This document shows, piece after piece, positions 1-64,000 of a stretch of 64,000 nt of DNA; position 1 is the stretch's first letter; every line of letters begins with the position of its first letter. The stretch is from NCBI RefSeq assembly GCF_012933465.1, contig NZ_JABBND010000001.1, positions 806,001 to 870,000 of the forward strand, given 5' to 3'. This DNA comes from Actinomycetospora sp. TBRC 11914 (GTDB taxonomy: Bacteria > Actinomycetota > Actinomycetes > Mycobacteriales > Pseudonocardiaceae). Position numbers and translations under genes: made by a program. The notes below the pieces were generated by a model that was given only the letters and a program-made list of their open reading frames with translations, was not told where the DNA came from and made no database searches.

Positions 1-402
1 GCCCGCCGCCGCGACCTGCGCGTCGACCTCGGCGGGCGGCACGACGATGCCCTCGCGCCGGCTCGCCTCGGCGATCACCTCGTGCAGCACGGCGGTGCTC
101 AGCAGCTCCCGGCTCTCGTCGGCGAGGGTCTCGGGGTCGAGCGGCGACCCGCCCTGGCGGCCGGACCCCGGGTCGGCCTGGGCGGCGAGCGACTGCGCGA
201 GGTCCGGCGCCGCCGTGCGGATCCGCTGGGTGAGCAGGTCCGTCGTCACCACGTGGTCGCCGACGACGGCGGCCACCCCCGGCCCGGGCTGCGGGGCGCC
301 GGTGCCGTCGGTCGAGGCGCAGGAGGTGAGGACGCCGAGGGCGGTCAGTCCCGCGGCGAGCGCGGGGAGGAGACGGCGGCGTGGCCGTGGGCACCCGGGC
401 AC
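1..402 (-). CDS. SurA-N-like lipoprotein, 3' end cut by the window edge
   Basis: The first 134 codons of a secreted lipoprotein, reading off the left edge. The GTG start at 402 has an AGAAGG ribosome site 7 nt upstream. An Arg-rich n-region (PRPRRR) and a hydrophobic stretch end in the lipobox LTSC, so the mature protein should be lipid-anchored outside the membrane. After the Cys come VAAVVGDHVVTTDLL and later an LL..AVLHEVIAEASRREGI helix, the pattern of the SurA/PpiC N-terminal chaperone domain. In Pseudonocardiales such a lipoprotein commonly sits close downstream of mfd. Here mfd lies 5.6 kb upstream on the same strand, with four other genes between. The C-terminus, including any PPIase domain, is not visible. 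Confidence 0.72.
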   Translation of the reverse strand, partial: MPGCPRPRRRLLPALAAGLTALGVLTSCASTDGTGAPQPGPGVAAVVGDHVVTTDLLTQRIRTAAPDLAQSLAAQADPGSGRQGGSPLDPETLADESRELLSTAVLHEVIAEASRREGIVVPPAEVDAQVAAAG

Positions 403-462
403 CGGGTCACCTTCTCACGGGGCTGTCCCGGCCCCGGGTGGTGCCCGGGGCCGGACGGGGTG

Positions 463-3400
463 TCAGCCGTTGCTGCCGGCGGTGCCGTTGCTGATGCCCC
501 CGCTGCCGCCGGCGCCGCCCTGGCCGCCGGGCGAGCCGCCGTTGCCGCCGTTGCCGCCGGCGGTGGTGCCGTGGCCGCCGGCGCCACCGTTGCCGCCGAA
601 GCCGCTGTCGCCGCCGTCGCCGCCCGCCCCGCCGTCCCCGCCTCGGGCGCCGCTCCCCCCGGCGCCGCCGGGGCCGCCGGAGCCGCGACCGTCCGGGGAC
701 TCCCCGGACCCGCCGCGCCCCCCGGCGCCGCCGTCGCCGGCCGAGGAGGATCCGGAGGCCGTGACCGGGCCGTTGCTCACGGTGATCGTCCCGGCGGCAC
801 CCCCGGCGCCGCCGGCTCCCCCGGCGCCACCCAACGGGGTGGCGCCCCCCGGGTTGGGGCTGGTGGTGTCGCCGGCGGTGCCGCCGGCACCCCCGGCGCC
901 GCCGGCGCCCCCGGGGCCCGCGGAGCCGGTCACCGTACCGCCTCCGCTGCTGACCGCGCTCGCGGATCCGGCGGACCCTCCGGAGCCGCCCGCGCCGCCG
1001 GCGCCACCGTAGGAGAGAGTCGACCCCGAGTTGGGCGCATGGCCGCCGGTCCCGCCGGTCCCACCGGCGCCGCCCGCGCCGGCCGCTGCCGTGGCCGAGG
1101 GGGCGTTGCTCCCGCTCCCGGCGGTGGCGGTGGCCGAGCCACCGGCTCCACCGGCGCCGCCGGCGTTTCCGAACCCACCCACGGGGTTGTTCGTCCCGTC
1201 GAGGCGGGCGTCGCCGCCGGCACCGCCGGTGCCCCCCGCCCCGCCCTTCCCGCCGGTGGCGGTGGCGTCGCCGCCCTGGCCGGTGGCGCCCTGGCCGGTG
1301 ACGGTGCCGTTCTCGGTCGCGCTGCCGCCGGCGCCGCCGGTGCCGCCGACCGCGACGGCGTTCTGCCCGGGGCCACCAGCGCCGCCCGGACTACCCGGGC
1401 TCCCGACGCCCCCGAGGCCGAAACCGGCCGGCCCGTCCGTTCCGGCGGCGCCGTCGGCGCCGTTGGCGGTGGCGGAGCCGCCGTTGCCGCCGGCGCCCGG
1501 GGTGGCGGTGGCGGTGCCGTCGGCGGCGTGGGTGGTGCCGTCGCCGGAGAGCCCACCGTGCCCGGCGGTGGCGGTGGCGTCGCCGCCGAGGCCGCCGTCC
1601 CCACCGGTGGCGGTCACCGTGTTGGTGTCGGCGTCGTAGGTGCCGACGGCGTCGGTGTAGCCGTTGCCGCCGCGACCGGCCGAGGCGGTCGCGTCGCCGC
1701 CCGCCCCGCCCTGGCCGGGGTTCTGGTTCTGACCGGTGTTGGTGGTCGCGCGGCCGCCGTTGCCGCCGTTGCCGCCGACGGCGATCGCGGCGGCCCCGTT
1801 GCCGCCGTCGGGGGTGACCGCGCTGGTGGCGTCGGTACCGTGGCCGGCGAGGGCCTGGTTGTCGGTGCCGTCGGCGCCGCGGCCGCCGGTGGCGGTGGCG
1901 ACCCCGTAGCCGGCGGGCCCGCCGGCACCGTTGGCCCCGGCGGTGGCGGTGGCGTCACCGCCGTTGCCGCCGTTGCCCCCGCTGACGATCACCGGGATGG
2001 GGTCGACGCTCGTCGCGCCAACCCTCGCCGAACCGTTGCCGGCGCCGTCGCCGCCGGTCGCGGTGGCTGCGCCGCCTGCGCCGCCGCGGCCCTGGGAGGT
2101 CTGGGCCCCGTTGACGACCCCGCGGCCGCCGTCGCCCCCGGCGCCGCCGGTGGCCAACGCGGACTGGCCGTCGCCACCGCCGTTCACGATCAAGGTGAAG
2201 GGGTAGGTCGACGAGATCTCGGCCGGCTCCGTCGGAGGCCCGCCGACGGCGCCGGTCGCCGTGGCGGCCTGACCGTTCCCGCCGCCGCCCGGGGTCGCGG
2301 TCGAGGCGGCGTTGCCGGTCGCCGTGGCGTCGCCGCCGCGACCACCCGCCGCGCCGGTCGCGGTCACCGTGTTCGTCGCGGTGTCCAGGGTGCCGGTGGC
2401 GGCACCGGTGTAGGCGTCACCGCCTCGGCCCCCGGTGGCGGTCGCGGTTCCGGTGGTCCCGGCCGTGCCGGTGCCGCCGCGTCCGTTGACGACGGCCTTG
2501 CCGCCGGCGCCACCGGTTCCCGCGGTCGCGGTCGCGGCCTGCCCGTCACCGCCGGCCGGGTGATCAGCCGTCCCGGCGGCGCCGTCCGCGCCGACCGCGG
2601 TGGCGGATCCGCCGGCCCCGCCGGAGCCGACGTTCGTGCAGGAGCCGTAGCAGACCGCCGTGCCCCCGGCCCCGCCGTTGCCGCCGGACGCACTCGCCCC
2701 GCCCGACGAGGAGCCGCCGGCGCCGCCGGTGGCCACGTTGGTGCACGTCCCGAAGCAGTACGCCGTCCCCCCGGCGCCACCGGTGCCCCCGGTGCCGCCG
2801 GTGGTCGAGCTCGTCCCGGCCGCGCCGGTGGCGACGTTGGTGCAGGTCCCGATGCAGTAGGCGGTGCCGCCCGTGCCGCCGTTCACCCCGGCGATGCCCA
2901 CCGCGACGTTCGTGCAGGTCCCGAAGCAGTACTCGGTGTTCGTCCGCGCGTTGGTCAGCGCGATGTAGCCGTTCCCCGTGGTCACCGTGTAGCCCGACCA
3001 CGACGACGGCGCCCACCCCGCCGGCATCGACCCCGCCGAGGGGGAGGTGACCTTCCCGGCGCCGGACCCGGAGCCCTGGGACCTGATCGTCGTGGTCGGG
3101 GTCAGCGTCGCGGTCGTCCCCGCGCCCCCGGCGCCGGGCGCACTGGCCGCGTGCACCACCCCGGTGGCCCGCTCGACGACCACCACCGCCGGGGCGAACC
3201 CGACCGGGGTGGAGCCCAGCGACGACCACGAGCCGTCACCGCCGCGCGCCAGCGTGGTCACCGTGCCCCCGCGCCGGTCCGCGGTCAGCACGTGCCCGCT
3301 GACGGCGTCGAACACCGTCGAGACCGGGCCGGCGCCCACCGGCACCGACTGGACCTGGGTGTAGCCACCGTGCGCGTCGGGCCGGAACACCCGCAGCGAC

Positions 3401-3636
3401 GAGGTCGTCGGGTCGGCCTGGAACACCTCCCCCGAGCGCGGGTCGTACGACACCGCCCGCGCCAACAACGCCGCCCCCGCCGGGGTGAGCACCGTCGGGG
3501 ACGCCGAGGCCACCGGCGAGCACACCCCCAACGGCAGCACCAACGCCGCCGCCGCGACCACCACCAGCCACCACCGCGGCCACCAGCCACGACCCGCCGT
3601 CGTCGTCGCGACCGTTGCCCTCGCTTCGCGCGCCAC
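463..3636 (-). CDS. Large secreted Gly-rich PGRS-like protein with CxxxC repeats
   Basis: 1057 aa from GTG 3636. Residues 1-46 form a Sec-type signal peptide (Arg-rich start, WWLVVVAAAALVLPLG core, Ala-Ser-Ala cleavage region). Residues about 47-190 contain repeated YDPRSGEV / FDAVSGHV / VERATGVV strands that look like a few beta-propeller blades. Four copies of [Y/V]C[F/I/Y]G[T/S]CTNV follow at about residues 237, 260, 293 and 328, each with a CxxxC pair. The remaining roughly 700 residues are GGxGG/GGDATATGG repeats resembling the PGRS part of mycobacterial PE_PGRS proteins. No PE domain is present. No function can be assigned; a secreted or surface-associated, possibly beta-roll, protein is inferred. 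The long open frames on the other strand here are compositional shadows. Confidence 0.82.
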   Translation of the reverse strand: MAREARATVATTTAGRGWWPRWWLVVVAAAALVLPLGVCSPVASASPTVLTPAGAALLARAVSYDPRSGEVFQADPTTSSLRVFRPDAHGGYTQVQSVPVGAGPVSTVFDAVSGHVLTADRRGGTVTTLARGGDGSWSSLGSTPVGFAPAVVVVERATGVVHAASAPGAGGAGTTATLTPTTTIRSQGSGSGAGKVTSPSAGSMPAGWAPSSWSGYTVTTGNGYIALTNARTNTEYCFGTCTNVAVGIAGVNGGTGGTAYCIGTCTNVATGAAGTSSTTGGTGGTGGAGGTAYCFGTCTNVATGGAGGSSSGGASASGGNGGAGGTAVCYGSCTNVGSGGAGGSATAVGADGAAGTADHPAGGDGQAATATAGTGGAGGKAVVNGRGGTGTAGTTGTATATGGRGGDAYTGAATGTLDTATNTVTATGAAGGRGGDATATGNAASTATPGGGGNGQAATATGAVGGPPTEPAEISSTYPFTLIVNGGGDGQSALATGGAGGDGGRGVVNGAQTSQGRGGAGGAATATGGDGAGNGSARVGATSVDPIPVIVSGGNGGNGGDATATAGANGAGGPAGYGVATATGGRGADGTDNQALAGHGTDATSAVTPDGGNGAAAIAVGGNGGNGGRATTNTGQNQNPGQGGAGGDATASAGRGGNGYTDAVGTYDADTNTVTATGGDGGLGGDATATAGHGGLSGDGTTHAADGTATATPGAGGNGGSATANGADGAAGTDGPAGFGLGGVGSPGSPGGAGGPGQNAVAVGGTGGAGGSATENGTVTGQGATGQGGDATATGGKGGAGGTGGAGGDARLDGTNNPVGGFGNAGGAGGAGGSATATAGSGSNAPSATAAAGAGGAGGTGGTGGHAPNSGSTLSYGGAGGAGGSGGSAGSASAVSSGGGTVTGSAGPGGAGGAGGAGGTAGDTTSPNPGGATPLGGAGGAGGAGGAAGTITVSNGPVTASGSSSAGDGGAGGRGGSGESPDGRGSGGPGGAGGSGARGGDGGAGGDGGDSGFGGNGGAGGHGTTAGGNGGNGGSPGGQGGAGGSGGISNGTAGSNG

Positions 3637-3805
3637 CCTGCCGCCCCGGAAACTCGTGCCGCCCTCGCCGACGGCGTCCCTGCGCCACTCCGACGGGTGA
3701 CGCGCAGCGTGAATCTAGGAAGCTGCGCGTGCACACACCCTGGGTGAAGTTCCCAGGTATCTGGCCCGAACGGGTGAACATCGAAACGCTCTGACGCGCA
3801 GATCG
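3637..3805 (-). promoter_or_regulatory. Leader/promoter region of the PGRS-like gene
   Basis: This 169-nt gap is clearly less GC-rich than its flanks and lies upstream of the PGRS-like gene. It holds two inverted repeats: CCTGGG/CCCAGG with a 7-nt loop at 3739-3757, and a GCGCAGC/GCTGCGC pair near 3711-3729. I recognise no known riboswitch. A promoter with a structured leader is inference only. Confidence 0.3.
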
Positions 3806-4774
3806 TCAGCTCGCGGTGACACCCACCCGGGCCGCCCACGCCCGCGCCGCGCCGAGCGGGTCGTCCGGCGCGGTCGCGAGCGCGACGGCGAGCAGCAGCC
3901 GGGTCTGCCATGGCGAGAGGTCCCCGGCGAAGAGCGCACCCGCCCGCGCGAGCTCGGCGCCGCCCCCGGCGTAGAGGCCCTCGACCGGGCCGGCGCCGGT
4001 CCGGCTCGCGACCGCGACGGGCACGCCGCGGGCGAGCAGCGCCCGGGCGGAGTCGACGACGGCGGGCGTGGCGTTGCCGGCCCCGAACGCCGCGATCACC
4101 ACCCCCCGCGCCCCGGCCGCGACCGCGGCGTCGAGGGCGTGCGCGTCGGCCCCGACGTACTGGGCGACGACGTCGACCCGCGGCAGCTCGGCGGGCGGGT
4201 CGCCCAGCGAGGCGTCGGGGGCGACCGCGTGCTCGCGCACCCCGGCGTCGTCGACCTCCGCCAGCGGTCCCCGGCCCGGCGCGGCGAACGCCGTGAGCGC
4301 CGCGGTGTGCACCTTGCGCACGCCGACCGCGGGCAGCACCTGGCCGGCGAAGGTGACCGTCACCCCGGGGCGGCCGTGCGCGGCCCAGCGCAGCGCCGCG
4401 GTGAGGTTGCCGGGGCCGTCGGGCGCGGGGTCGTCGAACGGCCGCTGCGCGCCGGTGATCGTCACCGGGGTGGCGCGGTCGTGGGTGAGCGCGAGCAGCG
4501 CCGCGGTCTCCTCCAGCGTGTCCGTGCCGTGGGTGAGGACGACCCCGTCGTGCCCGGCCGCCGCGTCGCGGACCGTGCGCGCCAGGGCGGCCAGGTCGTC
4601 GAGACCGGCGGCGAAGGAGAGCCGCCCGGCCACGTCCGTCGTCGTGACCTCGACCCCGTCCGGGATCGCTGCGGCCGCGAGCAGCCCGGCCGCGTCCACC
4701 GCGACCGCCCGCCCGGCGGCGCCGGCGCGCGTCGCGATCGTGCCTCCGGTGGCGAGCAGGGCGAGTCGGGTCAC
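3806..4774 (-). CDS. L-asparaginase family amidohydrolase
   Basis: 322 aa from GTG 4774, chosen because the family begins almost directly with the first catalytic loop. It hydrolyses asparagine to aspartate and ammonia. The two family signatures are present: TGGTIATR at residues about 8-15 with the nucleophilic Thr, and THGTDTLEETA at about 85-95 with the second catalytic Thr and Asp. No signal peptide is evident with this start, so a cytoplasmic enzyme is expected. An ATG at 4846 would add 24 residues but would overlap the divergent neighbour, so it is less likely. It is the first gene of the minus-strand run leading into the PGRS-like gene, with no sign of co-function. Confidence 0.85.
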   Translation of the reverse strand: MTRLALLATGGTIATRAGAAGRAVAVDAAGLLAAAAIPDGVEVTTTDVAGRLSFAAGLDDLAALARTVRDAAAGHDGVVLTHGTDTLEETAALLALTHDRATPVTITGAQRPFDDPAPDGPGNLTAALRWAAHGRPGVTVTFAGQVLPAVGVRKVHTAALTAFAAPGRGPLAEVDDAGVREHAVAPDASLGDPPAELPRVDVVAQYVGADAHALDAAVAAGARGVVIAAFGAGNATPAVVDSARALLARGVPVAVASRTGAGPVEGLYAGGGAELARAGALFAGDLSPWQTRLLLAVALATAPDDPLGAARAWAARVGVTAS

Positions 4775-4839
4775 GGGCGTGACCCTAGGGGGGTCGTCAC
4801 AGGCGCGTGACGTGCCGATGAACGGGGGTACGCCTCCGT

Positions 4840-5088
4840 GTGCCACGAAACGACGACCGCCTGTCCCGCCCTCCCGAGCAGCCGACCCTGTTCGAGAAGC
4901 CGCCCGGCGCCGAGCAGAAGCCCCCGCGGACGCGGGTGCCGGCCGGGGTCTTCGTCGGCGTGTTCATCGCCGTGCTCGTGGTCCTCGCGATCGTGCTGTT
5001 CACCGCGGCCTCCTGCGGCGGGGGCGCCGGCGGGAACGGGCAGACGACGGGCGGGCTGGTCCTGCTGCTCCCTACGCTGGGCGGATGA
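4840..5088 (+). CDS. Small single-pass membrane protein
   Basis: 82 aa from GTG 4840, preceded by a GGGGG stretch about 8 nt upstream. The N-terminal half is hydrophilic and Pro-rich; one hydrophobic segment (VFVGVFIAVLVVLAIVLFTA, about residues 38-57) is followed by a Cys and a Gly-rich tail. The topology suggests a cytoplasmic N-terminus with a single membrane anchor. Its stop overlaps the start of the MBL hydrolase by 4 nt (ATGA), so the two are probably translationally coupled. I do not recognise the family and assign no function. Confidence 0.6.
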   Translation: MPRNDDRLSRPPEQPTLFEKPPGAEQKPPRTRVPAGVFVGVFIAVLVVLAIVLFTAASCGGGAGGNGQTTGGLVLLLPTLGG

Positions 5089-5987
5089 CCACCGCGACCC
5101 TCGACTGGTACGGCTGCGCGACGTTCCGCCTGGTCACCGCCGAGGGCCTGACGGTGATGCTCGACGCCTACCTGGACCGGGTGCCCGACGCCCCGCAGAG
5201 CGGGGTCGGCGTCGCGGACGTCGCGGCGGGGATGGGCCCGGGCGACTGGGTGCTCGTCGGGCACGCGCACTTCGACCACCTCTACGGCGCCGAACGGCTC
5301 GCCGCGACCGGGGCCCGCATCGTCGGGTCCTACGAGAGCATCCGCGTGATGGCCGCCTGCGGGGTGCCCGAGGAGCAGCTGGTGCCGGTCGCGGGCGGTG
5401 AGCGGATCCGGCTCGACGAGGCGACGACGGTGCGCGTGCTGCCGGGCCTGCACTCCTGCATCTGGTCGGAGACCTCGTTCCCGGCCGCCGACCAGGTGTG
5501 CCTGGGCGAGCTGGGCGTGACCTGGCAGGAGCGCCAGGAGCGGATCGCCGCGATGTTCGCGGGCCTGCCGGCGCTCGGGCCGGACGTGCTCGCGCACCTG
5601 CGGGCCGCCTCGCAGGGCGAGCGCGGCGACGGCGGCGCGCTGGTCTACGTCGTCGAGACCTCGGAGGGCTCGCTGCTGGTGCAGGACACCGTCGGGGCCT
5701 GGACCGGGGTGCTCGCCGGCGAGTCGCCCGATGTCGCGATCCTCGCGGCCGCCGGGCGCGCCAACGTCGACGGCGAACCCGTGCAGGGGTCACTCGCCGA
5801 CTTCGTCGCCCAGGAGGCCGCGTGGATGGCGCCGCGCCGCCTCGTGCTCTCGCACCACGACGACTGGCTGCCCGGGTTCGCGGGCGCGGTGGACGTCGGG
5901 CCGATCCGCGAGGCGGTGGCGCGGCGGGCGCCGGACACCGAGCTCTGCGAGCTCGGCTACGCGTCCGGGTTCACGCCCTTCACCTAG
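5085..5987 (+). CDS. MBL-fold metallo-hydrolase
   Basis: 300 aa. The metallo-beta-lactamase zinc motif appears as [13 protein letters not shown] (HxHxDH) at about residues 61-73, followed by a GSYES loop and a later LSHHDDW segment that can supply further metal ligands. The N-terminus ([11 protein letters not shown]) resembles UlaG/YtnP-like hydrolases that begin directly with the beta-lactamase fold. The substrate cannot be told from sequence. It overlaps the small membrane protein by 4 nt upstream. It converges on mfd, and the two stop codons share a single CTAG at 5984-5987. Confidence 0.78.
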
Positions 5988-8900
5988 GCCGCCGCGGGGC
6001 GCTCCCCGTAGAGCGCGACGAACAGCTGCTCGCACCAGGCCAGCAGCTCGAGGTCGCGCAGCGGCGGGGCGCCCATCTTCACCGGGCCCCGGGCGCCGCC
6101 GGCCCCCGACTGGCCCTCGGTCGGCTTGGGCAGCGACAGCGTCTGCGACGCGGCCTTCAGCTGCGCCCGCGGGTGCAGCCGCTTGAGCCGCATCTGCGCC
6201 GACTCCGGCAGGTCGACCGGCGCGAACCGGATCTGGTTGCCCTGCCCGGCCACCTCGGTGATGCCGTACCGGCGGCACGCCTGCCGGAACGCGGCGACCG
6301 CGAGCAGGTTGGTGACCGGTGTCGGCGGCTCGCCGTAGCGGTCGACGAGCTCCTCGCGCACCGCGTCGAGCGCCGGCCCGTCGGCCGCCTCGGCGATCTT
6401 GCGGTAGACGTCGAGGCGCAGCCGCTCGGTGTCGACGTAGTCGTGCGGCACGTGCGCGTCGATCGGCAGGTCGACCCGCACCTCCGCGAGCGGCTCCTCC
6501 TCGTCGGCGCCCGCGGCCCCGGTGTGCTTCTTGAACGCCTCCACCGCCTCGCCGACGAGCCGGACGTAGAGGTCGAAGCCCACCCCCGCGATGTGGCCGG
6601 ACTGCTCCGCGCCGAGGATGTTGCCCGCGCCGCGGATCTCGAGGTCCTTCATCGCGACCGCGGTGCCCGCACCCAGCTCGGAGTGCTGCGCGATCGTGGC
6701 GAGCCGCTCGTGCGACGTCTCGGTCAGCGGCTTGTCGTTGGGGTAGAGGAAGTAGGCGTAGCCCCGCTCCCGGCCGCGCCCGACGCGCCCGCGCAGCTGG
6801 TGGAGCTGGGACAGGCCGAGCGTGTCCGAGCGCTCGACGATCAGCGTGTTGGCGTTGGAGATGTCCAGGCCGTTCTCGACGATCGTCGTGCAGACCAGGA
6901 CGTCGTGCTCGCGCTCCCAGAACTCGTTGACGGTGCGCTCGAGCCGCTCCTCGGCCATCTGCCCGTGGGCGGTGGCGATGCGGGCCTCGGGCACGAGCCG
7001 GCGCAGCGTGGCGGCGGCGTCGTCGATCGAGGACACCCGGTTGTGGATGTAGAAGACCTGGCCGTCGCGCAGCAGCTCGCGGCGGATCGCCGCCGCGACC
7101 TGCTTCTCGTCGTGGGCGCCGACGTAGGTCAGCGTCGGGTGCCGCTCCTCGGGCGGGGTGAGGATCGTCGACAGCTCGCGGATGCCGGCCAGGCTCATCT
7201 CCAGCGTGCGCGGGATCGGCGTCGCCGACATCGAGAGCATGTCGACGTGGGCGCGCAGCCCGGTGATGTGCTCCTTGTGCTCCACGCCGAAGCGCTGCTC
7301 CTCGTCGATGACGACGAGGCCGAGGTCCTTCCACGTGATCCCGGTCTGCAGCAGGCGGTGGGTCCCGACGACGACGTCGACGCTGCCGTCGGCCAGCCCG
7401 CGGATCGTCGCGTCGGCCTCCTTGCCCGGGGTGAAGCGGGAGAGCCCCTTCACCGTCACCGGGAAGTTCCGCATGCGCTCGGTGAACGTCTGCAGGTGCT
7501 GCTGGGCCAGCAGCGTCGTCGGGACCAGCACCGCGACCTGCTTGCCGTCCTGCACCGCCTTGAACGCCGCCCGCACCGCGATCTCGGTCTTGCCGTAGCC
7601 GACGTCGCCGGAGACCACCCGGTCCATGGGGACCGCCTTCTCCATGTCGGCCTTGACCTCGTCGATCGCGGAGGCCTGGTCGGGCGTCTCGGTGTAGGGG
7701 AAGGCGTCCTCCATCTCGCGCTGCCACGGCGTGTCCGGGGCGAACGCGTGCCCCGGCGCGGCCTGCCGGGCGGCGTAGAGCTGGACGAGGCTGGCCGCGA
7801 TGTCGCGGACCGCCTTGCGGGCCTTCGACTTGGTCTTCGACCAGTCCGAGCCGCCCAGCTTGTTCAGCGTGGGCAGCTCCCCGCCGACGTAGCGGCTGAC
7901 CTGGTCGAGCTGGTCGGTCGGCACGAAGAGCCGGTCGCTGGCCTGGCCGCGCTTGGAGGACGAGTACTCCAGCACGAGGTACTCGCGGGTGGTCGCGGCC
8001 TTGCCGGTGCCGGTGGTCCGCTGGGTCATCTCGACGAACTTGCCGATGCCGTGCTGGGCGTGGACGACGTAGTCGCCGGCCTGCAGCGTCAGCGGGTCGA
8101 CGGCGTTGCGGCGCTTGACGGCGGCGCGCTTGGTGGGCGTGGACCCGGTGCCGGCGCGGGAGCCGGTGAGGTCGGCCTCGGTGAGCAGGACCAGCCGGCT
8201 CTCCGGGGCGACGAACCCGTCGCCGAGCCGGCCGCGGGCGACGGTGATCCGCCCCGCCCGCGGGGCGCCGGCCTCGTCGTCCAGGGTGACCGGGACGTCC
8301 TCGCCGACGAACTCCCGCAGCTGCTCGACCGCCCGCTGCGCCGTGCCCACGGCGGGGACGACGACGAGCGCCGCACCGCCGGCGGCGGCGTGGGCGCGCA
8401 GGTCGACGGCGGCCTTCTCCCAGTCGCCGCGGTAGGACTCGACGCCGGACAGGCCGGTACGGACCACCCGCACGCCGTCCCGGGTGACCGAGTCGTCCTC
8501 GAGGTCGGGGTCGGTGGCGAGGCTGGAGAGCGTCCACCACGGGTGCCCCGCGGTCCGTGCGGCGGCGCGGACGATGTCGACGTCGCGGTAGGCCGAGGCG
8601 CCGAGGTCGATGGGGGCGCTGCCCTCGGTGGAGTCGGCGGCCACGAGCCAGCTCGCCTCGAGGAACTCCTGCCCGGTGCGCACGAGGTCGGCGGCGCGGC
8701 GCTCGACGCGCTCGGGGTGGCACACGACGACGTGCGCGCCCTCTCCCAGCAGTTCCGGCAGCGTCACGAGGTCGCCCGGCAGCAGCGCCGGGATCAGCGA
8801 CTCCATGCCCTCGGTGGGGATCCCGGCGGCGACCTTGCCGAGCAGCTCGTGCAGCGCCTTGTCGCCGCCGAACGAGCCGGTGCCGACGTGCTCGTCGGCG

Positions 8901-9709
8901 AGCCTCGCGGCCCGCTCGCGGACGTCGGCGGTCAGCAGCAGCTCGCGGCACGGCGGGGCGACGACCTCGGTGGGCCGCGCCTCGGCCGAGTCGGGCAGCG
9001 AGCGCTGGTCGGCCACCGAGAAGCAGCGCATCTCCGAGACCTCGTCGCCCCAGAACTCGATGCGCACCGGGGACTCGGCCGTCGGCGGGAAGAGGTCGAC
9101 GATCCCGCCGCGCACCGCGAACTCGCCGCGCTTCTCGACCATCTCCACGCGCGCGTACGCGAGGTCGACCAGGCGCTCGGTGAGCGCCTCGAGCTCGATC
9201 TCGGTGCCCTCGCGCAGCACGACGGGCTCGAGCTCGCCGAGCCCGGGCACGAGCGGCTGGATGAGGCTGCGGGTGGCGGTGGTGACGACGTGCAGCCGGC
9301 CGCGCGGGTCGAGCTCCGGGTGGGCCAGGCGGCGCAGGATCGCGACCCGGCGGCCCACGGTGTCGGCCCGTGGGGACAGCCGCTCGTGCGGCAGCGTCTC
9401 CCAGCTGGGCAGGTAGGCAACGGCGTCCTCGCCGAGCAGGTCCTCGACGGCGGCCGCCAGCTCCTCGGCCTCGCGCTCGGTGGCGGTGACGACGAGGGCG
9501 GTGCGGCCGGCGCCGCCGGTGTCGGCGTCGCCGTCCGCGGGGTCGGCCGCCAGGGCCGCGGCCAGCAGGGGACGCAGCGCCGTCGGGCCCTCGACGGCGG
9601 CGTCCCGGCCCGCGGCGTCGACGACCGAGCGCAGCCCGGGGTCGGCCAGCAGGGACGGGGCGAGCCCGGACAGGGGTGTGCGCCCCGGGGAAGTGTCGGA
9701 GGAGGACAC
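5984..9709 (-). CDS. mfd: Transcription-repair coupling factor Mfd
   Basis: 1241 aa from GTG 9709, with GAAGGG about 5 nt upstream. It removes RNA polymerase stalled at DNA lesions and recruits UvrA. The UvrB-like N-terminal module is followed by the RNA-polymerase-interaction region ([20 protein letters not shown], near residue 575). The SF2 translocase has Walker [10 protein letters not shown] near residue 705, DEEQ near 803, and MSATPIPRT just after. A TRCF C-terminal domain follows, with a Lys/Pro/Gly-rich segment near the end. Length is normal for actinobacteria. Upstream in-frame starts as far as 9955 exist but would add residues unlike the family. The gene converges on the MBL hydrolase. 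Confidence 0.97.
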
Positions 9710-9810
9710 CAGAGCCCTTCGCAGAAAGCGGTGTGTCGATCGGTTCCAGCTTACGAGAACGCCCTGACGGCCTCGGGCCTTCCCCGGGCGTGGTGGGCGA
9801 CCATGGAGGG

Positions 9811-11292
9811 GTGACCCGCGCCGGCCCCTCCCCCGACCCCGGGCGTCCGGGGTGGTCGGCGGGTCGCCGTCGGCGGAGCACCGGCCGGGGTATCCCGATC
9901 GATGAGTGCACGGAAACTGACACTGGACGTCAGCGATGCGACACCGCTGACACACCGCAGGACCCCGGCCCGAAGAAGATCACCGTCACCCGCGTCGCCG
10001 CCTGGCGCGCCCGCACCCTGACGCGGGCCGGGGTCCGCGCCTTCCACCGGGCGGCCTCGGCGGACGGGGCCGACCGGTCCGGGCTGACCGCGCTCACCTA
10101 CGCGTGGATGGCGAACTACGCCTCGGACGCGACGCTCGCCGTCGCGCTGGCCAACACCCTGTTCTTCTCGGCCGCGAGCGCGGAGTCCAAGGACAAGGTC
10201 GCCCTCTACCTGCTCATCACCGTCGCCCCGTTCGCGGTGGTCGCCCCGGTCATCGGTCCCCTGCTCGACCGGATCCAGCGCGGCCGCCGCCTCGCCCTGG
10301 CCGCGTCAACGGCGGGCCAGGGCGCCCTCGCCGTCGTGCTCGCCCTGTTCATGGACACCTGGGCGCTCTACCCGGCCGCGCTGGGGATCCTGGTGCTCTC
10401 CAAGTCGTTCGGGGTCCTCAAGGCGGCGGTCACCCCGCGGGTGCTCCCGCCCGGCATCACGCTGGTCACGACGAACTCGCGCCTCACCGTCTTCGGGCTC
10501 GTCGCGTCGGGGGTGTTCGGCGCGCTCGGCGCCGGCGTGTCCTACCTGTTCGGCTCGACCGGCGCGGCCTGGCTCACCGCGGTGATCTGCGCGGTCGGCG
10601 TGTGGCTGTGCCTGCGCATCCCGGCGTGGGTGGAGGTCACCGAGGGCGAGGCCGTGACCACCCTCATCCGCCGGCCGGGCACCACCCGCCGTCGCGCCCC
10701 GCGGGTGCCGATGAGCGGCCAGGTCGTCACCGCCCTCTGGGCCAACGGCACGATCCGCACCCTCACCGGCTTCCTCACGCTGTTCGCCGCGTTCGTGATC
10801 AAGCACCAGACCGAGGGCACCCCGGGCCGCCAGCTGCTGCTGCTCGGCGTCGTCGGCGCCGCCGCCGGCGCGGGCGGCTTCCTCGGCAACGCCCTCGGGG
10901 CCCGGCGCCGCTTCGAGGCGCCGAACCGGGTCCTCGTCACCGGCCTGGTGGCGGGGCTCGCGGGGTCGGTGGTCGCGGCCGTCGTCGTCGGGGTGGTGAC
11001 GGCGGCCGTCGTCGCGCTCGTCGCGGCCACCGCGTCCGCGCTGCTCAAGGTGTGCCTCGACGCCGTCGTCCAGCGAGACCTGCCCGAGGCCGCGCGGGCC
11101 TCGGCGTTCGGGCGCTCGGAGACGATCCTGCAGCTGTCCTGGGTGTTCGGCGGCGCGCTGGGCGTGCTGCTCCCGCCCACGTGGTGGCTCGGGTTCACCG
11201 TGATCAGCGGCGTGCTGGCGGTCGGTACCGTGCAGACCGTGCTGACCACCCGCGGCCGATCGCTCCTCCCGCACCGGCGGCCGACGTCGTGA
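9811..11292 (+). CDS. MFS transporter (Rv0876c-like)
   Basis: About 493 aa from GTG 9811. The hydrophobic part contains roughly 12 membrane segments, starting near LALANTLFF and including [22 protein letters not shown], a typical MFS loop 2-3 with the DR motif. The family normally begins near [13 protein letters not shown], so the first 50 or so residues here are doubtful and the true start may lie further in, at a codon I cannot identify. It is followed without a gap by the DUF2771-like gene (GTGA overlap). The MFS, DUF2771-like and cold-shock neighbourhood matches the mycobacterial Rv0871-Rv0876c region. Substrate unknown. Confidence 0.82.
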
Positions 11293-11852
11293 CGACGCCC
11301 GACCAGGAGTCCCGCCCCGTGCCGGAGGGTCACGACGGCGGCCTGCGGGCGCGGCTGCGCGGCGTGCCCCGGTGGGTGTGGGTCGCCGTCGTCGCGATCG
11401 TGGTCGTCGTCGCGGCCGTCGTCGTCGCGCTCGTCCTGACCTCCGGGCCCGACGACCCGGGCGAGGTCACGTTCGCCGCGGCCGGGCAGACCCGGCAGGC
11501 GCCGCCCACGGTGTACTGCGACCTCATGGTGACCGACTGCGAGAACGACCCGTCCGCCGTCGTCGCCCTCCCGCTGCCCCCCGGCACCACCGTCGACGTC
11601 ACCGTCCCCGACGCCGTGCTCGCGACGCCGTGGCAGGTCGCGTTCGCCTACCTCGACGAGACCGGGGCGCAGCAGAGCGGCCGCAGCCAGGTGTTCGCGC
11701 CGAACGCGAGCGGCCACTTCCGGCTCGCCCTGCCGGACCCGCGCTGGCGCCTGCAGCGCGTCGAGGTCCAGCAGTTCGGGGCGAGCCAGACGGTGACCCC
11801 CCAGGGGAGCCTGTTCTCGACGCGCTCGACCTGGGTGCTGGTCAGCGGCTGA
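11289..11852 (+). CDS. DUF2771-like membrane-anchored protein
   Basis: 187 aa from GTG 11289, overlapping the MFS stop by 4 nt. A hydrophilic N-terminus and one strongly hydrophobic segment (WVWVAVVAIVVVVAAVVVAL, about residues 30-49) precede an extracytoplasmic domain. That domain contains TVYCDLMVTDCENDP with two Cys that could pair, then an all-beta pattern. Cys spacing, size and position next to the MFS gene fit the DUF2771 family. The biochemical role of that family is not known to me. Translational coupling suggests a role with the transporter, which is inference. Confidence 0.65.
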   Translation: MTTPDQESRPVPEGHDGGLRARLRGVPRWVWVAVVAIVVVVAAVVVALVLTSGPDDPGEVTFAAAGQTRQAPPTVYCDLMVTDCENDPSAVVALPLPPGTTVDVTVPDAVLATPWQVAFAYLDETGAQQSGRSQVFAPNASGHFRLALPDPRWRLQRVEVQQFGASQTVTPQGSLFSTRSTWVLVSG

Positions 11853-11855
11853 GAG

Positions 11856-12242
11856 TCACCCCTCCAGCTCGCGGGCGACCGCGCGGACCACCTCGGCGAG
11901 GCGCTTGGTGTTGCGGCGGTCGGGGTAGCGGCCGCGGCGCAGGTCGGGCTGGACCTTGGCCTCGAGCAGCTTGATCATGTCGTCGATGAGGCCGTGGAGC
12001 TCGTCGGGCGACCGGCGCTTGGCCTCGGCGACCGACGGCAGCGGGTCGACGAGCCGGACCTGCAGGGCCTGCGGACCGCGGCGGCCCTCGGCGATGCCGA
12101 ACTCGACGCGCTGACCCGACTTCAGCGCCTCCACCTCGCGGGGGAGCGACCCCTTCGGCACGTACACGTCGGCCCCCTCCTCCTGGGAGAGGAAGCCGAA
12201 GCCCTTCTCGGCGTCGTACCACTTGACCTTGCCGGTCGGCAC
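11856..12242 (-). CDS. Cold-shock-domain protein with C-terminal extension
   Basis: 128 aa from GTG 12242; GTG 12251 is an equally possible start three codons earlier. Residues 1-65 form a cold-shock domain with RNP1 KGFGFLSQ and an RNP2-like DVYVPKGSL, which binds single-stranded RNA or DNA. The domain is followed by a conserved-looking helical extension of about 60 residues ([17 protein letters not shown], then a basic [14 protein letters not shown] stretch). This is the longer CspB-type architecture of actinobacteria rather than the 67-aa CspA type. It ends 3 bp from the convergent DUF2771-like gene. Confidence 0.88.
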
Positions 12243-12360
12243 CGTGCTCACCCGTTCTCTCGTCGACGAGAACGCGCCCCGGCGTTCTGCCGGAGCGCGT
12301 CGGACCATCGTATCCCGCGGCCGCCACTCAGAACCGCTCGTGATCATTGGCGGCCCCCGG

Positions 12361-14013
12361 TCAGGCGGTCGGGCTCACCTGGCCCAGTCCGAGGAGCTCG
12401 ATCGACTCCTCGCGCATCTCGACCTTGCGGACCTTGCCCGTCACCGTCATCGGGAACTCGTCGACGACGCGGACGTAGCGCGGGATCTTGTAGTGGGCGA
12501 GCTTGCCGTTCGCGAACTCGCGCACCGCCTCGGCCGTGAGCTCGGTGACGCCCTCGCGCAGCCGGACCCACGCCATGAGCTCCTCGCCGTAGCGCTCGTC
12601 GGGGACCCCGATGACCTGCGCGTCGAGGATGTCCGGGTGGGTGTAGAGGAACTCCTCGATCTCGCGCGGGTACACGTTCTCGCCGCCGCGGATGACCATG
12701 TCCTTGATCCGGCCGGTGATGTTGACGTAGCCCTCGTCGTCCATCACCCCGAGGTCGCCGGTGTGCATCCAGCGGGCCCGGTCGATCACCTCGGCGGTCT
12801 TCTCGGGCTGGTCCCAGTACCCGAGCATCACCGAGTAGCCGCGGGTGCAGAGCTCTCCCGGGGTGCCGCGCGGGACGGTCAGCCCGGTCTCCGGATCGAT
12901 GATCTTCGACTCGAGGTGGGGCAGCGTGCGGCCCACGGTCGAGACCCGGCGGTCCAGCGAGTCGTCGGCGCGGGTCTGGGTGGACACCGGCGAGGTCTCG
13001 GTCATGCCGTAGCAGATCGTCACCTCGGTCATGCCGAAGCGCTCGACCACCTGCTTCATGACCTCCACCGGGCACGGCGAGCCGGCCATGATCCCGGTGC
13101 GCAGCGGAGCGAGGTCGTAGGAGTCGGCGTTCGGCAGGGAGAGCTCGGCGATGAACATCGTCGGGACGCCGTAGAGGCTGGTGCACCGCTCCTCGGCGCA
13201 GGCCTCGAGCGTGAGCGTCGGGTCGAACCCGGGCGCCGGGATCACCATCGTCGCGCCCGAGCTGGAGCACGCCAGGTTGCCCATCACCATGCCGAAGCAG
13301 TGGTAGAAGGGCACCGGGATGCAGACCCGGTCGGCCTCGGTGTAGCCGCAGAGCCGCCCGACGAAGTAGCCGTTGTTCAGGATGTTGTGGTGGGACAGCG
13401 TGGCGCCCTTGGGGAAGCCGGTCGTCCCGCTCGTGTACTGGATGTTGATGGGGTCGTCCGCGGTGAGCTCGAGCCCGCGGTCCCGGACCCGGCCCACGTC
13501 GCCGTCGCGGACGAACAGCCCGGCCCACTCCTCGGTGTCGGTGATGACCACCAGCTCGAGCCCCGGGCAGTTCGGCCGGACCTCGTCGATCATCTCCGCG
13601 TACTTCGAGGTCTTGAAGGAGCGCGCCGCGACCAGCATCCGGATGCCGGCCTGGTTGAGCACGAACTCGAGCTCGTGGGTCCGGTACGCCGGGTTGATGT
13701 TCACCAGGATCGCGCCGACCTTCGCGGTGGCGTACTGCAGCAGCGTCCACTGGGCGCAGTTCGGCGCCCAGATCCCGACCCGTTCGCCCTTGGCGATCCC
13801 CAGGTCCAACAGGCCGACGGCGAGCGCGTCGACCTCGGTGACGAACTGCGACCACGTGTAGCGCAGGCCCTGCGCGCGGTCGACCAGCGCCTCGCCGTCG
13901 GGGACGCGGGCCGCGGTGCGGTCGAGGTTGTCCCCGATCGTGTCCCCGAGCAGGGGCTCGTCGGAGATCCCCGAGGCGTACGAGGGCAGTGACGGGACGG
14001 CGGGCGCGCTCAC
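12361..14013 (-). CDS. AMP-binding acyl-CoA synthetase (FadD-like)
   Basis: 550 aa from GTG 14013, with GGAGG 7 nt upstream. It activates a carboxylic acid via an acyl-adenylate and transfers it to CoA. Visible signatures are the P-loop [11 protein letters not shown] (about residues 180-190), the A5 motif YGMTETSP, the hinge [21 protein letters not shown] and the catalytic Lys motif [10 protein letters not shown] near the C-terminus. The chain shows no extra domain. Closest by eye are medium- to long-chain FadD enzymes. The substrate cannot be fixed. It is divergent from the AMP nucleosidase gene across about 130 nt. Confidence 0.9.
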
Positions 14014-14142
14014 CGGGCGACCTCCAGGCGTGACGATCGTGGTCGCCCTCACTATGCCCGCGGTCACACGTCCGGCGCACCCCTCGAGTCCGCCGGACGG
14101 TCCGGCCGGGAACCCGCGTGCCCGGCTGGCACGATCGGCCGC

Positions 14143-15345
14143 GTGACGGTGCAGAACCCCACGGCCACGTCGTCGAGCGCGGACGGCGCCGGCCTCACCC
14201 CCGACGACGTCGAGGGCACCGCCGCCGGGCTCGTCGACGTGCTGGGCGCGATCGACGACGACGGGTGGTACTCCACCATCGAGGTGGTGCGGCCCTGGTC
14301 GGCCGAGAACCCACGCCTGACCGGCGAGTTCTCCCGCACCGACGCGATCCGCCGGTACATGCGGCGCGAGCTCGCGGCGCTGCTGCGGGCCGGCGCGCGG
14401 ATCACGGTGCGGCCGGCCCGCCCGGCGCTGCCCTTCGACGACCCGTCGTTCTTCGCGGCGCTCGACGAGGACCGCGTCGACGTCCGCTCCAAGAAGCTCT
14501 TCCTCTTCGGGCCCGAGCGGATGGGCCTCTCGGTCGACCGGCTCGGCCACTACACCGGCACCGCCGCCGAGGCCTTCCAGCGCCACGTGATCTTCACCAA
14601 CTACGCGATGCACGTCGAGGCGTTCCTGGAGCGCTACCCCGACGCGGTCGTCCCGAGCCGGCCCGGGGCCCAGATGCCCGCGTACCACCACCTCACCGAC
14701 GACGGCGACGGCGTCTCGCTGGTCAACATCGGCGTCGGCCCGGCGAACGCGAAGACCGCGACCGACCACGTCGCGGTGCTCCGGCCCGACACCATGATCA
14801 TGATCGGGCACTGCGGCGGGCTGCGGAACCACCAGCAGAAGGGCGACTTCGTCCTCGCCACCGGTTACCAGCGCTTCGACCACGTGCTCGACGAGGTGCT
14901 GCCGCTCAACGTCCCGGTGATCCCCAACCACCGGCTGAACACCTTCCTGCTCGAGGCGCTCGAGGCGGCCGGGGCCGAGTACCGGATCGGCACCGTGCAC
15001 ACCACCGACAACCGCAACTGGGAGCTCAACCAGCGGACGACGCTCGCGGCCATGCAGGCGTCGCGGTCGGTGGCGGTGGACATGGAGTCGGCGACGATCG
15101 CCGCGAACGGCTTCCGCTACCGGGTGCCGAACGCGACGCTGCTCTGCGTCTCGGACAAGCCGCTGCACGGGTCGCCGAAGCTCTCGGCCGGCGCGCAGCA
15201 GTTCTACGAGGCCTCCAAGCGCCAGCACCTCGGGATCGCCCTGTCGGCGCTGGACCGGGTGCGGCGCGAGCACCCGGGCGGGCTGCCCAGCCAGGAGATC
15301 CGCTCGGTCGACGAGCCGCTGTTCGGGGGCCCGTCGGACACGTGA
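14143..15345 (+). CDS. amn: AMP nucleosidase
   Basis: 400 aa from GTG 14143. It cleaves AMP to adenine and ribose-5-phosphate. The C-terminal two thirds carry the nucleoside-phosphorylase-like fold: [20 protein letters not shown], the glycine-rich MIGHCGGLR and the purine-site [15 protein letters not shown], followed by VSDKPLHG. The N-terminal region of about 150 residues matches the extra domain specific to AMP nucleosidases. Length is as expected for the single-domain bacterial enzyme. A hairpin directly after the stop probably ends the transcript. Confidence 0.9.
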
Positions 15346-15355
15346 GGGCCCCGTG

Positions 15356-15378
15356 GTCAGCGGTGGTCCTCCGCTGAC
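15356..15378 (+). terminator. Hairpin after AMP nucleosidase
   Basis: A perfect 8-bp stem (GTCAGCGG/CCGCTGAC) with a 7-nt loop begins 10 nt after the stop codon. There is no U tract, as is usual in high-GC actinobacteria. Terminator function is inferred from position. Confidence 0.5.
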
Positions 15379-15546
15379 ACCGGACATCGGGATCTGTGCG
15401 GCCGCCCGGGCCATGATCGCGACCTCGGCGGCGACACGCCCAGCCCGCGCCAGGACTCGCCGCCCGGGTCGTGATCACGGAGCACGGCGTTCGCCCGCGG
15501 CGGAATCCGGCCCCGGAACCGTCGCCGACCCCCTAGCGTCGCTGCC

Positions 15547-15918
15547 ATGGGCGAGGTCATCCCTCTCGAGAGCCGCCGTCGGCGCGCCGATCCCCCGGCA
15601 CCTGCTTCCCCGGCGCCGACCCCCCTGCGCCGCGCTCCGGCCCCGGCCGACGAGCCGCTGTGGCGGGAGGCCCTCGGGCGAGGGCTCCGCGACCTGCGGC
15701 ACGCCCGGGGCGACCGCCTCGCCGACACCGCCGAGCGGGCCGGGATGTCCCCGCAGTACCTCTCCGAGCTGGAGCGCGGCCGCAAGGACCCGTCGAGCGA
15801 GATGCTCGCGGCCGTCGCCGGCGCGCTCGGGGTGCCGGTGCGCGACGTCGTCCGGCGGGCCCACGCCGAGCTCGCGCTCGGCAGGGGATCCCGGGGCCCG
15901 GTGCTGCTCGCCGCGTAG
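15547..15918 (+). CDS. XRE-family regulator, PopR/ClgR-like, with LAA C-terminus
   Basis: 123 aa. A Pro/Ala-rich N-terminal tail (residues 1-40) precedes a Cro/C1-type HTH at about 48-105 (LRDLRHARGDRLADTAERAG, then YLSELERGRKDPSSEML, the recognition helix). YLSELERGRK followed by a Ser-Ser pair is characteristic of ClgR/PopR, actinobacterial activators of clpP genes. The protein ends in LLAA. In Streptomyces lividans PopR, terminal alanines are known to target it to ClpP. The gene converges on a clpP pair 150 nt away, as expected if it controls those genes and is destroyed by their product. The regulator assignment is inference from fold, tail and neighbours. Confidence 0.72.
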   Translation: MGEVIPLESRRRRADPPAPASPAPTPLRRAPAPADEPLWREALGRGLRDLRHARGDRLADTAERAGMSPQYLSELERGRKDPSSEMLAAVAGALGVPVRDVVRRAHAELALGRGSRGPVLLAA

Positions 15919-15930
15919 GAGCGGCCGCCC

Positions 15931-15974
15931 GAGTGGACCGCCACGGCTCTCGCCGCAGCCGTGGGAGTCCACTC
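15931..15974. repeat. Palindromic repeat family A, copy 1
   Basis: 44-nt hairpin unit with left arm GAGTGGACCGCCACGGCT and right arm AGCCGTGGGAGTCCACTC. Eight plus eight base pairs are separated by a 2x2 internal loop, and the apical loop is CTCGCCGC. It lies 12 nt after the regulator stop. An identical copy follows and a third begins at the right window edge. Confidence 0.9.
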
Positions 15975-15993
15975 GAGACCGACGGCCCGCCCC

Positions 15994-16037
15994 GAGTGGA
16001 CCGCCACGGCTCTCGCCGCAGCCGTGGGAGTCCACTC
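15994..16037. repeat. Palindromic repeat family A, copy 2
   Basis: Exact repeat of the 44-nt unit at 15931-15974, offset by 63 nt and in the same orientation. The pair fills the gap between the convergent regulator and clpP-like genes, so it may also terminate transcription from both sides. Confidence 0.9.
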
Positions 16038-16066
16038 GAGGCCATCGGTGATCACGAGTCCGCCGC

Positions 16067-16654
16067 CTACCGGAACGAGATCACCTGGTCGACGATCCCG
16101 TAGTCCCGCGCCGCCTCCGCGGTCAGCACGAGGTCGCGGTCGGTGTCGTGGCGCAGCGTCGCGGTGTCGCGGCCGGTGTGGCGGGCGAGGATCGCCTCCA
16201 TCTCGGCCCGCACCCGCACCACCTCGTCGGCGGCGAGGATCAGGTCCGGGATCGCGCCCCGCCCCTGCGCCGCCGGCTGGTGCAGCACCACGCGCGTGTG
16301 CGGCAGCGCCGACCGCCGGCCCGGGGCGCCCGCCGCGAGCAGGACCGCGCCCGCGGCGACGGCCTGGCCCACGCACGTCGTGGCGATCGGGGCGCGGACG
16401 TACTGCATGGTGTCGTAGACCGCGAGCATCGCCGCGGTGTCGCCGCCCTCGCAGTTGACGTACATCGAGATCTCCTGCTCCGGGGCGTCGGCCTCGAGGT
16501 GGAGCAGCTGGGCGATGAGCGCGTTGGCGACCCCCGCGTCGATCGCGGTGCCGAGGTAGACGATGCGCTCGGAGAGCAGGTGGGAGTAGACGTCGACGAT
16601 GCGCTCGCCCCGCGCGTCCCGCGTGACGACGTTCGGGATCGTGTAGCTGCTCAT
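16067..16654 (-). CDS. ClpP-family subunit lacking the catalytic serine (ClpR-like)
   Basis: 195 aa from ATG 16654. Fold and length are those of ClpP, but the nucleophile position reads GQAVAAG in place of GQAASMG, so Ser is Ala100. His125 and Asp174 are retained at exactly the usual spacing (25 and 49 residues). The oxyanion/substrate strand reads EGGDT rather than PGGS. By analogy with cyanobacterial and plastid ClpR, it is probably a non-catalytic ring subunit that assembles with the active ClpP encoded directly upstream. The overlap TGATG makes translational coupling likely. The codon reading is unambiguous in the sequence; a structural or regulatory role is inference. Confidence 0.87.
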   Translation of the reverse strand: MSSYTIPNVVTRDARGERIVDVYSHLLSERIVYLGTAIDAGVANALIAQLLHLEADAPEQEISMYVNCEGGDTAAMLAVYDTMQYVRAPIATTCVGQAVAAGAVLLAAGAPGRRSALPHTRVVLHQPAAQGRGAIPDLILAADEVVRVRAEMEAILARHTGRDTATLRHDTDRDLVLTAEAARDYGIVDQVISFR

Positions 16655-17265
16655 CAGGCCGCCACCCCCATCCCCACGCGGAGCCGGCGCACCGGCATGA
16701 CCTGGTCGAAGTCCGACACGATGCCGTCGACGAACCCGTAGTCGCGCGCCTGCTCCGCGGTGAACCACCGGTCGTGCAGCGAGTCCTCGAAGACCCGCTC
16801 CGGCGGCTGCCCGGTGTCGGTCGCGATGAGCCCGAGGACGGTGTCGCGGGTGTGGCGCAGGTCGTTCGCCTGCACCTCCACCTCGACCGCCGAGCCGCCG
16901 ATCCCCGACGACCCCTGGTGCATGAGGATCTTCGCGTGCGGCAGCGCGAACCGCTTGCCCGGCGTGCCCGCCGAGAGCAGGAACTGCCCGGCGCTGCACG
17001 CGAGCCCGAGCGCGAGGGTGGAGACGTCGCACGGCACGAGGCGCATCACGTCCCGGATCGCGAGCATCGCCGGGACCGACCCGCCGGGCGAGTGGATCCA
17101 CAGCGCGACGTCGGCCGCGTCGTTCTCGGCGGCGAGGGTGAGCAGGTGGCCGGTGAGGGCGGTGCCGTTGTCGTCGTCGAGGACACCGTCGAGCACGAGC
17201 ACCCGGTGGCGGAGGAGGTGGGCGCGCAGCTCCGGCGAGAACGTGCCCGAGGTCGATTCGCTCAT
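16654..17265 (-). CDS. clpP: ATP-dependent Clp protease proteolytic subunit (active type)
   Basis: 203 aa from ATG 17265. It is the serine-protease chamber subunit that degrades substrates fed by ClpX/ClpC. The catalytic triad is complete: Ser91 in GLACSAGQF, His116 in ILMHQG, Asp165 in LHDRWFTA, with canonical 25 and 49 residue spacing, and PGGSV is present at about 60-64. It heads a two-gene operon with the Ser-less paralogue (1-nt overlap). The arrangement resembles Streptomyces clpP3-clpP4 with popR nearby, rather than the essential clpP1-clpP2-clpX locus; no clpX or tig is present here. Direct repeats upstream may be operators. Confidence 0.9.
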   Translation of the reverse strand: MSESTSGTFSPELRAHLLRHRVLVLDGVLDDDNGTALTGHLLTLAAENDAADVALWIHSPGGSVPAMLAIRDVMRLVPCDVSTLALGLACSAGQFLLSAGTPGKRFALPHAKILMHQGSSGIGGSAVEVEVQANDLRHTRDTVLGLIATDTGQPPERVFEDSLHDRWFTAEQARDYGFVDGIVSDFDQVMPVRRLRVGMGVAA

Positions 17266-17308
17266 GGCGCCCACCGTCGGCCCCGGCACCTCCACCCCGC
17301 CACGAGTT

Positions 17309-17344
17309 CCGCCCGGGGCAGCGCGGATCCGCTCTGGGCAGCGC
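17309..17344 (-). promoter_or_regulatory. Direct-repeat pair upstream of the clpP operon
   Basis: Two 16-nt copies (CCGCCCGGGGCAGCGC and CCGCTCTGGGCAGCGC on the plus strand, two mismatches) lie at 17309-17324 and 17329-17344, a 20-nt period. They are 44-79 nt upstream of the clpP ATG, a plausible place for an activator site. They do not match the GTTCGC-type ClgR box I know. Binding by the neighbouring regulator is a guess. Confidence 0.4.
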
Positions 17345-17347
17345 CGT

Positions 17348-17387
17348 GTGCGTGCGTTCCCGTGTCCCGGCACGGGAACGCACGCAC
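17348..17387 (-). terminator. Strong perfect hairpin between modC and clpP
   Basis: A perfect 17-bp stem (left arm GTGCGTGCGTTCCCGTG) closes a 6-nt loop TCCCGG. It starts 16 nt beyond the modC stop, so it most likely terminates the mod operon and insulates clpP. No U tract follows. Confidence 0.65.
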
Positions 17388-17402
17388 GAGGCGGAGCCAA
17401 AG

Positions 17403-18491
17403 TCAGCGGCCCGCCGGGTGCACCGTCACCTCGGCCGCCTTCACCGCGAACCACACGTCGTCGCCCGGTTCCACCCCCAGCTCGGCGACGGCGGCCGGGG
17501 TCACGTCGGCGGCGAGCCCCTCGACCCAGCCGGGCCCGCCGTCGAGCGGCGCGGCCCGCAGCCGGACGAGCTCCCCGTGCGGCTCCATCGCGGCGAGCCG
17601 GACCGGCAGCGCCGTCCGCGGGGACCCGCCGGGCTTGTCCCGGAACACCGACACCGACGCCGGGGCGAAGAGCGCGACCGCCGGCTCGCCCTGCTCGACG
17701 GGCTCGGGATGGGTCCCGACGACGACCGTCCCCTCGCCGGTGACGAGCCCCTCGGCGCTCGAGCGGCCGGGCACGAGGTCGAGCCCGGCGATCCGCGCCG
17801 CGAAGGCCGACCGCGGCCGGGTGAGCACGTCCGTCGTCGTCCCCGTCTCGACCACCCGGCCGGCGTCGAGCACCACGATCCGGTCGGCGAGGACGACGGC
17901 GTCGAGGACGTCGTGGGTGACCACCAGCGTCGTGACCCCGGTCGCGCGCACCACGCGGCGCAGCAGCGAGCGGATCGCCGGGGTGGCGTCGACGTCGAGC
18001 GCGGCGAAGGGCTCGTCGAGCAGGAGGAGCTCGGGGTCACAGGCGAGGGCTCGCGCGATCGCGACGCGCTGGGCCTGCCCGCCGGAGAGCTGCGCCGGGC
18101 GTCGTCCGGCGAGGGCGGCGGCGTCGACCTCGTCGAGCCACCGCTGCGCGGTCTCCCGCGCGGCGCGCCGGCCGCCGCCGGTGGACCGCGGGCCGAAGGC
18201 GACGTTGTCGAGCGCGGTGAGGTGCGGGAAGAGCAGCGCCTGCTGGCTCAGCAGCCCGACGCGGCGGCGGTGCACCGGGACGGCGACGCTCGGCGAGCTC
18301 AGGGTGCGCCCGCCCAGGACGATCTCGCCCCGCGTCGGCCGGTACAGCCCGGCGAGCGCCCCGAGCAGGGTGGACTTGCCGGCGCCGTTGGACCCGAGGA
18401 GCGCGACGACCTCGCCGGGCTCCACGGTGAGCGACACGTCGAGCTCGAACGAGCCCCGGACGACGCCGACGTCGGCCGCGAGCCGGCTCAC
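17403..18491 (-). CDS. modC: Molybdate ABC transporter ATP-binding protein
   Basis: 362 aa from GTG 18491. It is the ATPase of the molybdate (or tungstate) importer. The ABC domain shows Walker A LLGSNGAGKSTLL (about residues 30-42), Q-loop LLSQQALLFPHL, signature LSGGQAQRVAIARAL and Walker B LLLLDEPFAALD. The C-terminal 120 residues contain a TOBE/Mop-type oxyanion domain (LPVRLAAMEPHGELVRLR near residue 298), as usual for ModC. The start overlaps the modB stop by 4 nt. It is the last gene of the regulator-modABC operon. Confidence 0.92.
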   Translation of the reverse strand: MSRLAADVGVVRGSFELDVSLTVEPGEVVALLGSNGAGKSTLLGALAGLYRPTRGEIVLGGRTLSSPSVAVPVHRRRVGLLSQQALLFPHLTALDNVAFGPRSTGGGRRAARETAQRWLDEVDAAALAGRRPAQLSGGQAQRVAIARALACDPELLLLDEPFAALDVDATPAIRSLLRRVVRATGVTTLVVTHDVLDAVVLADRIVVLDAGRVVETGTTTDVLTRPRSAFAARIAGLDLVPGRSSAEGLVTGEGTVVVGTHPEPVEQGEPAVALFAPASVSVFRDKPGGSPRTALPVRLAAMEPHGELVRLRAAPLDGGPGWVEGLAADVTPAAVAELGVEPGDDVWFAVKAAEVTVHPAGR

Positions 18492-19261
18492 CGGACGTCC
18501 CGGGTGCGGGTCACGACGATCACGAGGATCGCGATGACGACGAGGACGAGCGACATCGCGACGGCGCCGTCGATGTCGTCCTGGGACTGCAGGTAGATCA
18601 GCAGCGGCAGGGTGCGCGTGGTGCCCTGGAGCGACCCGGCGAAGGTGATCGTCGCGCCGAACTCCCCGAGCGCGCGGGCGAACGCGAGCACGCTGCCCGA
18701 GAGCAGCCCGGGCAGGACGACGGGGATCGTCACCCGCCACAGCGTCGTCACCGGGGAGGCCCCGAGCGTCGCCGCCACCGCCTCGTAGCGCTCCCCCGCC
18801 GTCCGCAGCGAGCCCTCGAGCGACACCACGAGGAACGGCATGGCGACGAAGGTCTGGGCCAGGACCACGGCCGTCGTCGAGAAGGGGACGGTGATGCCGA
18901 ACTCGTCGTAGAGGAAGCCGCCGACGGGGCCGGTGCGGCCCAGCAGGAACAGCAGCGTGAGGCCGCCGACCACCGGGGGGAGCACGAGGGGCAGCAGGAC
19001 CACCGAGCGGATGAACGGCAGGCCCGGCAGGTGCGAGCGGGCGAGGACGATCGCGAGCGGTCCGCCGAGGACCAGGCAGCAGACCATCGTCGCGAGCCCG
19101 GTCTTCAGCGAGAGCCACAGGGCCGCGAGGGCGGCGTCGGAGGTGACCAGGGCGAAGAAGTTCGACAGGTCGACCCGGAGGAGGAGCCCGACGACCGGGA
19201 CCGCGACGAGCAGCCAGGCGAGCGCCGCCGGGAGCCACAGGAAGCGGGGGACGCCGTTCAC
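18488..19261 (-). CDS. modB: Molybdate ABC transporter permease
   Basis: 257 aa with about six membrane helices. The EAA motif that docks the ATPase reads EAVAATLGASPVTTLWRVTIP (near residues 160-180), followed by FARALGEFGATITFAG, the typical ModB/CysT signature. The GTG start at 19261 fits the family length. It lies 28 nt after modA and overlaps modC by 4 nt. Confidence 0.92.
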   Translation of the reverse strand: MNGVPRFLWLPAALAWLLVAVPVVGLLLRVDLSNFFALVTSDAALAALWLSLKTGLATMVCCLVLGGPLAIVLARSHLPGLPFIRSVVLLPLVLPPVVGGLTLLFLLGRTGPVGGFLYDEFGITVPFSTTAVVLAQTFVAMPFLVVSLEGSLRTAGERYEAVAATLGASPVTTLWRVTIPVVLPGLLSGSVLAFARALGEFGATITFAGSLQGTTRTLPLLIYLQSQDDIDGAVAMSLVLVVIAILVIVVTRTRDVR

Positions 19262-19289
19262 GCGCCCCCCGCCCCCGTGTCGAGCGGCG

Positions 19290-20117
19290 TCACTTCGTGG
19301 TGAAGCCCGCCTGCTGCAGCGCGGCCTTGCCCTGCGGCCCGGTCACGAAGCTGACCCAGGACTGGGCGAGCTGGGCGTTGGGGCTGCCCGCCACCACGCC
19401 GATCGGGTACGTCTGGACGACGCCCTGGGCCGTCGCCTGCGGGAAGGTGACTCCCTGGACCTTGCCCTGGGCGCTCTTGACGTCGGTGACGTAGACGACG
19501 CCCGCGTCGGCGTTGCCGGTCTCCACCCGGGTCAGCACGCTCTTGACGTCCTGCTCCTCGCTGACGGGGTGCAGCGTCACGTTGGCGGCCTTCTCGGCGG
19601 CGGTGGCGGCGGCGCCGCACGGCACGGCGGGGGCGCAGACGACGGTGGTGACCCCGGGCTTGTTCAGGTCGGTGAACGAGGCGATCTGCTTGGGGTTGGT
19701 CGGCGCGACGGCGATCTCCGGCTGGTTGGTCGCGTAGACGATCGGCTCACCCTGGATCTTGCCGGCCTGCACCGCCGTCTGCATCGTCTTGCTGCTCGCC
19801 GTGGCGAGGACGTCGGCGGGAGCGCCCTGGACGACCTGCTGGGCCAGCTGGTCCGAGCCGCCGAAGTTGAACTTGACGGTGGTGCCGGGGTTCGCGGCCT
19901 GGAACTGCTGCGCGAGCTGCTGGTAGACGTCGGTGAGCGACGCGGCCGCCGAGACGGTGAGCGTCTTCGGGGCGGCCTGCTGCCCGGAGGGTGATGCCTG
20001 GTCGGAGGAGCCCGAGCCCCCGCAGGCGGCCAGGCTCAGCCCGAGCAGGGCGACCAGGGCCGCGACGAGGACGGCGCCGCGGCGCGCCGTCCGGGGGGAT
20101 CGCTGCGTGGTGCTCAC
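19290..20117 (-). CDS. modA: Molybdate-binding lipoprotein
   Basis: 275 aa from GTG 20117, with GGAGG 6 nt upstream. The signal peptide ends in lipobox LSLAAC, so it is an anchored solute-binding protein. TLTVSAAASLTDVYQQLAQQF (about residues 52-72) is the characteristic ModA N-terminus with the two Ser that bind the oxyanion, and FNFGGSDQLAQQV supplies the next binding loop. Later segments (SEEQDVKSVLTRVETGNADAGVVYVTD) follow ModA through its hinge. The start overlaps the upstream regulator by 4 nt. Tungstate specificity cannot be excluded. Confidence 0.95.
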   Translation of the reverse strand: MSTTQRSPRTARRGAVLVAALVALLGLSLAACGGSGSSDQASPSGQQAAPKTLTVSAAASLTDVYQQLAQQFQAANPGTTVKFNFGGSDQLAQQVVQGAPADVLATASSKTMQTAVQAGKIQGEPIVYATNQPEIAVAPTNPKQIASFTDLNKPGVTTVVCAPAVPCGAAATAAEKAANVTLHPVSEEQDVKSVLTRVETGNADAGVVYVTDVKSAQGKVQGVTFPQATAQGVVQTYPIGVVAGSPNAQLAQSWVSFVTGPQGKAALQQAGFTTK

Positions 20118-20518
20118 GCGGTGCCTCCGGGGGTCTCGACGATGATGTGGGTGGCCTTGACGACGGCGACCGCGAGCGAGCCGACCTCGAGGGCGAGCTC
20201 GTGCACCGCCTCGGTGCTCATGAGCGACACGACCCGGTGGGGGCCGCACTGGATCTCCACCTGGGACATGACCTTGTCGCTCTGGATGTCGGTGACCAGC
20301 CCGACGAGGCGGTTCCGGGCGGACCGGCCGACACCCGACGGATCGGGCGTGGCGTGCGCCTGGGCGCGCGCGAACGCCGCGAGATCCGCCCCGGCGATGA
20401 CCTTGCGGCCGCTCGCGTCGGTCTCCACGGGCAGCGCCCCGCCGTCGGTCCAGCGACGCACCGTGTCGTCGCTGACGCCGAGCAGGCGGGCGGCCTCGGC
20501 GATCCTGAACTGCGTCAC
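20114..20518 (-). CDS. HTH-TOBE molybdate-responsive regulator (ModE-like)
   Basis: 134 aa from GTG 20518. An excisionase/MerR-type helix-turn-helix (FRIAEAARLLGVSDDTVRRW, residues 3-22) is joined to a TOBE/Mop domain (RNRLVGLVTDIQSDKVMSQV at about 68-87, ending VKATHIIVET) that binds molybdate. This is the common actinobacterial substitute for ModE. As first gene of the modABC operon (GTGA overlap with modA) it probably senses molybdate and represses its own operon. A GGCGCA/TGCGCC inverted repeat just upstream is a candidate operator. Confidence 0.82.
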   Translation of the reverse strand: MTQFRIAEAARLLGVSDDTVRRWTDGGALPVETDASGRKVIAGADLAAFARAQAHATPDPSGVGRSARNRLVGLVTDIQSDKVMSQVEIQCGPHRVVSLMSTEAVHELALEVGSLAVAVVKATHIIVETPGGTA

Positions 20519-20534
20519 GGCGCCGCAGTCTAGA

Positions 20535-20554
20535 GGCGCAGGTGCGGTTGCGCC
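20535..20554 (-). promoter_or_regulatory. Inverted repeat ahead of the mod operon
   Basis: GGCGCA-N8-TGCGCC, 17 nt upstream of the regulator start and within the 138-nt gap shared with the divergent acyl-CoA dehydrogenase gene. Position suits a repressor site over the promoter or start. I have no consensus to match it to. Confidence 0.35.
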
Positions 20555-20656
20555 CCGGATGATCGGCGGGAATTTCGTGACCGCGCCGGTCGACGCCCGG
20601 CAGGTGCGGTCGTGGACACCTCGCGGGGGGCGCCCGCCGGTGGGAGGCTCCGGGGC

Positions 20657-21862
20657 GTGGACTTCGCACCCAGCGCCGTGGCGGACGATTACACCAAGCG
20701 CATGCGCGCCTTCCTCGACGAATCGATCCTCCCGGCGGAGGCGGAGTACGACGCCTGGCGTGAGGCGCGCCGCGGGACCCCCGCCGAGCACGACACCCCG
20801 CCGGTGATCGAGACCCTCAAGGCGGAGGCGCGTGAGCGGGGCCTGTGGAACCTGTTCCTGCCCTCGGAGTCCGGGCTGTCGAACCTGGAGTACGCCGCGG
20901 TCGCCGAGGTGACCGGCTGGTCGCCGGTGATCGCACCCGAGGCCATCAACTGCCAGGCCCCCGACACCGGGAACATGGAGACGCTGCACCTGTTCGGCAC
21001 CGCCGAGCAGAAGCAGGACTGGCTCGCGCCGCTGCTCGCCGGTGAGATCCGCTCGGCGTTCGCGATGACCGAGCCGGAGGTCGCGTCGTCGGACGCCACG
21101 AACATCACGACCTCGATCCGCCGCGACGGCGACGACTACGTGATCAACGGGCGGAAGTGGTGGATCTCGGGAGCGGCCGACCCCCGCTGCCAGATCTTCA
21201 TCGTGATGGGCAAGACCGACCCGGGCGCCTCGACCCACCGCCAGCAGTCGATGATCCTCGTCCCGCGGGACACCCCGGGCCTGACGATCACGCGCGCGCT
21301 GCCGGTCTTCGGCTACCAGGACCAGCACGGGCACTGCGAGCTCGAGTTCGACGACGTCCGCGTGCCGGTCTCGAACCTGCTGGGCGAGGAGGGCGGCGGT
21401 TTCGCCATCGCCCAGGCACGCCTGGGCCCGGGCCGCATCCACCACTGCATGCGCCTAATCGGGATGGCCGAGCGCGCCCTCGACGCCATGGTGCGCCGCG
21501 CCACCGAGCGGATCGCGTTCGGCAAGCCGCTGGCCGACCAGGGCGTGGTGCAGCAGCAGATCGCCGAGAGCCGCATCGAGATCGAGCAGGCTCGCCTGCT
21601 GGTTCTCAAGACCGCGTACCTCATCGACGAGGTGGGCTCGCGCGGCGCCGCGACGGAGATCGCCGCCATCAAGGTCATCTGCCCGCGGATGGCGTGCGCG
21701 GTGATCGACCGGGCGATCCAGGTGCACGGCGGCGGCGGGGTCTCCGACGACTTCCCGCTCGCCTACGCCTACGCCTGGGCCCGCGCCCTGCGCCTCGCCG
21801 ACGGGCCCGACGAGGTGCACCTGCGCTCGGTGGCCCGGGTCGAGATCAAGTCACGCGCGTAG
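20657..21862 (+). CDS. Acyl-CoA dehydrogenase
   Basis: 401 aa from GTG 20657, with a GGGAGG-type ribosome site upstream; an in-frame ATG at 20612 is less likely. It is an FAD flavoprotein that oxidises acyl-CoA to enoyl-Co[18 protein letters not shown] (near residues 135-151) is the flavin/substrate loop and [11 protein letters not shown] follows. [17 protein letters not shown] near the C-terminus is the standard ACAD signature with the dimer/FAD helix. Size and the long N-terminal helix before LWNLFLPSE fit the ACAD11-like branch of actinobacterial FadE proteins. The chain length used is unknown. The 3' end overlaps the convergent LuxR gene by 12 bp. Confidence 0.9.
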
Positions 21863-22507
21863 GAACAGCCCGAGCGCCCAGGCACGGCCGACCGCCTCCG
21901 CGCGGTCGGTCGCGCCGAGCTTGCGGAAGAGCCGGGTGGCGTGGGTCTTGACCGTCTGCGCCGAGAGGTAGAGCCGGCGGCCGATGTCGGCGTTGGTGAG
22001 CCCGCGCCCGACCCCGATGAGCACCTGCACCTCGCGGACCGAGAGCCCGAGCGCGTGCTGGACGGACACGTCGACCCGGATGGGGCCGCGCGCGTCGTCG
22101 CCCGGGCCCGCGGCGGTGACGGGCAGCAGGTCCTCGCCGCTCGACGACTCGCCCGCGACCTCGACGAGGGTCCGGACCAGGGCCCGGGGCGCCTCCCAGC
22201 GCAGGAACCCCACCGCCCCGGCCGCGAGGGCCTGCGCGACCGACCCGGCGTCCTCGGTCGCCCCCGCCACCAGCACCGCGGTCGCCGGGGCGACCACGCG
22301 GATGCGCCGGACGATGTCGGCGGCGTCCGCGGTGCGCGGCATCCCGACGACGACGAGGTCGGTCGGCCCCTCGCCGGCCCGGAGCAGCAGCTCGTCGTCG
22401 TCGGCGGTCGTGACGATCTCGTCCACGTCGGCGTGCGCCCGCAGCAGGAGCTCGAGGCGGTGACGCGCCTGCTCCCGGGCGTCGTGCACCACGCACGTCC
22501 GACCCAT
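21851..22507 (-). CDS. LuxR-type response regulator with degenerate receiver
   Basis: 218 aa from ATG 22507; GTG 22552 would add 15 residues. The C-terminal LuxR HTH is clear ([21 protein letters not shown], then [20 protein letters not shown]). The N-terminal 120 residues follow a receiver pattern, but the phosphorylation strand reads DLVVVGMPR, with Gly where the phospho-Asp should be, and the acidic pocket is reduced to a single His-Asp pair. It is therefore probably not phosphorylated in the usual way. No kinase gene is adjacent. It is divergent from the two secreted envelope proteins, which are its most obvious candidate targets (inference). Confidence 0.8.
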
Positions 22508-22757
22508 CGTCCGATCCGCCCCCGCTCCCGGCCCGCCCCCGACCGTGATCACGCAGTCCGCGCAGTCCTACCGCGTCACTCGACGGTGTGCGGCCCCGCC
22601 ACGCGGACCCGCGGACGAGATCGCGACATCGGTGTAATTCACCCGGCCGGTTCTCACTCACATGCGCCACGCCGGTTTCGGTTGACCACGGAGCGCGATG
22701 ATCGTTCGCTGCTCCCCGGACGGCCCGCACCAGCGCGGGCCCGGACCGGGAGTGGTG

Positions 22758-23990
22758 ATGGCGGGTCGGCACGGTCCGGGGCACGGACTCCGGTGGACGC
22801 GGGTGGCCACCACCCTGGCGCTGGTCCTCGGGGCGGCGCTCGTCCCGGGCGGGACGGCGTGGGCGATCGCCGGGAGCGAGTCGTGGGCCGCGGAGCTCTC
22901 GGTCGGCGGCGGGGACGACGCGAACGTCGTCGCCCGCGACGGCGCGATCCGGCTCGCCGACACGAGCCCGCGCACGACGTCGACCGGGCCCGCACCCGCC
23001 GAGGGCGAGCTCCTCCTCCCGCCGCGGCGGGTCGCCGCCGTGACCGACCGGGTCGCCGCCGACGCCACGGCCGACCGTCCGGCCGGGTCCGACGTCGTCG
23101 TCGCGGTCCGCGGGCTGCGCAGCGACGGGTCGTGGAGCCAGTGGACCACCGCGTCGTCGTCGGCCCCCGCGCTGCTGCCCGAGGCCACGCTCCAGGTCCA
23201 GGTGCGGGTCACGCTCGTCGCCGGGACCGGTGGCGCGTCCCCCGCCCTGCGGCGGCTCTGGCTGACCGCCGACCGTGCCCCGGCCACCACACCGCCGCCG
23301 GCGACCGACGCCCTCACCGCGCGCGTGTTCGCGACCCGGGTCGGGCTCGTCGGGCACAGGACCGCCAACGGCCACCGTGTGGTCGCCGACGACCGCTTCG
23401 TCGCGCTGCCCTCGCGCCGCGGGCTCGGCGCGGACGGCAGCGGCGACTACACGGTGCAGGTCTGCAGCGAGGCCGGGCGGTGCACGTGGGCCCCGGTGTG
23501 GGACGTCGGGCCGTGGAACACCCGCGACGACTACTGGTCGACGCCCGCGACGCGGGAGGACTATGGCGACCTGCCGCGCGGGCTCCCCGAGGCGCAGGCC
23601 GCGGCCCTCGACCACTATGCGGGCGGGCGCGACGCCTCGGGCCGCACCGTGTCGAACCCGGCCGGCATCGACCTCGCCGACGGGACCTTCACCCGCGACC
23701 TCGGTCTCCGCGACAACTCCTGGGTCCAGGTGACCTACCTGTGGACCGGCACCGGCCGGTCGGGCACCGCCCGCGGCGGCGCGCCGGTCACCGTCCGGGC
23801 CTCGGCCGCCGCCGACGGCCGGGACGTCGGGGTGGTCGCCCCGCACGCCCGGGTGCCGGTGCAGTGCGCGACCGCCTCACCGGCCGTGGCGGCCCGGGCG
23901 GGCACGAGCCCACCGGGCTGGCTGCGCCTCGGATCCGACCGGTACGTCCCCGCCGACGCCCTGGAGGTCAGCGATGTCCCCACGTGCTGA
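22758..23990 (+). CDS. Secreted envelope protein, possible double-psi barrel domain
   Basis: 410 aa from ATG 22758 (GGGAG 5 nt upstream); an ATG at 22698 would add 20 residues. A signal peptide (RWTRVATTLALVLGAAL) precedes a 120-residue module beginning ESWAAELSVGGGDDANVV. The next protein repeats this module as ESWAAELALDGGDDAGLV, with the same order of [13 protein letters not shown] and VQVR strands. The C-terminal half (GHRTANGHRVVADDRFVALP, then VQVCSEAGRCTWAPVWDVGPW) resembles RlpA/expansin-like double-psi beta-barrels of cell-wall proteins. Enzyme activity cannot be claimed. It overlaps the downstream lyase gene by 17 nt, so the pair is co-translated. Confidence 0.6.
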   Translation: MAGRHGPGHGLRWTRVATTLALVLGAALVPGGTAWAIAGSESWAAELSVGGGDDANVVARDGAIRLADTSPRTTSTGPAPAEGELLLPPRRVAAVTDRVAADATADRPAGSDVVVAVRGLRSDGSWSQWTTASSSAPALLPEATLQVQVRVTLVAGTGGASPALRRLWLTADRAPATTPPPATDALTARVFATRVGLVGHRTANGHRVVADDRFVALPSRRGLGADGSGDYTVQVCSEAGRCTWAPVWDVGPWNTRDDYWSTPATREDYGDLPRGLPEAQAAALDHYAGGRDASGRTVSNPAGIDLADGTFTRDLGLRDNSWVQVTYLWTGTGRSGTARGGAPVTVRASAAADGRDVGVVAPHARVPVQCATASPAVAARAGTSPPGWLRLGSDRYVPADALEVSDVPTC

Positions 23991-25650
23991 CGCCGTGCCC
24001 GGCTGCCCGCGCTGCACGCTGCGGCGGGGCGGCGTCGCGGCCGCCCTCGCCGTCGGGCTCCTGATCAGCGGCGGAGGGGTCGCGCTGGGGGTCACCGCGA
24101 CCACCCCGGCCTCCGTGCCGGCCACGGGCAGCACGACGTCCGGGGAGTCGTGGGCGGCCGAGCTCGCGCTCGACGGCGGCGACGACGCGGGCCTCGTGCT
24201 CTCCGACGGCGGGGTGCGGCTGGCCGCGCCGGGCGCGCCGGGGCGGCCGGCCACGGGCGTGCTCACCCTCGCCCCGCGGCGGCTCGCCGCACCCACCACC
24301 GGGCTCGCCGGTGTGCTCACCGCCGACGTCCCGGCGGGCACCGCCGTGGACGTGCAGGCCCGCGGTCTCGGCGCGCGCGGGGTGTGGGGCGACTGGCTGC
24401 CGCTGCGGGCCGGGACGCCCGCCCGCTTCGCGGCGCCGACGGTCGACGTCCAGGTGCGGCTGCTGCTGCGCGGCTCCGCGGACGGCACGGCCTCGCCGGT
24501 GGTGCGGGAGGTGTGGCTGACGGCGACGGGTGCCGCGGCGACGACCACCACGAGGCCGAGGCCGACCACGACGACGACCACGACCTCGCCGAGGCCGACG
24601 ACGAAGCCCACGACGACGAGGCCCACGACGACGAAGCCCACGACGACGACCACGAGGCCGCCGCGTCCCGTGCCGCCGCCCGGTCCTCCGAAGCCACCGG
24701 GGCCGCCCAAGCCGCCGGGGCCCCCGAAGCCGCCACCGCCGAAGCCCACCCCGACCACGACCACCACCACGACCACCAAGCCGCCGCTCGTCGTGGTCCC
24801 GCCGGTGACGGTGCCCCCGGTGACGGTGCCGCACGTCCTCCCCGCCTTCGCCCTGGCGCGGACGACGACCACCACCACGCCCCCGCCGACCACGACCACG
24901 ACCGCTCCGACGAGCACGACGACCACCACGGCGGCCCCCACGACACCGACCACGACCACCACGCCCCCGACCACCACGACGACGCCATCCCCCACGACGC
25001 CCCCGATCAAGGCCCCGTGGGACGCCGCGATCGCCACCACCGGCCTGCAGGGGTTCAAGGATACGCCGTACAACGTCACCGGGAAGGCGAGCGTGGAGGT
25101 CGTCGACGGCCCGCCGAAGGCGATCCGCTTCACCGTCCCGAGCGGCTCGCAGCGCGCCGAGATCGAGCCCGACGTGCCCGAGTTCCGCGAGGGCCAGACC
25201 CGGTTCTTCCGGCTCACCTACGTGCTGCCCGCGTCCTTCCCGACCGAGCCGTCGGGCTTCCAGCTCGCCAGCCAGTGGAAGAACGACGGCGAGGGCTCCC
25301 CGCCGGTGGAGCTGCGGATCGAGAAGGGGAAGTTCGTCCTCGGCGGCGGCTACGGCCGGCCCGGCGGCTCCCGCCTGTTCGCCACGGACATCGGGCCGGT
25401 GGTCACCGGGCGACCGGTGGAGCTCGTCGTCGGGATCACCTTCTCCTCCGACCCCGCCAAGGGCCGCGTCGACGTCTGGGAGGACGGCCGGCAGGCGGTC
25501 ACCGGGTTCCGGCCGCCCGGCGGCACGCTCTACCCGGGCGCGTCGAGCTACTGGAAGGTCGGGCTCTACCGGGACACCGGGAACGCCGGCACCGCGACCG
25601 CCGACCTCACCGCCGCCGCCATGGGCACCAGCTACGACGCGGTGGACTGA
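23974..25650 (+). CDS. Secreted polysaccharide lyase with Pro/Thr-rich linker
   Basis: 558 aa from ATG 23974 (CTGGAGG upstream). In order: an N-terminal signal/anchor (VAAALAVGLLISGG, about residues 16-30); the 130-residue module shared with the upstream protein; a 155-residue linker of Thr, Pro, Lys and Arg repeats (TTTT, RPTTKPT, PGPPKPPGPP units); and a C-terminal domain from about residue 345 (APWDAAIATTGLQGF). QRAEIEPD, FQLASQWKND and SYWKVGLYRD match the jelly-roll polysaccharide lyase family PF14099 (heparin-lyase-I/glucuronan-lyase-like). It probably cleaves an acidic exopolysaccharide at the cell surface; substrate unknown. It overlaps the convergent HlyD gene by 19 bp. Confidence 0.72.
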   Translation: MSPRADAVPGCPRCTLRRGGVAAALAVGLLISGGGVALGVTATTPASVPATGSTTSGESWAAELALDGGDDAGLVLSDGGVRLAAPGAPGRPATGVLTLAPRRLAAPTTGLAGVLTADVPAGTAVDVQARGLGARGVWGDWLPLRAGTPARFAAPTVDVQVRLLLRGSADGTASPVVREVWLTATGAAATTTTRPRPTTTTTTTSPRPTTKPTTTRPTTTKPTTTTTRPPRPVPPPGPPKPPGPPKPPGPPKPPPPKPTPTTTTTTTTKPPLVVVPPVTVPPVTVPHVLPAFALARTTTTTTPPPTTTTTAPTSTTTTTAAPTTPTTTTTPPTTTTTPSPTTPPIKAPWDAAIATTGLQGFKDTPYNVTGKASVEVVDGPPKAIRFTVPSGSQRAEIEPDVPEFREGQTRFFRLTYVLPASFPTEPSGFQLASQWKNDGEGSPPVELRIEKGKFVLGGGYGRPGGSRLFATDIGPVVTGRPVELVVGITFSSDPAKGRVDVWEDGRQAVTGFRPPGGTLYPGASSYWKVGLYRDTGNAGTATADLTAAAMGTSYDAVD

Positions 25651-26744
25651 GGCGCGGACAGCACGACGAGCTCGCCGTCGACGAGGCCGTCGTCGACCTC
25701 GACGCCCTGCGGGCCGGTGAGCCCGAGGGTCACCGCCTGCCGCCGCGTGCCGTCGGGCCCGCGCACGAGCACCGTGGCGCCGCCGGGCCCTGACCGCTGC
25801 ACCGCGGCGGCCGGCACCACGAGGACCCCGGTGTGCCGCTCGAGGACGACGGTGACCTCGACCGGCTGACCGATCCGGGCCGTCGTCGGGAGCGCGGCGT
25901 CGACGACGACGCGGTAGCGCCCGTTCGGACCGGGCGCCGGCGCCACGTCGGCGACGGTGCCGGACAGGGCCGCGCCGCCGTCCACGCGGACCACGGCCTC
26001 CTGCCCACCCGCGACCCCGGCGACGTCCCCGGGGCCGATCCCGGCGGCGACGACGAGCGAGGAGAGGTCCGCGACGCTCACCGCGGCCGGCGACGTGGCC
26101 GTCACCCGGTCGCCCGGGTGCAGCGCCACGCCGATGACGGTGCCGTCCTGCGGCGCGCGCAGGACCGTCGCGTCCACCTGCCGGTCGGCCTCGGTGGTGC
26201 CGGCGCGGTCGGTGGCGATCGCGGCGTCGAGCCGGGCGAGGGCGACGGGGTCGGGCACCGGGACGGCCGCCGCGGCGTCGCGGGCGCGCTGGTCGGCCGT
26301 GAGGGTCGCGGTGGCCGCGGCCGCCCGCGCCCGGGCCGTCCCGTCGTCGAGGGTGGCCAGGACGTCGCCCGCGCGCACGGTCGACCCGATGGTCACCCGC
26401 AGGGAGGCGACGGTCCCGTCGACGGTGAAGGCGACGTCCGCCGCGGAAGCGCTCGCCACGAGACCGGGCGCGCCGACCTGGGCCGTCACGGTCCCCCGCA
26501 CCACCGGCACCGTCGTGCCCGGCGCGGGTGCCGCGTCGCCGCCGAGCACGAGCAGGCCCACCACCGCCGCGGCGACGACCAGCGCGAGCAGCCCGAGCAG
26601 GGGGCGGCGGCGCCGGGACGGACGCCGTGGAGGGGGCGGGACCGCCGGCGCGACGACCGTGGTGGCGCCGGCGGAGGGCACGCCGCCGACGGTAGTGACC
26701 GGGGTGTCCGGCGGGCCGGACGCGCGAATCCGTCGGCGTGTCAC
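25632..26744 (-). CDS. HlyD/RND-type membrane-fusion adaptor, orphan
   Basis: 370 aa from GTG 26744; GTG 26681 is an alternative start 21 codons in. A Pro/Arg-rich cytoplasmic tail and one membrane segment (LLGLLALVVAAAVVGLLVLGG) precede an adaptor domain. Its first half-lipoyl is VASLRVTIGSTVRAGDVLATLDD, followed by an Ala-rich helical hairpin, the second half-lipoyl VLRAPQDGTVIGVALHPGDRV and beta-barrel strands to the C-terminus. Such proteins link an ABC or RND exporter to the envelope. No transporter gene lies next to it, so its partner is elsewhere or lost. Confidence 0.8.
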   Translation of the reverse strand: MTRRRIRASGPPDTPVTTVGGVPSAGATTVVAPAVPPPPRRPSRRRRPLLGLLALVVAAAVVGLLVLGGDAAPAPGTTVPVVRGTVTAQVGAPGLVASASAADVAFTVDGTVASLRVTIGSTVRAGDVLATLDDGTARARAAAATATLTADQRARDAAAAVPVPDPVALARLDAAIATDRAGTTEADRQVDATVLRAPQDGTVIGVALHPGDRVTATSPAAVSVADLSSLVVAAGIGPGDVAGVAGGQEAVVRVDGGAALSGTVADVAPAPGPNGRYRVVVDAALPTTARIGQPVEVTVVLERHTGVLVVPAAAVQRSGPGGATVLVRGPDGTRRQAVTLGLTGPQGVEVDDGLVDGELVVLSAPQSTAS

Positions 26745-26966
26745 TCGGACGGGCGATCTCCCGTCCCGCGACAGGTCATCGGCCCGGGGCCTGCCGCGTG
26801 CGGACCCGCGAGCGCGGGTCGGCCCCGTCCGTTCGCACGGTGCGCGCCCGGCCGGCCCCGCAGCTGCGTCGGTGGCGCGAGCGGCGTCCCGCATCTGCGG
26901 ATCACGCCTGCGACCTGCGACGATGCTCCTCACACGGTCCGGCCTGACACGGTTATCGTGGCGGTG

Positions 26967-28055
26967 ATGACCATCCTCGACCTCGGCGTCCCGACCGTTC
27001 CGGCCCCCGGCGCGGACCGCGTCGACACCTCCGACCGTCCGCGCGACGGCCGTCTGGTCGACCGCTTCGGCCGGGTCGCGACCGACCTGCGCATCTCGCT
27101 GACCGACCGCTGCAACCTGCGCTGCACCTACTGCATGCCCGCCGAGGGTCTGGAGTGGATGCCGACGGAGGAGGCCCTGACCGACGACGAGGTGGTCCGC
27201 CTCGTCCGGATCGGCGTCGAGGAGCTCGGGGTCCGCGAGATCCGGTTCACCGGCGGCGAGCCGCTGCTGCGGAAGGGCCTCGAGGACATCGTCGCCGCGA
27301 CGGCCGCGCTGCCGCAGCGCCCCGAGACGTCCGTGACCACCAACGCCCTCGGACTCGCCCGGCGCGCCCGCGGGCTCGCCGCCGCCGGGCTGGACCGGGT
27401 GAACGTCTCGCTCGACACCCTGCGCCCCGAGCGGTTCGCGGAGATCACGCGTCGCGACCGGCTGGACGACGTCCTCCACGGCCTGGCCGCGGCCCGCGAC
27501 GCCGGGCTCGGACCGATCAAGATCAATACCGTGCTGATGCCCGGCCTCAACGACGACGAGGCCCCCGACCTGCTCGCGTGGGCGCTCGCCGAGGGCTTCG
27601 AGCTGCGCATCATCGAGCAGATGCCGCTCGACGCCGGCCACTCCTGGCAGCGCGACCGCATGATTACCGCCGACCAGGTCCTCGCGGCCCTCTCCGAGCG
27701 CTTCAAGCTCACGCCCGACCCGGCCGAGCGCGGCGGTGCCCCCGCCGAGCGGTTCCTCGTGCCGGGGTACGAGCGTCCCGACGGCGGCCCGGCGCGGGTC
27801 GGGATCATCGCCTCGGTGACCCGGCCGTTCTGCGGCACCTGCGACCGCACGCGGCTCACCGCCGACGGCCAGGTCCGGACGTGCCTGTTCGCGCGGACCG
27901 AGAACGACCTGCGCGGCCTGCTGCGCGGCGGCGGCTCCGACGCCGAGATCGCGGACGCCTGGCGCGTGGCGATGTGGGGCAAGAAGGCCGGCCACGGGAT
28001 CGACGATCCGGGCTTCCTGCAGCCCGACCGCCCGATGAGCGCGATCGGGGGCTGA
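26967..28055 (+). CDS. moaA: GTP 3',8-cyclase MoaA
   Basis: 362 aa from ATG 26967. It is a radical-SAM enzyme that performs the first step of molybdenum cofactor synthesis on GTP, with MoaC. The SAM cluster motif is CNLRCTYCM (about residues 50-58), followed by FTGGEPLLR. The C-terminal second cluster is CGTCDRTRLTADGQVRTCLF near residue 293, and the chain ends with the functional Gly-Gly (SAIGG). It is followed 16 nt later by moaD. moaC, moaE and mogA are not in this window. Upstream GTG codons in frame (GTGGCG, GTG) are possible alternative starts. Confidence 0.96.
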   Translation: MTILDLGVPTVPAPGADRVDTSDRPRDGRLVDRFGRVATDLRISLTDRCNLRCTYCMPAEGLEWMPTEEALTDDEVVRLVRIGVEELGVREIRFTGGEPLLRKGLEDIVAATAALPQRPETSVTTNALGLARRARGLAAAGLDRVNVSLDTLRPERFAEITRRDRLDDVLHGLAAARDAGLGPIKINTVLMPGLNDDEAPDLLAWALAEGFELRIIEQMPLDAGHSWQRDRMITADQVLAALSERFKLTPDPAERGGAPAERFLVPGYERPDGGPARVGIIASVTRPFCGTCDRTRLTADGQVRTCLFARTENDLRGLLRGGGSDAEIADAWRVAMWGKKAGHGIDDPGFLQPDRPMSAIGG

Positions 28056-28071
28056 TGAGAAGGTGGCATCG

Positions 28072-28377
28072 ATGACCAGTTCGCTGCACAGCCCGGCGGC
28101 GCGCGTCGGCGCGACCGGCGCCGACGTGACCGCGACGGTGCGCTACTTCGCCGGCGCGAAGGCCGCGGCGGGGACCGCCGCCGAGGCCGTGACGCTGCCC
28201 GCGGGCACCACCGTCGCCGACCTCGTCGCCGCGGTGGCCGCCGACCACGGCGAGGCCCTCGCGCGGGTCCTCGCCGCGTGCAGCCTGCTGCTCGACGGGC
28301 TCGCGGTGCACGAGCGCGGCGTCGAGCTCCCCGACGGGGCCACGGTCGACGTGCTACCGCCGTTCGCCGGCGGCTGA
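28072..28377 (+). CDS. moaD: MoaD/ThiS-family sulfur carrier
   Basis: 101 aa from ATG 28072, about 9 nt after GAGAAGG; GTG 28063 would add three residues. It is the ubiquitin-like small subunit of molybdopterin synthase, whose C-terminal thiocarboxylate donates sulfur. The essential C-terminal Gly-Gly is present (LPPFAGG). A short N-terminal extension of about 20 residues precedes the beta-grasp fold. It follows moaA directly, so the Moco pathway rather than thiamine is the likely role. No moaE is adjacent. Confidence 0.88.
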   Translation: MTSSLHSPAARVGATGADVTATVRYFAGAKAAAGTAAEAVTLPAGTTVADLVAAVAADHGEALARVLAACSLLLDGLAVHERGVELPDGATVDVLPPFAGG

Positions 28378-28383
28378 GGCCGC

Positions 28384-28407
28384 AACACCGGCGCGCCCGA
28401 CGGTGTT
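28384..28407 (+). terminator. Small hairpin after moaD
   Basis: AACACCG/CGGTGTT stem of 7 bp with a 10-nt loop, starting 6 nt after the moaD stop and ending 9 nt before ogt. It is weak and could equally shape the ogt leader. Confidence 0.35.
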
Positions 28408-28416
28408 CTCCCGGAC

Positions 28417-28893
28417 ATGACCGTCGCGCACGAGACCAGGATCGGGACGCTCTACCTCGAGGCGTCCGAGACCGGGCTGACCCTGCTGGGCTTCTCCCCG
28501 CCGGAGCGGGCCGCCGACCGCACCGCGGCCGGCGACCGCATCGTCGCCGCCGCCCGCGAGGAGCTGGACGCCTACCTCGAAGGTGACCTGCACGAGTTCA
28601 CGGTGCCGGTGGACCTGTCGGGGGTCGGCGCCGGACAGCGGACGATCCTCGACGGGCTCGCCCCGGTCGGCTGGGGCCGGACCATCACCTACGGGCAGCT
28701 CGCCACCTCGGTGGGACTGCCGGTCTCGGACTCCCGCCGGGTCGGGGGCGCGATGGCCGGCAACCCCGTCGCCATCGTCGTGCCGTGCCACCGGGTGGTC
28801 GGCTCCGACGGCTCCCTGACCGGCTACGCGGGCGGGCTGGAGCGCAAGCGGGCCCTGCTCGACCTGGAGGCCGCGGACACCATGCTGTTCTGA
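28417..28893 (+). CDS. ogt: Methylated-DNA--protein-cysteine methyltransferase
   Basis: 158 aa. A suicide repair protein that transfers the alkyl group from O6-alkylguanine to its own Cys. The active site is VPCHRVVGSDGSLTGYAGG near residues 127-145. The helix-turn-helix segment TITYGQLATSVG and the arginine-finger region DSRRVGGAMAGNP precede it. The start lacks a strong ribosome site. It converges on alkA, so two alkylation-repair functions sit together. No Ada-type regulator is present. Confidence 0.93.
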   Translation: MTVAHETRIGTLYLEASETGLTLLGFSPPERAADRTAAGDRIVAAAREELDAYLEGDLHEFTVPVDLSGVGAGQRTILDGLAPVGWGRTITYGQLATSVGLPVSDSRRVGGAMAGNPVAIVVPCHRVVGSDGSLTGYAGGLERKRALLDLEAADTMLF

Positions 28894-28903
28894 CCGGGCG
28901 TGC

Positions 28904-29821
28904 TCACCGGGGCATGGTGTTGACCGCGTGGTCGAGCGCCGACCACAGGTACTGGGTCGCGTAGGCCCGGTACGGCCGCCACATCTCGGAGCGGGCGACG
29001 AGGTCGCGGTCGCGGTCGGGCAGCCCGAGGTCGCGGGCGGCGACCCGGATGCCGAGGTCGGCCGGCAGGAACGCGTCGGGGTCGCCGAGCGCCCGCATCG
29101 CCACCGAGTCGACCGTCCACGGCCCGATCCCGCGCAGGGCGCCGAGCTCCCGGCGGGCGGTGGCGAGGTCCGCGTGCAGGTCGACGGTGCCGTCGGCCAG
29201 CGCCGCGACGAGCCCGCGGAGGGTGCGCTTGCGGCTGGCCGGCATCCCGAGCTCGTCGTCGGTGACGGCCGTGAGCTGGTGCGCCGACGGGAAGAGGTGG
29301 GTGAGCGACGACCCGGCCGACCCGGGCACCGGCTCCGGTACCGGCGTCCCGTGCGCGGTCACGAGCCGCGCCGCGTGGGTGCGCGCGGCCGCCGTCGAGA
29401 CCTGCTGGCCGAGCACGGCACGCACCGCGAACTCGTCCGGGTCGGGGTTGCCGGGGACGCGCCGGCCCGGTCCGGCGTCGACGAGGGGGCGCAGGACGTC
29501 GTCGGCCCGCAGCACCGCGTCGACGGCGTCGGGGTCGGCGTCCAGGTCGAGGATCCGGCGGGCGAGGTGGGCCGCGACGTCCTCGTCGGCGGGGTCGGTG
29601 AGGTGCAGCGTCGCGAGCACCGACGTCCCGACGGGCGGCGGCAGCACGACGATCCCGGGCCCGCCGGGGAGCGCGAGGGTGCGGCGGTAGGCGCCGTCGT
29701 GCCACTCCTCCACGCCCGGCACGGCCGTGGCCACGAGGTGCCCGTAGAGGTTGTCCGGGTTGAGCGGCGGGATGAACGCCAGCTCCCGTGTCCGATGGAT
29801 CCACGACCCGGGGTCCGGCAC
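28904..29821 (-). CDS. alkA: DNA-3-methyladenine glycosylase II (AlkA type)
   Basis: 305 aa from GTG 29821; ATG 29842 would add seven residues. It excises alkylated bases such as 3-methyladenine. An AlkA N-terminal beta domain (LAFIPPLNPDNLYGHLVATAVPGVEEW) precedes the helix-hairpin-helix glycosylase domain: DEFAVRAVLGQQVSTAAART, then the hairpin LRGIGPWTVDSVAMRALGDPDAFLPADLG, whose last Asp is the catalytic residue. The Ada-like N-terminal methyltransferase/HTH part often fused to actinobacterial AlkA is absent. It converges on ogt with 10 nt between stops. Confidence 0.9.
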   Translation of the reverse strand: MPDPGSWIHRTRELAFIPPLNPDNLYGHLVATAVPGVEEWHDGAYRRTLALPGGPGIVVLPPPVGTSVLATLHLTDPADEDVAAHLARRILDLDADPDAVDAVLRADDVLRPLVDAGPGRRVPGNPDPDEFAVRAVLGQQVSTAAARTHAARLVTAHGTPVPEPVPGSAGSSLTHLFPSAHQLTAVTDDELGMPASRKRTLRGLVAALADGTVDLHADLATARRELGALRGIGPWTVDSVAMRALGDPDAFLPADLGIRVAARDLGLPDRDRDLVARSEMWRPYRAYATQYLWSALDHAVNTMPR

Positions 29822-29840
29822 GGCCCTAGCGTCCCACGCC

Positions 29841-30242
29841 ATGGGTACCGCCACTCCGCAGCCGGCGTTCGTCGGGATCGTCGTCGCCGACATGACCGCC
29901 TCGCTCGCCTTCTACCGCGCGCTCGGGATCGAGGTCCCCGACGGTGCCGAGTCCGAGCCGCACGTCAACCTCCCGTTCGGGCCGCTGGTCCTCGCGCTCG
30001 ACACCGAGGACACGATCCGTGCGTTCGATCCCGACTTCACCCCGCCCACCGGCGAGGGACGGGTCGGGATCGCCTTCGACTGCGGGAGCCCCGCCGCCGT
30101 CGACGACACGTACGCGGACCTGACGGGTGCCGGGTACCGCGGCCGCCGGGCCCCCTTCGACGCGTTCTGGGGCCAGCGCTACGCGACGGTGCTCGACCCC
30201 GACGGCGTCGGGGTGGACCTCTTCGCGTGGGTCTCCGGATAG
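29841..30242 (+). CDS. VOC/glyoxalase-fold protein
   Basis: 133 aa. The N-terminal strand FVGIVVADMTASLAFYRALG and the C-terminal LDPDGVGVDLFAWVSG are typical of a two-module vicinal-oxygen-chelate protein of the glyoxalase/bleomycin-resistance superfamily. The metal-ligand positions are not convincing (no His at the first ligand position), so metal dependence is doubtful. It is divergent from alkA with a 19-nt gap. Substrate unknown. Confidence 0.78.
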   Translation: MGTATPQPAFVGIVVADMTASLAFYRALGIEVPDGAESEPHVNLPFGPLVLALDTEDTIRAFDPDFTPPTGEGRVGIAFDCGSPAAVDDTYADLTGAGYRGRRAPFDAFWGQRYATVLDPDGVGVDLFAWVSG

Positions 30243-30243
30243 T

Positions 30244-30392
30244 TCAGGGTCCGGCTCGGCTGGTGTAGACGTGTCCGGTCGGGGTGGTGGTCTGCACGGT
30301 GTGGGGCTGGTCGCCGAGCCCGTCGTGGACCAGGTGGACGGTCCAGCCGGGGAGTTCGCGGACGAAGTTCCCGCGCGCGCACACCCCGCGGC
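30244..30392 (-). pseudogene. C-terminal remnant of a DUF222/HNH endonuclease
   Basis: The minus frame reads GVCARGNFVRELPGWTVHL then TTTPTGHVYTSRAGP and a stop. This is the usual C-terminal tail of DUF222-HNH proteins, where the corresponding part reads roughly C..HH.FVHE.GWTVHL...TPTGR.YTS. The HNH histidines are replaced (RGNFVRE), and upstream sequence in frame has no resemblance to the rest of the family. These multicopy genes are frequent in actinobacteria and often decay. The call rests on motif memory, not a search. Confidence 0.5.
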
Positions 30393-30412
30393 CGACCGCA
30401 TGCACGTCGCTC

Positions 30413-30465
30413 AGGAGCACCTCAGACAAGCAGGAACGACCCCGCGGATGATCAGTGTGCCCCTC
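30413..30465. repeat. 53-nt direct repeat, copy 1
   Basis: Starts AGGAGCACCTCAGACAAGCA and ends GTGTGCCCCTC. It is a near-identical partner of 30495-30547 (seven differences by eye) at an 82-nt offset, next to the HNH remnant. No ORF uses it. The 341-nt gap 30243-30583 holds only this repeat pair and the remnant. Confidence 0.75.
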
Positions 30466-30494
30466 GTCGGCGGGGCCGGAGGGCAACGCTGCCG

Positions 30495-30547
30495 AGGAGC
30501 ACCTCAGGCACGCCCGAACGACCCCGCCGATGCGCAGTGTGCCCCTC
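30495..30547. repeat. 53-nt direct repeat, copy 2
   Basis: Second copy, starting AGGAGCACCTCAGGCACGCC and ending GTGTGCCCCTC, immediately downstream of the AraC gene's stop. With copy 1 it looks like a local duplication or two members of a dispersed non-coding element. Confidence 0.75.
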
Positions 30548-30583
30548 ACCGACCGCCCCGGCCCCGCCCGCGCGAGCACCCAT

Positions 30584-31225
30584 TCACAGCCGCGTCGGCG
30601 CCCGCCCCGTGAGCGCCCGGCACTCCCGGGCGAGGTGCGGCTGGTCGACGTAGCCGGCGTCGGCCGCGACGTCCGCCCACGCGAGCCCCCGACGGTGCAG
30701 CGCGAGCGCGCGCTGCAGCCGCAGGACCCGGCCGAGGTGCTGCGGGCCGTACCCGAACCGGGCGTGGCAGCGACGCTGCAGGGTGCGGGCGGAGAGCCCG
30801 GCCCGCGCGGCGATCGCCGTCACCGGGTTCCCGACGGCGGCAGCCGCGAACGCGGCCGGGGCCCAGGGGTCGTCGTCGTGCACCGTCGCCAGCCGCCGCG
30901 CCACCCAGCCCCGCAGCGCCGCCACGTCCCCCGCCCCGACGTCCGAGGCGGCCGCCCGGCCCACCACGTCGGCCAGGGGCACCACCCGCCCGGTGAGCTC
31001 GTCGGCGGGCACCCCGAGCACCAGCGGGCCGAGGCCGTGGGAGAACCGCACCCCCACGTACCGACCCACGTCGACGCTCTCCCGGGCCGTCGCGTCCGGC
31101 CCGGCGACGATCGCCTCGCCGTCGGGACGGACGATCACGTCGAGGCACCCGTCAGGCAGGATCAGCGACGGGCCGGAGGCGTCGCGGGTCCAGGGATGCA
31201 CGCTGTGCCCGCTGCCCTCACCCAT
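30584..31225 (-). CDS. AraC-family transcriptional regulator
   Basis: 213 aa from ATG 31225 (GGAGG 6 nt upstream); GTG 31228 is one codon earlier. The C-terminal two-helix-turn-helix domain reads VTAIAARAGLSARTLQRRCH, then FGYGPQHLGRVLRLQRAL and WADVAADAGYVDQPHLAREC, the standard AraC pattern. The N-terminus (LPDGCLDVIVRPDGEAIVAGP) is the small DUF6597-type sensory region. It is the last gene of a four-gene operon and overlaps the EEP hydrolase by 8 nt. Ligand and targets are unknown. Confidence 0.85.
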   Translation of the reverse strand: MGEGSGHSVHPWTRDASGPSLILPDGCLDVIVRPDGEAIVAGPDATARESVDVGRYVGVRFSHGLGPLVLGVPADELTGRVVPLADVVGRAAASDVGAGDVAALRGWVARRLATVHDDDPWAPAAFAAAAVGNPVTAIAARAGLSARTLQRRCHARFGYGPQHLGRVLRLQRALALHRRGLAWADVAADAGYVDQPHLARECRALTGRAPTRL

Positions 31226-32051
31226 CACCCACCTCCAGGTCCACGATGACGCCGGCGTGGTCGGAGGGCCAGACACCGTCGACCGGCCGGTCGCCGAACA
31301 CCGCCGAGTGCGCGACCCGGACCGGCACCCGGCCGCGGCCCAGCCCGACGAGCAGGTGGTCGATGCGCACCGGCGGCGAGCCGGTCGCCGCGACGTGCGG
31401 GTTGCGGGGGTCCCAGGTCGGCGCGTCGGGATCGGCCGCCCACCGACGGGTGTTGATCAGCAGCAGCCCGGGCTCGGCGGGCGCCGTCAGCAGCCCCTCG
31501 AGCAGGCGCATCTCGTCCGAGGCGGCCTCGGCGTTGAAGTCGCCGAGCACGATCGGGGGCAGGTCGGTGCGCGGCGCCGCCGCGACGTGCGCCGCGACCG
31601 TCCGGACCTGCTCGCAGCGCAGGGCCGACGCCGGCGTCGACGTGAGGTGGACGGTCACCACGCGGCACGAGCCGGCCGGGGTCGCGACGACGACGTCGAG
31701 GAGCATCCGGGCCGGTCCCTCCGAAGCCGGCGCCGGCAGCGTCGTGACGGCCGGTTCACCGAGCGCGCCCCGGGCGAGCACCGCGTTCCCGATCCCGTAT
31801 GCGTCGGTGCCGGGCAGCGCGGAGCTCCACGACGACGGGTCTCGCGAGGGGCGCAGCGCGACGTGCATGCCGAGCTCGGCGGCCAGCTCGTCGGCGAAGG
31901 AGCCCTCGGCGTGCCACCACACCTCCTGCAGCGCGACGACGTCGGCGTCGAGCTCGCGCAGGGCGGCCAGGATCGCGGGGCGACGCCGCTCGGGGTCGCC
32001 GTGGCGCCACCACAGGTTCCACGTCGCCACCCGCAGGCGCACGCCGGTCAC
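31218..32051 (-). CDS. Endonuclease/exonuclease/phosphatase-family hydrolase
   Basis: 277 aa from GTG 32051. Motifs of the DNase-I-like EEP fold are complete: VATWNLWW near the start with the Asn, DVVALQEVWW with the catalytic Glu, VVTVHLTS, LGDFNAEA with the Asp/Asn pair, and PSDHAGVIVDL with the terminal His. Substrates of the family range from nucleic acids to phospholipids and cannot be decided here. No signal peptide is seen. It is coupled by 4-nt GTGA overlap to the P1 peptidase gene upstream. Confidence 0.85.
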   Translation of the reverse strand: MTGVRLRVATWNLWWRHGDPERRRPAILAALRELDADVVALQEVWWHAEGSFADELAAELGMHVALRPSRDPSSWSSALPGTDAYGIGNAVLARGALGEPAVTTLPAPASEGPARMLLDVVVATPAGSCRVVTVHLTSTPASALRCEQVRTVAAHVAAAPRTDLPPIVLGDFNAEAASDEMRLLEGLLTAPAEPGLLLINTRRWAADPDAPTWDPRNPHVAATGSPPVRIDHLLVGLGRGRVPVRVAHSAVFGDRPVDGVWPSDHAGVIVDLEVGDG

Positions 32052-33049
32052 CCGGTCACGACGTCGCGGTACGAGCGGTACGTCCCCGCCGCGGTCGTCA
32101 CGGTCTCCGCCGCCAGCACGGCGTTCCCGACGGCCCGCGTGACGGCGTCCGCGCCCGCGGTGAGCAGGGCCTGCAGCCCGGCGAGGTCGGGCGCCGGCCG
32201 TTCGGTGGTCGACAGCGCGAAGAACGTGTCCCCGTCGGTCATGCCGTGGGTGGGGCGGACGGCGCGGGCGAGGCCGCTGTGCGCGACGGCGGCGAGCTTG
32301 GAGCACTGCGCCACCGACAGCGTCGCGTCGGTCCAGACCGCCCCGATGGTCGTGTTCAGCGTCGGCGGCGCGGCCGCGGCGGCGAGGCGCCCCAACAGCT
32401 CCGTCCGATCGTCGGGCAGTGCGGGAGGGACGGCGTCGTCGGCGGTGAGGTGCCGGGCGGCCCACAGCTCACCGGTGCGCGGGTCGACGGCCGAGCCGGC
32501 GGCGTTGACGACGCACAGCGCGGTGACGGTGCCGTGCGGTGTCGCCTCCGACGCCGTCCCGACCCCGCCCTTGAGCCCGCCCACCAGCGCCCCGGTCCCC
32601 GCACCGACGACACCCTGCGCCGACGGCCCCTCGACGGCTGCCGCGAGCGCGGCCGCGCCCAGGGCGGCGTCGGGACGCGCCCGGAAGTCGCCGCCGCGCC
32701 CGAGGTCGAACACCACCGCGGCCGGGACGATGGGCACCACCCACGACCCCGTCGCTCCGCTCGCCCCTGCCTCACCCGGCCCCGGACCGACCGGGAAGCC
32801 CACCCCCTGCTCCCCCAGCGCGTCGGTCACCCCGCTGGCCGCGGCGAGGCCGTACGCGGAACCGCCGGAGAGCACCACGGCGTGCACCCGGTCGACGAGC
32901 GTGCGGGGGTCGAGCGCGTCGGTCTCCCGCGTGCCCGGACCGCCGCCGCGCACGTCGACGCCGGCCACGGCACCGTCGGGACCCGGCACCACCACGGTGG
33001 TGCCGGTCAGGGCGCCGTCGCCGATCCGCTGGGCGTGCCCGACCCGCAT
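32048..33049 (-). CDS. P1-family (DmpA/NylC-like) N-terminal-nucleophile hydrolase
   Basis: 333 aa from ATG 33049. It belongs to the S58/DmpA family of self-cleaving aminopeptidases and amidases. HAVVLSGGSAYGLAAASGV (about residues 58-76) is the conserved N-terminal segment. LNTTIGAVWTDA near residue 238 contains an Asn-Thr pair at which NylC-type members cleave themselves, making Thr the nucleophile. GLKGGVGTAS is the internal glycine loop. The substrate is unknown: peptides, beta-peptides or oligomeric amides are known for relatives. It overlaps the CoA-transferase by 1 nt (TGATG) and the EEP gene by 4 nt. Confidence 0.85.
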   Translation of the reverse strand: MRVGHAQRIGDGALTGTTVVVPGPDGAVAGVDVRGGGPGTRETDALDPRTLVDRVHAVVLSGGSAYGLAAASGVTDALGEQGVGFPVGPGPGEAGASGATGSWVVPIVPAAVVFDLGRGGDFRARPDAALGAAALAAAVEGPSAQGVVGAGTGALVGGLKGGVGTASEATPHGTVTALCVVNAAGSAVDPRTGELWAARHLTADDAVPPALPDDRTELLGRLAAAAAPPTLNTTIGAVWTDATLSVAQCSKLAAVAHSGLARAVRPTHGMTDGDTFFALSTTERPAPDLAGLQALLTAGADAVTRAVGNAVLAAETVTTAAGTYRSYRDVVTG

Positions 33050-34278
33050 CAGACGACCCCGTCCGCGGCGAGCGCGTCGACCTCGTCGGGCGAGAGCCCG
33101 AGCTCGCCGTAGACCTCCCGGTTGTCCGCGCCCGGCGCGGTGCCCGCCCGGCGCACGCTGCCCGGCGTCGCGGCGAAGGTCGGGACGACGCCGGGCCCGA
33201 GCACGTCCTCGCCGAACCGCTCGTCGTGGTGCGGGACGAGCATGCCCCGGGCGTTGAACTGCTCGTCGTGCACCACCTCGGCGATGGTGTTGATGGGCCC
33301 GACGATGACCCCGGCCCCGTCGAGCAGGCGCCGGACCTCCTCGGCCGGGCGGGCCGCCACCCAGGCGGCGACGATGCCGTCGATCTCGTCCTGGTTCTCC
33401 CCGCGGGCGACGTGGTCGGCGAACCGCGGGTCCTCGGCGAGCTCGGGGCGGTCCATGACGGCGCAGAGCCGCCGGAAGACGGTGTCCTGGTTGGCCGCGA
33501 CGACCATCCAGAGCCCGTCGGCGGCCTGGTAGATGTTCGACGGCGCGATCCCGTCGAGCCGGGTGCCGCTCGGCCGCCGGACCCGCCCCAGCTTGTCGTA
33601 CTCCGGGATGCACGACTCGAGCACCGACAGGCAGGCCTCGGTGATCGCGATGTCGACGACCTGGCCCTTCCCGGTCACCGAGCGCCGGTACAGCGCCGCG
33701 AGCACGCCCTGGACGCCGACCATCCCGGCGAGGGAGTCGCCGAGGGAGACCGCGGTGCGCGGCGGCGGCTGGTCGGGGTAGCCGTTGATGCCGCGCAGCC
33801 CACTCATCGCCTCGGCCACCGACGCGTAGCCGGGCAGCGAGGCGTACGGACCGGTCTGGCCGTAGCCCGAGACGCGCCCGAGGATGAGCCCGGGGTTCAC
33901 CGCGGCGAGCCGGTCGTAGCCGAGGTTCCAGCGCTCGAGGGTGCCCGGGCGGAAGTTCTCGACGACGATGTCGGTCCGCTCGACGAGCCGGAGCAGGAGC
34001 TCCTGGCCGCGGTCGCTGCGCAGGTCCAGGGTGATGCAGCGCTTGTTGCGGCCGAGCACGGTCCACATGAACCGGTGTCCGTGGTAGTCGCCCTGCCCCC
34101 AGTCGCGGACCGGGTCGGGCCGGCCCGGCGGCTCGATCTTCACGACGTCGGCGCCGTAGTCACCGAGGATCCGCGCGGCGAAGGGGCCCGCGATGATCGT
34201 GCCCATCTCCAGCACGCGCAGGCCCGCGAGGGGTCCGGGCACGGTCTCGTCGTCGGCGACAGCGGTCATGGTCGACAT
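33049..34278 (-). CDS. CaiB/BaiF family (class III) CoA-transferase
   Basis: 409 aa from ATG 34278, or ATG 34269 three codons later. It transfers CoA between carboxylates, as in formyl-CoA or alpha-methylacyl-CoA metabolism. The N-terminus PLAGLRVLEMGTIIAGPFAARILGDYGADVVKIE is diagnostic and carries the catalytic Asp further on in SLGDSLAG. VSGYGQTGPYA and SNIYQAADGLWMVVAA are further family motifs. It heads the operon CoA-transferase, P1 hydrolase, EEP hydrolase, AraC. This suggests catabolism of an amide or ester whose acid is activated by CoA transfer; that pathway idea is inference. Confidence 0.9.
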   Translation of the reverse strand: MSTMTAVADDETVPGPLAGLRVLEMGTIIAGPFAARILGDYGADVVKIEPPGRPDPVRDWGQGDYHGHRFMWTVLGRNKRCITLDLRSDRGQELLLRLVERTDIVVENFRPGTLERWNLGYDRLAAVNPGLILGRVSGYGQTGPYASLPGYASVAEAMSGLRGINGYPDQPPPRTAVSLGDSLAGMVGVQGVLAALYRRSVTGKGQVVDIAITEACLSVLESCIPEYDKLGRVRRPSGTRLDGIAPSNIYQAADGLWMVVAANQDTVFRRLCAVMDRPELAEDPRFADHVARGENQDEIDGIVAAWVAARPAEEVRRLLDGAGVIVGPINTIAEVVHDEQFNARGMLVPHHDERFGEDVLGPGVVPTFAATPGSVRRAGTAPGADNREVYGELGLSPDEVDALAADGVV

Positions 34279-34324
34279 TCTGGCGCCGTCGGGTCCCCGA
34301 TGCGTGAACGGCGCCGTCCGCCCG

Positions 34325-34363
34325 GCCGGCGGCAGCAATGTGCCGTTGCTGCCACTAGCCGGC
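34325..34363. repeat. Palindromic repeat family B, copy 1
   Basis: Core hairpin GGCAGCAA/TTGCTGCC with loop TGTGCCG at 34331-34353, flanked by a GCCGGC/GCCGGC pair that is offset by four unpaired bases. It lies between the CoA-transferase start and the end of coxG. The sequence before it (CGCCGTCCGCCCG) is repeated before copy 2. Confidence 0.85.
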
Positions 34364-34398
34364 CCGGGTGCAGACGGGTGGACAGCGCCATCCGCCCG

Positions 34399-34433
34399 CC
34401 CGGTGGCAGCAATGTGCCGTTGCTGCCACCGGG
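34399..34433. repeat. Palindromic repeat family B, copy 2
   Basis: Perfect 14-bp stem (left arm CCCGGTGGCAGCAA) with the same TGTGCCG loop, 74 nt after copy 1 and 39 nt beyond the coxG stop. It is well placed to end coxG transcription. The identical cores and shared flanks show a duplicated unit. Confidence 0.85.
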
Positions 34434-34472
34434 CCGGGCCGGGCCGGGCGGGGCGGCGAGCCGCCGTCGGGA

Positions 34473-35351
34473 TCAGCGGCGCGCGAGCCGGATGATCAGG
34501 AAGATCAGCGCGAGCACACCGACACCGGCCGCGACCGGCGCCACCCGCTTGAGCACCGCGTCCCGGGAGGAGTCGAGCAGGTCGATGGCCTCGGCCTGCT
34601 GGCGCTTCGGACGCTCGGCCGAGCTCGACCGCGGCGCCTCCGCCACCGGCTGCGGGCCGGCCCCGGACGCGGGCGAGGCGCCGGGCTTGGCCGCCGTCGC
34701 GTTCTCCTTGCGGGCCTCGGCGACCGTCGACGCGACCGGCGCGGCCTCGGGGGCGCCCGAGGCGGACGCGACCGGGGTCGGCGCGGCCGGCTGCGACACC
34801 GGCGTGGCCTCCCCGGAGACCGGCGCGGCACCGGACGAGGCGGCGGGCGCCGCACCGTTCGACGTGCTCGACGACGACGCCCCCGACGAGGCGGCCGGCG
34901 CCGGGGCGTCGGCGAACTCGTCGGCCAGGCAGGACGCGAACTGCCCGAGGATCTTGTCGCCGACGTCGGCCATCACGCCGCGGCCGAACTGCGCGGGCTT
35001 CCCGGTCACCTGCATCTCGGTGAGCACGGTGACCTTCGTCTGGCCGCTGCCGGCCTCGCTCATGGTCAGCGTCGCCTTGGCCGAGGCCGTGCCGTTGCCG
35101 CGGGAGTCGCGGCCCTGGGCGTCGACCACCACCTTGTGGGCGGTCTTGTCGCGCTCGACGAAGGTGCCCTTGCCCTTGTAGGTCATCGAGATGGGTCCGA
35201 GCTTGACCTTCACGGTGCCGGTGAAGTCGTCACCGTCCGCGGAGGTGAGGGTCGCGCCCGGGAAGCAGGGCGTGACCTTCTCGGGGTCGTTGAGGGCGTC
35301 GTAGACGGTGTCGATGTCCACCGGGACGGTGAACGTGTTCTCCAGTTGCAT
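34473..35351 (-). CDS. coxG: CoxG-like SRPBCC protein with C-terminal membrane anchor
   Basis: 292 aa from ATG 35351 (GGAGG 6 nt upstream). Residues 1-150 form the CoxG/SRPBCC domain (MQLENTFTVPVDIDTVYDAL, then CFPGATLTS, KVKLGPISMTYKGKG), the subunit known to tether CO dehydrogenase to the membrane. A low-complexity Ala/Pro/Ser linker of about 110 residues follows. A final hydrophobic helix (VAAGVGVLALIFLIIRLARR) fits a tail anchor. The linker is unusually long compared with plain CoxG proteins of 150-200 aa. It follows coxM with a 124-nt gap that contains a strong inverted repeat. Confidence 0.88.
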   Translation of the reverse strand: MQLENTFTVPVDIDTVYDALNDPEKVTPCFPGATLTSADGDDFTGTVKVKLGPISMTYKGKGTFVERDKTAHKVVVDAQGRDSRGNGTASAKATLTMSEAGSGQTKVTVLTEMQVTGKPAQFGRGVMADVGDKILGQFASCLADEFADAPAPAASSGASSSSTSNGAAPAASSGAAPVSGEATPVSQPAAPTPVASASGAPEAAPVASTVAEARKENATAAKPGASPASGAGPQPVAEAPRSSSAERPKRQQAEAIDLLDSSRDAVLKRVAPVAAGVGVLALIFLIIRLARR

Positions 35352-35385
35352 GACCAACCTCCATACGGCACGAGGGGCGACACGC

Positions 35386-35444
35386 GCGAGGCCCGTCGCC
35401 GCCCTCGCCCGGAAAATCGAGCGATGAGCGGAGACGGGCCTCGC
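35386..35444 (-). promoter_or_regulatory. Inverted repeat between coxM and coxG
   Basis: 12-bp perfect arms (GCGAGGCCCGTC/GACGGGCCTCGC) enclose a 35-nt, locally AT-rich spacer. It sits within the only sizeable gap of the form II cox operon. Possible roles are attenuation, mRNA processing, or a partial terminator that sets coxG lower than coxSLM. All are inference. Confidence 0.45.
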
Positions 35445-35475
35445 TGTCGCCCCGATGGGCGGGGACGACGAGGGC

Positions 35476-36327
35476 TCAGCCGGCCGCGGCGAGCACCGCC
35501 CGGCCCGTGAGCACGCGAGCGAGGTGCTCGCGGTAGTCCGAGCCGGCGTCGGCGTCCGACGTGGGGCTGGTGCCCTCGGCGGCGGCCTGCGCGGCAGCGC
35601 GGACCGTCTCCTCGGACATCGTCTGCCCGACGAGCGCGGTCTCGACACCCCGCGCCCGGACGGGCGTGCCCGCCATGTTGGTCAGGCCGATGCGGGCGTC
35701 GGTGATCGACCCGCCCTCGACCTTGACCGTGGCGGCGACGGCGACGATCGACCAGGCCTGCGCGACCCGGTTGAACTTCTCGTACCGCGCGCCCCAGCCG
35801 GTGTACTTCGGGAACCGGATCGCGGTGAGGATCTCCCCGGGGCCGATGGCCGTCGTGAAGTAGTCCTCGAAGAACTCCGCCGCCGGCACCCGCCGCTCAC
35901 CGTTCTGCCCGACGACGACGAGCTCGGCGTCGAGCGCGAGCGTCGGCGCCGCCAGGTCGCCCGCGGGGTCGGCGTGGGCGAGCGCCCCGCCGAGGGTCCC
36001 GCGGTGGCGGACCTGCGGGTCCGCGACCGTCTTCGTGGCCTCCTGGATCAGGGCCACGTGCTGGGCGAGCAGGTCGTCGCGGGTGACCTCGTGGTGGGTC
36101 GTCATGGCCCCGACCACGATCTGGTCGCCCTCCTCGCGCACCCCGCGCAGCTCGGGGATGCCGCCGAGGTCGACCACGAGCGACGGGTCACCCATGCGCA
36201 GGCGCAGGACGGGGATGAAGCTCTGGCCGCCGGCCAGGAGCTTCGCGTCGTCGCCGCCCTCGACCAGCGCCTGCACCGCCTCGTCGACCGAGGTCGGCCG
36301 GACGTAGTCGAACGATGCCGGGATCAC
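35476..36327 (-). CDS. coxM: Form II CODH-like medium (FAD) subunit
   Basis: 283 aa from GTG 36327 (GGGAGGG 5 nt upstream). It is the FAD subunit that passes electrons from the iron-sulfur subunit. LLAGGQSFIPVLRLRM (about residues 30-45) and HRGTLGGALAHADPAGD (about 107-123) are the two FAD-binding motifs of the family. The start overlaps the coxL stop by 4 nt. Gene order coxS-coxL-coxM is that of form II clusters. Confidence 0.93.
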   Translation of the reverse strand: MIPASFDYVRPTSVDEAVQALVEGGDDAKLLAGGQSFIPVLRLRMGDPSLVVDLGGIPELRGVREEGDQIVVGAMTTHHEVTRDDLLAQHVALIQEATKTVADPQVRHRGTLGGALAHADPAGDLAAPTLALDAELVVVGQNGERRVPAAEFFEDYFTTAIGPGEILTAIRFPKYTGWGARYEKFNRVAQAWSIVAVAATVKVEGGSITDARIGLTNMAGTPVRARGVETALVGQTMSEETVRAAAQAAAEGTSPTSDADAGSDYREHLARVLTGRAVLAAAG

Positions 36328-38825
36328 AGGTGCCCTCCCTGGGTGTCGCCCTTCGAGATGTCGCTCGCCGTCGAGCCCAGCCCGGCGCCCGGCGAGGCGA
36401 CGTCCGCCTCGTCGCCGCGACCGGCGGTGCCCTTGGCCGAGTTGATCGCCGTCCACACCCGGAAGGGCGTGGTCGGCATGTCGATGTCCTTCACGCCGTA
36501 CTGCCGCACGGCGTCCAGGACCGCGTTCACGACGGCGGGGGTGGAGGCGATGGTGCCCGCCTCGCCCACGCCCTTGACGCCCAGCGGGTTGGTCGTCGAG
36601 GGGGTCGCCGTGTTGGCCGTGTCGAAGCTGATCAGGTCGGCCGCCGAGGGCAGCGTGTAGTCGACCAGCGTGCCCGAGAGCAGCGTCCCGGACTCGTCGT
36701 ACGGCGCCTCCTCGAAGAGCGCCTGGGCGATGCCCTGCGCCAGGCCGCCGTGGACCTGGCCCTCGACGATCAGCGGGTTGATCACCGTGCCGACGTCGTC
36801 CACGCAGACGTACTTGTGGAGGTGCACGAACCCGGTCTCGGTGTCGACCTCGACCGCGCACAGGTGGGTGCCGTGCGGGAACGAGAAGTTCTCGGGGTCG
36901 AACGTCGCGTGGGCGTCGATATCGGGCTCGATGCCCTCGGGGTAGTCGTGCGCGGCGAACACGGCCAGCGCCACGTCCGCGATGCCCACGCCCTTGTCGG
37001 TGCCCTTGACCGTGAACTTGCCGCCCGTGAACTCGAGGTCGTCCTCGGAGGCCTCGAGCATGTGCGCGGCGATCGGCTTGGCCTTCTCGATGACCTTCTC
37101 GGCCGCCTTGACCATGGCGATGCCACCGACGGCCAGCGAGCGCGAGCCGTAGGTGTCGAGGCCGCGGTAGGACGACTGGGTGTCGCCGTGGAGGATCTCG
37201 ACGTCCTCGAAGGCGATCCCGAGCTTGTCCGCCACGATCTGCGAGAAGGCGGTCTCGTGGCCCTGCCCGTGCGGGCTGACGCCGACGACGACCTCGGCCT
37301 TGCCGGTGGGCAGCATCCGGATGGACGCGGTCTCCCAGCCGCCGGCGCCGTAGTCCAGCGAGCCGAGCACGCGGGACGGGGCCAGGCCGCACATCTCGGT
37401 GAAGGTCGAGATGCCGATGCCGAGCTGCTTGACGTCCCCGCGCTGCCGGCGCTCCTGCTGCTCGCGACGGAGGCCGTCGTAGTCGAACATCTGCAGCGCC
37501 TGGTCGGTGGCCGCCTCGTAGTTGCCCGTGTCGTAGGTCAGCGTGCTGACCGTCGTGTACGGGAACTCCTCGTGCTTGATCCAGTTCTTCCGCCGCAGTT
37601 CCATCGGCTCGATGCCGAGCTCGACGGCGACCTCGTCCATCATCCGCTCGATACCGAAGGTGGCCTCCGGGCGGCCGGCGCCGCGGTAGGCGTCGGTGAG
37701 CGTCTTGGTGGTGAAGACGTTCGTGCAGTCGAAGCGGTAGGCCGGGATCTTGTAGATCGCGTTGAACATGAACGCGCCGAGGATCGGCACGCCCGGCCCG
37801 ACGAGGCCGAGGTAGGCGCCCATGTCCGCCAGGAGCTTGACGTCGAGGCCCTTGATGATGCCGTCCTTGGTGACGGCGATCGTCAGGTCCTGGATCTGGT
37901 CGCGCCCGTGGTGCGCGGTGAGCAGCGACTCCGAGCGGGTCTCGGTCCACTTCACCGGCTTGCCCAGCTTGCGGGCCACCAGGAGGGTGACGACCTCCTC
38001 CGGCGCCACCGCGATCTTGCCGCCGAAGCCGCCGCCCACGTCCGGGGCGATGACCCGGAGCTTGTTCTCGGGCAGGCCGAGGGTCAGCGCCAGCATCGTC
38101 TTGAGGATGTGCGGCACCTGGGTCGACGACCACATGACCAGCTGCTCGCCGGTCGGGTCGACCACGGTGGAGCGCGGCTCCATGAACACCGGCACGAGGC
38201 GCTGCTGACGGAAGCGGCGGTGGATGACGACCTGGTCGTCGTCCTTCTCAGCCGCGGACAGGGCCTCGGCCACCGACCCGCCCGAGCCGGCCTCGCCCGA
38301 GTCGAACACCCACTGCGCGTTCGCGTTGGTGCCGATCTCCGGGTGGACCAGGGTGGCCCCGTCCTTGAGGGCGTCCTCCATGTCCAGCACCGGCTCGAGC
38401 TCGGCGTAGTCGACCTCGACCAGCTCGGCGGCGTCCTTGGCGATCGCCGCGGAGCGCGCCACGACGACGGCCACGCCCTCGCCGGCGAAGTTGACCCGGC
38501 TGCCGGCCAGGGCCGGCCGCTGGGGCGCCTTCATGTCCTTGGTGATCGGCCAGGCGCAGGGCAGCTGAACCGCGTCGGCACCGATGTCGGCGGCCGTGTA
38601 GACCCCGACCACGCCCGGGACCTGCTTCGCGGCGCTGGTGTCGATGCCCTGGATCTCGGCGTGGGCGAACGGGCTGCGCACGATCGAGAGGTGCAGCAGG
38701 CCGGTGATGGCCTGGTTGTCGGTCCACCGGGTGCGCCCGGTGATGAGCCGACGGTCCTCCTTGCGGCGACGGTCGCGCCCGATCTCCGGAGCCGGCGCGT
38801 TCGTCGGGTTCTCGGTCGTCGTCAT
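36324..38825 (-). CDS. coxL: Form II CODH-like large (molybdopterin) subunit
   Basis: 833 aa. It is the Mo-hydroxylase catalytic subunit. The active-site loop reads AYRGAGR at residues 379-385, the form II signature, in place of the VAYxCSFR with Cys found in true CO oxidisers. Molybdopterin motifs include VGGGFGGK, HGQGHE and the catalytic Glu in GVKGVGEAGT near the C-terminus. The C-terminal 45 residues are a polar extension. Physiological substrate of form II enzymes is not settled. CO oxidation is reported to be absent or weak for many, so an aldehyde or other aromatic/carbonyl substrate is possible. It lies 1 nt after coxS and overlaps coxM. Confidence 0.94.
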   Translation of the reverse strand: MTTTENPTNAPAPEIGRDRRRKEDRRLITGRTRWTDNQAITGLLHLSIVRSPFAHAEIQGIDTSAAKQVPGVVGVYTAADIGADAVQLPCAWPITKDMKAPQRPALAGSRVNFAGEGVAVVVARSAAIAKDAAELVEVDYAELEPVLDMEDALKDGATLVHPEIGTNANAQWVFDSGEAGSGGSVAEALSAAEKDDDQVVIHRRFRQQRLVPVFMEPRSTVVDPTGEQLVMWSSTQVPHILKTMLALTLGLPENKLRVIAPDVGGGFGGKIAVAPEEVVTLLVARKLGKPVKWTETRSESLLTAHHGRDQIQDLTIAVTKDGIIKGLDVKLLADMGAYLGLVGPGVPILGAFMFNAIYKIPAYRFDCTNVFTTKTLTDAYRGAGRPEATFGIERMMDEVAVELGIEPMELRRKNWIKHEEFPYTTVSTLTYDTGNYEAATDQALQMFDYDGLRREQQERRQRGDVKQLGIGISTFTEMCGLAPSRVLGSLDYGAGGWETASIRMLPTGKAEVVVGVSPHGQGHETAFSQIVADKLGIAFEDVEILHGDTQSSYRGLDTYGSRSLAVGGIAMVKAAEKVIEKAKPIAAHMLEASEDDLEFTGGKFTVKGTDKGVGIADVALAVFAAHDYPEGIEPDIDAHATFDPENFSFPHGTHLCAVEVDTETGFVHLHKYVCVDDVGTVINPLIVEGQVHGGLAQGIAQALFEEAPYDESGTLLSGTLVDYTLPSAADLISFDTANTATPSTTNPLGVKGVGEAGTIASTPAVVNAVLDAVRQYGVKDIDMPTTPFRVWTAINSAKGTAGRGDEADVASPGAGLGSTASDISKGDTQGGHL

Positions 38826-38826
38826 G

Positions 38827-39351
38827 TCAGGCTCCCCCGCCCGCGACGGGCTGCGCGGCCGACGACGAGGTCGACGCGTGGGCCCCCGGCTTCATCTTCT
38901 GGGCGGCGTCCTGCACGGCCCGGACGATGTTCTGGTAGCCCGTGCACCGGCAGAGGTTCCCCTCGATGCCCTCGCGGACCTCGTGCTCGGAGGGGTCCGG
39001 GTTGTCGCCGAGGAGGTCGATCGACTGCATGATCATGCCCGGCGTGCAGTAGCCGCACTGCAGGGCGTGGTTGTCGTGGAACGCCTGCTGGACCGGGTGC
39101 AGCTGGCCGTCGCGCTCGAGACCCTCGACGGTGAGGACCTCGCTGCCGTTGGCCTGCACGGCCAGCACGGAGCAGGACTTCACCGACAGACCGTCGAGGT
39201 GCACGGTGCAGGCACCGCAGTTGCTGGTGTCGCAGCCGATCACCGTGCCGGTCTTGCCGAGGCGTTCCCTCAGGTACTGCACGAGCAGCATGCGGGGCTC
39301 GACGTCGTCCTCGTAGACGAGGCCGTCGACGGTGGTCCGGATGCGTGCCAT
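38827..39351 (-). CDS. coxS: Form II CODH-like small (2x[2Fe-2S]) subunit
   Basis: 174 aa. The plant-type cluster ligands are CDTSNCGACTVHLDGLSVKSC (about residues 40-60) and the helical-domain cluster is CGYCTPGM with CRCTGY (about 98-105 and 133-138). Electrons flow from the Mo site through these to FAD. A 25-residue Ser/Ala/Gly tail follows the fold. It is the first gene of the operon. The 409-nt upstream gap must contain the promoter. Confidence 0.95.
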   Translation of the reverse strand: MARIRTTVDGLVYEDDVEPRMLLVQYLRERLGKTGTVIGCDTSNCGACTVHLDGLSVKSCSVLAVQANGSEVLTVEGLERDGQLHPVQQAFHDNHALQCGYCTPGMIMQSIDLLGDNPDPSEHEVREGIEGNLCRCTGYQNIVRAVQDAAQKMKPGAHASTSSSAAQPVAGGGA

Positions 39352-39760
39352 GGATTCACTCCTTCACACGCCCGAGCCCGCGGTCCGCGGGACTCCGAGG
39401 GGCGAGCACGTCGTCGTGGTGGTGGTCCCGTCGTGTCGGGCAGCCCGTTCGGGCAGGGGCCTCGGGCACCCGCCCGGCACGACGACGCCGTCACGCCCGT
39501 CAGCGTGGTGGCGGCCACATCACACCCCCGAGATCGTCTCGGCGCAACGCCCCGCCGGGGTGCGTCGCCGTCGCCGTCCCCCCTGGTCACGGCGCCGCCC
39601 GCACCCGAACCCGAAGATGCGGATGCAGGTGACGGATGACTCCGCAGGTGCGACGCCGGAGGGGTGGTAACCGGACGGACACGCAGTGGGGTCGCGCAAA
39701 ATGGGGCGGTCCGGGCAGCGAAGTGCCCCTCCGAACGGAGGGGCATGCCTCACCCCGACC
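39352..39760 (-). promoter_or_regulatory. Gene-free region upstream of coxS with several palindromes
   Basis: No credible coding sequence. It holds nested inverted repeats: a CGTCGTGTCGGGC/GCCCGGCACGACG pair (39429-39441 with 39472-39484, one mismatch), the perfect palindrome GCCCGTTCGGGC inside it at 39443-39454, and CCGAGATCGTCTCGG at 39528-39542. A terminator for the AraC gene lies at the far end. The palindromes are candidate operators for the adjacent AraC regulator or another repressor. No -35/-10 pair could be fixed. Confidence 0.45.
39724..39745 (-). terminator. Terminator hairpin after the AraC gene
   Basis: A perfect 10-bp stem (TGCCCCTCCG/CGGAGGGGCA) closed by an AA loop, 16 nt beyond the AraC stop. 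It isolates the regulator from the coxSLM operon lying on the same strand. Confidence 0.7.
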
Positions 39761-40786
39761 TCATGCCCCCGCCGGGGGTCGGCGGTCGTCGCGCAGACCG
39801 GCGCGCCGCCGGTAGCTGCCGGGGGGTTCGTGGTAGCGGAGCTTGAAGGCCCGGCTGAACGACGCCAGGTCGGCGAACCCGCACGCGCACGCGATCTCGG
39901 TCAGGGAGAGCCCGGCGTCGCGGGGGTCGAGCAGGCGGCGGCGGGCGTGCTCGAGGCGGCGCCGCCGGACCAGGGCGCCGACGGTCTCCTCGGCGTCGGC
40001 GAACACCCGGTGCAGGGCCCGGACGGAGATGAAGTGGGCGCGGGCGATGTCCTCCGGCCCGAGCGCGGGGTCCTCGAGGTGCTCCGCGACGTAGGCGTCG
40101 ACCCGCCGGCGCAGGTCGGCCGCGCTGCTGGGGGAGAGCACGTCCCCGCGGCGCAGCGACTCCCCGACGGCGGTCCCGAGCAGGGCGGCGAGCTGCCCGG
40201 CGAGCCGGCCGCCGCCCGCGTCGCTCAGCGCCGGCGGCGACAACGCGGTGTCCGCCAGGGCGTGCCCGACGATCGCGCCGAGGCGGTCGCCGCCGAGGGT
40301 CCGGGCGGTCGCCGCGCGCGTCACGTCCCCGCCGAGCGCCACCAGCTCGCGCGGCCACGTCAGGACCAGCAGCTTCCACGGGCCGTCGAAGTGCCAGGTG
40401 AACGGCCGGTCGGTCTCGTACACCGCGTAGGCGCCGCGTCCGAGCACCGCCTGCCGGCCGTCCTGCTCCAGCACCGCGGTGCCCTCGGCGACCATCCCGA
40501 CCTGGAGGTAGGTGTGCGGATCGTGCCGGGCGAGCCCCGGGGTGCGGTGGGCGCTCTGGGGCGCCGAGCTGACGACGGCGGCCGAGAGGTGCCCGACCAG
40601 CGTGCTGCGGACCCGGCTCGGGAAGGGGCCGTCGCGGTCCACGTCGTCGACGTCGAGCGCGACGAAGTGCTCGCGCAGCATGTCGCACCAGGGGGCGACG
40701 CCCTCGGTCTCGTCCGCCGCGCTGCGGTTGGCGTACTCGGGCCCGGTGTCCGGGAAGGGCCCGACGGGACAGGGTTCTCGAGTCAC
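39761..40786 (-). CDS. AraC-family regulator upstream of form II cox
   Basis: 341 aa from GTG 40786 (GGAG 7 nt upstream). The C-terminal AraC DNA-binding domain is clear: ISVRALHRVFADAEETVGAL, LEHARRRLLDP, then LSLTEIACACGFADLASFSR and YHEPPGSYRR. The N-terminal 200 residues match the AraC-like ligand-binding domain of FeaR/NphR-type activators. It lies directly upstream of coxSLM on the same strand but is separated by a terminator and a palindrome-rich gap. Control of that operon is probable by position, not proven. No co-encoded signal gene is visible. Confidence 0.87.
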   Translation of the reverse strand: MTREPCPVGPFPDTGPEYANRSAADETEGVAPWCDMLREHFVALDVDDVDRDGPFPSRVRSTLVGHLSAAVVSSAPQSAHRTPGLARHDPHTYLQVGMVAEGTAVLEQDGRQAVLGRGAYAVYETDRPFTWHFDGPWKLLVLTWPRELVALGGDVTRAATARTLGGDRLGAIVGHALADTALSPPALSDAGGGRLAGQLAALLGTAVGESLRRGDVLSPSSAADLRRRVDAYVAEHLEDPALGPEDIARAHFISVRALHRVFADAEETVGALVRRRRLEHARRRLLDPRDAGLSLTEIACACGFADLASFSRAFKLRYHEPPGSYRRRAGLRDDRRPPAGA

Positions 40787-40970
40787 CGAGGAGCTCCCGG
40801 TCAGGTGGAGGATCAGTCGACGTTAGGACCCTCCCCGGAACCCGTCAACGACCGGTGACGGGCATCTGGCGCTCTGCGACAAGCGTGCCGCGCTCCCCCG
40901 CGGCCACCATCTGCCCGCCCACGGTCGAGGACGACCCCACTCCCGCGGACCACCACCCGAGGAGCCCTCC

Positions 40971-43103
40971 GTGACGACGATCGACGTCCCGCTGACGCCC
41001 ACCACCACGACGGTGCGCGGCGCCTGCCCCCACGACTGTCCCGACACCTGCGCGATGCTCGTGACCGTCGAGGACGGCCGCGCCACCAAGGTCGCCGGCG
41101 ACCCGGACCACCCGTTCACCCGCGGCGGCCTGTGCGTCAAGGTCAACAACTACCCGGACAAGACCTACAGCCCCGACCGGCTGCTGCACCCGATGCGCCG
41201 CGTCGGGCCGAAGGGCAGCGGGCGCTTCGAGCAGGTCTCGTGGGACGAGGCCCTCGACACGATCGCGGACACGTTCCGCGCGAAGATCGCCGAGCACGGG
41301 TCCGAGACGGTCATGCCGGTCAGCTACCTCGGCAACCAGGGAGTCCTCCACGGACTGACCGTCGGCGACGCGTTCTTCAACCGCCTCGGCGCCACCGTCT
41401 CGGAGCGGACGTACTGCGACTCCGGCTCCTGCACCGCGTACGCCGCCACCATCGGCGCGACCGCGGGGGTCGACCCGGAGAGCTTCGTCCACTCCCGCTA
41501 CATCATCATCTGGGCGACCAACACGATCTCGACGAACCTGCACCTCTGGCCGCTCATCGCCGAGGCCCAGAAGCGGGGCGCGAAGGTCGTCTGCATCGAC
41601 CCGATGCGCCACCGCACCGCGCAGCGCGCCGACTGGTACATCCCGATCCGGCCGGGCACCGACGGCGCGCTCGCGCTGGCGATGATGCACGTGATCATCG
41701 GCGAGGGCCTGCACGACGAGGCCTACGTCCGCGACCACACCGAGGGGTTCGACGAGCTCGCCCAGCGGGTGGTGCAGTACACCCCGGAGTGGGCGTCGCG
41801 GGAGACCGGCATCCCGGCCGAGGACATCCGCACGCTCGCGCGCGAGTACGCGACCACCGACCCGGCGGTCATCCGGATCGGCGTCGCCATCGAGCGCCAC
41901 GCCGGCGGCGGCCAGACCGTGCGCTCGATCGCCTGCCTGCCCGCGCTGGTCGGGGCCTGGCGCCACGTCGGCGGCGGGCTGCTGCAGCTGCCGCTGTGGG
42001 CCCACCCGGTGAACTGGCCGGCCTTCGTGCACCCGGAGTACCGGCCCCCGGGCACGCGCGTGGTCAACCAGTTCCTGCTCGGCCGGGCGCTCACCGGGGA
42101 GCTGGCCCTCGACCCGCCCGTCACCGCGCTGATGGTCTACAACTCCAACCCGATGGTCGTGTCCCCCGAACAGGACAAGATCGCGCGGGGGCTCGCCCGT
42201 GAGGACCTGTTCACCGTGGTCAGCGACCACTTCCTCACCGACACCGCCCGCTACGCCGACATCGTGCTGCCCGCCACCACGGCGCTCGAGCAGCACGACA
42301 TCATGTTCAGCTGGGGGCACTTCTACGTCACCCTGAACACCCCGGCCGTCGAGCCGGAAGGGGAGTCGATCCCGAACACCGAGCTCTTCCGCCGGCTGGC
42401 GGCGCGCATGGGCTTCGACGAGGAGTACTTCCGGCTCACCGACGAGGAGCTGCTGGCGCAGGCCTACGACTGGTCGGCCCCCGCGATGGAGGGCATCACG
42501 CTCGACTCGCTGCGCGAGACCGGCTGGGCACGCCTGAACCTGCCCAGCGCCGACGAGTACCGGCCCCACGCGGACGGCGGCTTCCCGACGCCGTCCGGGA
42601 AGACCGAGTTCCGCAGCTCGGCGCTCGAGGCGATGGGCAACTTCGTCGTGAACCTGTTCCGGCAGCTCTCCGACGACCACCAGCCCGGCACCCCGGTCGA
42701 CCCGCTCCCGCACTACGTCGCCCCGCGCGAGACCGCCGAGGTGTACCCCCTCAACCTGCTCTCGCCGAAGTCGCACGCGTACATCAACTCCAGCGCGGGC
42801 GACCAGGCCATGCAGAAGCGGGTCCAGGGCGAGCAGACGCTGACGATCCACCCCCAGGACGCCGACCTGCGGGGGATCGAGGAGGGCCGCTACGTCGAGA
42901 TCTCGAACGACCGCGGCCGCTTCGTCGCCCTCGCGCACCTCTCGGTGGACGTCGCGCCCGGCGTCGTGGTCTGCCCCATGGGGTCGTGGCCCAAGAACGC
43001 GAAGGAGGGCGGCACCGTGAACGCGGTGAACCCCTTCGTGTTCGCCGACCTCGGCAACGCGCCGACCTTCTCCGACACCCGTGTGGAGGTCCGCCTGGTC
43101 TGA
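40971..43103 (+). CDS. Molybdopterin-dependent oxidoreductase (DMSO-reductase family)
   Basis: 710 aa from GTG 40971 (GAGGAG upstream). The N-terminal iron-sulfur motif CPHDCPDTCAM, with a fourth Cys in GGLCVK (residues about 19-29 and 54), binds a [4Fe-4S] cluster. FEQVSWDEALDTIAD and YCDSGSCTAYA follow. A Ser or Cys in the latter loop may ligate Mo. MVYNSNPMVVSPEQ and DIVLPATTALEQHDI are bis-MGD-binding motifs; the C-terminal domain starts near LNLLSPKSHAYINSS. No Tat signal is seen, so it is cytoplasmic. Substrate and electron partner are unknown; no FeS or quinone subunit is adjacent. Formate-dehydrogenase-like or thiosulfate-reductase-like relatives are equally possible. Confidence 0.88.
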   Translation: MTTIDVPLTPTTTTVRGACPHDCPDTCAMLVTVEDGRATKVAGDPDHPFTRGGLCVKVNNYPDKTYSPDRLLHPMRRVGPKGSGRFEQVSWDEALDTIADTFRAKIAEHGSETVMPVSYLGNQGVLHGLTVGDAFFNRLGATVSERTYCDSGSCTAYAATIGATAGVDPESFVHSRYIIIWATNTISTNLHLWPLIAEAQKRGAKVVCIDPMRHRTAQRADWYIPIRPGTDGALALAMMHVIIGEGLHDEAYVRDHTEGFDELAQRVVQYTPEWASRETGIPAEDIRTLAREYATTDPAVIRIGVAIERHAGGGQTVRSIACLPALVGAWRHVGGGLLQLPLWAHPVNWPAFVHPEYRPPGTRVVNQFLLGRALTGELALDPPVTALMVYNSNPMVVSPEQDKIARGLAREDLFTVVSDHFLTDTARYADIVLPATTALEQHDIMFSWGHFYVTLNTPAVEPEGESIPNTELFRRLAARMGFDEEYFRLTDEELLAQAYDWSAPAMEGITLDSLRETGWARLNLPSADEYRPHADGGFPTPSGKTEFRSSALEAMGNFVVNLFRQLSDDHQPGTPVDPLPHYVAPRETAEVYPLNLLSPKSHAYINSSAGDQAMQKRVQGEQTLTIHPQDADLRGIEEGRYVEISNDRGRFVALAHLSVDVAPGVVVCPMGSWPKNAKEGGTVNAVNPFVFADLGNAPTFSDTRVEVRLV

Positions 43104-43149
43104 GACCGGAGCGGGGGTGGTCGTCGCGGACCTACACTCCGGGGCCGCG

Positions 43150-44685
43150 ATGACCTCCCCCCGGCCTCCCAGACTCCCCGACGGCTGGACCGTCCGACCC
43201 GACCCGCGCACCTGGCGGGTCGACGGCGGGGCGACGTGGATCGGGGGCTCGCCACCGCGGGTGCTCCGGCTCTCGGCGGCCGCGCGGTCACGGCTCGACG
43301 GGCCCGAGCTCGTCGTCACCGACGCCACCACCGCGGCGCTCGCCCGGCTCCTCGCCGACGCGGGCGTCGCCCACCCCGACCCGGCGCGGGCTCCCCGCGC
43401 GCCGGGCCCCGGGGAGGTCACCGTCGTGGTCCCGGTCCGCGACCGACCCGCGGAGCTCGAGCGGCTGCTCACCGCGGTGGTCGCGACGGCGCCCGGGCTG
43501 GGCGGGATCGTCGTCGTCGACGACGGATCGGGCGACCCGGCGGCGACCGGGGCCGTCGTCGCCCGGCACGGCGGCCGGGTGGTGCGCCACCGGTCGTCGC
43601 GGGGCCCGTCGGCGGCACGCAACACCGGGGCGCGTGCCTCGACGACGCCGGTCGTCGCCTTCCTCGACTCCGACGTCGTCCCCGAGCCCGGCTGGCTGAC
43701 GACGCTGCTGGGGCACCTCGGCGACCCGGCGGTCGGGGCGGTGGCCCCGCGGATCACGGCGTGGGCCGCTCCGGACGCGGGCGAGGACGCGGTGAGCCGC
43801 TACGAACGCCGGCGGTCGTCGCTCGACCTCGGCGCCCGGCCCGCGCCGGTGACCGCGCGGTCGCGGGTGGCGTACGTGCCGAGCGCGGCGCTGGTGGTGC
43901 GGCGCTCGGCGTTCGGCGAGGGGTTCCGCGAGGACATGCCGGTGGCCGAGGACGTCGACCTGGTGTGGCGGCTGGCGGCGGCCGGGTGGCGGCTGCGCTA
44001 CGAGCCGGCGGCGCGGGTGGCCCACGAGCACCGGGCGGGCGTGCGGGCCTGGCTGGAGCGCAAGGCGTTCTACGGGACCGGCGCGGCGCCCCTGGCCCGG
44101 CAGCACCCCCGCCGGGTGCCGCCGGTGGCGCTGGCGCCCTGGACCGCGGCGGCGATGACGTTGCTGGGGGTGCAGCGCCGCTGGTCGGTGGCCGCGGCGG
44201 GCGCGGTGACGGTGCTGGCGACGGCGCGGCTCGCCCGGGGCCTGCGGAAGCCGGACGAGCCGTGGGTGTCGGTCGGGGACGGCTCGCGACGACGGGGCTC
44301 TCCTGCCACTGGACGCCGGCGACGACGCTTCGCTGTCACCGGCCCGGTCCCGCTTGCCCTCGTGCTCGCGCCGTGGGGGCTGGGCGGGGCGGCGTGGCAG
44401 GCGGCCGGCGCGCTGACCCGCCACTGGTGGCCCGCGGCCGTGGTGGGTGCGATCGTGAGCAGGCGCGTGCGGCGGGCGCTGGTGCTCGCCGCCGTCGTCG
44501 AGGGCCTCGCCGACTGGCTGCGCTTCCGCGACCCCTCCGCCGGCCCCCTCGACGCGCTCGCGCACGTCGCCGCGCACCGCGCCGACGACCTCGCCTACGG
44601 CGCCGGGCTCTGGTGGGGCGCCTGGCGCCACCGCACGGCCGCACCGTTGTGGCCGGACCTCTCCGGGAAGGGACCCGATGGCTGA
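43150..44685 (+). CDS. mftF: MftF-like mycofactocin glycosyltransferase
   Basis: 511 aa from ATG 43150. The N-terminal 80 residues (LPDGWTVRPDPRTWRVDGGATWIGGSPPRVL) match the domain peculiar to MftF, which adds beta-glucose units to premycofactocin. The GT2 catalytic domain follows: VTVVVPVRDRPAELERLL, IVVVDDGSGD, SAARNTGARAS, VAFLDSDVVPEPGWL (DxD-like) and EDVDLVWRLAAAGWRLRYEP. Several hydrophobic helices make up the C-terminus. A short Arg-rich stretch near residues 378-396 interrupts them. No other mft gene (mftA-E) lies in this window, so it is separated from its usual cluster or has another acceptor. Confidence 0.78.
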   Translation: MTSPRPPRLPDGWTVRPDPRTWRVDGGATWIGGSPPRVLRLSAAARSRLDGPELVVTDATTAALARLLADAGVAHPDPARAPRAPGPGEVTVVVPVRDRPAELERLLTAVVATAPGLGGIVVVDDGSGDPAATGAVVARHGGRVVRHRSSRGPSAARNTGARASTTPVVAFLDSDVVPEPGWLTTLLGHLGDPAVGAVAPRITAWAAPDAGEDAVSRYERRRSSLDLGARPAPVTARSRVAYVPSAALVVRRSAFGEGFREDMPVAEDVDLVWRLAAAGWRLRYEPAARVAHEHRAGVRAWLERKAFYGTGAAPLARQHPRRVPPVALAPWTAAAMTLLGVQRRWSVAAAGAVTVLATARLARGLRKPDEPWVSVGDGSRRRGSPATGRRRRRFAVTGPVPLALVLAPWGLGGAAWQAAGALTRHWWPAAVVGAIVSRRVRRALVLAAVVEGLADWLRFRDPSAGPLDALAHVAAHRADDLAYGAGLWWGAWRHRTAAPLWPDLSGKGPDG

Positions 44686-45331
44686 GCTGCCCGTCGTCCT
44701 GACCGTCGCGGTCGGCGTCCCGGTCGAGATGGACGGCCCGAAGGACCGGCGCACACTCACCGCCTACGGCAAGACTCCGGTGGCGGGCCGGGTCGCGGTG
44801 CTCGCCGACCACCTCGCGGGCGACCGGCAGGCCGACCGCGAGAACCACGGCGGTCCGCACAAGGCGGTCTACGCCTACGCCGACGAGGACGTCGCGTGGT
44901 GGCGGCGCGAGCTCGACCGGCCGGTCGCGACGCAGACGTTCGGGCAGAACCTCACGACGGCGGGTCTCGACCTGCGGGCGGCCGTCGTCGGCGAGCACTG
45001 GCGGATCGGCACCGCGGAGTTCGAGGTGGCCCAGCCCCGCATCCCCTGCTTCAAGCTCGGCCTGTTCGCCGACGACCCGACGATGCCCCGCCGGTTCGTC
45101 GCCGCCGTCCGGCCCGGGGCCTACCTGCGGGTGGTGCGGACCGGTCACGTCGCGGCCGGCGACCCCGTCGAGGTCGTCGACCGCCCCGCCCACGGCGTGA
45201 CCCTCGCCGAGGTGTTCACCGTCTACCACCACGAGCGCGCCCGGGCCGCGACGCTCCTCGACGTCCCCGAGCTCGCCCCGATGTACCACCGATGGGCCAG
45301 GGAGCGGCTCGCCCGTTCCCACACAAGGTGA
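44678..45331 (+). CDS. MOSC-domain protein (YiiM-like)
   Basis: 217 aa; the start overlaps the mftF-like gene by 8 nt. The MOSC fold is marked by DRENHGGPHKAVYAYADEDVAWW (about residues 51-73) and FGQNLTTAGL, and by RIPCFKLG with the conserved Cys near residue 127. A short C-terminal helical tail follows, as in YiiM. MOSC proteins bind the molybdenum cofactor. YiiM relatives reduce N-hydroxylated compounds such as 6-N-hydroxyaminopurine. Its place after a Mo oxidoreductase and near two cox operons fits that theme. Confidence 0.87.
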   Translation: MAELPVVLTVAVGVPVEMDGPKDRRTLTAYGKTPVAGRVAVLADHLAGDRQADRENHGGPHKAVYAYADEDVAWWRRELDRPVATQTFGQNLTTAGLDLRAAVVGEHWRIGTAEFEVAQPRIPCFKLGLFADDPTMPRRFVAAVRPGAYLRVVRTGHVAAGDPVEVVDRPAHGVTLAEVFTVYHHERARAATLLDVPELAPMYHRWARERLARSHTR

Positions 45332-45336
45332 GACAA

Positions 45337-45366
45337 CTGCCCGATTTCGCACGCCGTGGTTAATCT
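45337..45366 (+). promoter_or_regulatory. Possible promoter for the SnoaL-like gene
   Basis: TAATCT at 45361-45366 matches the TANNNT -10 pattern in an unusually AT-rich patch. A weak CTGCCC element lies 18 nt before it. The 142-nt gap otherwise holds nothing recognisable. Confidence 0.28.
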
Positions 45367-45473
45367 GAAAGAGTGGCTCCGCTCGGGTGATGCTCACCGA
45401 GCGTCTCGATCCCGATCGTCTCGCGTGTCACCCTCGGGCCCGGTGACGGAGCGGCTCCACGGAGGTCGGTGAG

Positions 45474-45905
45474 ATGACCGAGGACATCGAGGAGAAGGCG
45501 CGGGCATCGGTCGAGGCGTTCAACCGCGGTGACTGGGACGCGGTGCGGGCGACGCTGGCTCCGGGCTACATCTACGAGGAGACCGGCACCAACGAGCGCT
45601 ACGAGGGCCCGGACGCCGTCATCGCCGCCCTGCAGGACTGGAAGACCGCCTTCCCCGACGCGACCGGGGAGATCGTGCGCATCGCGACCTGCGGAGAGAC
45701 CTCGATCCTCGAGATCGTGTGGCACGGCACGCACTTCGGACCGATCGACACCGGCGCCGGCGTCCTCCCGCCCAGCGGTCGCGCGGGGAGCTTCTGGGCC
45801 GTGATGTGGCAGGAGTGGGACGACGGCCTGCTGGTGCACGAACGCCACCACATCGACCTGCTGACGATGCTCGCCAACATCGGCGCGGTCCCGGCCCCGG
45901 CCTGA
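45474..45905 (+). CDS. SnoaL-like ester-cyclase-family protein
   Basis: 143 aa with GGAGG 8 nt upstream. The cone-shaped NTF2-like fold is suggested by EDIEEKARASVEAFNRGDWDAV, YEGPDAVIAALQDWKTAFPD and the terminal HERHHIDLLTMLANIG. SnoaL-type proteins include polyketide cyclases and many uncharacterised small-molecule enzymes. Catalytic residues cannot be assigned and no biosynthetic cluster is present, so the function is open. It is followed 25 nt later by a tiny membrane protein. Confidence 0.75.
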   Translation: MTEDIEEKARASVEAFNRGDWDAVRATLAPGYIYEETGTNERYEGPDAVIAALQDWKTAFPDATGEIVRIATCGETSILEIVWHGTHFGPIDTGAGVLPPSGRAGSFWAVMWQEWDDGLLVHERHHIDLLTMLANIGAVPAPA

Positions 45906-45930
45906 TCGCCGGACGGGTTCGGGGACAGGG

Positions 45931-46080
45931 ATGACGCGCACGGCGGCGGGCACCGTCGGCCTGGTCGTCCTGACGCTCGCCAACCTCGCCGACCTGGTCA
46001 GCATCGGCCTCGTCGCCGCGTGGTGGTTCCGGGCCGCGCGCCGGGCGGAGCCCGAGCCCTCGGCCGCGCGGCACCCGTGA
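45931..46080 (+). CDS. 49-aa single-pass membrane protein
   Basis: ATG 45931 preceded by GGGGA at 5-nt spacing, 49 codons then TGA. A hydrophobic helix (VGLVVLTLANLADLVSIGLVAAWWF, about residues 9-33, with internal Asn/Asp) ends in a basic patch RAARRAE and a polar tail. It is below the usual size for automatic calling. Codon use is typical for the window and spacing suggests co-transcription with the SnoaL-like gene. Function unknown. Confidence 0.45.
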   Translation: MTRTAAGTVGLVVLTLANLADLVSIGLVAAWWFRAARRAEPEPSAARHP

Positions 46081-46172
46081 TCACCGGGACGTCATCGCTC
46101 CGGCGCGGCGGCTCCCCGACCACGGGGTCCGGGTGATCATGGTCGCGGGTCGGCCGGCGCGACCGGCCGTCG

Positions 46173-46637
46173 TCAGGACGGCTGGTACGGCGGCGCGACC
46201 CCCCACCCCCAGCGGGGTACCGGCGCGTGCTCGACGACGTCGTCGGCGTCGGGCTGCGAGTTGTGGAGCGCCAGCCGGGTGCCCCACTCGACGTAGCCGA
46301 CGAAGGCCGCACGGAACTCGGGGTCGTCGGGCAGCCCCGCGTCGTCGGCCGCCCGGCTCATCGTCTCGGCGAACCGGCGGCGCTGCTCCGGCGTGATCCC
46401 CAGCCCGCGGTGGTGGGCCAGCATCCGTTCGTAGCCGCCCAGGGAGGCGGTGTAGTCCGCCGGTCCCCCGAACACCTCGACCCACCACAGCGTCACGTGG
46501 GCCCGGTGGTCCTCGGAGACCCCGCCGGGGAAGAGGCCGCTCAGGAGGTCGTCGGACTCCACCCGGTCGTAGAACGCGTCGATCAGCTGCCGGAACGCGT
46601 CCCGACCGCCGGCCCACTCGAACAGCGTCGGCGTCAT
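46173..46637 (-). CDS. glbO: Group II truncated hemoglobin
   Basis: 154 aa from ATG 46637. FEWAGGRDAFRQLIDAFYDRV (residues 6-26) is the group II N-terminus. LFPGGVSEDHRAHVTLWWVEVFGGP and YERMLAHHRGLGITPEQRRRF follow, with the proximal His in AHHRGL and Trp residues typical of GlbO. The protein binds O2 and is linked to oxidative and nitrosative defence in mycobacteria. An in-frame ATG at 46679 would add 14 residues unlike the family. It is divergent from the PIG-L gene across a region with a large inverted repeat. Confidence 0.92.
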   Translation of the reverse strand: MTPTLFEWAGGRDAFRQLIDAFYDRVESDDLLSGLFPGGVSEDHRAHVTLWWVEVFGGPADYTASLGGYERMLAHHRGLGITPEQRRRFAETMSRAADDAGLPDDPEFRAAFVGYVEWGTRLALHNSQPDADDVVEHAPVPRWGWGVAPPYQPS

Positions 46638-46676
46638 TGCAACACCGTAATCACGGCAAGTACCGAAGGCCAGGGA

Positions 46677-46761
46677 CACGGAGCGTTCCGATGGTTCGCA
46701 CCGTTCGGCCGTCCAGGTCGTCGATGTCCCATCACGCCGAACGCAGTGCGAACGCTCCGTG
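46677..46761. repeat. 85-nt imperfect inverted repeat between glbO and PIG-L gene
   Basis: Outer arms CACGGAGCGTTC (46677-46688) and GAACGCTCCGTG (46750-46761) pair perfectly. Inner arms CGTTCGGC (46702-46709) and GCCGAACG (46736-46743) also pair. A TTCGCAC/GTGCGAA stretch sits between them in offset register. The central spacer is about 26 nt. It could be a small mobile-element remnant, a double operator or a leader structure. Confidence 0.75.
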
Positions 46762-46817
46762 ACGAGTCTCGGTCACGGCGAGCCACCAGGGCCCGCCGCG
46801 CACCGAGAGGAACCGTC

Positions 46818-47603
46818 ATGACCACGGCACCCGCGGCACCCGTCATCACCGACCCCGCCGAGCTCGGCACGGTCCTCGGCATCTGGGCCCACCCGGACGA
46901 CGAGGCCTTCCTGGCCGGCGGTCTCATGGCCGCGGCCCGCGCCGCCGGCTCCCGGGTCGCGTGCATCACCGCGACCCTCGGCGAGCAGGGGACGGACGAC
47001 CCCCAGCGGTGGCCGCCGCGGCGCCTCGCGACCGTCCGCCGGATGGAGCTCCGGGCCTCGCTCGCCGCCCTCGACGTCACCGAGCACCACCTGCTCGGGG
47101 TCGCCGACGGCGGGTGCGCCGCCGAGTCGGCGGCCGCGCGGGTCGCGCAGATCGGCGAGATCGTCGACGCGGTCGCCCCCGACACGATCGTCACCTTCGG
47201 CCCCGACGGCTACACCGGCCACGAGGACCACCAGACCGTGTCCGCCTGGGCCGGCGCGGCCCGCGAGATCGCCGCGCCGGGCGCCCGTCTGCTCCACGCC
47301 ACCTCCACCGAGGAGTTCGTGCGGCGCTGGTCGCCCGCGCGGGACGCGTTCGACATCTTCCTCGCCGACGGCCTGCCGTTGGCGACCCCGCCGTCCGCCC
47401 TCGCCGCCCGCTTCGACCTCGACCCGTCCCTGGTCGAGGTCAAGCTGGTCGCGCTGCGGGCGCAGGCCACCCAGACCCGCGGGTTGTTCGCGGCGGTCGG
47501 CGAGGACCGGGTGCGCGAGTGGTTCTCGACCGAGGCCTTCGTCTCCGGGGACACCCGCGACACCGGCACCGCGGGCTGGGGCACCTGGCGGGTGGCGGCA
47601 TGA
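46818..47603 (+). CDS. PIG-L family N-deacetylase
   Basis: 261 aa from ATG 46818 (GAGAGGAAC upstream). The zinc-binding motif AHPDDEAFLAGG (about residues 24-35) contains the catalytic Asp; GHEDHQTVSAWA supplies the distal His. The fold is that of MshB/LmbE enzymes that deacetylate sugar or amino-sugar conjugates such as mycothiol or bacillithiol precursors. No mycothiol gene is nearby, so the substrate is undetermined. It heads the overlapping operon PIG-L, azlC, azlD, GNAT. Confidence 0.88.
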   Translation: MTTAPAAPVITDPAELGTVLGIWAHPDDEAFLAGGLMAAARAAGSRVACITATLGEQGTDDPQRWPPRRLATVRRMELRASLAALDVTEHHLLGVADGGCAAESAAARVAQIGEIVDAVAPDTIVTFGPDGYTGHEDHQTVSAWAGAAREIAAPGARLLHATSTEEFVRRWSPARDAFDIFLADGLPLATPPSALAARFDLDPSLVEVKLVALRAQATQTRGLFAAVGEDRVREWFSTEAFVSGDTRDTGTAGWGTWRVAA

Positions 47604-48325
47604 CCATCACCGGCCACCTCCCCCGCCGCAGCGTCGCCGAGCCGTCGGCCCTGACCCAGGGCGTGCGCGGCGGGCTGTCCGTGGTCCTCGCCTACGTCCC
47701 GTTCGGCACGGCCCTCGGTGCGGCGCTGGCCCACACCGGGGTCTCGGCGCTCACCGCGTGGTCGAGCTCGCCGCTGCTCTTCGGCGGCGCCGCGCAGCTC
47801 GTCGCGGTCCAGCTGCTCGCCGCCGGCGCGCCCGCGGGGGTCGTCGTGGCCGCCGCGATGGTCGTCAACGCCCGGCTGCTGCTCTACAGCGCCTCGCTCG
47901 CGCCCCACGCCCGCGGCTGGCCGCGACGGTGGCGCTGGCTCGGCGCCTACCTGCTGGTCGACCCGGTGTACGCCCTCGCGGTCGGGCGGTTCTCCCGGTC
48001 CGACGACGACGGCGACCCGGCCCGCCGGCTGCGCTTCTACCTCGGCGCCGGCGCCACGATGTGGGTCGGCTGGCTGGCGATCACCGGGCTCGGGGTGCTG
48101 GTCGGGGGTCTGCTCCCGGCCGCGCTGCCCCTCCAGCTCGCGGCTCCCCTGACCTTCCTCGTGCTGCTGCTCCCGATGCTCACCGGCCGGGCGGCCGCCG
48201 CGGCCGCGGTCGTCGGCGGCCTCGTCGCACTGGCGGCGTCCGGCCTGCCGCTGGGCCTCGGGCTGCTCTGCGGAGCAGCGGCGGGCGTCGGGGCCGGCGT
48301 GCTCGCGGGAGGCCGTGATGCGTGA
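47600..48325 (+). CDS. azlC: AzlC-family amino-acid export permease
   Basis: 241 aa, overlapping the PIG-L stop by 4 nt. About six hydrophobic helices; GVRGGLSVVLAYVPFGTALGA, SSPLLFGGAAQLVAVQLL and VVNARLLLYSASLAPHARGW are AzlC signatures. With AzlD it forms the LIV-E-type exporter of branched-chain amino acids (azaleucine resistance) or related compounds such as valine and methionine. Coupling to a deacetylase and an acetyltransferase is unusual and suggests another amine substrate (inference). Confidence 0.9.
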   Translation: MTITGHLPRRSVAEPSALTQGVRGGLSVVLAYVPFGTALGAALAHTGVSALTAWSSSPLLFGGAAQLVAVQLLAAGAPAGVVVAAAMVVNARLLLYSASLAPHARGWPRRWRWLGAYLLVDPVYALAVGRFSRSDDDGDPARRLRFYLGAGATMWVGWLAITGLGVLVGGLLPAALPLQLAAPLTFLVLLLPMLTGRAAAAAAVVGGLVALAASGLPLGLGLLCGAAAGVGAGVLAGGRDA

Positions 48326-48653
48326 GCTCGCGATCCTCGTCGTCATCGGCCTGGGCACCTACCTGATGCGGGCCTCGTTCCTCGTCACCGCCGGCACGGA
48401 CCCGCCGCGGGCCCTCGCCCGCGTCCTGCCCCACCTCGGGCCGGCGGTCCTCGCCGCGCTCGTCGTGCCGTCGCTGGCCGCGCCCCGCGGGCACGTGTCG
48501 GTGGCCGAGACGGTCCCGTCGCTGGTCGCCGCGCTCGCCTGCTGGCTGCTGTGGCGCCGGACGGCACGCTTGCCGCTCGCCCTCTTCGGCGGGCTCGGCG
48601 TGTGGTGGCTGTGCCTCGGCGCGGTCTCGGTGGTGGGAGGGGGCGCGCCGTGA
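48318..48653 (+). CDS. azlD: AzlD-family exporter partner
   Basis: 111 aa from ATG 48318; GTG 48315 would add one residue. Four hydrophobic segments, starting LAILVVIGLGTYLMRASFL, with the typical AzlD loop RVLPHLGPAVLAALVVPSL. It is the small essential subunit of the AzlCD exporter. It overlaps azlC by 8 nt and the GNAT gene by 4 nt. Confidence 0.88.
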   Translation: MRELAILVVIGLGTYLMRASFLVTAGTDPPRALARVLPHLGPAVLAALVVPSLAAPRGHVSVAETVPSLVAALACWLLWRRTARLPLALFGGLGVWWLCLGAVSVVGGGAP

Positions 48654-49168
48654 CCACGCCACCGAGCACGCCCCTGGTCACCCTGCGGGAGCTCGGCCCC
48701 GGGGAGTACGACGTCCTCGACGCCGTGGTCGCCGGGCTCTCCCCCGACAGCCGGGTCCGACGGTTCCTCGGGCCCGTCCCGGAGCTCGCCCCGGCGGTGC
48801 GCGACGCCCTGGCCGCCGTCGACGGACGCCGCCACCTCGCCGTGGCCGCGTTCGCCGGCGGCCGGCCGATCGGCATCGCCCGCCTCGTCGGCGAGGAGCC
48901 CGGGCGGGCCGAGCTCGCCGTCGAGGTCGTCGACGCCTGGCAGGGCCGGGGCGTCGGGTCCCGCCTGGCCCGGGCCGTCCTCGACCGGGGCCGGGAGGCC
49001 GGGTTCACCACGGTCGTCGCCGATGTGCTGGCCGAGAACCCCGCCGCGCGGGGACTCGCCCGGGCGCTGTTCCCCGGGCTGTCCGGCCGCCCGGAGGGCA
49101 CCGAGATCGCCTTCACCGCCGACCTCACGGCGCACGAGCCGTCACGGGCCGTCGCGAACGCCGCATGA
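48650..49168 (+). CDS. GNAT-family N-acetyltransferase
   Basis: 172 aa from GTG 48650 (GTGA overlap with azlD). The acetyl-CoA-binding motif is VVDAWQGRGVGSRLARAVLD (about residues 92-111), and the preceding strand AELAVEVV and following FTTVVADVLAENPAA complete the GNAT core. The N-terminus with SPDSRVRRFLGPVPEL resembles the GNAT domain fused to acyl-CoA synthetases in protein acetyltransferases, here freestanding. Substrate unknown; possibly a small amine handled by the AzlCD exporter or the PIG-L enzyme. Confidence 0.85.
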   Translation: MTTPPSTPLVTLRELGPGEYDVLDAVVAGLSPDSRVRRFLGPVPELAPAVRDALAAVDGRRHLAVAAFAGGRPIGIARLVGEEPGRAELAVEVVDAWQGRGVGSRLARAVLDRGREAGFTTVVADVLAENPAARGLARALFPGLSGRPEGTEIAFTADLTAHEPSRAVANAA

Positions 49169-49297
49169 GGGTGAGTGTCCGGCGACGGACGGGCCAGTCC
49201 CGGGACGGGAGGTGGCGGATGGTGACCACCGAACGGACCGGGCACGCTCGTCGGTGGGCGGTCGGGACCGCGGGCCGCGAGGGAAGGTCCGACGGCG

Positions 49298-52200
49298 ATG
49301 TACCGGATCCGCCTCCTGGGCGAACAGGTCGTCGGCGACGCCACCGGGGCGCCGCTGGCCGTCCCGCCGCGCGCCGTCGCGCTGGTCGGCTACCTCGCCC
49401 TCCACGCCGGGATCCCGCAGCAACGGGGCCGGATCGCGACCCTCTTCTGGCCGGACTCCACCGACGAGCAGGCGCTCACCAACCTGCGCCGCGAGCTGCA
49501 CCACCTGCGGGGCGCCCTCGACGGGGAGTCCGGCCTGGCCGCGACCGGGCGGGAGCTCACCTGGCGGGACACCCCGGCCTGCCGCGTCGACCTGCGGGAG
49601 TTCGTCCTCGCCGACGACGCCGCGCGGGCCGCGGCCCGGGCCGGCGCCGACGACGACGTCGTCACCCACGCCACCGCCGCGCTCGCCGCCTACGGCGGCG
49701 AGTTCCTGCCCGGCGGCTACGACGACTGGCTGCTCGACGCCCGCACCGAGCTCGAGTCCCGCTGCGTGGCCGTCTGCGACCTACTGGTCGACGCCCTGGT
49801 CCGGGCCGGCGACACGGCCCGGGCGGTCGAGGTGGCCCGCCGCCGGGTCCGGCTGCGTCCCCTCGACGAGCTCGGCCACCGCCGCCTGATCGAGCTGCTG
49901 GGCGAGCTCGGCGACCGGGCCGGGGCCGTCTCGAGCTACCACCACTGCGCGGCGATCCTCGAGCGCGAGCTCGGCGTCACCCCCGACCCGGCCACCCGGC
50001 GACCGCTCGACCTGCTGCTGGCGCGCGACGACGATCCCGGGCCGGTCCCGGCGCCGCCCGACGTCGGCGGGCGCTCCGGCGGCACGTCGACGCTGGTCGG
50101 GCGGGGTGTCGAGCTCGGGACCCTGCGGGCGCGGTGGCGCGCCGCGGCGGCGGGACGGCCCTGCGCGGTGGTGGTGCGGGGCGACCCCGGGGTCGGGAAG
50201 ACCCGGCTGGTCGCCGAGCTGGCCGAGTCGGCGCGGCTCGACGGCGCGGTCGTGGCCACCGCCCAGTGCTTCGGCGCCGCCGGCCGGCTGGCCCTCGCCC
50301 CCGTCGCCGAGTGGCTGCGGGTCCCCGCGGTCCGCGCCGGCTGGGCGACGCTCGACCCGGTCTGGCGGGTGGAGGTCGAGCGGCTGGTGCCCGCGGCGGC
50401 GTCGCGGGACGTCGGGCCCGGCGGCCGGGCGGTGGTCGAGGCGTGGCAGCGGCACCGCTTCTTCGAGGGCCTGGCCCGGGCCCTCGTCGGGACCGGGCGG
50501 CCGACGCTGCTGGTACTGGACAACCTGCACTGGTGCGACGCCGAGACCCTCGCCTTCCTCACCCTGTGCCTCGGCCTGGCGCCCGACACCCCCGTCATGG
50601 TCGTCGCGACGATGCGCACCGAGGCCTCCGAGCACGAGCCGCAGGTCGGCGCCTGGGTGTCGCGCCTGCGCGCGACCGGGACGCTCACCGAGCTGTTCCT
50701 GGGGCCGCTGGAGGGGCCCGACAGTGCCCGCCTCGCGAGCGCGGTCGCGGGCGTCGCGATGTCCGCCGAGGACGTCGAGGTGCTGCAGGCGAGCACCGGC
50801 GGTTTCCCGCTCTACGTGGTGGAGGCCGCCCGCCGCACCCTGGAGAACAGCTCCCCGATCCCGGTCGGCGACCTCGCGACGGTGCTGCGGGAGCGGCTCG
50901 ACCAGGTCAGCGGACAGGCCCGGGAGGTGGCCGCGCTCGCGGCGGCGATCGGCCGCGACTTCACCCTGGACCTGGTCACCGCGGCCGGCGAGCTGGACCC
51001 CGACACCGTCGTGCGGGCGGTCGACGAGCTGTGGCGGCGGCGGATCCTCACCGAGGTCGGCGAGGGGTACGACTTCTCCCACGACCTGGTCCGGGACGGC
51101 GCGTACGCGCAGATCAGCCCGCCCCGGCGGTGGTTGCTGCACCGCCGGGTCGCCCAGGGGCTCGAGCTGGTGCACGCCGACGACACCGACGCCGTCTCCG
51201 CCCAACTCGCCGAGCAGTACGCCCGCGGCGGCCGGCCGGAGCGGGCCGTGCGGTACTACCGCCGCGCCGCCGAGCTCGCCGCGCGGATGTTCGCCCACAC
51301 CGAGGCGATCCGGCTGCACGACCAGGCCCTGGCGATCGTGCGGACGCTGCCCGCCGGACCGGTCCGCTCCCGGGAGGAGCTCGCCGAGCTCGAGGCGCTC
51401 GCGGCCCCGCTCAACGCGCGCGACGGCTACGCGTCCCCCCGGCTGCGGGAGACCCACGACCGCACGATCACCCTCGCCGAGGGCCTCGGCGACCGGGAGG
51501 CGCTGCTCACCGGCCTGGTCGGGCTGTGGACCTCGCTGTTCGTGCAGGGCGAGGTCGCGGCCTCGCAGCGGACCGCGGCGCGGGCCCTCGGCATGATCGT
51601 GCCCGGCTCGGAACCGGCCGCGGCCGCGCACTTCGCGCTCGGGACCTCGACCCTCGTCCTCGGGCGCCCCGCCGACGCCCTGGTGTTCCTCGGGCGCGTC
51701 GTCGAGCACGGCAACGACCACCGGCTCAGCATCGGCACCCGGCCGGACGTCCACGGCCGGGCCTCCGCGGCGCACGCCCACTGGCTGCTGGGCGACGACG
51801 ACCGGGCCGAGGCTGAGGCCCGCGGCTCGGTCGCCGTGGCGCGGACCGCGGACCCCTACAACCTCGCCGTGGCCCTTGCCTACGCCGCCATCACCCACCA
51901 GCTCCGCGGGGCGGCGGGCGAGCTGTCCGTCGCGGTCGGCGAGCTGCGGGAGCTCTGCGACCGCTACGAGTTCGCCTACTACCGCGAGTGGGCGCTGGTC
52001 CTCGACGGGTGGTCGCGCGGCGGCGAGGCCGGCGTCGAGCTCGCCCGGCGCGGTATCCGGAACCTCTCCGCCGAGGGTGCCCGGGTGCGGATGCCGTACT
52101 GGCAGTCGCTGCTGGCCGACCTGCACGCCGCCACCGGCCGGCCCGACGAGGCGCGGGCGTGCCTCGACGCCGCCGTGGCCGACGGCCAGGCCCGCGACGA

Positions 52201-52381
52201 CCTGTGGTGGATGCCCGAGGTGCTGCGCCGGCGCGCCGCCCACGACGACGGCGGGGCGGCGCAGGCCCGGCTCCGGGCGGCCGCCGCGCTCGCGAGAACG
52301 CAGGGCAGTACCGCTCTCCTGCGGCGGTGCGAGGACGACCTGGCGTCGCGCGCGAACGCTCCCGGAACGGTGCGTTCCTAG
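49298..52381 (+). CDS. BTAD / AAA ATPase / TPR transcriptional regulator (SARP-AfsR-like)
   Basis: 1027 aa, GGGAAGG 8 nt upstream. Residues 1-95 form an OmpR-like winged helix (IRLLGEQVVGD, then RGRIATLFWPDSTDEQALTN). Residues about 96-245 are the bacterial transcriptional activation domain (ALVRAGDTARAVEVARRRVR, then GVTPDPATRR). The STAND/AAA module carries Walker A VVRGDPGVGKTRLV near residue 292 and Walker B LLVLDNLHWCD near 405. The C-terminal 450 residues are TPR-like helices. Such proteins activate secondary-metabolism or catabolic genes. The flavin oxidase gene starts 54 nt downstream and is the likeliest target (inference). Confidence 0.88.
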   Translation: MYRIRLLGEQVVGDATGAPLAVPPRAVALVGYLALHAGIPQQRGRIATLFWPDSTDEQALTNLRRELHHLRGALDGESGLAATGRELTWRDTPACRVDLREFVLADDAARAAARAGADDDVVTHATAALAAYGGEFLPGGYDDWLLDARTELESRCVAVCDLLVDALVRAGDTARAVEVARRRVRLRPLDELGHRRLIELLGELGDRAGAVSSYHHCAAILERELGVTPDPATRRPLDLLLARDDDPGPVPAPPDVGGRSGGTSTLVGRGVELGTLRARWRAAAAGRPCAVVVRGDPGVGKTRLVAELAESARLDGAVVATAQCFGAAGRLALAPVAEWLRVPAVRAGWATLDPVWRVEVERLVPAAASRDVGPGGRAVVEAWQRHRFFEGLARALVGTGRPTLLVLDNLHWCDAETLAFLTLCLGLAPDTPVMVVATMRTEASEHEPQVGAWVSRLRATGTLTELFLGPLEGPDSARLASAVAGVAMSAEDVEVLQASTGGFPLYVVEAARRTLENSSPIPVGDLATVLRERLDQVSGQAREVAALAAAIGRDFTLDLVTAAGELDPDTVVRAVDELWRRRILTEVGEGYDFSHDLVRDGAYAQISPPRRWLLHRRVAQGLELVHADDTDAVSAQLAEQYARGGRPERAVRYYRRAAELAARMFAHTEAIRLHDQALAIVRTLPAGPVRSREELAELEALAAPLNARDGYASPRLRETHDRTITLAEGLGDREALLTGLVGLWTSLFVQGEVAASQRTAARALGMIVPGSEPAAAAHFALGTSTLVLGRPADALVFLGRVVEHGNDHRLSIGTRPDVHGRASAAHAHWLLGDDDRAEAEARGSVAVARTADPYNLAVALAYAAITHQLRGAAGELSVAVGELRELCDRYEFAYYREWALVLDGWSRGGEAGVELARRGIRNLSAEGARVRMPYWQSLLADLHAATGRPDEARACLDAAVADGQARDDLWWMPEVLRRRAAHDDGGAAQARLRAAAALARTQGSTALLRRCEDDLASRANAPGTVRS

Positions 52382-52435
52382 CGTCGGGCGCGGCGTCCAT
52401 CCCCGGGCGCCGCAGCCGTACAGAAGGACACCGCC

Positions 52436-53839
52436 ATGACGACCACCGTGACCTCCGGCGCGCCCTACGCCGACCTCGACGGCGCGCTGCGGGGTGAGCT
52501 CATCACCCCGGCGGACCAGGCCTACGACGAGGCCCGCGCGGTCTACAACGCCATGATCGACAAGCGGCCGGGCGCGATCGCCCGCTGCCGCGACACCGCC
52601 GACGTCGTCACCGCCGTGCGATTCGCCCGCGAGCACGGCCTCCGGATCGCGGTCCGCGGCGGTGGTCACCACGCCGCCGGGTTCGGGGTGTGGGACGACG
52701 CCCTGGTGATCGACCTGTCCACGATGCGCAGCACCACCGTCGACCTCGTCCACCACACCGTCCGGGTCGACGCCGGCGCCACCTGGGGCGACGTCGACCA
52801 CGCCACCGTCGCGTTCGGCATGGCGACGCCGTCGGGCTTCCTGGCCTCCACCGGCGTCGCCGGGCTGACCCTGGGCGGCGGGATCGGCTACCTGTCCCGC
52901 CGGTTCGGGCTGACCGTCGACAACCTGCTCGCGGCCGACGTCGTGCTCGCCGACGGCAGCTTCGTCACCGCCGACGAGACCTCGCACCCCGATCTGTTCT
53001 GGGCCCTGCGCGGGGGCGGCGGCAACTTCGGGATCGTCACCTCGTTCACCTTCCGCTGCCACGACATCGGGCGGCAGGGCATGGTCATCGGCGGCCCGGT
53101 GCTCTACGACCTCGCCGACACCGCCGAGGTCATGCGCTGGTACCGGTCGCTGTTCCCCGCCCTGCCCGAGGAGCTCAGCGGCTGGCTGGGCCTGCTGACG
53201 ATCCCGCCCGCACCGCCGTTCCCCGAGGAGCTCTGGGGACGCCAGGCCTGCGGCATCGTGTGGTGCTACACCGGCCCCCACGACCGCGCCGACGAGGTCC
53301 TCGCGCCGATCAGGGAGTTCGGGAACCCCCTGGTGGTCGGGCTGATGGAGATGCCGTTCTCGGCGCTGCAGAGCGCCTTCGACCCGCTCTACCCCGCCGG
53401 CCTGCAGTGGTACTGGCGCACCGACTTCTTCCGCGAGATCACCGACGAGGCGATCGACGTCCACCTCCGGTACGGCCCGCAGCTGCCCACCGGTCACTCG
53501 ACCATGCACCTCTACCCCGTCGACGGGGCCGCCGCGCGGGTCCCCGCGGACGCCACGGCGTTCCCGTACCGCCAGGGCGGGTGGGCCGGGGTGATCGTCG
53601 GCGTCGACCCCGACCCGGCCAACGCCGGGCTCATCTCGCAGTGGGCCCGGGACTACTGGACGGAGCTCCACCCGACCGCGGCCGGCGGCAGCTACGTCAA
53701 CTTCATGGGTGACGAGGGGCAGGACCGCATCCGCGCCGCCTACGGCGAGAACTACGACCGTCTCGCGCGGATCAAGGGCCGGTACGACCCGCAGAACGTC
53801 TTCTCGGTCAACCAGAACATCCGGCCCGCGCAGTCCTGA
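52436..53839 (+). CDS. FAD-linked oxidase, berberine-bridge-enzyme type
   Basis: 467 aa. The PCMH FAD domain reads VTAVRFAREHGLRIAVRGGGHHAAG (about residues 58-82; one of the two His attaches FAD), then GVAGLTLGGGIGYLSRRFGLTVDNLLAAD and LRGGGGNFGIVTSF. The C-terminal BBE strand is RYDPQNVFSVNQNI. Such enzymes oxidise alcohols, sugars or alkaloid-like substrates with O2. A Cys for bicovalent flavin attachment is not obvious in the GYLSRRFG loop. No signal peptide. It probably lies under the BTAD regulator upstream and converges on the LysR gene. Confidence 0.9.
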   Translation: MTTTVTSGAPYADLDGALRGELITPADQAYDEARAVYNAMIDKRPGAIARCRDTADVVTAVRFAREHGLRIAVRGGGHHAAGFGVWDDALVIDLSTMRSTTVDLVHHTVRVDAGATWGDVDHATVAFGMATPSGFLASTGVAGLTLGGGIGYLSRRFGLTVDNLLAADVVLADGSFVTADETSHPDLFWALRGGGGNFGIVTSFTFRCHDIGRQGMVIGGPVLYDLADTAEVMRWYRSLFPALPEELSGWLGLLTIPPAPPFPEELWGRQACGIVWCYTGPHDRADEVLAPIREFGNPLVVGLMEMPFSALQSAFDPLYPAGLQWYWRTDFFREITDEAIDVHLRYGPQLPTGHSTMHLYPVDGAAARVPADATAFPYRQGGWAGVIVGVDPDPANAGLISQWARDYWTELHPTAAGGSYVNFMGDEGQDRIRAAYGENYDRLARIKGRYDPQNVFSVNQNIRPAQS

Positions 53840-53849
53840 GCGGGCCCGC

Positions 53850-54788
53850 TCACGACCAGATGCCGACGTGCACCGGCGGGCGGTAGCGCGCCGGTGCCAC
53901 GCCGGTGCCCGGCGCGCGCATCACGCCGAGGGCCTCGGGGGTGCCGAGGAAGCGCAGGAAGTGGGCCGCGACGTCGGACGGCCGGCGCGGCAGGGTCACG
54001 TACCAGGCGCCGTGCCGAGGGGTCACGGACGTCGGGACCACCCGCAGCGTGCCCCGCCGGACGTGGGGGGCCACCAGGTGGGCCGTGCCGATCGAGGCCC
54101 CCGCGCCGGCGGTCGCCGCCGCCCACGCCGCGGCCTGGTGGGGGTGGATCTGCAGGGCCGCCTCGGGGACGGTCAGCCGCAGGAGCACGTCGCGGGTGGC
54201 CGCCCCGGGCTCGGCGGCGCTGGGGTCCACCGCCCACCGCCACGCGGCGGGCGGGCCGGCGAGGCGCTGCCCGGGCGCGGCCACCACCACCTCGCGGACC
54301 CGCAGCACCGGCTCGTCGCGCAGCCCGTGGCGCTCCCCGACGGGACCCGGGCCGAAGGCGACGTCGGCGAGGTGGTCGCGGACGAGGACCGCGAGGTCAC
54401 AGGTGTCCGCGATGCGGGTGTCGGCGTCGAACGCGGTCCCGCTCCGGGCCAGGAACGCGTCGACCAGCGGGCCGATGACCTGCTCGGCCAGCGCGGCCGT
54501 CGTCACGAGGCGCAGCGTCTCGGTGCTCCCGGCCGAGTGGCGGACCGCCACCTCCGCCTCGGCGCCCAGCGCCACGATCGCCGTCGCCGACTCCAGCAGC
54601 CGCGCCCCGCCGGCGGTCAGCTCCATGCGCCCGTCGACCCGCTCGAGCAGCGGATCCCCGAAGTGGTCGCGCAGCGCGCGCAGGGTCTGGGAGACCGCGG
54701 AGTCGGAGACCCCGAGCGCCGTCGCCGCGGCCCGCACCGATCCCAGTCGGGCGACCGCGACGAAGGTGCTCAGCTGAGTCAGGGTCAC
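53850..54788 (-). CDS. LysR-family regulator divergent from form I coxMSL
   Basis: 312 aa. The N-terminal winged HTH is LTQLSTFVAVARLGSVRAAATALGVSDSAVSQTLRALRDHFGDPLLER, followed by the LysR linker helix and a periplasmic-binding-protein-like effector domain to the end. It is transcribed away from coxM across 150 nt, the classic LysR arrangement, and a LysR gene commonly adjoins form I cox clusters in actinobacteria. Control of CO dehydrogenase expression is therefore likely but inferred. The effector is unknown. Confidence 0.88.
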   Translation of the reverse strand: MTLTQLSTFVAVARLGSVRAAATALGVSDSAVSQTLRALRDHFGDPLLERVDGRMELTAGGARLLESATAIVALGAEAEVAVRHSAGSTETLRLVTTAALAEQVIGPLVDAFLARSGTAFDADTRIADTCDLAVLVRDHLADVAFGPGPVGERHGLRDEPVLRVREVVVAAPGQRLAGPPAAWRWAVDPSAAEPGAATRDVLLRLTVPEAALQIHPHQAAAWAAATAGAGASIGTAHLVAPHVRRGTLRVVPTSVTPRHGAWYVTLPRRPSDVAAHFLRFLGTPEALGVMRAPGTGVAPARYRPPVHVGIWS

Positions 54789-54832
54789 TCGACCGAGGAT
54801 GCTCCCGGCGACGGCGGGTCGGCACCGCCGAG

Positions 54833-54849
54833 TTGAGCAAAAGCTTCAT
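54833..54849. promoter_or_regulatory. Candidate LysR site in the LysR-coxM gap
   Basis: TTGAGCAAAAGCTTCAT is an AT-rich, near-palindromic island (TGA...TCA ends, AGC-AAAA-GCT core) in otherwise extremely GC-rich DNA. It lies 45 nt before the LysR start and 90 nt before coxM. It resembles the T-N11-A LysR box format in outline only. Confidence 0.4.
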
Positions 54850-54938
54850 CGCCCGTGGTCGCACCCGCGGACCCGGGTCCATGCTCCCACGCGCCGGGCG
54901 GGACCGCCGCCCGGAGGACGGCTGATCCGGGAGGGCGC

Positions 54939-55811
54939 ATGCAGGTCCCCGCCACCTTCGGCTACGAGTTGGCCCCCGACCTCGCGGGCGCGCTCGCGCT
55001 GCTGGCGCGCCACGGTCCCGACGCCCGCCCGATCGCCGGCGGTCACAGCCTCCTGCCGATGATGAAGCTGCGGCTGGCCGAGCCGACGGTGCTCGTGGAC
55101 ATCAACGGGCTGACCGAGCTCGGCGGCATCACGGTGGACGGCGACGCGATCCGGTTCGGCGCGATGGTCCGCCACGCCGAGGTGCTCGACTCCGCGGTGG
55201 TCGCCGAGCACCTCCCGATCCTGCGCGACGCCGAGCGCGTGATCGCCGACCCGCTCGTGCGCAACCGCGGCACCGTCGGGGGCTCGCTGTGCCAGGCGGA
55301 CCCTTCCGAGGACCTCTCGGCGGCGTTCTCCGCCCTGGGCGCGACCGTCGTCATCACCTCGCGCGACGGCGAGCGGACGGTGCCCGTCCGCGAGTTCCAC
55401 CGCGGGCCCTACGAGACGGCCGTGGCGCACGACGAGCTCGTCACCGCCGTCCGCGTCCCGATCCGTCCGGCCACCGGCAGCGCCTACGAGAAGGTCGAGC
55501 GCCGGACCGGCGACTGGGCGGTCGCCGCCGCGGGTGCGGTGGTGAGCCTCGACGGGCACACCGTCGTCCGGGCGGGCATCGGGCTCGCGGCCGTCGGCGC
55601 CGAGCACTTCGTCGCCGCCGAGGCCGAGGAGGCCCTGCGCGGCGCGCCGGCCACCGCGGAGTCCTTCGCCGAGGCGGGCCGGATCGCCGCCGAGCACTGC
55701 CGTCCCACCGCCGACCAGCGCGGTCCCGTCGACTACAAGCGCCACCTCGTGGGCGTCCTCGTCGCCCGCACGTGCCACCGCGCCGCCGCCCGCGCGCGGG
55801 GAGAGGTCTGA
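54939..55811 (+). CDS. coxM: Form I CO dehydrogenase medium (FAD) subunit
   Basis: 290 aa from ATG 54939 (GGGAGGG just upstream). FAD motifs are PIAGGHSLLPMMKLRL (about residues 31-46) and NRGTVGGSLCQADPSED (about 106-122). The C-terminal CoxM domain is GSAYEKVERRTGDWAVAAAG. It conveys electrons to the quinone pool or another acceptor. It is the first gene of coxM-S-L-XdhC, the form I order, opposite to the form II cluster 15 kb away. Confidence 0.94.
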   Translation: MQVPATFGYELAPDLAGALALLARHGPDARPIAGGHSLLPMMKLRLAEPTVLVDINGLTELGGITVDGDAIRFGAMVRHAEVLDSAVVAEHLPILRDAERVIADPLVRNRGTVGGSLCQADPSEDLSAAFSALGATVVITSRDGERTVPVREFHRGPYETAVAHDELVTAVRVPIRPATGSAYEKVERRTGDWAVAAAGAVVSLDGHTVVRAGIGLAAVGAEHFVAAEAEEALRGAPATAESFAEAGRIAAEHCRPTADQRGPVDYKRHLVGVLVARTCHRAAARARGEV

Positions 55812-55814
55812 CCC

Positions 55815-56311
55815 GTGGAGATCACCGTCACCGTCAACGGGCGCGAGGTCACGCGCGACGTCGAGCCCCGCCTGCTGCTCACCCACTTCCTGCGCGACCA
55901 CCTGCGCCTCACCGGCACCCACTGGGGCTGCGACACCACCACGTGCGGCGCCTGCACGGTGCGCCTCGACGGGGTGCCGGTGAAGTCCTGCACCGTGCTC
56001 GCGGTCATGGCCGACGGCGCCCGCGTCGACACCGTCGAGGGCCTCGCCGCCGGGATGGCCGAGACCGACCTCGACCCGGTGCAGCAGGGGTTCGTCGCCT
56101 GTCACGGCCTGCAGTGCGGTTTCTGCACCCCCGGCATGCTCATGACGACGCGTGCCCTGCTCGACCGCGATCCCGATCCCTCGCCGGCGACGATCCGCGA
56201 GGCGATCTCCGGGCAGATCTGCCGGTGCACCGGCTACGAGAACATCGTCCGCGCCGTGCGCTGGGCCGCCGAGGCCGAGCAGCAGGCCGCCACGACGACG
56301 GAGGTAGCGCG

Positions 56312-56315
<4 letters not shown>
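55815..56315 (+). CDS. coxS: Form I CO dehydrogenase small (2x[2Fe-2S]) subunit
   Basis: 166 aa from GTG 55815, 3 nt after the coxM stop. Cluster motifs CDTTTCGACTVRLDGVPVKSC (the first two Cys pairs corresponding to residues about 38-58; third residue group read as CGAC) and CGFCTPGM with CRCTGY provide two [2Fe-2S] centres between the Mo site and FAD. The stop overlaps the coxL start by 4 nt (ATGA). Confidence 0.93.
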
Positions 56316-58755
<2,440 letters not shown>

Positions 58756-58759
<4 letters not shown>

Positions 58760-59472
58760 CGAGCCTGCTCGGCCGGGCCGAGGCGCTGCGGGAGCAGGGC
58801 ACCCCGTTCGTGCTGGCCACCGTCGTGCGGGTGGAGCACCCCACGAGCGCGCGCCCCGGGGACCGGGCCCTCGTGCTCGCCGACGGCACCGTCGACGGCT
58901 TCGTCGGCGGGCACTGCGCGGAGGACGGCGTGCGCCAGGAGAGCCTCCGGGTGCTCGCCTCCGGCACCACGGCGCTGCTGCGGATCGCCCCGGAGGGCGG
59001 GCCGGTCGGCTGCCACGGCGAGGTGGGGCTCGCGAACCACTGCGAGTCGGGCGGCACCCTGGAGATCCTGCTCGAGGCGGTGGTGCCGAGCACCGTCGTC
59101 GGCGTGCACGGCGACGGCCCCATCGCCGCGGCGCTGCGGCGGCTGGCGACGGCGCTCGACCACACCGTGGTCGAGGGGATGGGCTCGGGGCCGGCCCCCG
59201 ACGCCGTCGTCGTCGCGAGCCACGGGTACGACGAGGCGCCGGTGCTCGAGGCGGCGCTGCGCGCGGGCGTCGGGTACGTCGCGCTCGTCGCGAGCCGGCG
59301 CCGTGGTGCGGCGGTCCTCGCGGGGCTGGACGTCGAGGACGCCGACCGGGACCGGGTGCACACCCCGGCCGGGCTGGACCTGGGCGCCACGACGCCCCCC
59401 GAGGTCGCCCTGTCGGTGCTGGCCGAGATGGTGGCCGTGCGGGCGGGGCGGACGGTGCGGACGGAGCGGTGA
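58756..59472 (+). CDS. XdhC/CoxI-family maturation factor
   Basis: 238 aa, overlapping the coxL stop by 4 nt. The N-terminal XdhC_CoxI domain reads FVLATVVRVEHPTSARPGD, then DGFVGGHCAEDGVRQESL, where the GGxC loop holds the conserved Cys. A Rossmann-like C-terminal half follows (VVGVHGDGPIAAALRRLA, then VVVASHGYDEAPVLEAAL, VGYVALVASRRRGAAVL). XdhC proteins bind Moco and insert the terminal sulfido ligand before loading of xanthine-oxidase-family enzymes. Coupling to coxL makes this subunit its likely client. Confidence 0.88.
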
Positions 59473-59502
59473 GCCGCGCCCGGGGCTCCCCGGGCGCGGC
59501 TC
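59471..59502. terminator. Bidirectional terminator between cox and Tat operons
   Basis: A perfect 15-bp GC stem (left arm GAGCCGCGCCCGGGG) with a 2-nt loop, starting inside the XdhC stop codon and ending 7 nt before the convergent tatA stop. It can serve both operons. Confidence 0.75.
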
Positions 59503-59508
59503 GCCGCC

Positions 59509-59712
59509 TCAGCTCGCGGCGCGACGCTCCTCGACGACGGGCTCGGCCTTCGCCGGGGCCGACTCGTGGGACAGCTCGCGCATCTCGGTGGAGAACACCC
59601 GCGCGGACTGGCCGACGGAGCGGGCCAGCTCGGGGAGCTTCTTCGCCCCGAAGAGCAGCACCAGCACGCCCACGATGATCAGCCAGTGGACGGGGCTCAG
59701 CGCGCCGGTCAC
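59509..59712 (-). CDS. tatA: TatA/E-type twin-arginine translocase subunit
   Basis: 67 aa from GTG 59712 (GTGA overlap with the gene upstream). One N-terminal membrane helix (HWLIIVGVLVLLF) leads through the conserved FGAKKLPELARSVGQSARVF hinge and amphipathic helix to a charged tail. It forms the Tat export pore. It is the last gene of an operon whose first gene encodes a Tat-signal-bearing Mo hydroxylase, so it is presumably a dedicated copy. No tatB or tatC is nearby. Confidence 0.93.
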   Translation of the reverse strand: MTGALSPVHWLIIVGVLVLLFGAKKLPELARSVGQSARVFSTEMRELSHESAPAKAEPVVEERRAAS

Positions 59713-60080
59713 TCGAAGGGCCCGTTCACCAGCGCGCCGCCGACCGGTCCCTCGACGAAGCGGGGGTCGGCCTGCGGGTACTGGGTCTCGGTCCCGTTGG
59801 CGTCCTCCGGACGGGCCTGCCCGGTCGCGTTGTCGTTCGCGTCCATGATCGAGGAGGCGAGGTTGCCGGCGGTCGCGAGCACCGCGGAGGGGCCCTGGGC
59901 GGGGCTCTGGGTGCTGGGGTAGCCGGTGGTCGCGTCGGAGCGGGCCGCGTCGGTGGTGGCGAGGTGGTCGACGTGGTCGCTGGTCGCGGCCTGGGCCGTG
60001 CCGGCGGCGACGAGCGGCAGGACGGCGCCGGCGATGCCGACGGCCGCGGCCGCGGCGCGGGTGTGCCTACGGGTGGTCAT
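59709..60080 (-). CDS. Small secreted protein of the Tat-hydroxylase operon
   Basis: 123 aa from ATG 60080 (GAGAGGAAC 5 nt upstream). A Sec- or Tat-like signal peptide (TTRRHTRAAAAAVGIAGAVLP, cleavage after TAQA near residue 31) releases a mature chain of about 92 residues. That chain is rich in Ala, Asp, Asn, Thr and Gln, acidic, and without Cys. The start MTTRRH holds two Arg but not the full SRRxFL motif. I do not recognise the family. It lies between the iron-sulfur subunit gene (39-nt gap) and tatA (4-nt overlap). A helper or third subunit of the exported oxidoreductase is a guess. Confidence 0.6.
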   Translation of the reverse strand: MTTRRHTRAAAAAVGIAGAVLPLVAAGTAQAATSDHVDHLATTDAARSDATTGYPSTQSPAQGPSAVLATAGNLASSIMDANDNATGQARPEDANGTETQYPQADPRFVEGPVGGALVNGPFE

Positions 60081-60119
60081 GAGGGGTTCCTCTCGGGTGG
60101 AACGGCGGGTCGGGCGGGG

Positions 60120-60596
60120 TCACATGTCCTGCGCGCCGGCCTTGATGGCCTCGCGGATGCGGTTGTAGGTGCCGCACCGGCAGATGTTGCGCAGTTCCTC
60201 GATGGCGTCGTCGTCGACCTCGCGGCCCTCGGCCCGGCACTGCTTCACCTTGGCGACGGCGGCCATGATCTGGCCCGGCTGGCAGTAGCCGCACTGGGCC
60301 ACGTCGTTGTCGATCCAGGCCTGCTGCATCGGGTGCAGGTCGGCCTTGACCGTGTCGGCGAGGCCCTCGATCGTCGTGACCTCGTCGGTGGGCCGGATGT
60401 CCTTGACCTGCACCGAGCAGGGGTTGAACGCCTTGCCGTTGATGTGGCTGGTGCAGGCCTTGCAGACGTTGATGCCGCAGCCGTACTTCGGGCCGGTGAC
60501 CTTGAGCAGGTCGCGGATCACCCAGAGCAGGCGCACGTCGTCCTCGACGTCGACGCTGACCTGCTCGCCGTTGAGCTGGAAGGTGTGCGTGGGCAC
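60120..60596 (-). CDS. Exported-hydroxylase small [2Fe-2S] subunit (IorA-like)
   Basis: 158 aa from GTG 60596; its AGGAGG ribosome site overlaps the stop codon of the large-subunit gene. The first cluster is GCGINVCKACTSHINGKAFNPC (ligands near residues 40-60) and the second is CGYCQPGQI with CRCGTY near the C-terminus, as in the isoquinoline 1-oxidoreductase alpha subunit. It has no signal peptide, so it must be exported by hitch-hiking on the Tat signal of the large subunit. There is no FAD subunit gene, as is typical of Ior/AldA-type enzymes that donate to cytochromes. Confidence 0.9.
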   Translation of the reverse strand: MPTHTFQLNGEQVSVDVEDDVRLLWVIRDLLKVTGPKYGCGINVCKACTSHINGKAFNPCSVQVKDIRPTDEVTTIEGLADTVKADLHPMQQAWIDNDVAQCGYCQPGQIMAAVAKVKQCRAEGREVDDDAIEELRNICRCGTYNRIREAIKAGAQDM

Positions 60597-60605
60597 GAGG
60601 TCCTC

Positions 60606-62972
60606 CTAGAAGGTCGTCTGCAGACCGTCGGTCGGCGACGGCGGGATCGGGGGCACCGTCGGGTACGGCTCGAACGGCAGCGGGTCCTTGTGGTCGAGCG
60701 GGAAGTAGGTGGGGACCTTCCCGGTGGCCCGCGCGTAGGCGCAGGCGATGGCGCCGCAGGTGGCGGCGATCCCGAACTCGCCGGCGCCGCCCGGCTCCGG
60801 AGCGGTCGAGTCCATGATCACGATGTTCATCTCCGGCGGGGTGTTCCACTGCCGGGTGTAGAAGTAGTTGTCCCAGCTGGCCTCGACGAAGTGCCCGTCG
60901 TCGAGGTGCAGGCTCGAGGTGAGCGTCATCGCGAGGGCGTCGTTGATCCCGCCCATCATCTGGGCCTCGAGGCCGCGGGGGTTGATGACGAGCCCGACGT
61001 CGACCACGTAGGTCACCTTGGTGACCCGCGGACCGGTCCGGGCCTGGCGGATCTTCCGGTTGACCGTCTCCGGGCGGCAGTCGAGCTCGACGACGCAGGC
61101 CGCGGCGCCCTTGTACTCCACGTGCATGCCGATGCCCTGCGCGGTGCCGTCGGCCATCGACTTGCCCCAGCCCGCCTCCTGGGCCACCCGGTCCAGCACG
61201 GCCTTCCACCGGGCCTGCTTGGCGAACTCGGACCGGAACTCGTAGGGGTCCTTGCCGAGCTTCGCCGCGATCTGGTCGACCATCAGCTCCCGGGCGGTCG
61301 CGACGTCCGGGGAGTAGATGTTGCGCATCGAGCTGGTGTTGAAGCCCATGTCGACCTCGTTGAGGAACCGGGTCGAGGCGCCGAAGTTGTACGGGGTCAC
61401 CTGGGTCGTCTCGAAGATGGACTCCGAGACGGTCAGGTTGCCCAGGGGCGCCTTGTTGGCCGCCGCCGAGATCGCCTCCGACAGGCCCGGGTTGACCTCG
61501 GTGGCCACGCTGGTGTGGCGGATCTCGAAGCTGGTGACGGCGTCCGCGGTGACGTTGGCGCGGATCCGGCAGGTCGCCATGGGGTGGGTGCGGCCCTGAC
61601 GGGAGTCGTCGGCGCGGGTCCACATGAGCTTGACCGGCTTGCCCATCGCCTGCGAGACCAGCGCCGCCTCCTCGGCGGCGTCGAAGAACAGCTTGCGCCC
61701 GAAGGACCCGCCGCCCTCCTGGACGTGGAAGGTCACCGCGTTCTGGGGGATGCCCAGCTTCTTGGCGATCTCGGCCTGCGCGGCGATCGGGCTCTTCGAC
61801 GGGCCCCAGATCGTGGCCCGGTTGCCGCGGACGTCGGCGATGGCGCAGTTCGTCTCGAGCGAGGAGTTGCTGCGGAAGTAGAAGACGAACTCGCCCTCGA
61901 GGCTGCCGGGGAGCTTCGGCGCGGCCAGCGGGAGCTCGGCGGCGCGCAGCTCCTTGAGCACCGCGTCGTCGTCCTTGCCGTGCACCGTGCCGTTCGCCCA
62001 GGTGACCTGGAGGGCGTCGACGGCCGCGATGCACTGGCCGAAGGTGTTGCCGCGGACCGCGACCCCACCGCCGACCTTCACCACGTCGGTGATGCCGGGC
62101 ATCGTCCGCACCTGGTCGAGGTTCGCGACGGCCCGCGGGTAGCCGTTGAGGTCGGGCGCCCGGCACAGGACCGTCGGCAGGGCGCCGGGGATCTGCAGGT
62201 CCGTCGTGAACTTCTTCTTGCCGGTGACCATCGCGAGCGCGTCGGACTTGGTCCGCGGCTTGCCGATGATCGTGAACTTCTCCTGGTCCTTCAGGGCGAC
62301 CTCGACGGCCTGCGTGACGGGGGCGGCGGCCTTGGTGGTGAGCTCGCCGAACGGCAGCGACGCCCCGTTGGGTCCGGTGATCAGGCCCTGCCGGCTGGTG
62401 AGCACGTCCTTGTCCTGGCGCATCTCGGCCGCGGCGGCGTCGAGGAGCCGCCCCTGGGCCAGCGCGGCCGCCACCCGGATCGGGGTGAACGTGGTGAACG
62501 TCGTCGACGAGCCACCGGTGAGCTGGTTGAACACCAGCTCCGGGCGGGCGTCCGCGAGGGTGACGAGGACCTGGTCGGGATCGAGGCCCATCTCCTCGGC
62601 GATGATCATCTGGGTCGACGTGATGATGCCCTGGCCGTTGTCGGAGCGCGGCAGCGCGAACGAGACCGTGTTGTCCCGGTTCACCTTGATCCGGATGAGG
62701 TTCGCGGTGGGGCGGGCCGAGTCCCGGAGCACGTCGAGGAGGTCGTAGACCTCCGGGGTCTGCGGCGCCGACGGGACGGCCAACGCCGACGCCGACGGCG
62801 TCGCGTCGAAGATCGCCTCCCGGCCCAGCTCGGCCGCCGCCACGAGGGTCGTCCCGGCCACGACGTAGCCCAGGAACCGGCGCCGGCTGAGATCGGTGTG
62901 GAGGACGCCGTGCTTCGCGGGGCGCTCGGCCCGTGGTCTCTCCCGCGTGGTGGTGGCCCGGTGGCTGGGCAT
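60606..62972 (-). CDS. Tat-exported molybdopterin hydroxylase large subunit (IorB-like)
   Basis: 788 aa from ATG 62972 (GGGGAGG 6 nt upstream). The N-terminus has a Tat signal, SRRRFLGYVVAGTTLVAAAE (about residues 29-48). Molybdopterin motifs follow: PRSDNGQGI, EGGGSFGRKLF, HPMATCRIRA, and GGAGEFGIAATCGAI with the catalytic Glu732. There is no VAYxCSFR or AYRGAGR loop, so it is not a CO dehydrogenase. It belongs to the isoquinoline/aldehyde oxidoreductase beta type. Substrate is open: aldehydes, N-heterocycles and quinolines are known for relatives. It heads the operon with its FeS subunit, a small secreted protein and TatA. An upstream low-GC gap likely holds the promoter. Confidence 0.92.
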   Translation of the reverse strand: MPSHRATTTRERPRAERPAKHGVLHTDLSRRRFLGYVVAGTTLVAAAELGREAIFDATPSASALAVPSAPQTPEVYDLLDVLRDSARPTANLIRIKVNRDNTVSFALPRSDNGQGIITSTQMIIAEEMGLDPDQVLVTLADARPELVFNQLTGGSSTTFTTFTPIRVAAALAQGRLLDAAAAEMRQDKDVLTSRQGLITGPNGASLPFGELTTKAAAPVTQAVEVALKDQEKFTIIGKPRTKSDALAMVTGKKKFTTDLQIPGALPTVLCRAPDLNGYPRAVANLDQVRTMPGITDVVKVGGGVAVRGNTFGQCIAAVDALQVTWANGTVHGKDDDAVLKELRAAELPLAAPKLPGSLEGEFVFYFRSNSSLETNCAIADVRGNRATIWGPSKSPIAAQAEIAKKLGIPQNAVTFHVQEGGGSFGRKLFFDAAEEAALVSQAMGKPVKLMWTRADDSRQGRTHPMATCRIRANVTADAVTSFEIRHTSVATEVNPGLSEAISAAANKAPLGNLTVSESIFETTQVTPYNFGASTRFLNEVDMGFNTSSMRNIYSPDVATARELMVDQIAAKLGKDPYEFRSEFAKQARWKAVLDRVAQEAGWGKSMADGTAQGIGMHVEYKGAAACVVELDCRPETVNRKIRQARTGPRVTKVTYVVDVGLVINPRGLEAQMMGGINDALAMTLTSSLHLDDGHFVEASWDNYFYTRQWNTPPEMNIVIMDSTAPEPGGAGEFGIAATCGAIACAYARATGKVPTYFPLDHKDPLPFEPYPTVPPIPPSPTDGLQTTF

Positions 62973-63283
62973 CGACGACCTCCCCGACCCACCCCGCCGG
63001 CGACGTCTCGGGCGCCGCCCACAGCGAGGTGAAGCATGTGTGTGACACCACAACGAGTCCGTTATTCGACTGTGACGCGCAGCGGCGGGATCGGAGTGTG
63101 GACAGACGTGCCGGATCGAGCGGCCGCATCGGCCGGGTCCGGACGATCCCGGACGTGTCCGCGCTGGTCGCAACCGGTTTCCGGACACGGCGCCGCGGGG
63201 CGCCGTCAAGCCCGACACGCCCGCCATCATCATCCGGTCGAGTGAACGTCCTCACGGGTCCCGGCGGGTAGCCAGGGCGGTTC
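62973..63283 (-). promoter_or_regulatory. Gene-free promoter region of the Tat-hydroxylase operon
   Basis: 311 nt without a credible gene. The part nearest the operon contains an unusually AT-rich stretch (about 63031-63085, including GTTATTCGACTGTGACG) and a TGTG-N6-CACA dyad at 63039-63052, about 70-80 nt before the ATG. These suit a regulated promoter, but I cannot fix -35/-10 boxes. The other half also lies downstream of the minus-strand phosphoribosyltransferase gene. Confidence 0.4.
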
Positions 63284-63934
63284 TCACCCGCGGCCGAGGG
63301 CTCGCCGGACGTCGTCGTCGGAGAGCTGGCCGAAGTCCTCGTAGTGGTCGCCGACGGCGCGGAACCGCGGCGGGACCGTCACCGCCACCACCTCGCCGCC
63401 CCACTCGTGCGCGAGCCGCTCCGCCGTCGTCGCCGCGATCACCGGGGCGCCCAGCACCAACCGGGACGGGCCGGCGGCCTCGAGCGCCCGCAGCGCGGCG
63501 AGGGCCGTGACGCCGGTGGCGACGCCGTCGTCGACGAGCACGACGTCCCGGCCCGGCGCGCGCTCGCGCCAGGTCGCGCCGTAGGCCGCCTCCCGACGGC
63601 GGGCCTCGGCGCGCTCCTCGGCGACGGCACCGGCCAGCGCGTCGGGGGTCAGGCCCTGCCGCTCGAGCGCGACGGTGAACCACACCGGCTCGCCGTCGGA
63701 GGCGACCGCGCCGAGCCCCGCCTCGGGCCGGCCGGGCCGGGTCACCTTGCGGGCCACGCCCACGTCGACCTCGGCCGCCTCGCCCAGGACGGCGGCCGCG
63801 GCGACCGCGACGGGGACCCCGCCGCGCGCGAGGCCGACCAGCAGCGGCCGGTCGAGGTCCACCCCGGCGAGCACGACGCCGAGCGCCCGCCCCGCGTCGA
63901 TCCGGTTGCGGAAGACCACCCGCCCCGCGTCCAT
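63284..63934 (-). CDS. Phosphoribosyltransferase-family protein
   Basis: 216 aa from ATG 63934. The PRPP-binding loop is VVLVDDGVATGVTALAALRAL (about residues 128-148). The N-terminal VVFRNRIDAGRALG, then GLARGGVPVAVAAAAVLG, matches the family of predicted phosphoribosyltransferases that often stand next to, or are fused with, dienelactone-hydrolase-like proteins. Purine or pyrimidine specificity is not evident. It is separated from the Tat operon by a 311-nt gap on the same strand. Confidence 0.87.
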   Translation of the reverse strand: MDAGRVVFRNRIDAGRALGVVLAGVDLDRPLLVGLARGGVPVAVAAAAVLGEAAEVDVGVARKVTRPGRPEAGLGAVASDGEPVWFTVALERQGLTPDALAGAVAEERAEARRREAAYGATWRERAPGRDVVLVDDGVATGVTALAALRALEAAGPSRLVLGAPVIAATTAERLAHEWGGEVVAVTVPPRFRAVGDHYEDFGQLSDDDVRRALGRG

Positions 63935-63982
63935 GGGATCGGGAGCCTAGGTCGTCCTCCGGTCCCGGCAGCACCGTCCGGC

Positions 63983-64000
63983 GAGTGGACCGCCACGGCT
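63983..64000. repeat. Palindromic repeat family A, copy 3 (cut by window edge)
   Basis: GAGTGGACCGCCACGGCT, identical over 18 nt to the left arm of the units at 15931 and 15994. It lies 48 nt upstream of the phosphoribosyltransferase start, and the rest of the unit would be outside the window. It shows the element is dispersed, not a local duplication only. Confidence 0.8.

Follow-up and report, generated by a model that had tools for sequence, protein, structure and literature searches.

The isoquinoline 1-oxidoreductase IorAB is known from Brevundimonas, and dehydrogenases of the type of IorAB and the aldehyde dehydrogenase 8gy3 have a cytochrome subunit. To our knowledge, extracytoplasmic molybdenum (Mo) hydroxylases of Gram-positive bacteria are without the cytochrome subunit used by their Gram-negative relatives, and the locus described here bears on the question of how such enzymes reach their complete form and to what they pass on their electrons. 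The Mo-hydroxylase PaoABC carries its signal on PaoA, the [2Fe-2S] subunit, and in Bacillus the translocase pair TatAd-TatCd is linked to its substrate PhoD.

PaoABC of Escherichia coli is described as being exported by Tat with hitchhiking subunits (PMC4273604). The gene order lcp-oxiBA has been described for rubber degraders (PMC9108482, PMC11169899, PMC8538451, PMC7413915, PMC3426405), with the order oxiB-oxiA in Actinoplanes sp. OR16 (PMC7413915). For OxiAB of Streptomyces sp. K30, metabolism of the aldehydes that Lcp produces has been reported (PMC7413915); elsewhere a role of OxiAB in aldehyde oxidation is called only possible (PMC3426405). A third gene of the kind reported below is not named in those parts of the OxiBA/IorBA literature that were covered.

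The locus analysed here encodes the same two kinds of subunit as the lcp-linked OxiAB of strains K30 and OR16, and these two subunits have the same domain make-up as those of IorAB and of aldehyde dehydrogenases such as 8gy3. In contrast to the latter dehydrogenases, its third component, a small secreted protein (SP), is devoid of cysteine and hence of a haem c motif. The proposed export of the enzyme resembles that of PaoABC in that an unsignalled subunit rides via Tat, but here it is the Mo subunit that bears the signal, and an FAD subunit is absent. As with TatAd-TatCd and PhoD, a tatA copy adjoins a Tat substrate in the window; unlike that pair, no tatC lies alongside, and tatA is present in only four of 68 SP loci.

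Gene content of the operon

The operon is located on the minus strand of the window, the whole stretch of 64,000 nucleotides that was analysed, and reads from position 62972 to 59509 through four close-packed genes in the order IorB-like, IorA-like, SP and tatA (Table 1). Coordinates and domain matches confirm the gene types and tight spacing given in an earlier, sequence-only reading of this DNA. IorB and IorA are 9 bp apart and IorA and SP 39 bp, while the SP stop and the tatA start share the four bases GTGA. Signal peptides and Tat motifs were assigned by eye, without a signal predictor.

Table 1. Features of the operon, with coordinates in the window
Feature	Coordinates	Strand	Description
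IorB/OxiB-like Mo-binding large subunit	60606..62972	-	788 aa; Tat motif SRRRFLGY; MoCoBD_1 and MoCoBD_2
IorA/OxiA-like [2Fe-2S] small subunit	60120..60596	-	158 aa; Fer2 and Fer2_2; no signal peptide seen
SP, secreted protein, conserved third gene	59709..60080	-	123 aa; without known family
Conserved C-terminal tail of SP	59712..59810	-	about residues 91-123
tatA-type gene	59509..59712	-	67 aa; ordinary TatA; shares 4 bases with the end of SP; not a conserved member of the unit

The large subunit carries the MoCoBD domains and the small subunit the Fer2 plus Fer2_2 domains of OxiBA/IorBA-type enzymes, and by reading, the twin-arginine signal is present on the former and absent from the latter. 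A GAGE motif is found at residue 729 of IorB; we take the glutamate of this GAGE/GVGE motif to be the active-site glutamate. The best solved relative by sequence is chain C of the aldehyde dehydrogenase 8gy3 (E 1.3e-25), and against the PaoA and PaoC models the two subunits score far under the cut-offs (108.6 versus 322 and 69 versus 1180 bits, respectively). IorA is presumably exported together with IorB, and kinship with OxiBA suggests that the reaction is probably the oxidation of an aldehyde to an acid. In the surroundings, a gene with a phosphoribosyltransferase domain (63284-63934) lies upstream of the operon, and a CO-dehydrogenase-like set and an XdhC gene are encoded on the opposite strand, convergent with the operon.

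Linkage of SP to IorBA and its place in the IorB tree

With the window's SP as query, 390 genomes of the family were searched, 11 candidates being scored per genome; matches lay at 68 places in 53 genomes. Sixty-six of these were kept and two genomes were added by profile (L147, L148), giving a set of 68 SP copies in 74 loci. The two weak matches left aside (G053, G357) were judged to be chance, as neither was found to be an SP by profile and IorB/IorA did not adjoin. All 68 accepted copies are confined to two genera of one family, that of the window (g1) and g30; the window's own genome has one copy. Several of the g30 genomes are closely related (L101 and L152 have identical IorB), so that the 68 copies do not amount to 68 independent observations. 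Eight g1 genomes (G022, G024, G025, G028, G029, G033, G036, G037) had only more distant IorB and no SP match in the searches. When 394 genomes of the class were searched by profile, with at most 12 candidates scored per genome, 12 had matches at E up to 0.01, one of them the window's own; the other 11 are weak, with E values of at least 6.4e-4, cover no more than 70 of the 95 profile positions, exclude the tail, and were counted as signal-peptide matches. No SP was found on plasmids at E 0.01.

SP lies directly behind IorA in 64 of the 68 copies, and the remaining four begin no more than 105 bases from the end of a contig; every copy with a readable upstream side thus follows IorA (64/64). IorB was also seen before 61 of these 64 IorA-SP pairs, and the contigs of the other three break off inside IorA. 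Conversely, 64 of the 70 3'-complete IorA genes in the 74 loci have SP next. The six exceptions comprise the first copies of three tandem IorBA pairs (L049, L057, L065), in which SP stands behind the second copy; an SP-side IorBA on an intact contig from which SP is truly absent (L149); a locus with 224 bases of contig left after IorA (L150); and one that lies outside the SP side of the tree described below (L158). When the neighbouring genes were clustered, the commonest family after IorB, IorA and SP occurred in 11 of 61 loci. The rough gene finder used for this undercounts, as it saw SP itself in only 32 of the 61, and the contrast with an SP linkage of 64/64 remains large despite the undercount. 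Among the recurrent neighbours found in this way, no cofactor-assembly gene was recognised and no maturation or transport gene was prominent. The conserved unit consists of three genes, IorB-IorA-SP. The sequence-only reading had suggested a small exported partner for the Mo-hydroxylase, and these counts bear out such a dedicated partner; as for the co-occurrence of the 123-aa family with both IorAB and TatA, the linkage to IorAB is strict among readable copies, whereas a tatA gene accompanies only 4 of 68.

A FastTree tree of 126 IorB sequences, unrooted, was used to place the SP loci among the nearer relatives of the enzyme, of which it is a sample: IorB relatives occur in 271 of 390 genomes of the family and in 55 of 394 of the class at the thresholds used. 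One branch with a local support of 100 separates a side on which 62 of 68 rows are SP loci from a side with none in 58 rows (SP label given per locus, the three tandem first copies counting as SP). Nearly all rows of the SP-less side (56/58; exceptions L134 and L157) have at least 400 bases read behind IorA, and the six SP-side rows without SP are five whose contigs end too early (L150, L154, L155, L156, L159) and L149. Nine residue positions of IorB are clade-specific. We infer a single gain of SP at the base of the SP side as the simplest reading, but since the tree is unrooted, SP may instead have been lost elsewhere.

An Lcp-type gene stands just upstream in 23 of the 58 rows of the SP-less side, in the order lcp-oxiBA, and PF09995 was confirmed for the two such genes checked. 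The lcp-linked relatives read here also have the twin-arginine motif on the large subunit and are 56-60% identical to the window's IorB; they differ from the SP-side loci in having no SP behind the small subunit (23/23 rows). On the SP side no lcp was detected at E 1e-20, with at least 1300 bases available upstream in 56 of the 61 SP loci with IorB. The SP-side loci hence do not share the gene linkage of the rubber-pathway OxiBA, and the substrate of their enzyme need not be rubber-derived. Elsewhere in the window's own genome there are five PF09995 genes, Lcp and others unsorted. SP sets an uncharacterised branch of enzymes apart from the rubber-degrading OxiBA, under which similarity alone could file it.

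Sequence and export of SP

The window's SP belongs to no Pfam family, either at E 0.01 or over cut-off, and to no NCBIfam family. One of 30 SP members touches DUF7213 (E 0.0086), which is not a convincing match, and no solved structure was retrieved with SP (best E 0.26). An AlphaFold model in which IorA was read through into SP, built from a two-row alignment, had a mean pLDDT of 34.5 and was discarded. The frame is nevertheless a real gene, because it has 68 copies, 64 of them seen in the same position, and dN is lower than dS in all ten pairs tested (ratio 0.13 to 0.42). Ten columns are invariant in 30 of 30 aligned rows, namely the two alanines of the AxA site, Q62, D80, P91, G96, G111, P112, G115 and P121. 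Mean column identity is highest in the C-terminal tail (0.73), compared with 0.55 in the middle and 0.58 in the signal region, and the last GP begins four residues before the end of the protein in 56 of 63 copies.

Of the 63 copies, 61 retain an export signal and its AxA site; the two exceptions lost the signal through the choice of their start. By a simple AxA rule the mature protein has a median length of 67 residues (about 92 in the window) and is acidic, with a median pI of about 4.05, the lowest value that the program gives. The first 20 residues contain RR in 24 of 63 copies and lack it in 39, which suggests the Sec route; the 19 copies that fit a loose twin-arginine pattern (RR-x-two hydrophobics) could use Tat, and the sequences do not point uniformly to Sec. 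As judged from these motifs, SP probably leaves by Sec and the enzyme by Tat.

Two of the roles that had been suggested for SP conflict with these features. An electron-transfer subunit (cytochrome c, ferredoxin or cupredoxin) was rejected, as cysteine or histidine ligands are not conserved: no copy has a cysteine after residue 25 (0/63) and only 17 of 63 have any histidine after residue 30. A cytoplasmic chaperone for Tat or Mo (XdhC, REMP) was likewise discarded, as SP matches no such family and keeps its export signal, which makes a role before Tat export unlikely. This leaves the third subunit as the best of the suggestions made for SP.

Role of SP and of the operon TatA

We give roughly even credence to SP being dedicated to an OxiBA-type Mo-hydroxylase, which probably oxidises aldehydes, as its extracytoplasmic structural subunit or stabiliser; binding, export route and substrate are putative. 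IorB and IorA would form an OxiBA-type Mo-hydroxylase that is folded and loaded with its cofactor in the cytoplasm and exported as a pair by Tat, with the signal-less [2Fe-2S] subunit riding along. SP would be exported separately, probably unfolded via Sec. Cleavage after the AxA site would leave an acidic peptide, which would encounter the enzyme on the outside and attach to it via the conserved C-terminal tail. Assembly by two routes has a precedent in NapA with NapB. SP would then be a structural subunit or stabiliser retained in one branch of the enzyme family, and the likely extracytoplasmic reaction would be the oxidation of an aldehyde to an acid. Since relatives of the enzyme exist without it (0/58 rows on the other side of the tree), the chemistry itself does not depend on SP. 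More tentatively, and with well under even confidence, SP might found a new family of obligate third subunits, in which a small, acidic, Sec-exported peptide uses its C-terminal tail to clamp a Tat-exported, cofactor-loaded Mo-hydroxylase, which it would complete or gate only once both are outside the cell. As a strictly linked, cysteine-free exported protein, SP offers a concrete gene to delete.

The linkage of SP can also reflect a shared regulon or substrate instead of binding, and we regard it as unlikely, though worth weighing, that SP is an unbound extracellular helper that retains the enzyme at the cell wall, or that captures or presents its substrate. The acidity of the mature protein would suit such a helper, and strict linkage does not require binding; yet no sortase motif was noticed in the SP alignment, a lipobox is impossible because the mature part has no cysteine, and the highly conserved tail seems to resemble a docking element more than a means of general stickiness. 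The position of the strongest conservation at the very C-terminus, with its near-constant end, would fit a substrate or secreted peptide modified by IorBA, or a reporter of IorBA activity, with the tail as its active part. We consider this the least probable of the alternatives: no Mo-hydroxylase is known to us to act on a peptide, and the recurrent neighbours offer no prominent gene for maturation or transport. Hardly more probable is passive hitchhiking, by which SP would stay behind IorA through inheritance of the block and without a functional tie. The narrow range of two genera in one family is in its favour, but flanking genes vary across genomes while SP persists, including in tandem duplications and multi-copy genomes, and SP is under purifying selection. 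The structural subunit or stabiliser is the reading we prefer over these three.

Improbable, too, is a unit of enzyme, adaptor and dedicated TatA, with TatA as a special export gate for the enzyme, which is close to the specialised assembly and secretion unit that had been read into the co-encoded tatA and small exported partner. The end of SP and the beginning of tatA overlap both in the window and in L046, tatA also stands right behind SP in two loci of the other genus (L062, L063), and two TatA paralogues are reported to help place Tat substrates in Campylobacter jejuni (PMC4148689). These four loci are, however, the only ones among the 68 (or among the 65 in which 400 bases or more were read downstream of SP), which rules out TatA as part of the conserved unit. 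The description of the operon as self-contained does not hold either, given that the one TatC found is encoded elsewhere, cofactor-assembly genes were not recognised among the recurrent neighbours, and the window's XdhC has no match in any of the other 73 loci.

In sequence, the operon TatAs are unremarkable. That of the window scores over the NCBIfam cut-offs (PRK00575, 75.6 versus 72 bits; TIGR01411, 61.2 versus 53.9) and has a membrane helix, an FG motif and an amphipathic helix (motif by reading). The window's own genome has four TatA/B-type genes and a single TatC, which no TatA match adjoins. TatA/B genes number 2 to 7 per genome in all 16 related genomes searched, including one without an SP match (G022). 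Among 32 unlinked TatA-type genes that were read, the closest are 78% identical over 45 residues. The window's additional TatA probably contributes nothing beyond ordinary export capacity.

Signal regions of the secreted protein and the TatC gene

Twin-arginine-like starts were found in 19 of the 63 copies of the secreted 123-aa protein (SP) analysed, including those of the relatives L048, L074, and L088, and the signal region lacks RR in 39 of the 63. The SP family may use a single export route or more than one. A single TatC gene (C8:76231) was detected in the genome of the window, and the genome-wide search for TatA yielded no match adjoining it.

Neighbouring genes and the IorB N terminus

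The operon adjoins a CO-dehydrogenase-like gene set that includes an XdhC gene; a search of the other 73 loci gave no counterpart of this XdhC. The short MPxHR-like motif that precedes the Tat arginines of IorB recurs in many rows of the SP-bearing side of the IorB tree and also occurs in L157 and L158, two rows from the same genus that fall on the other side.

Features in the window
Feature	Position	Strand	Remark
CO-dehydrogenase-like set (FAD, 2Fe-2S, and Mo subunits, XdhC gene)	54855-59472	+	convergent with the operon
MPxHR-like motif of IorB	62972-62950	-	

Variant IorBA loci

Three loci (L049, L057, and L065) carry IorBA as a tandem duplicate (IorBA-IorBA), with copies approximately 390-400 bases apart and one SP per locus, placed after the second copy. 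The IorBA of locus L149 (G293:C1:964710) belongs to the SP side and lies on an intact contig without SP, while the same genome holds an SP-bearing copy at another locus, L056; the two together provide a natural test case.
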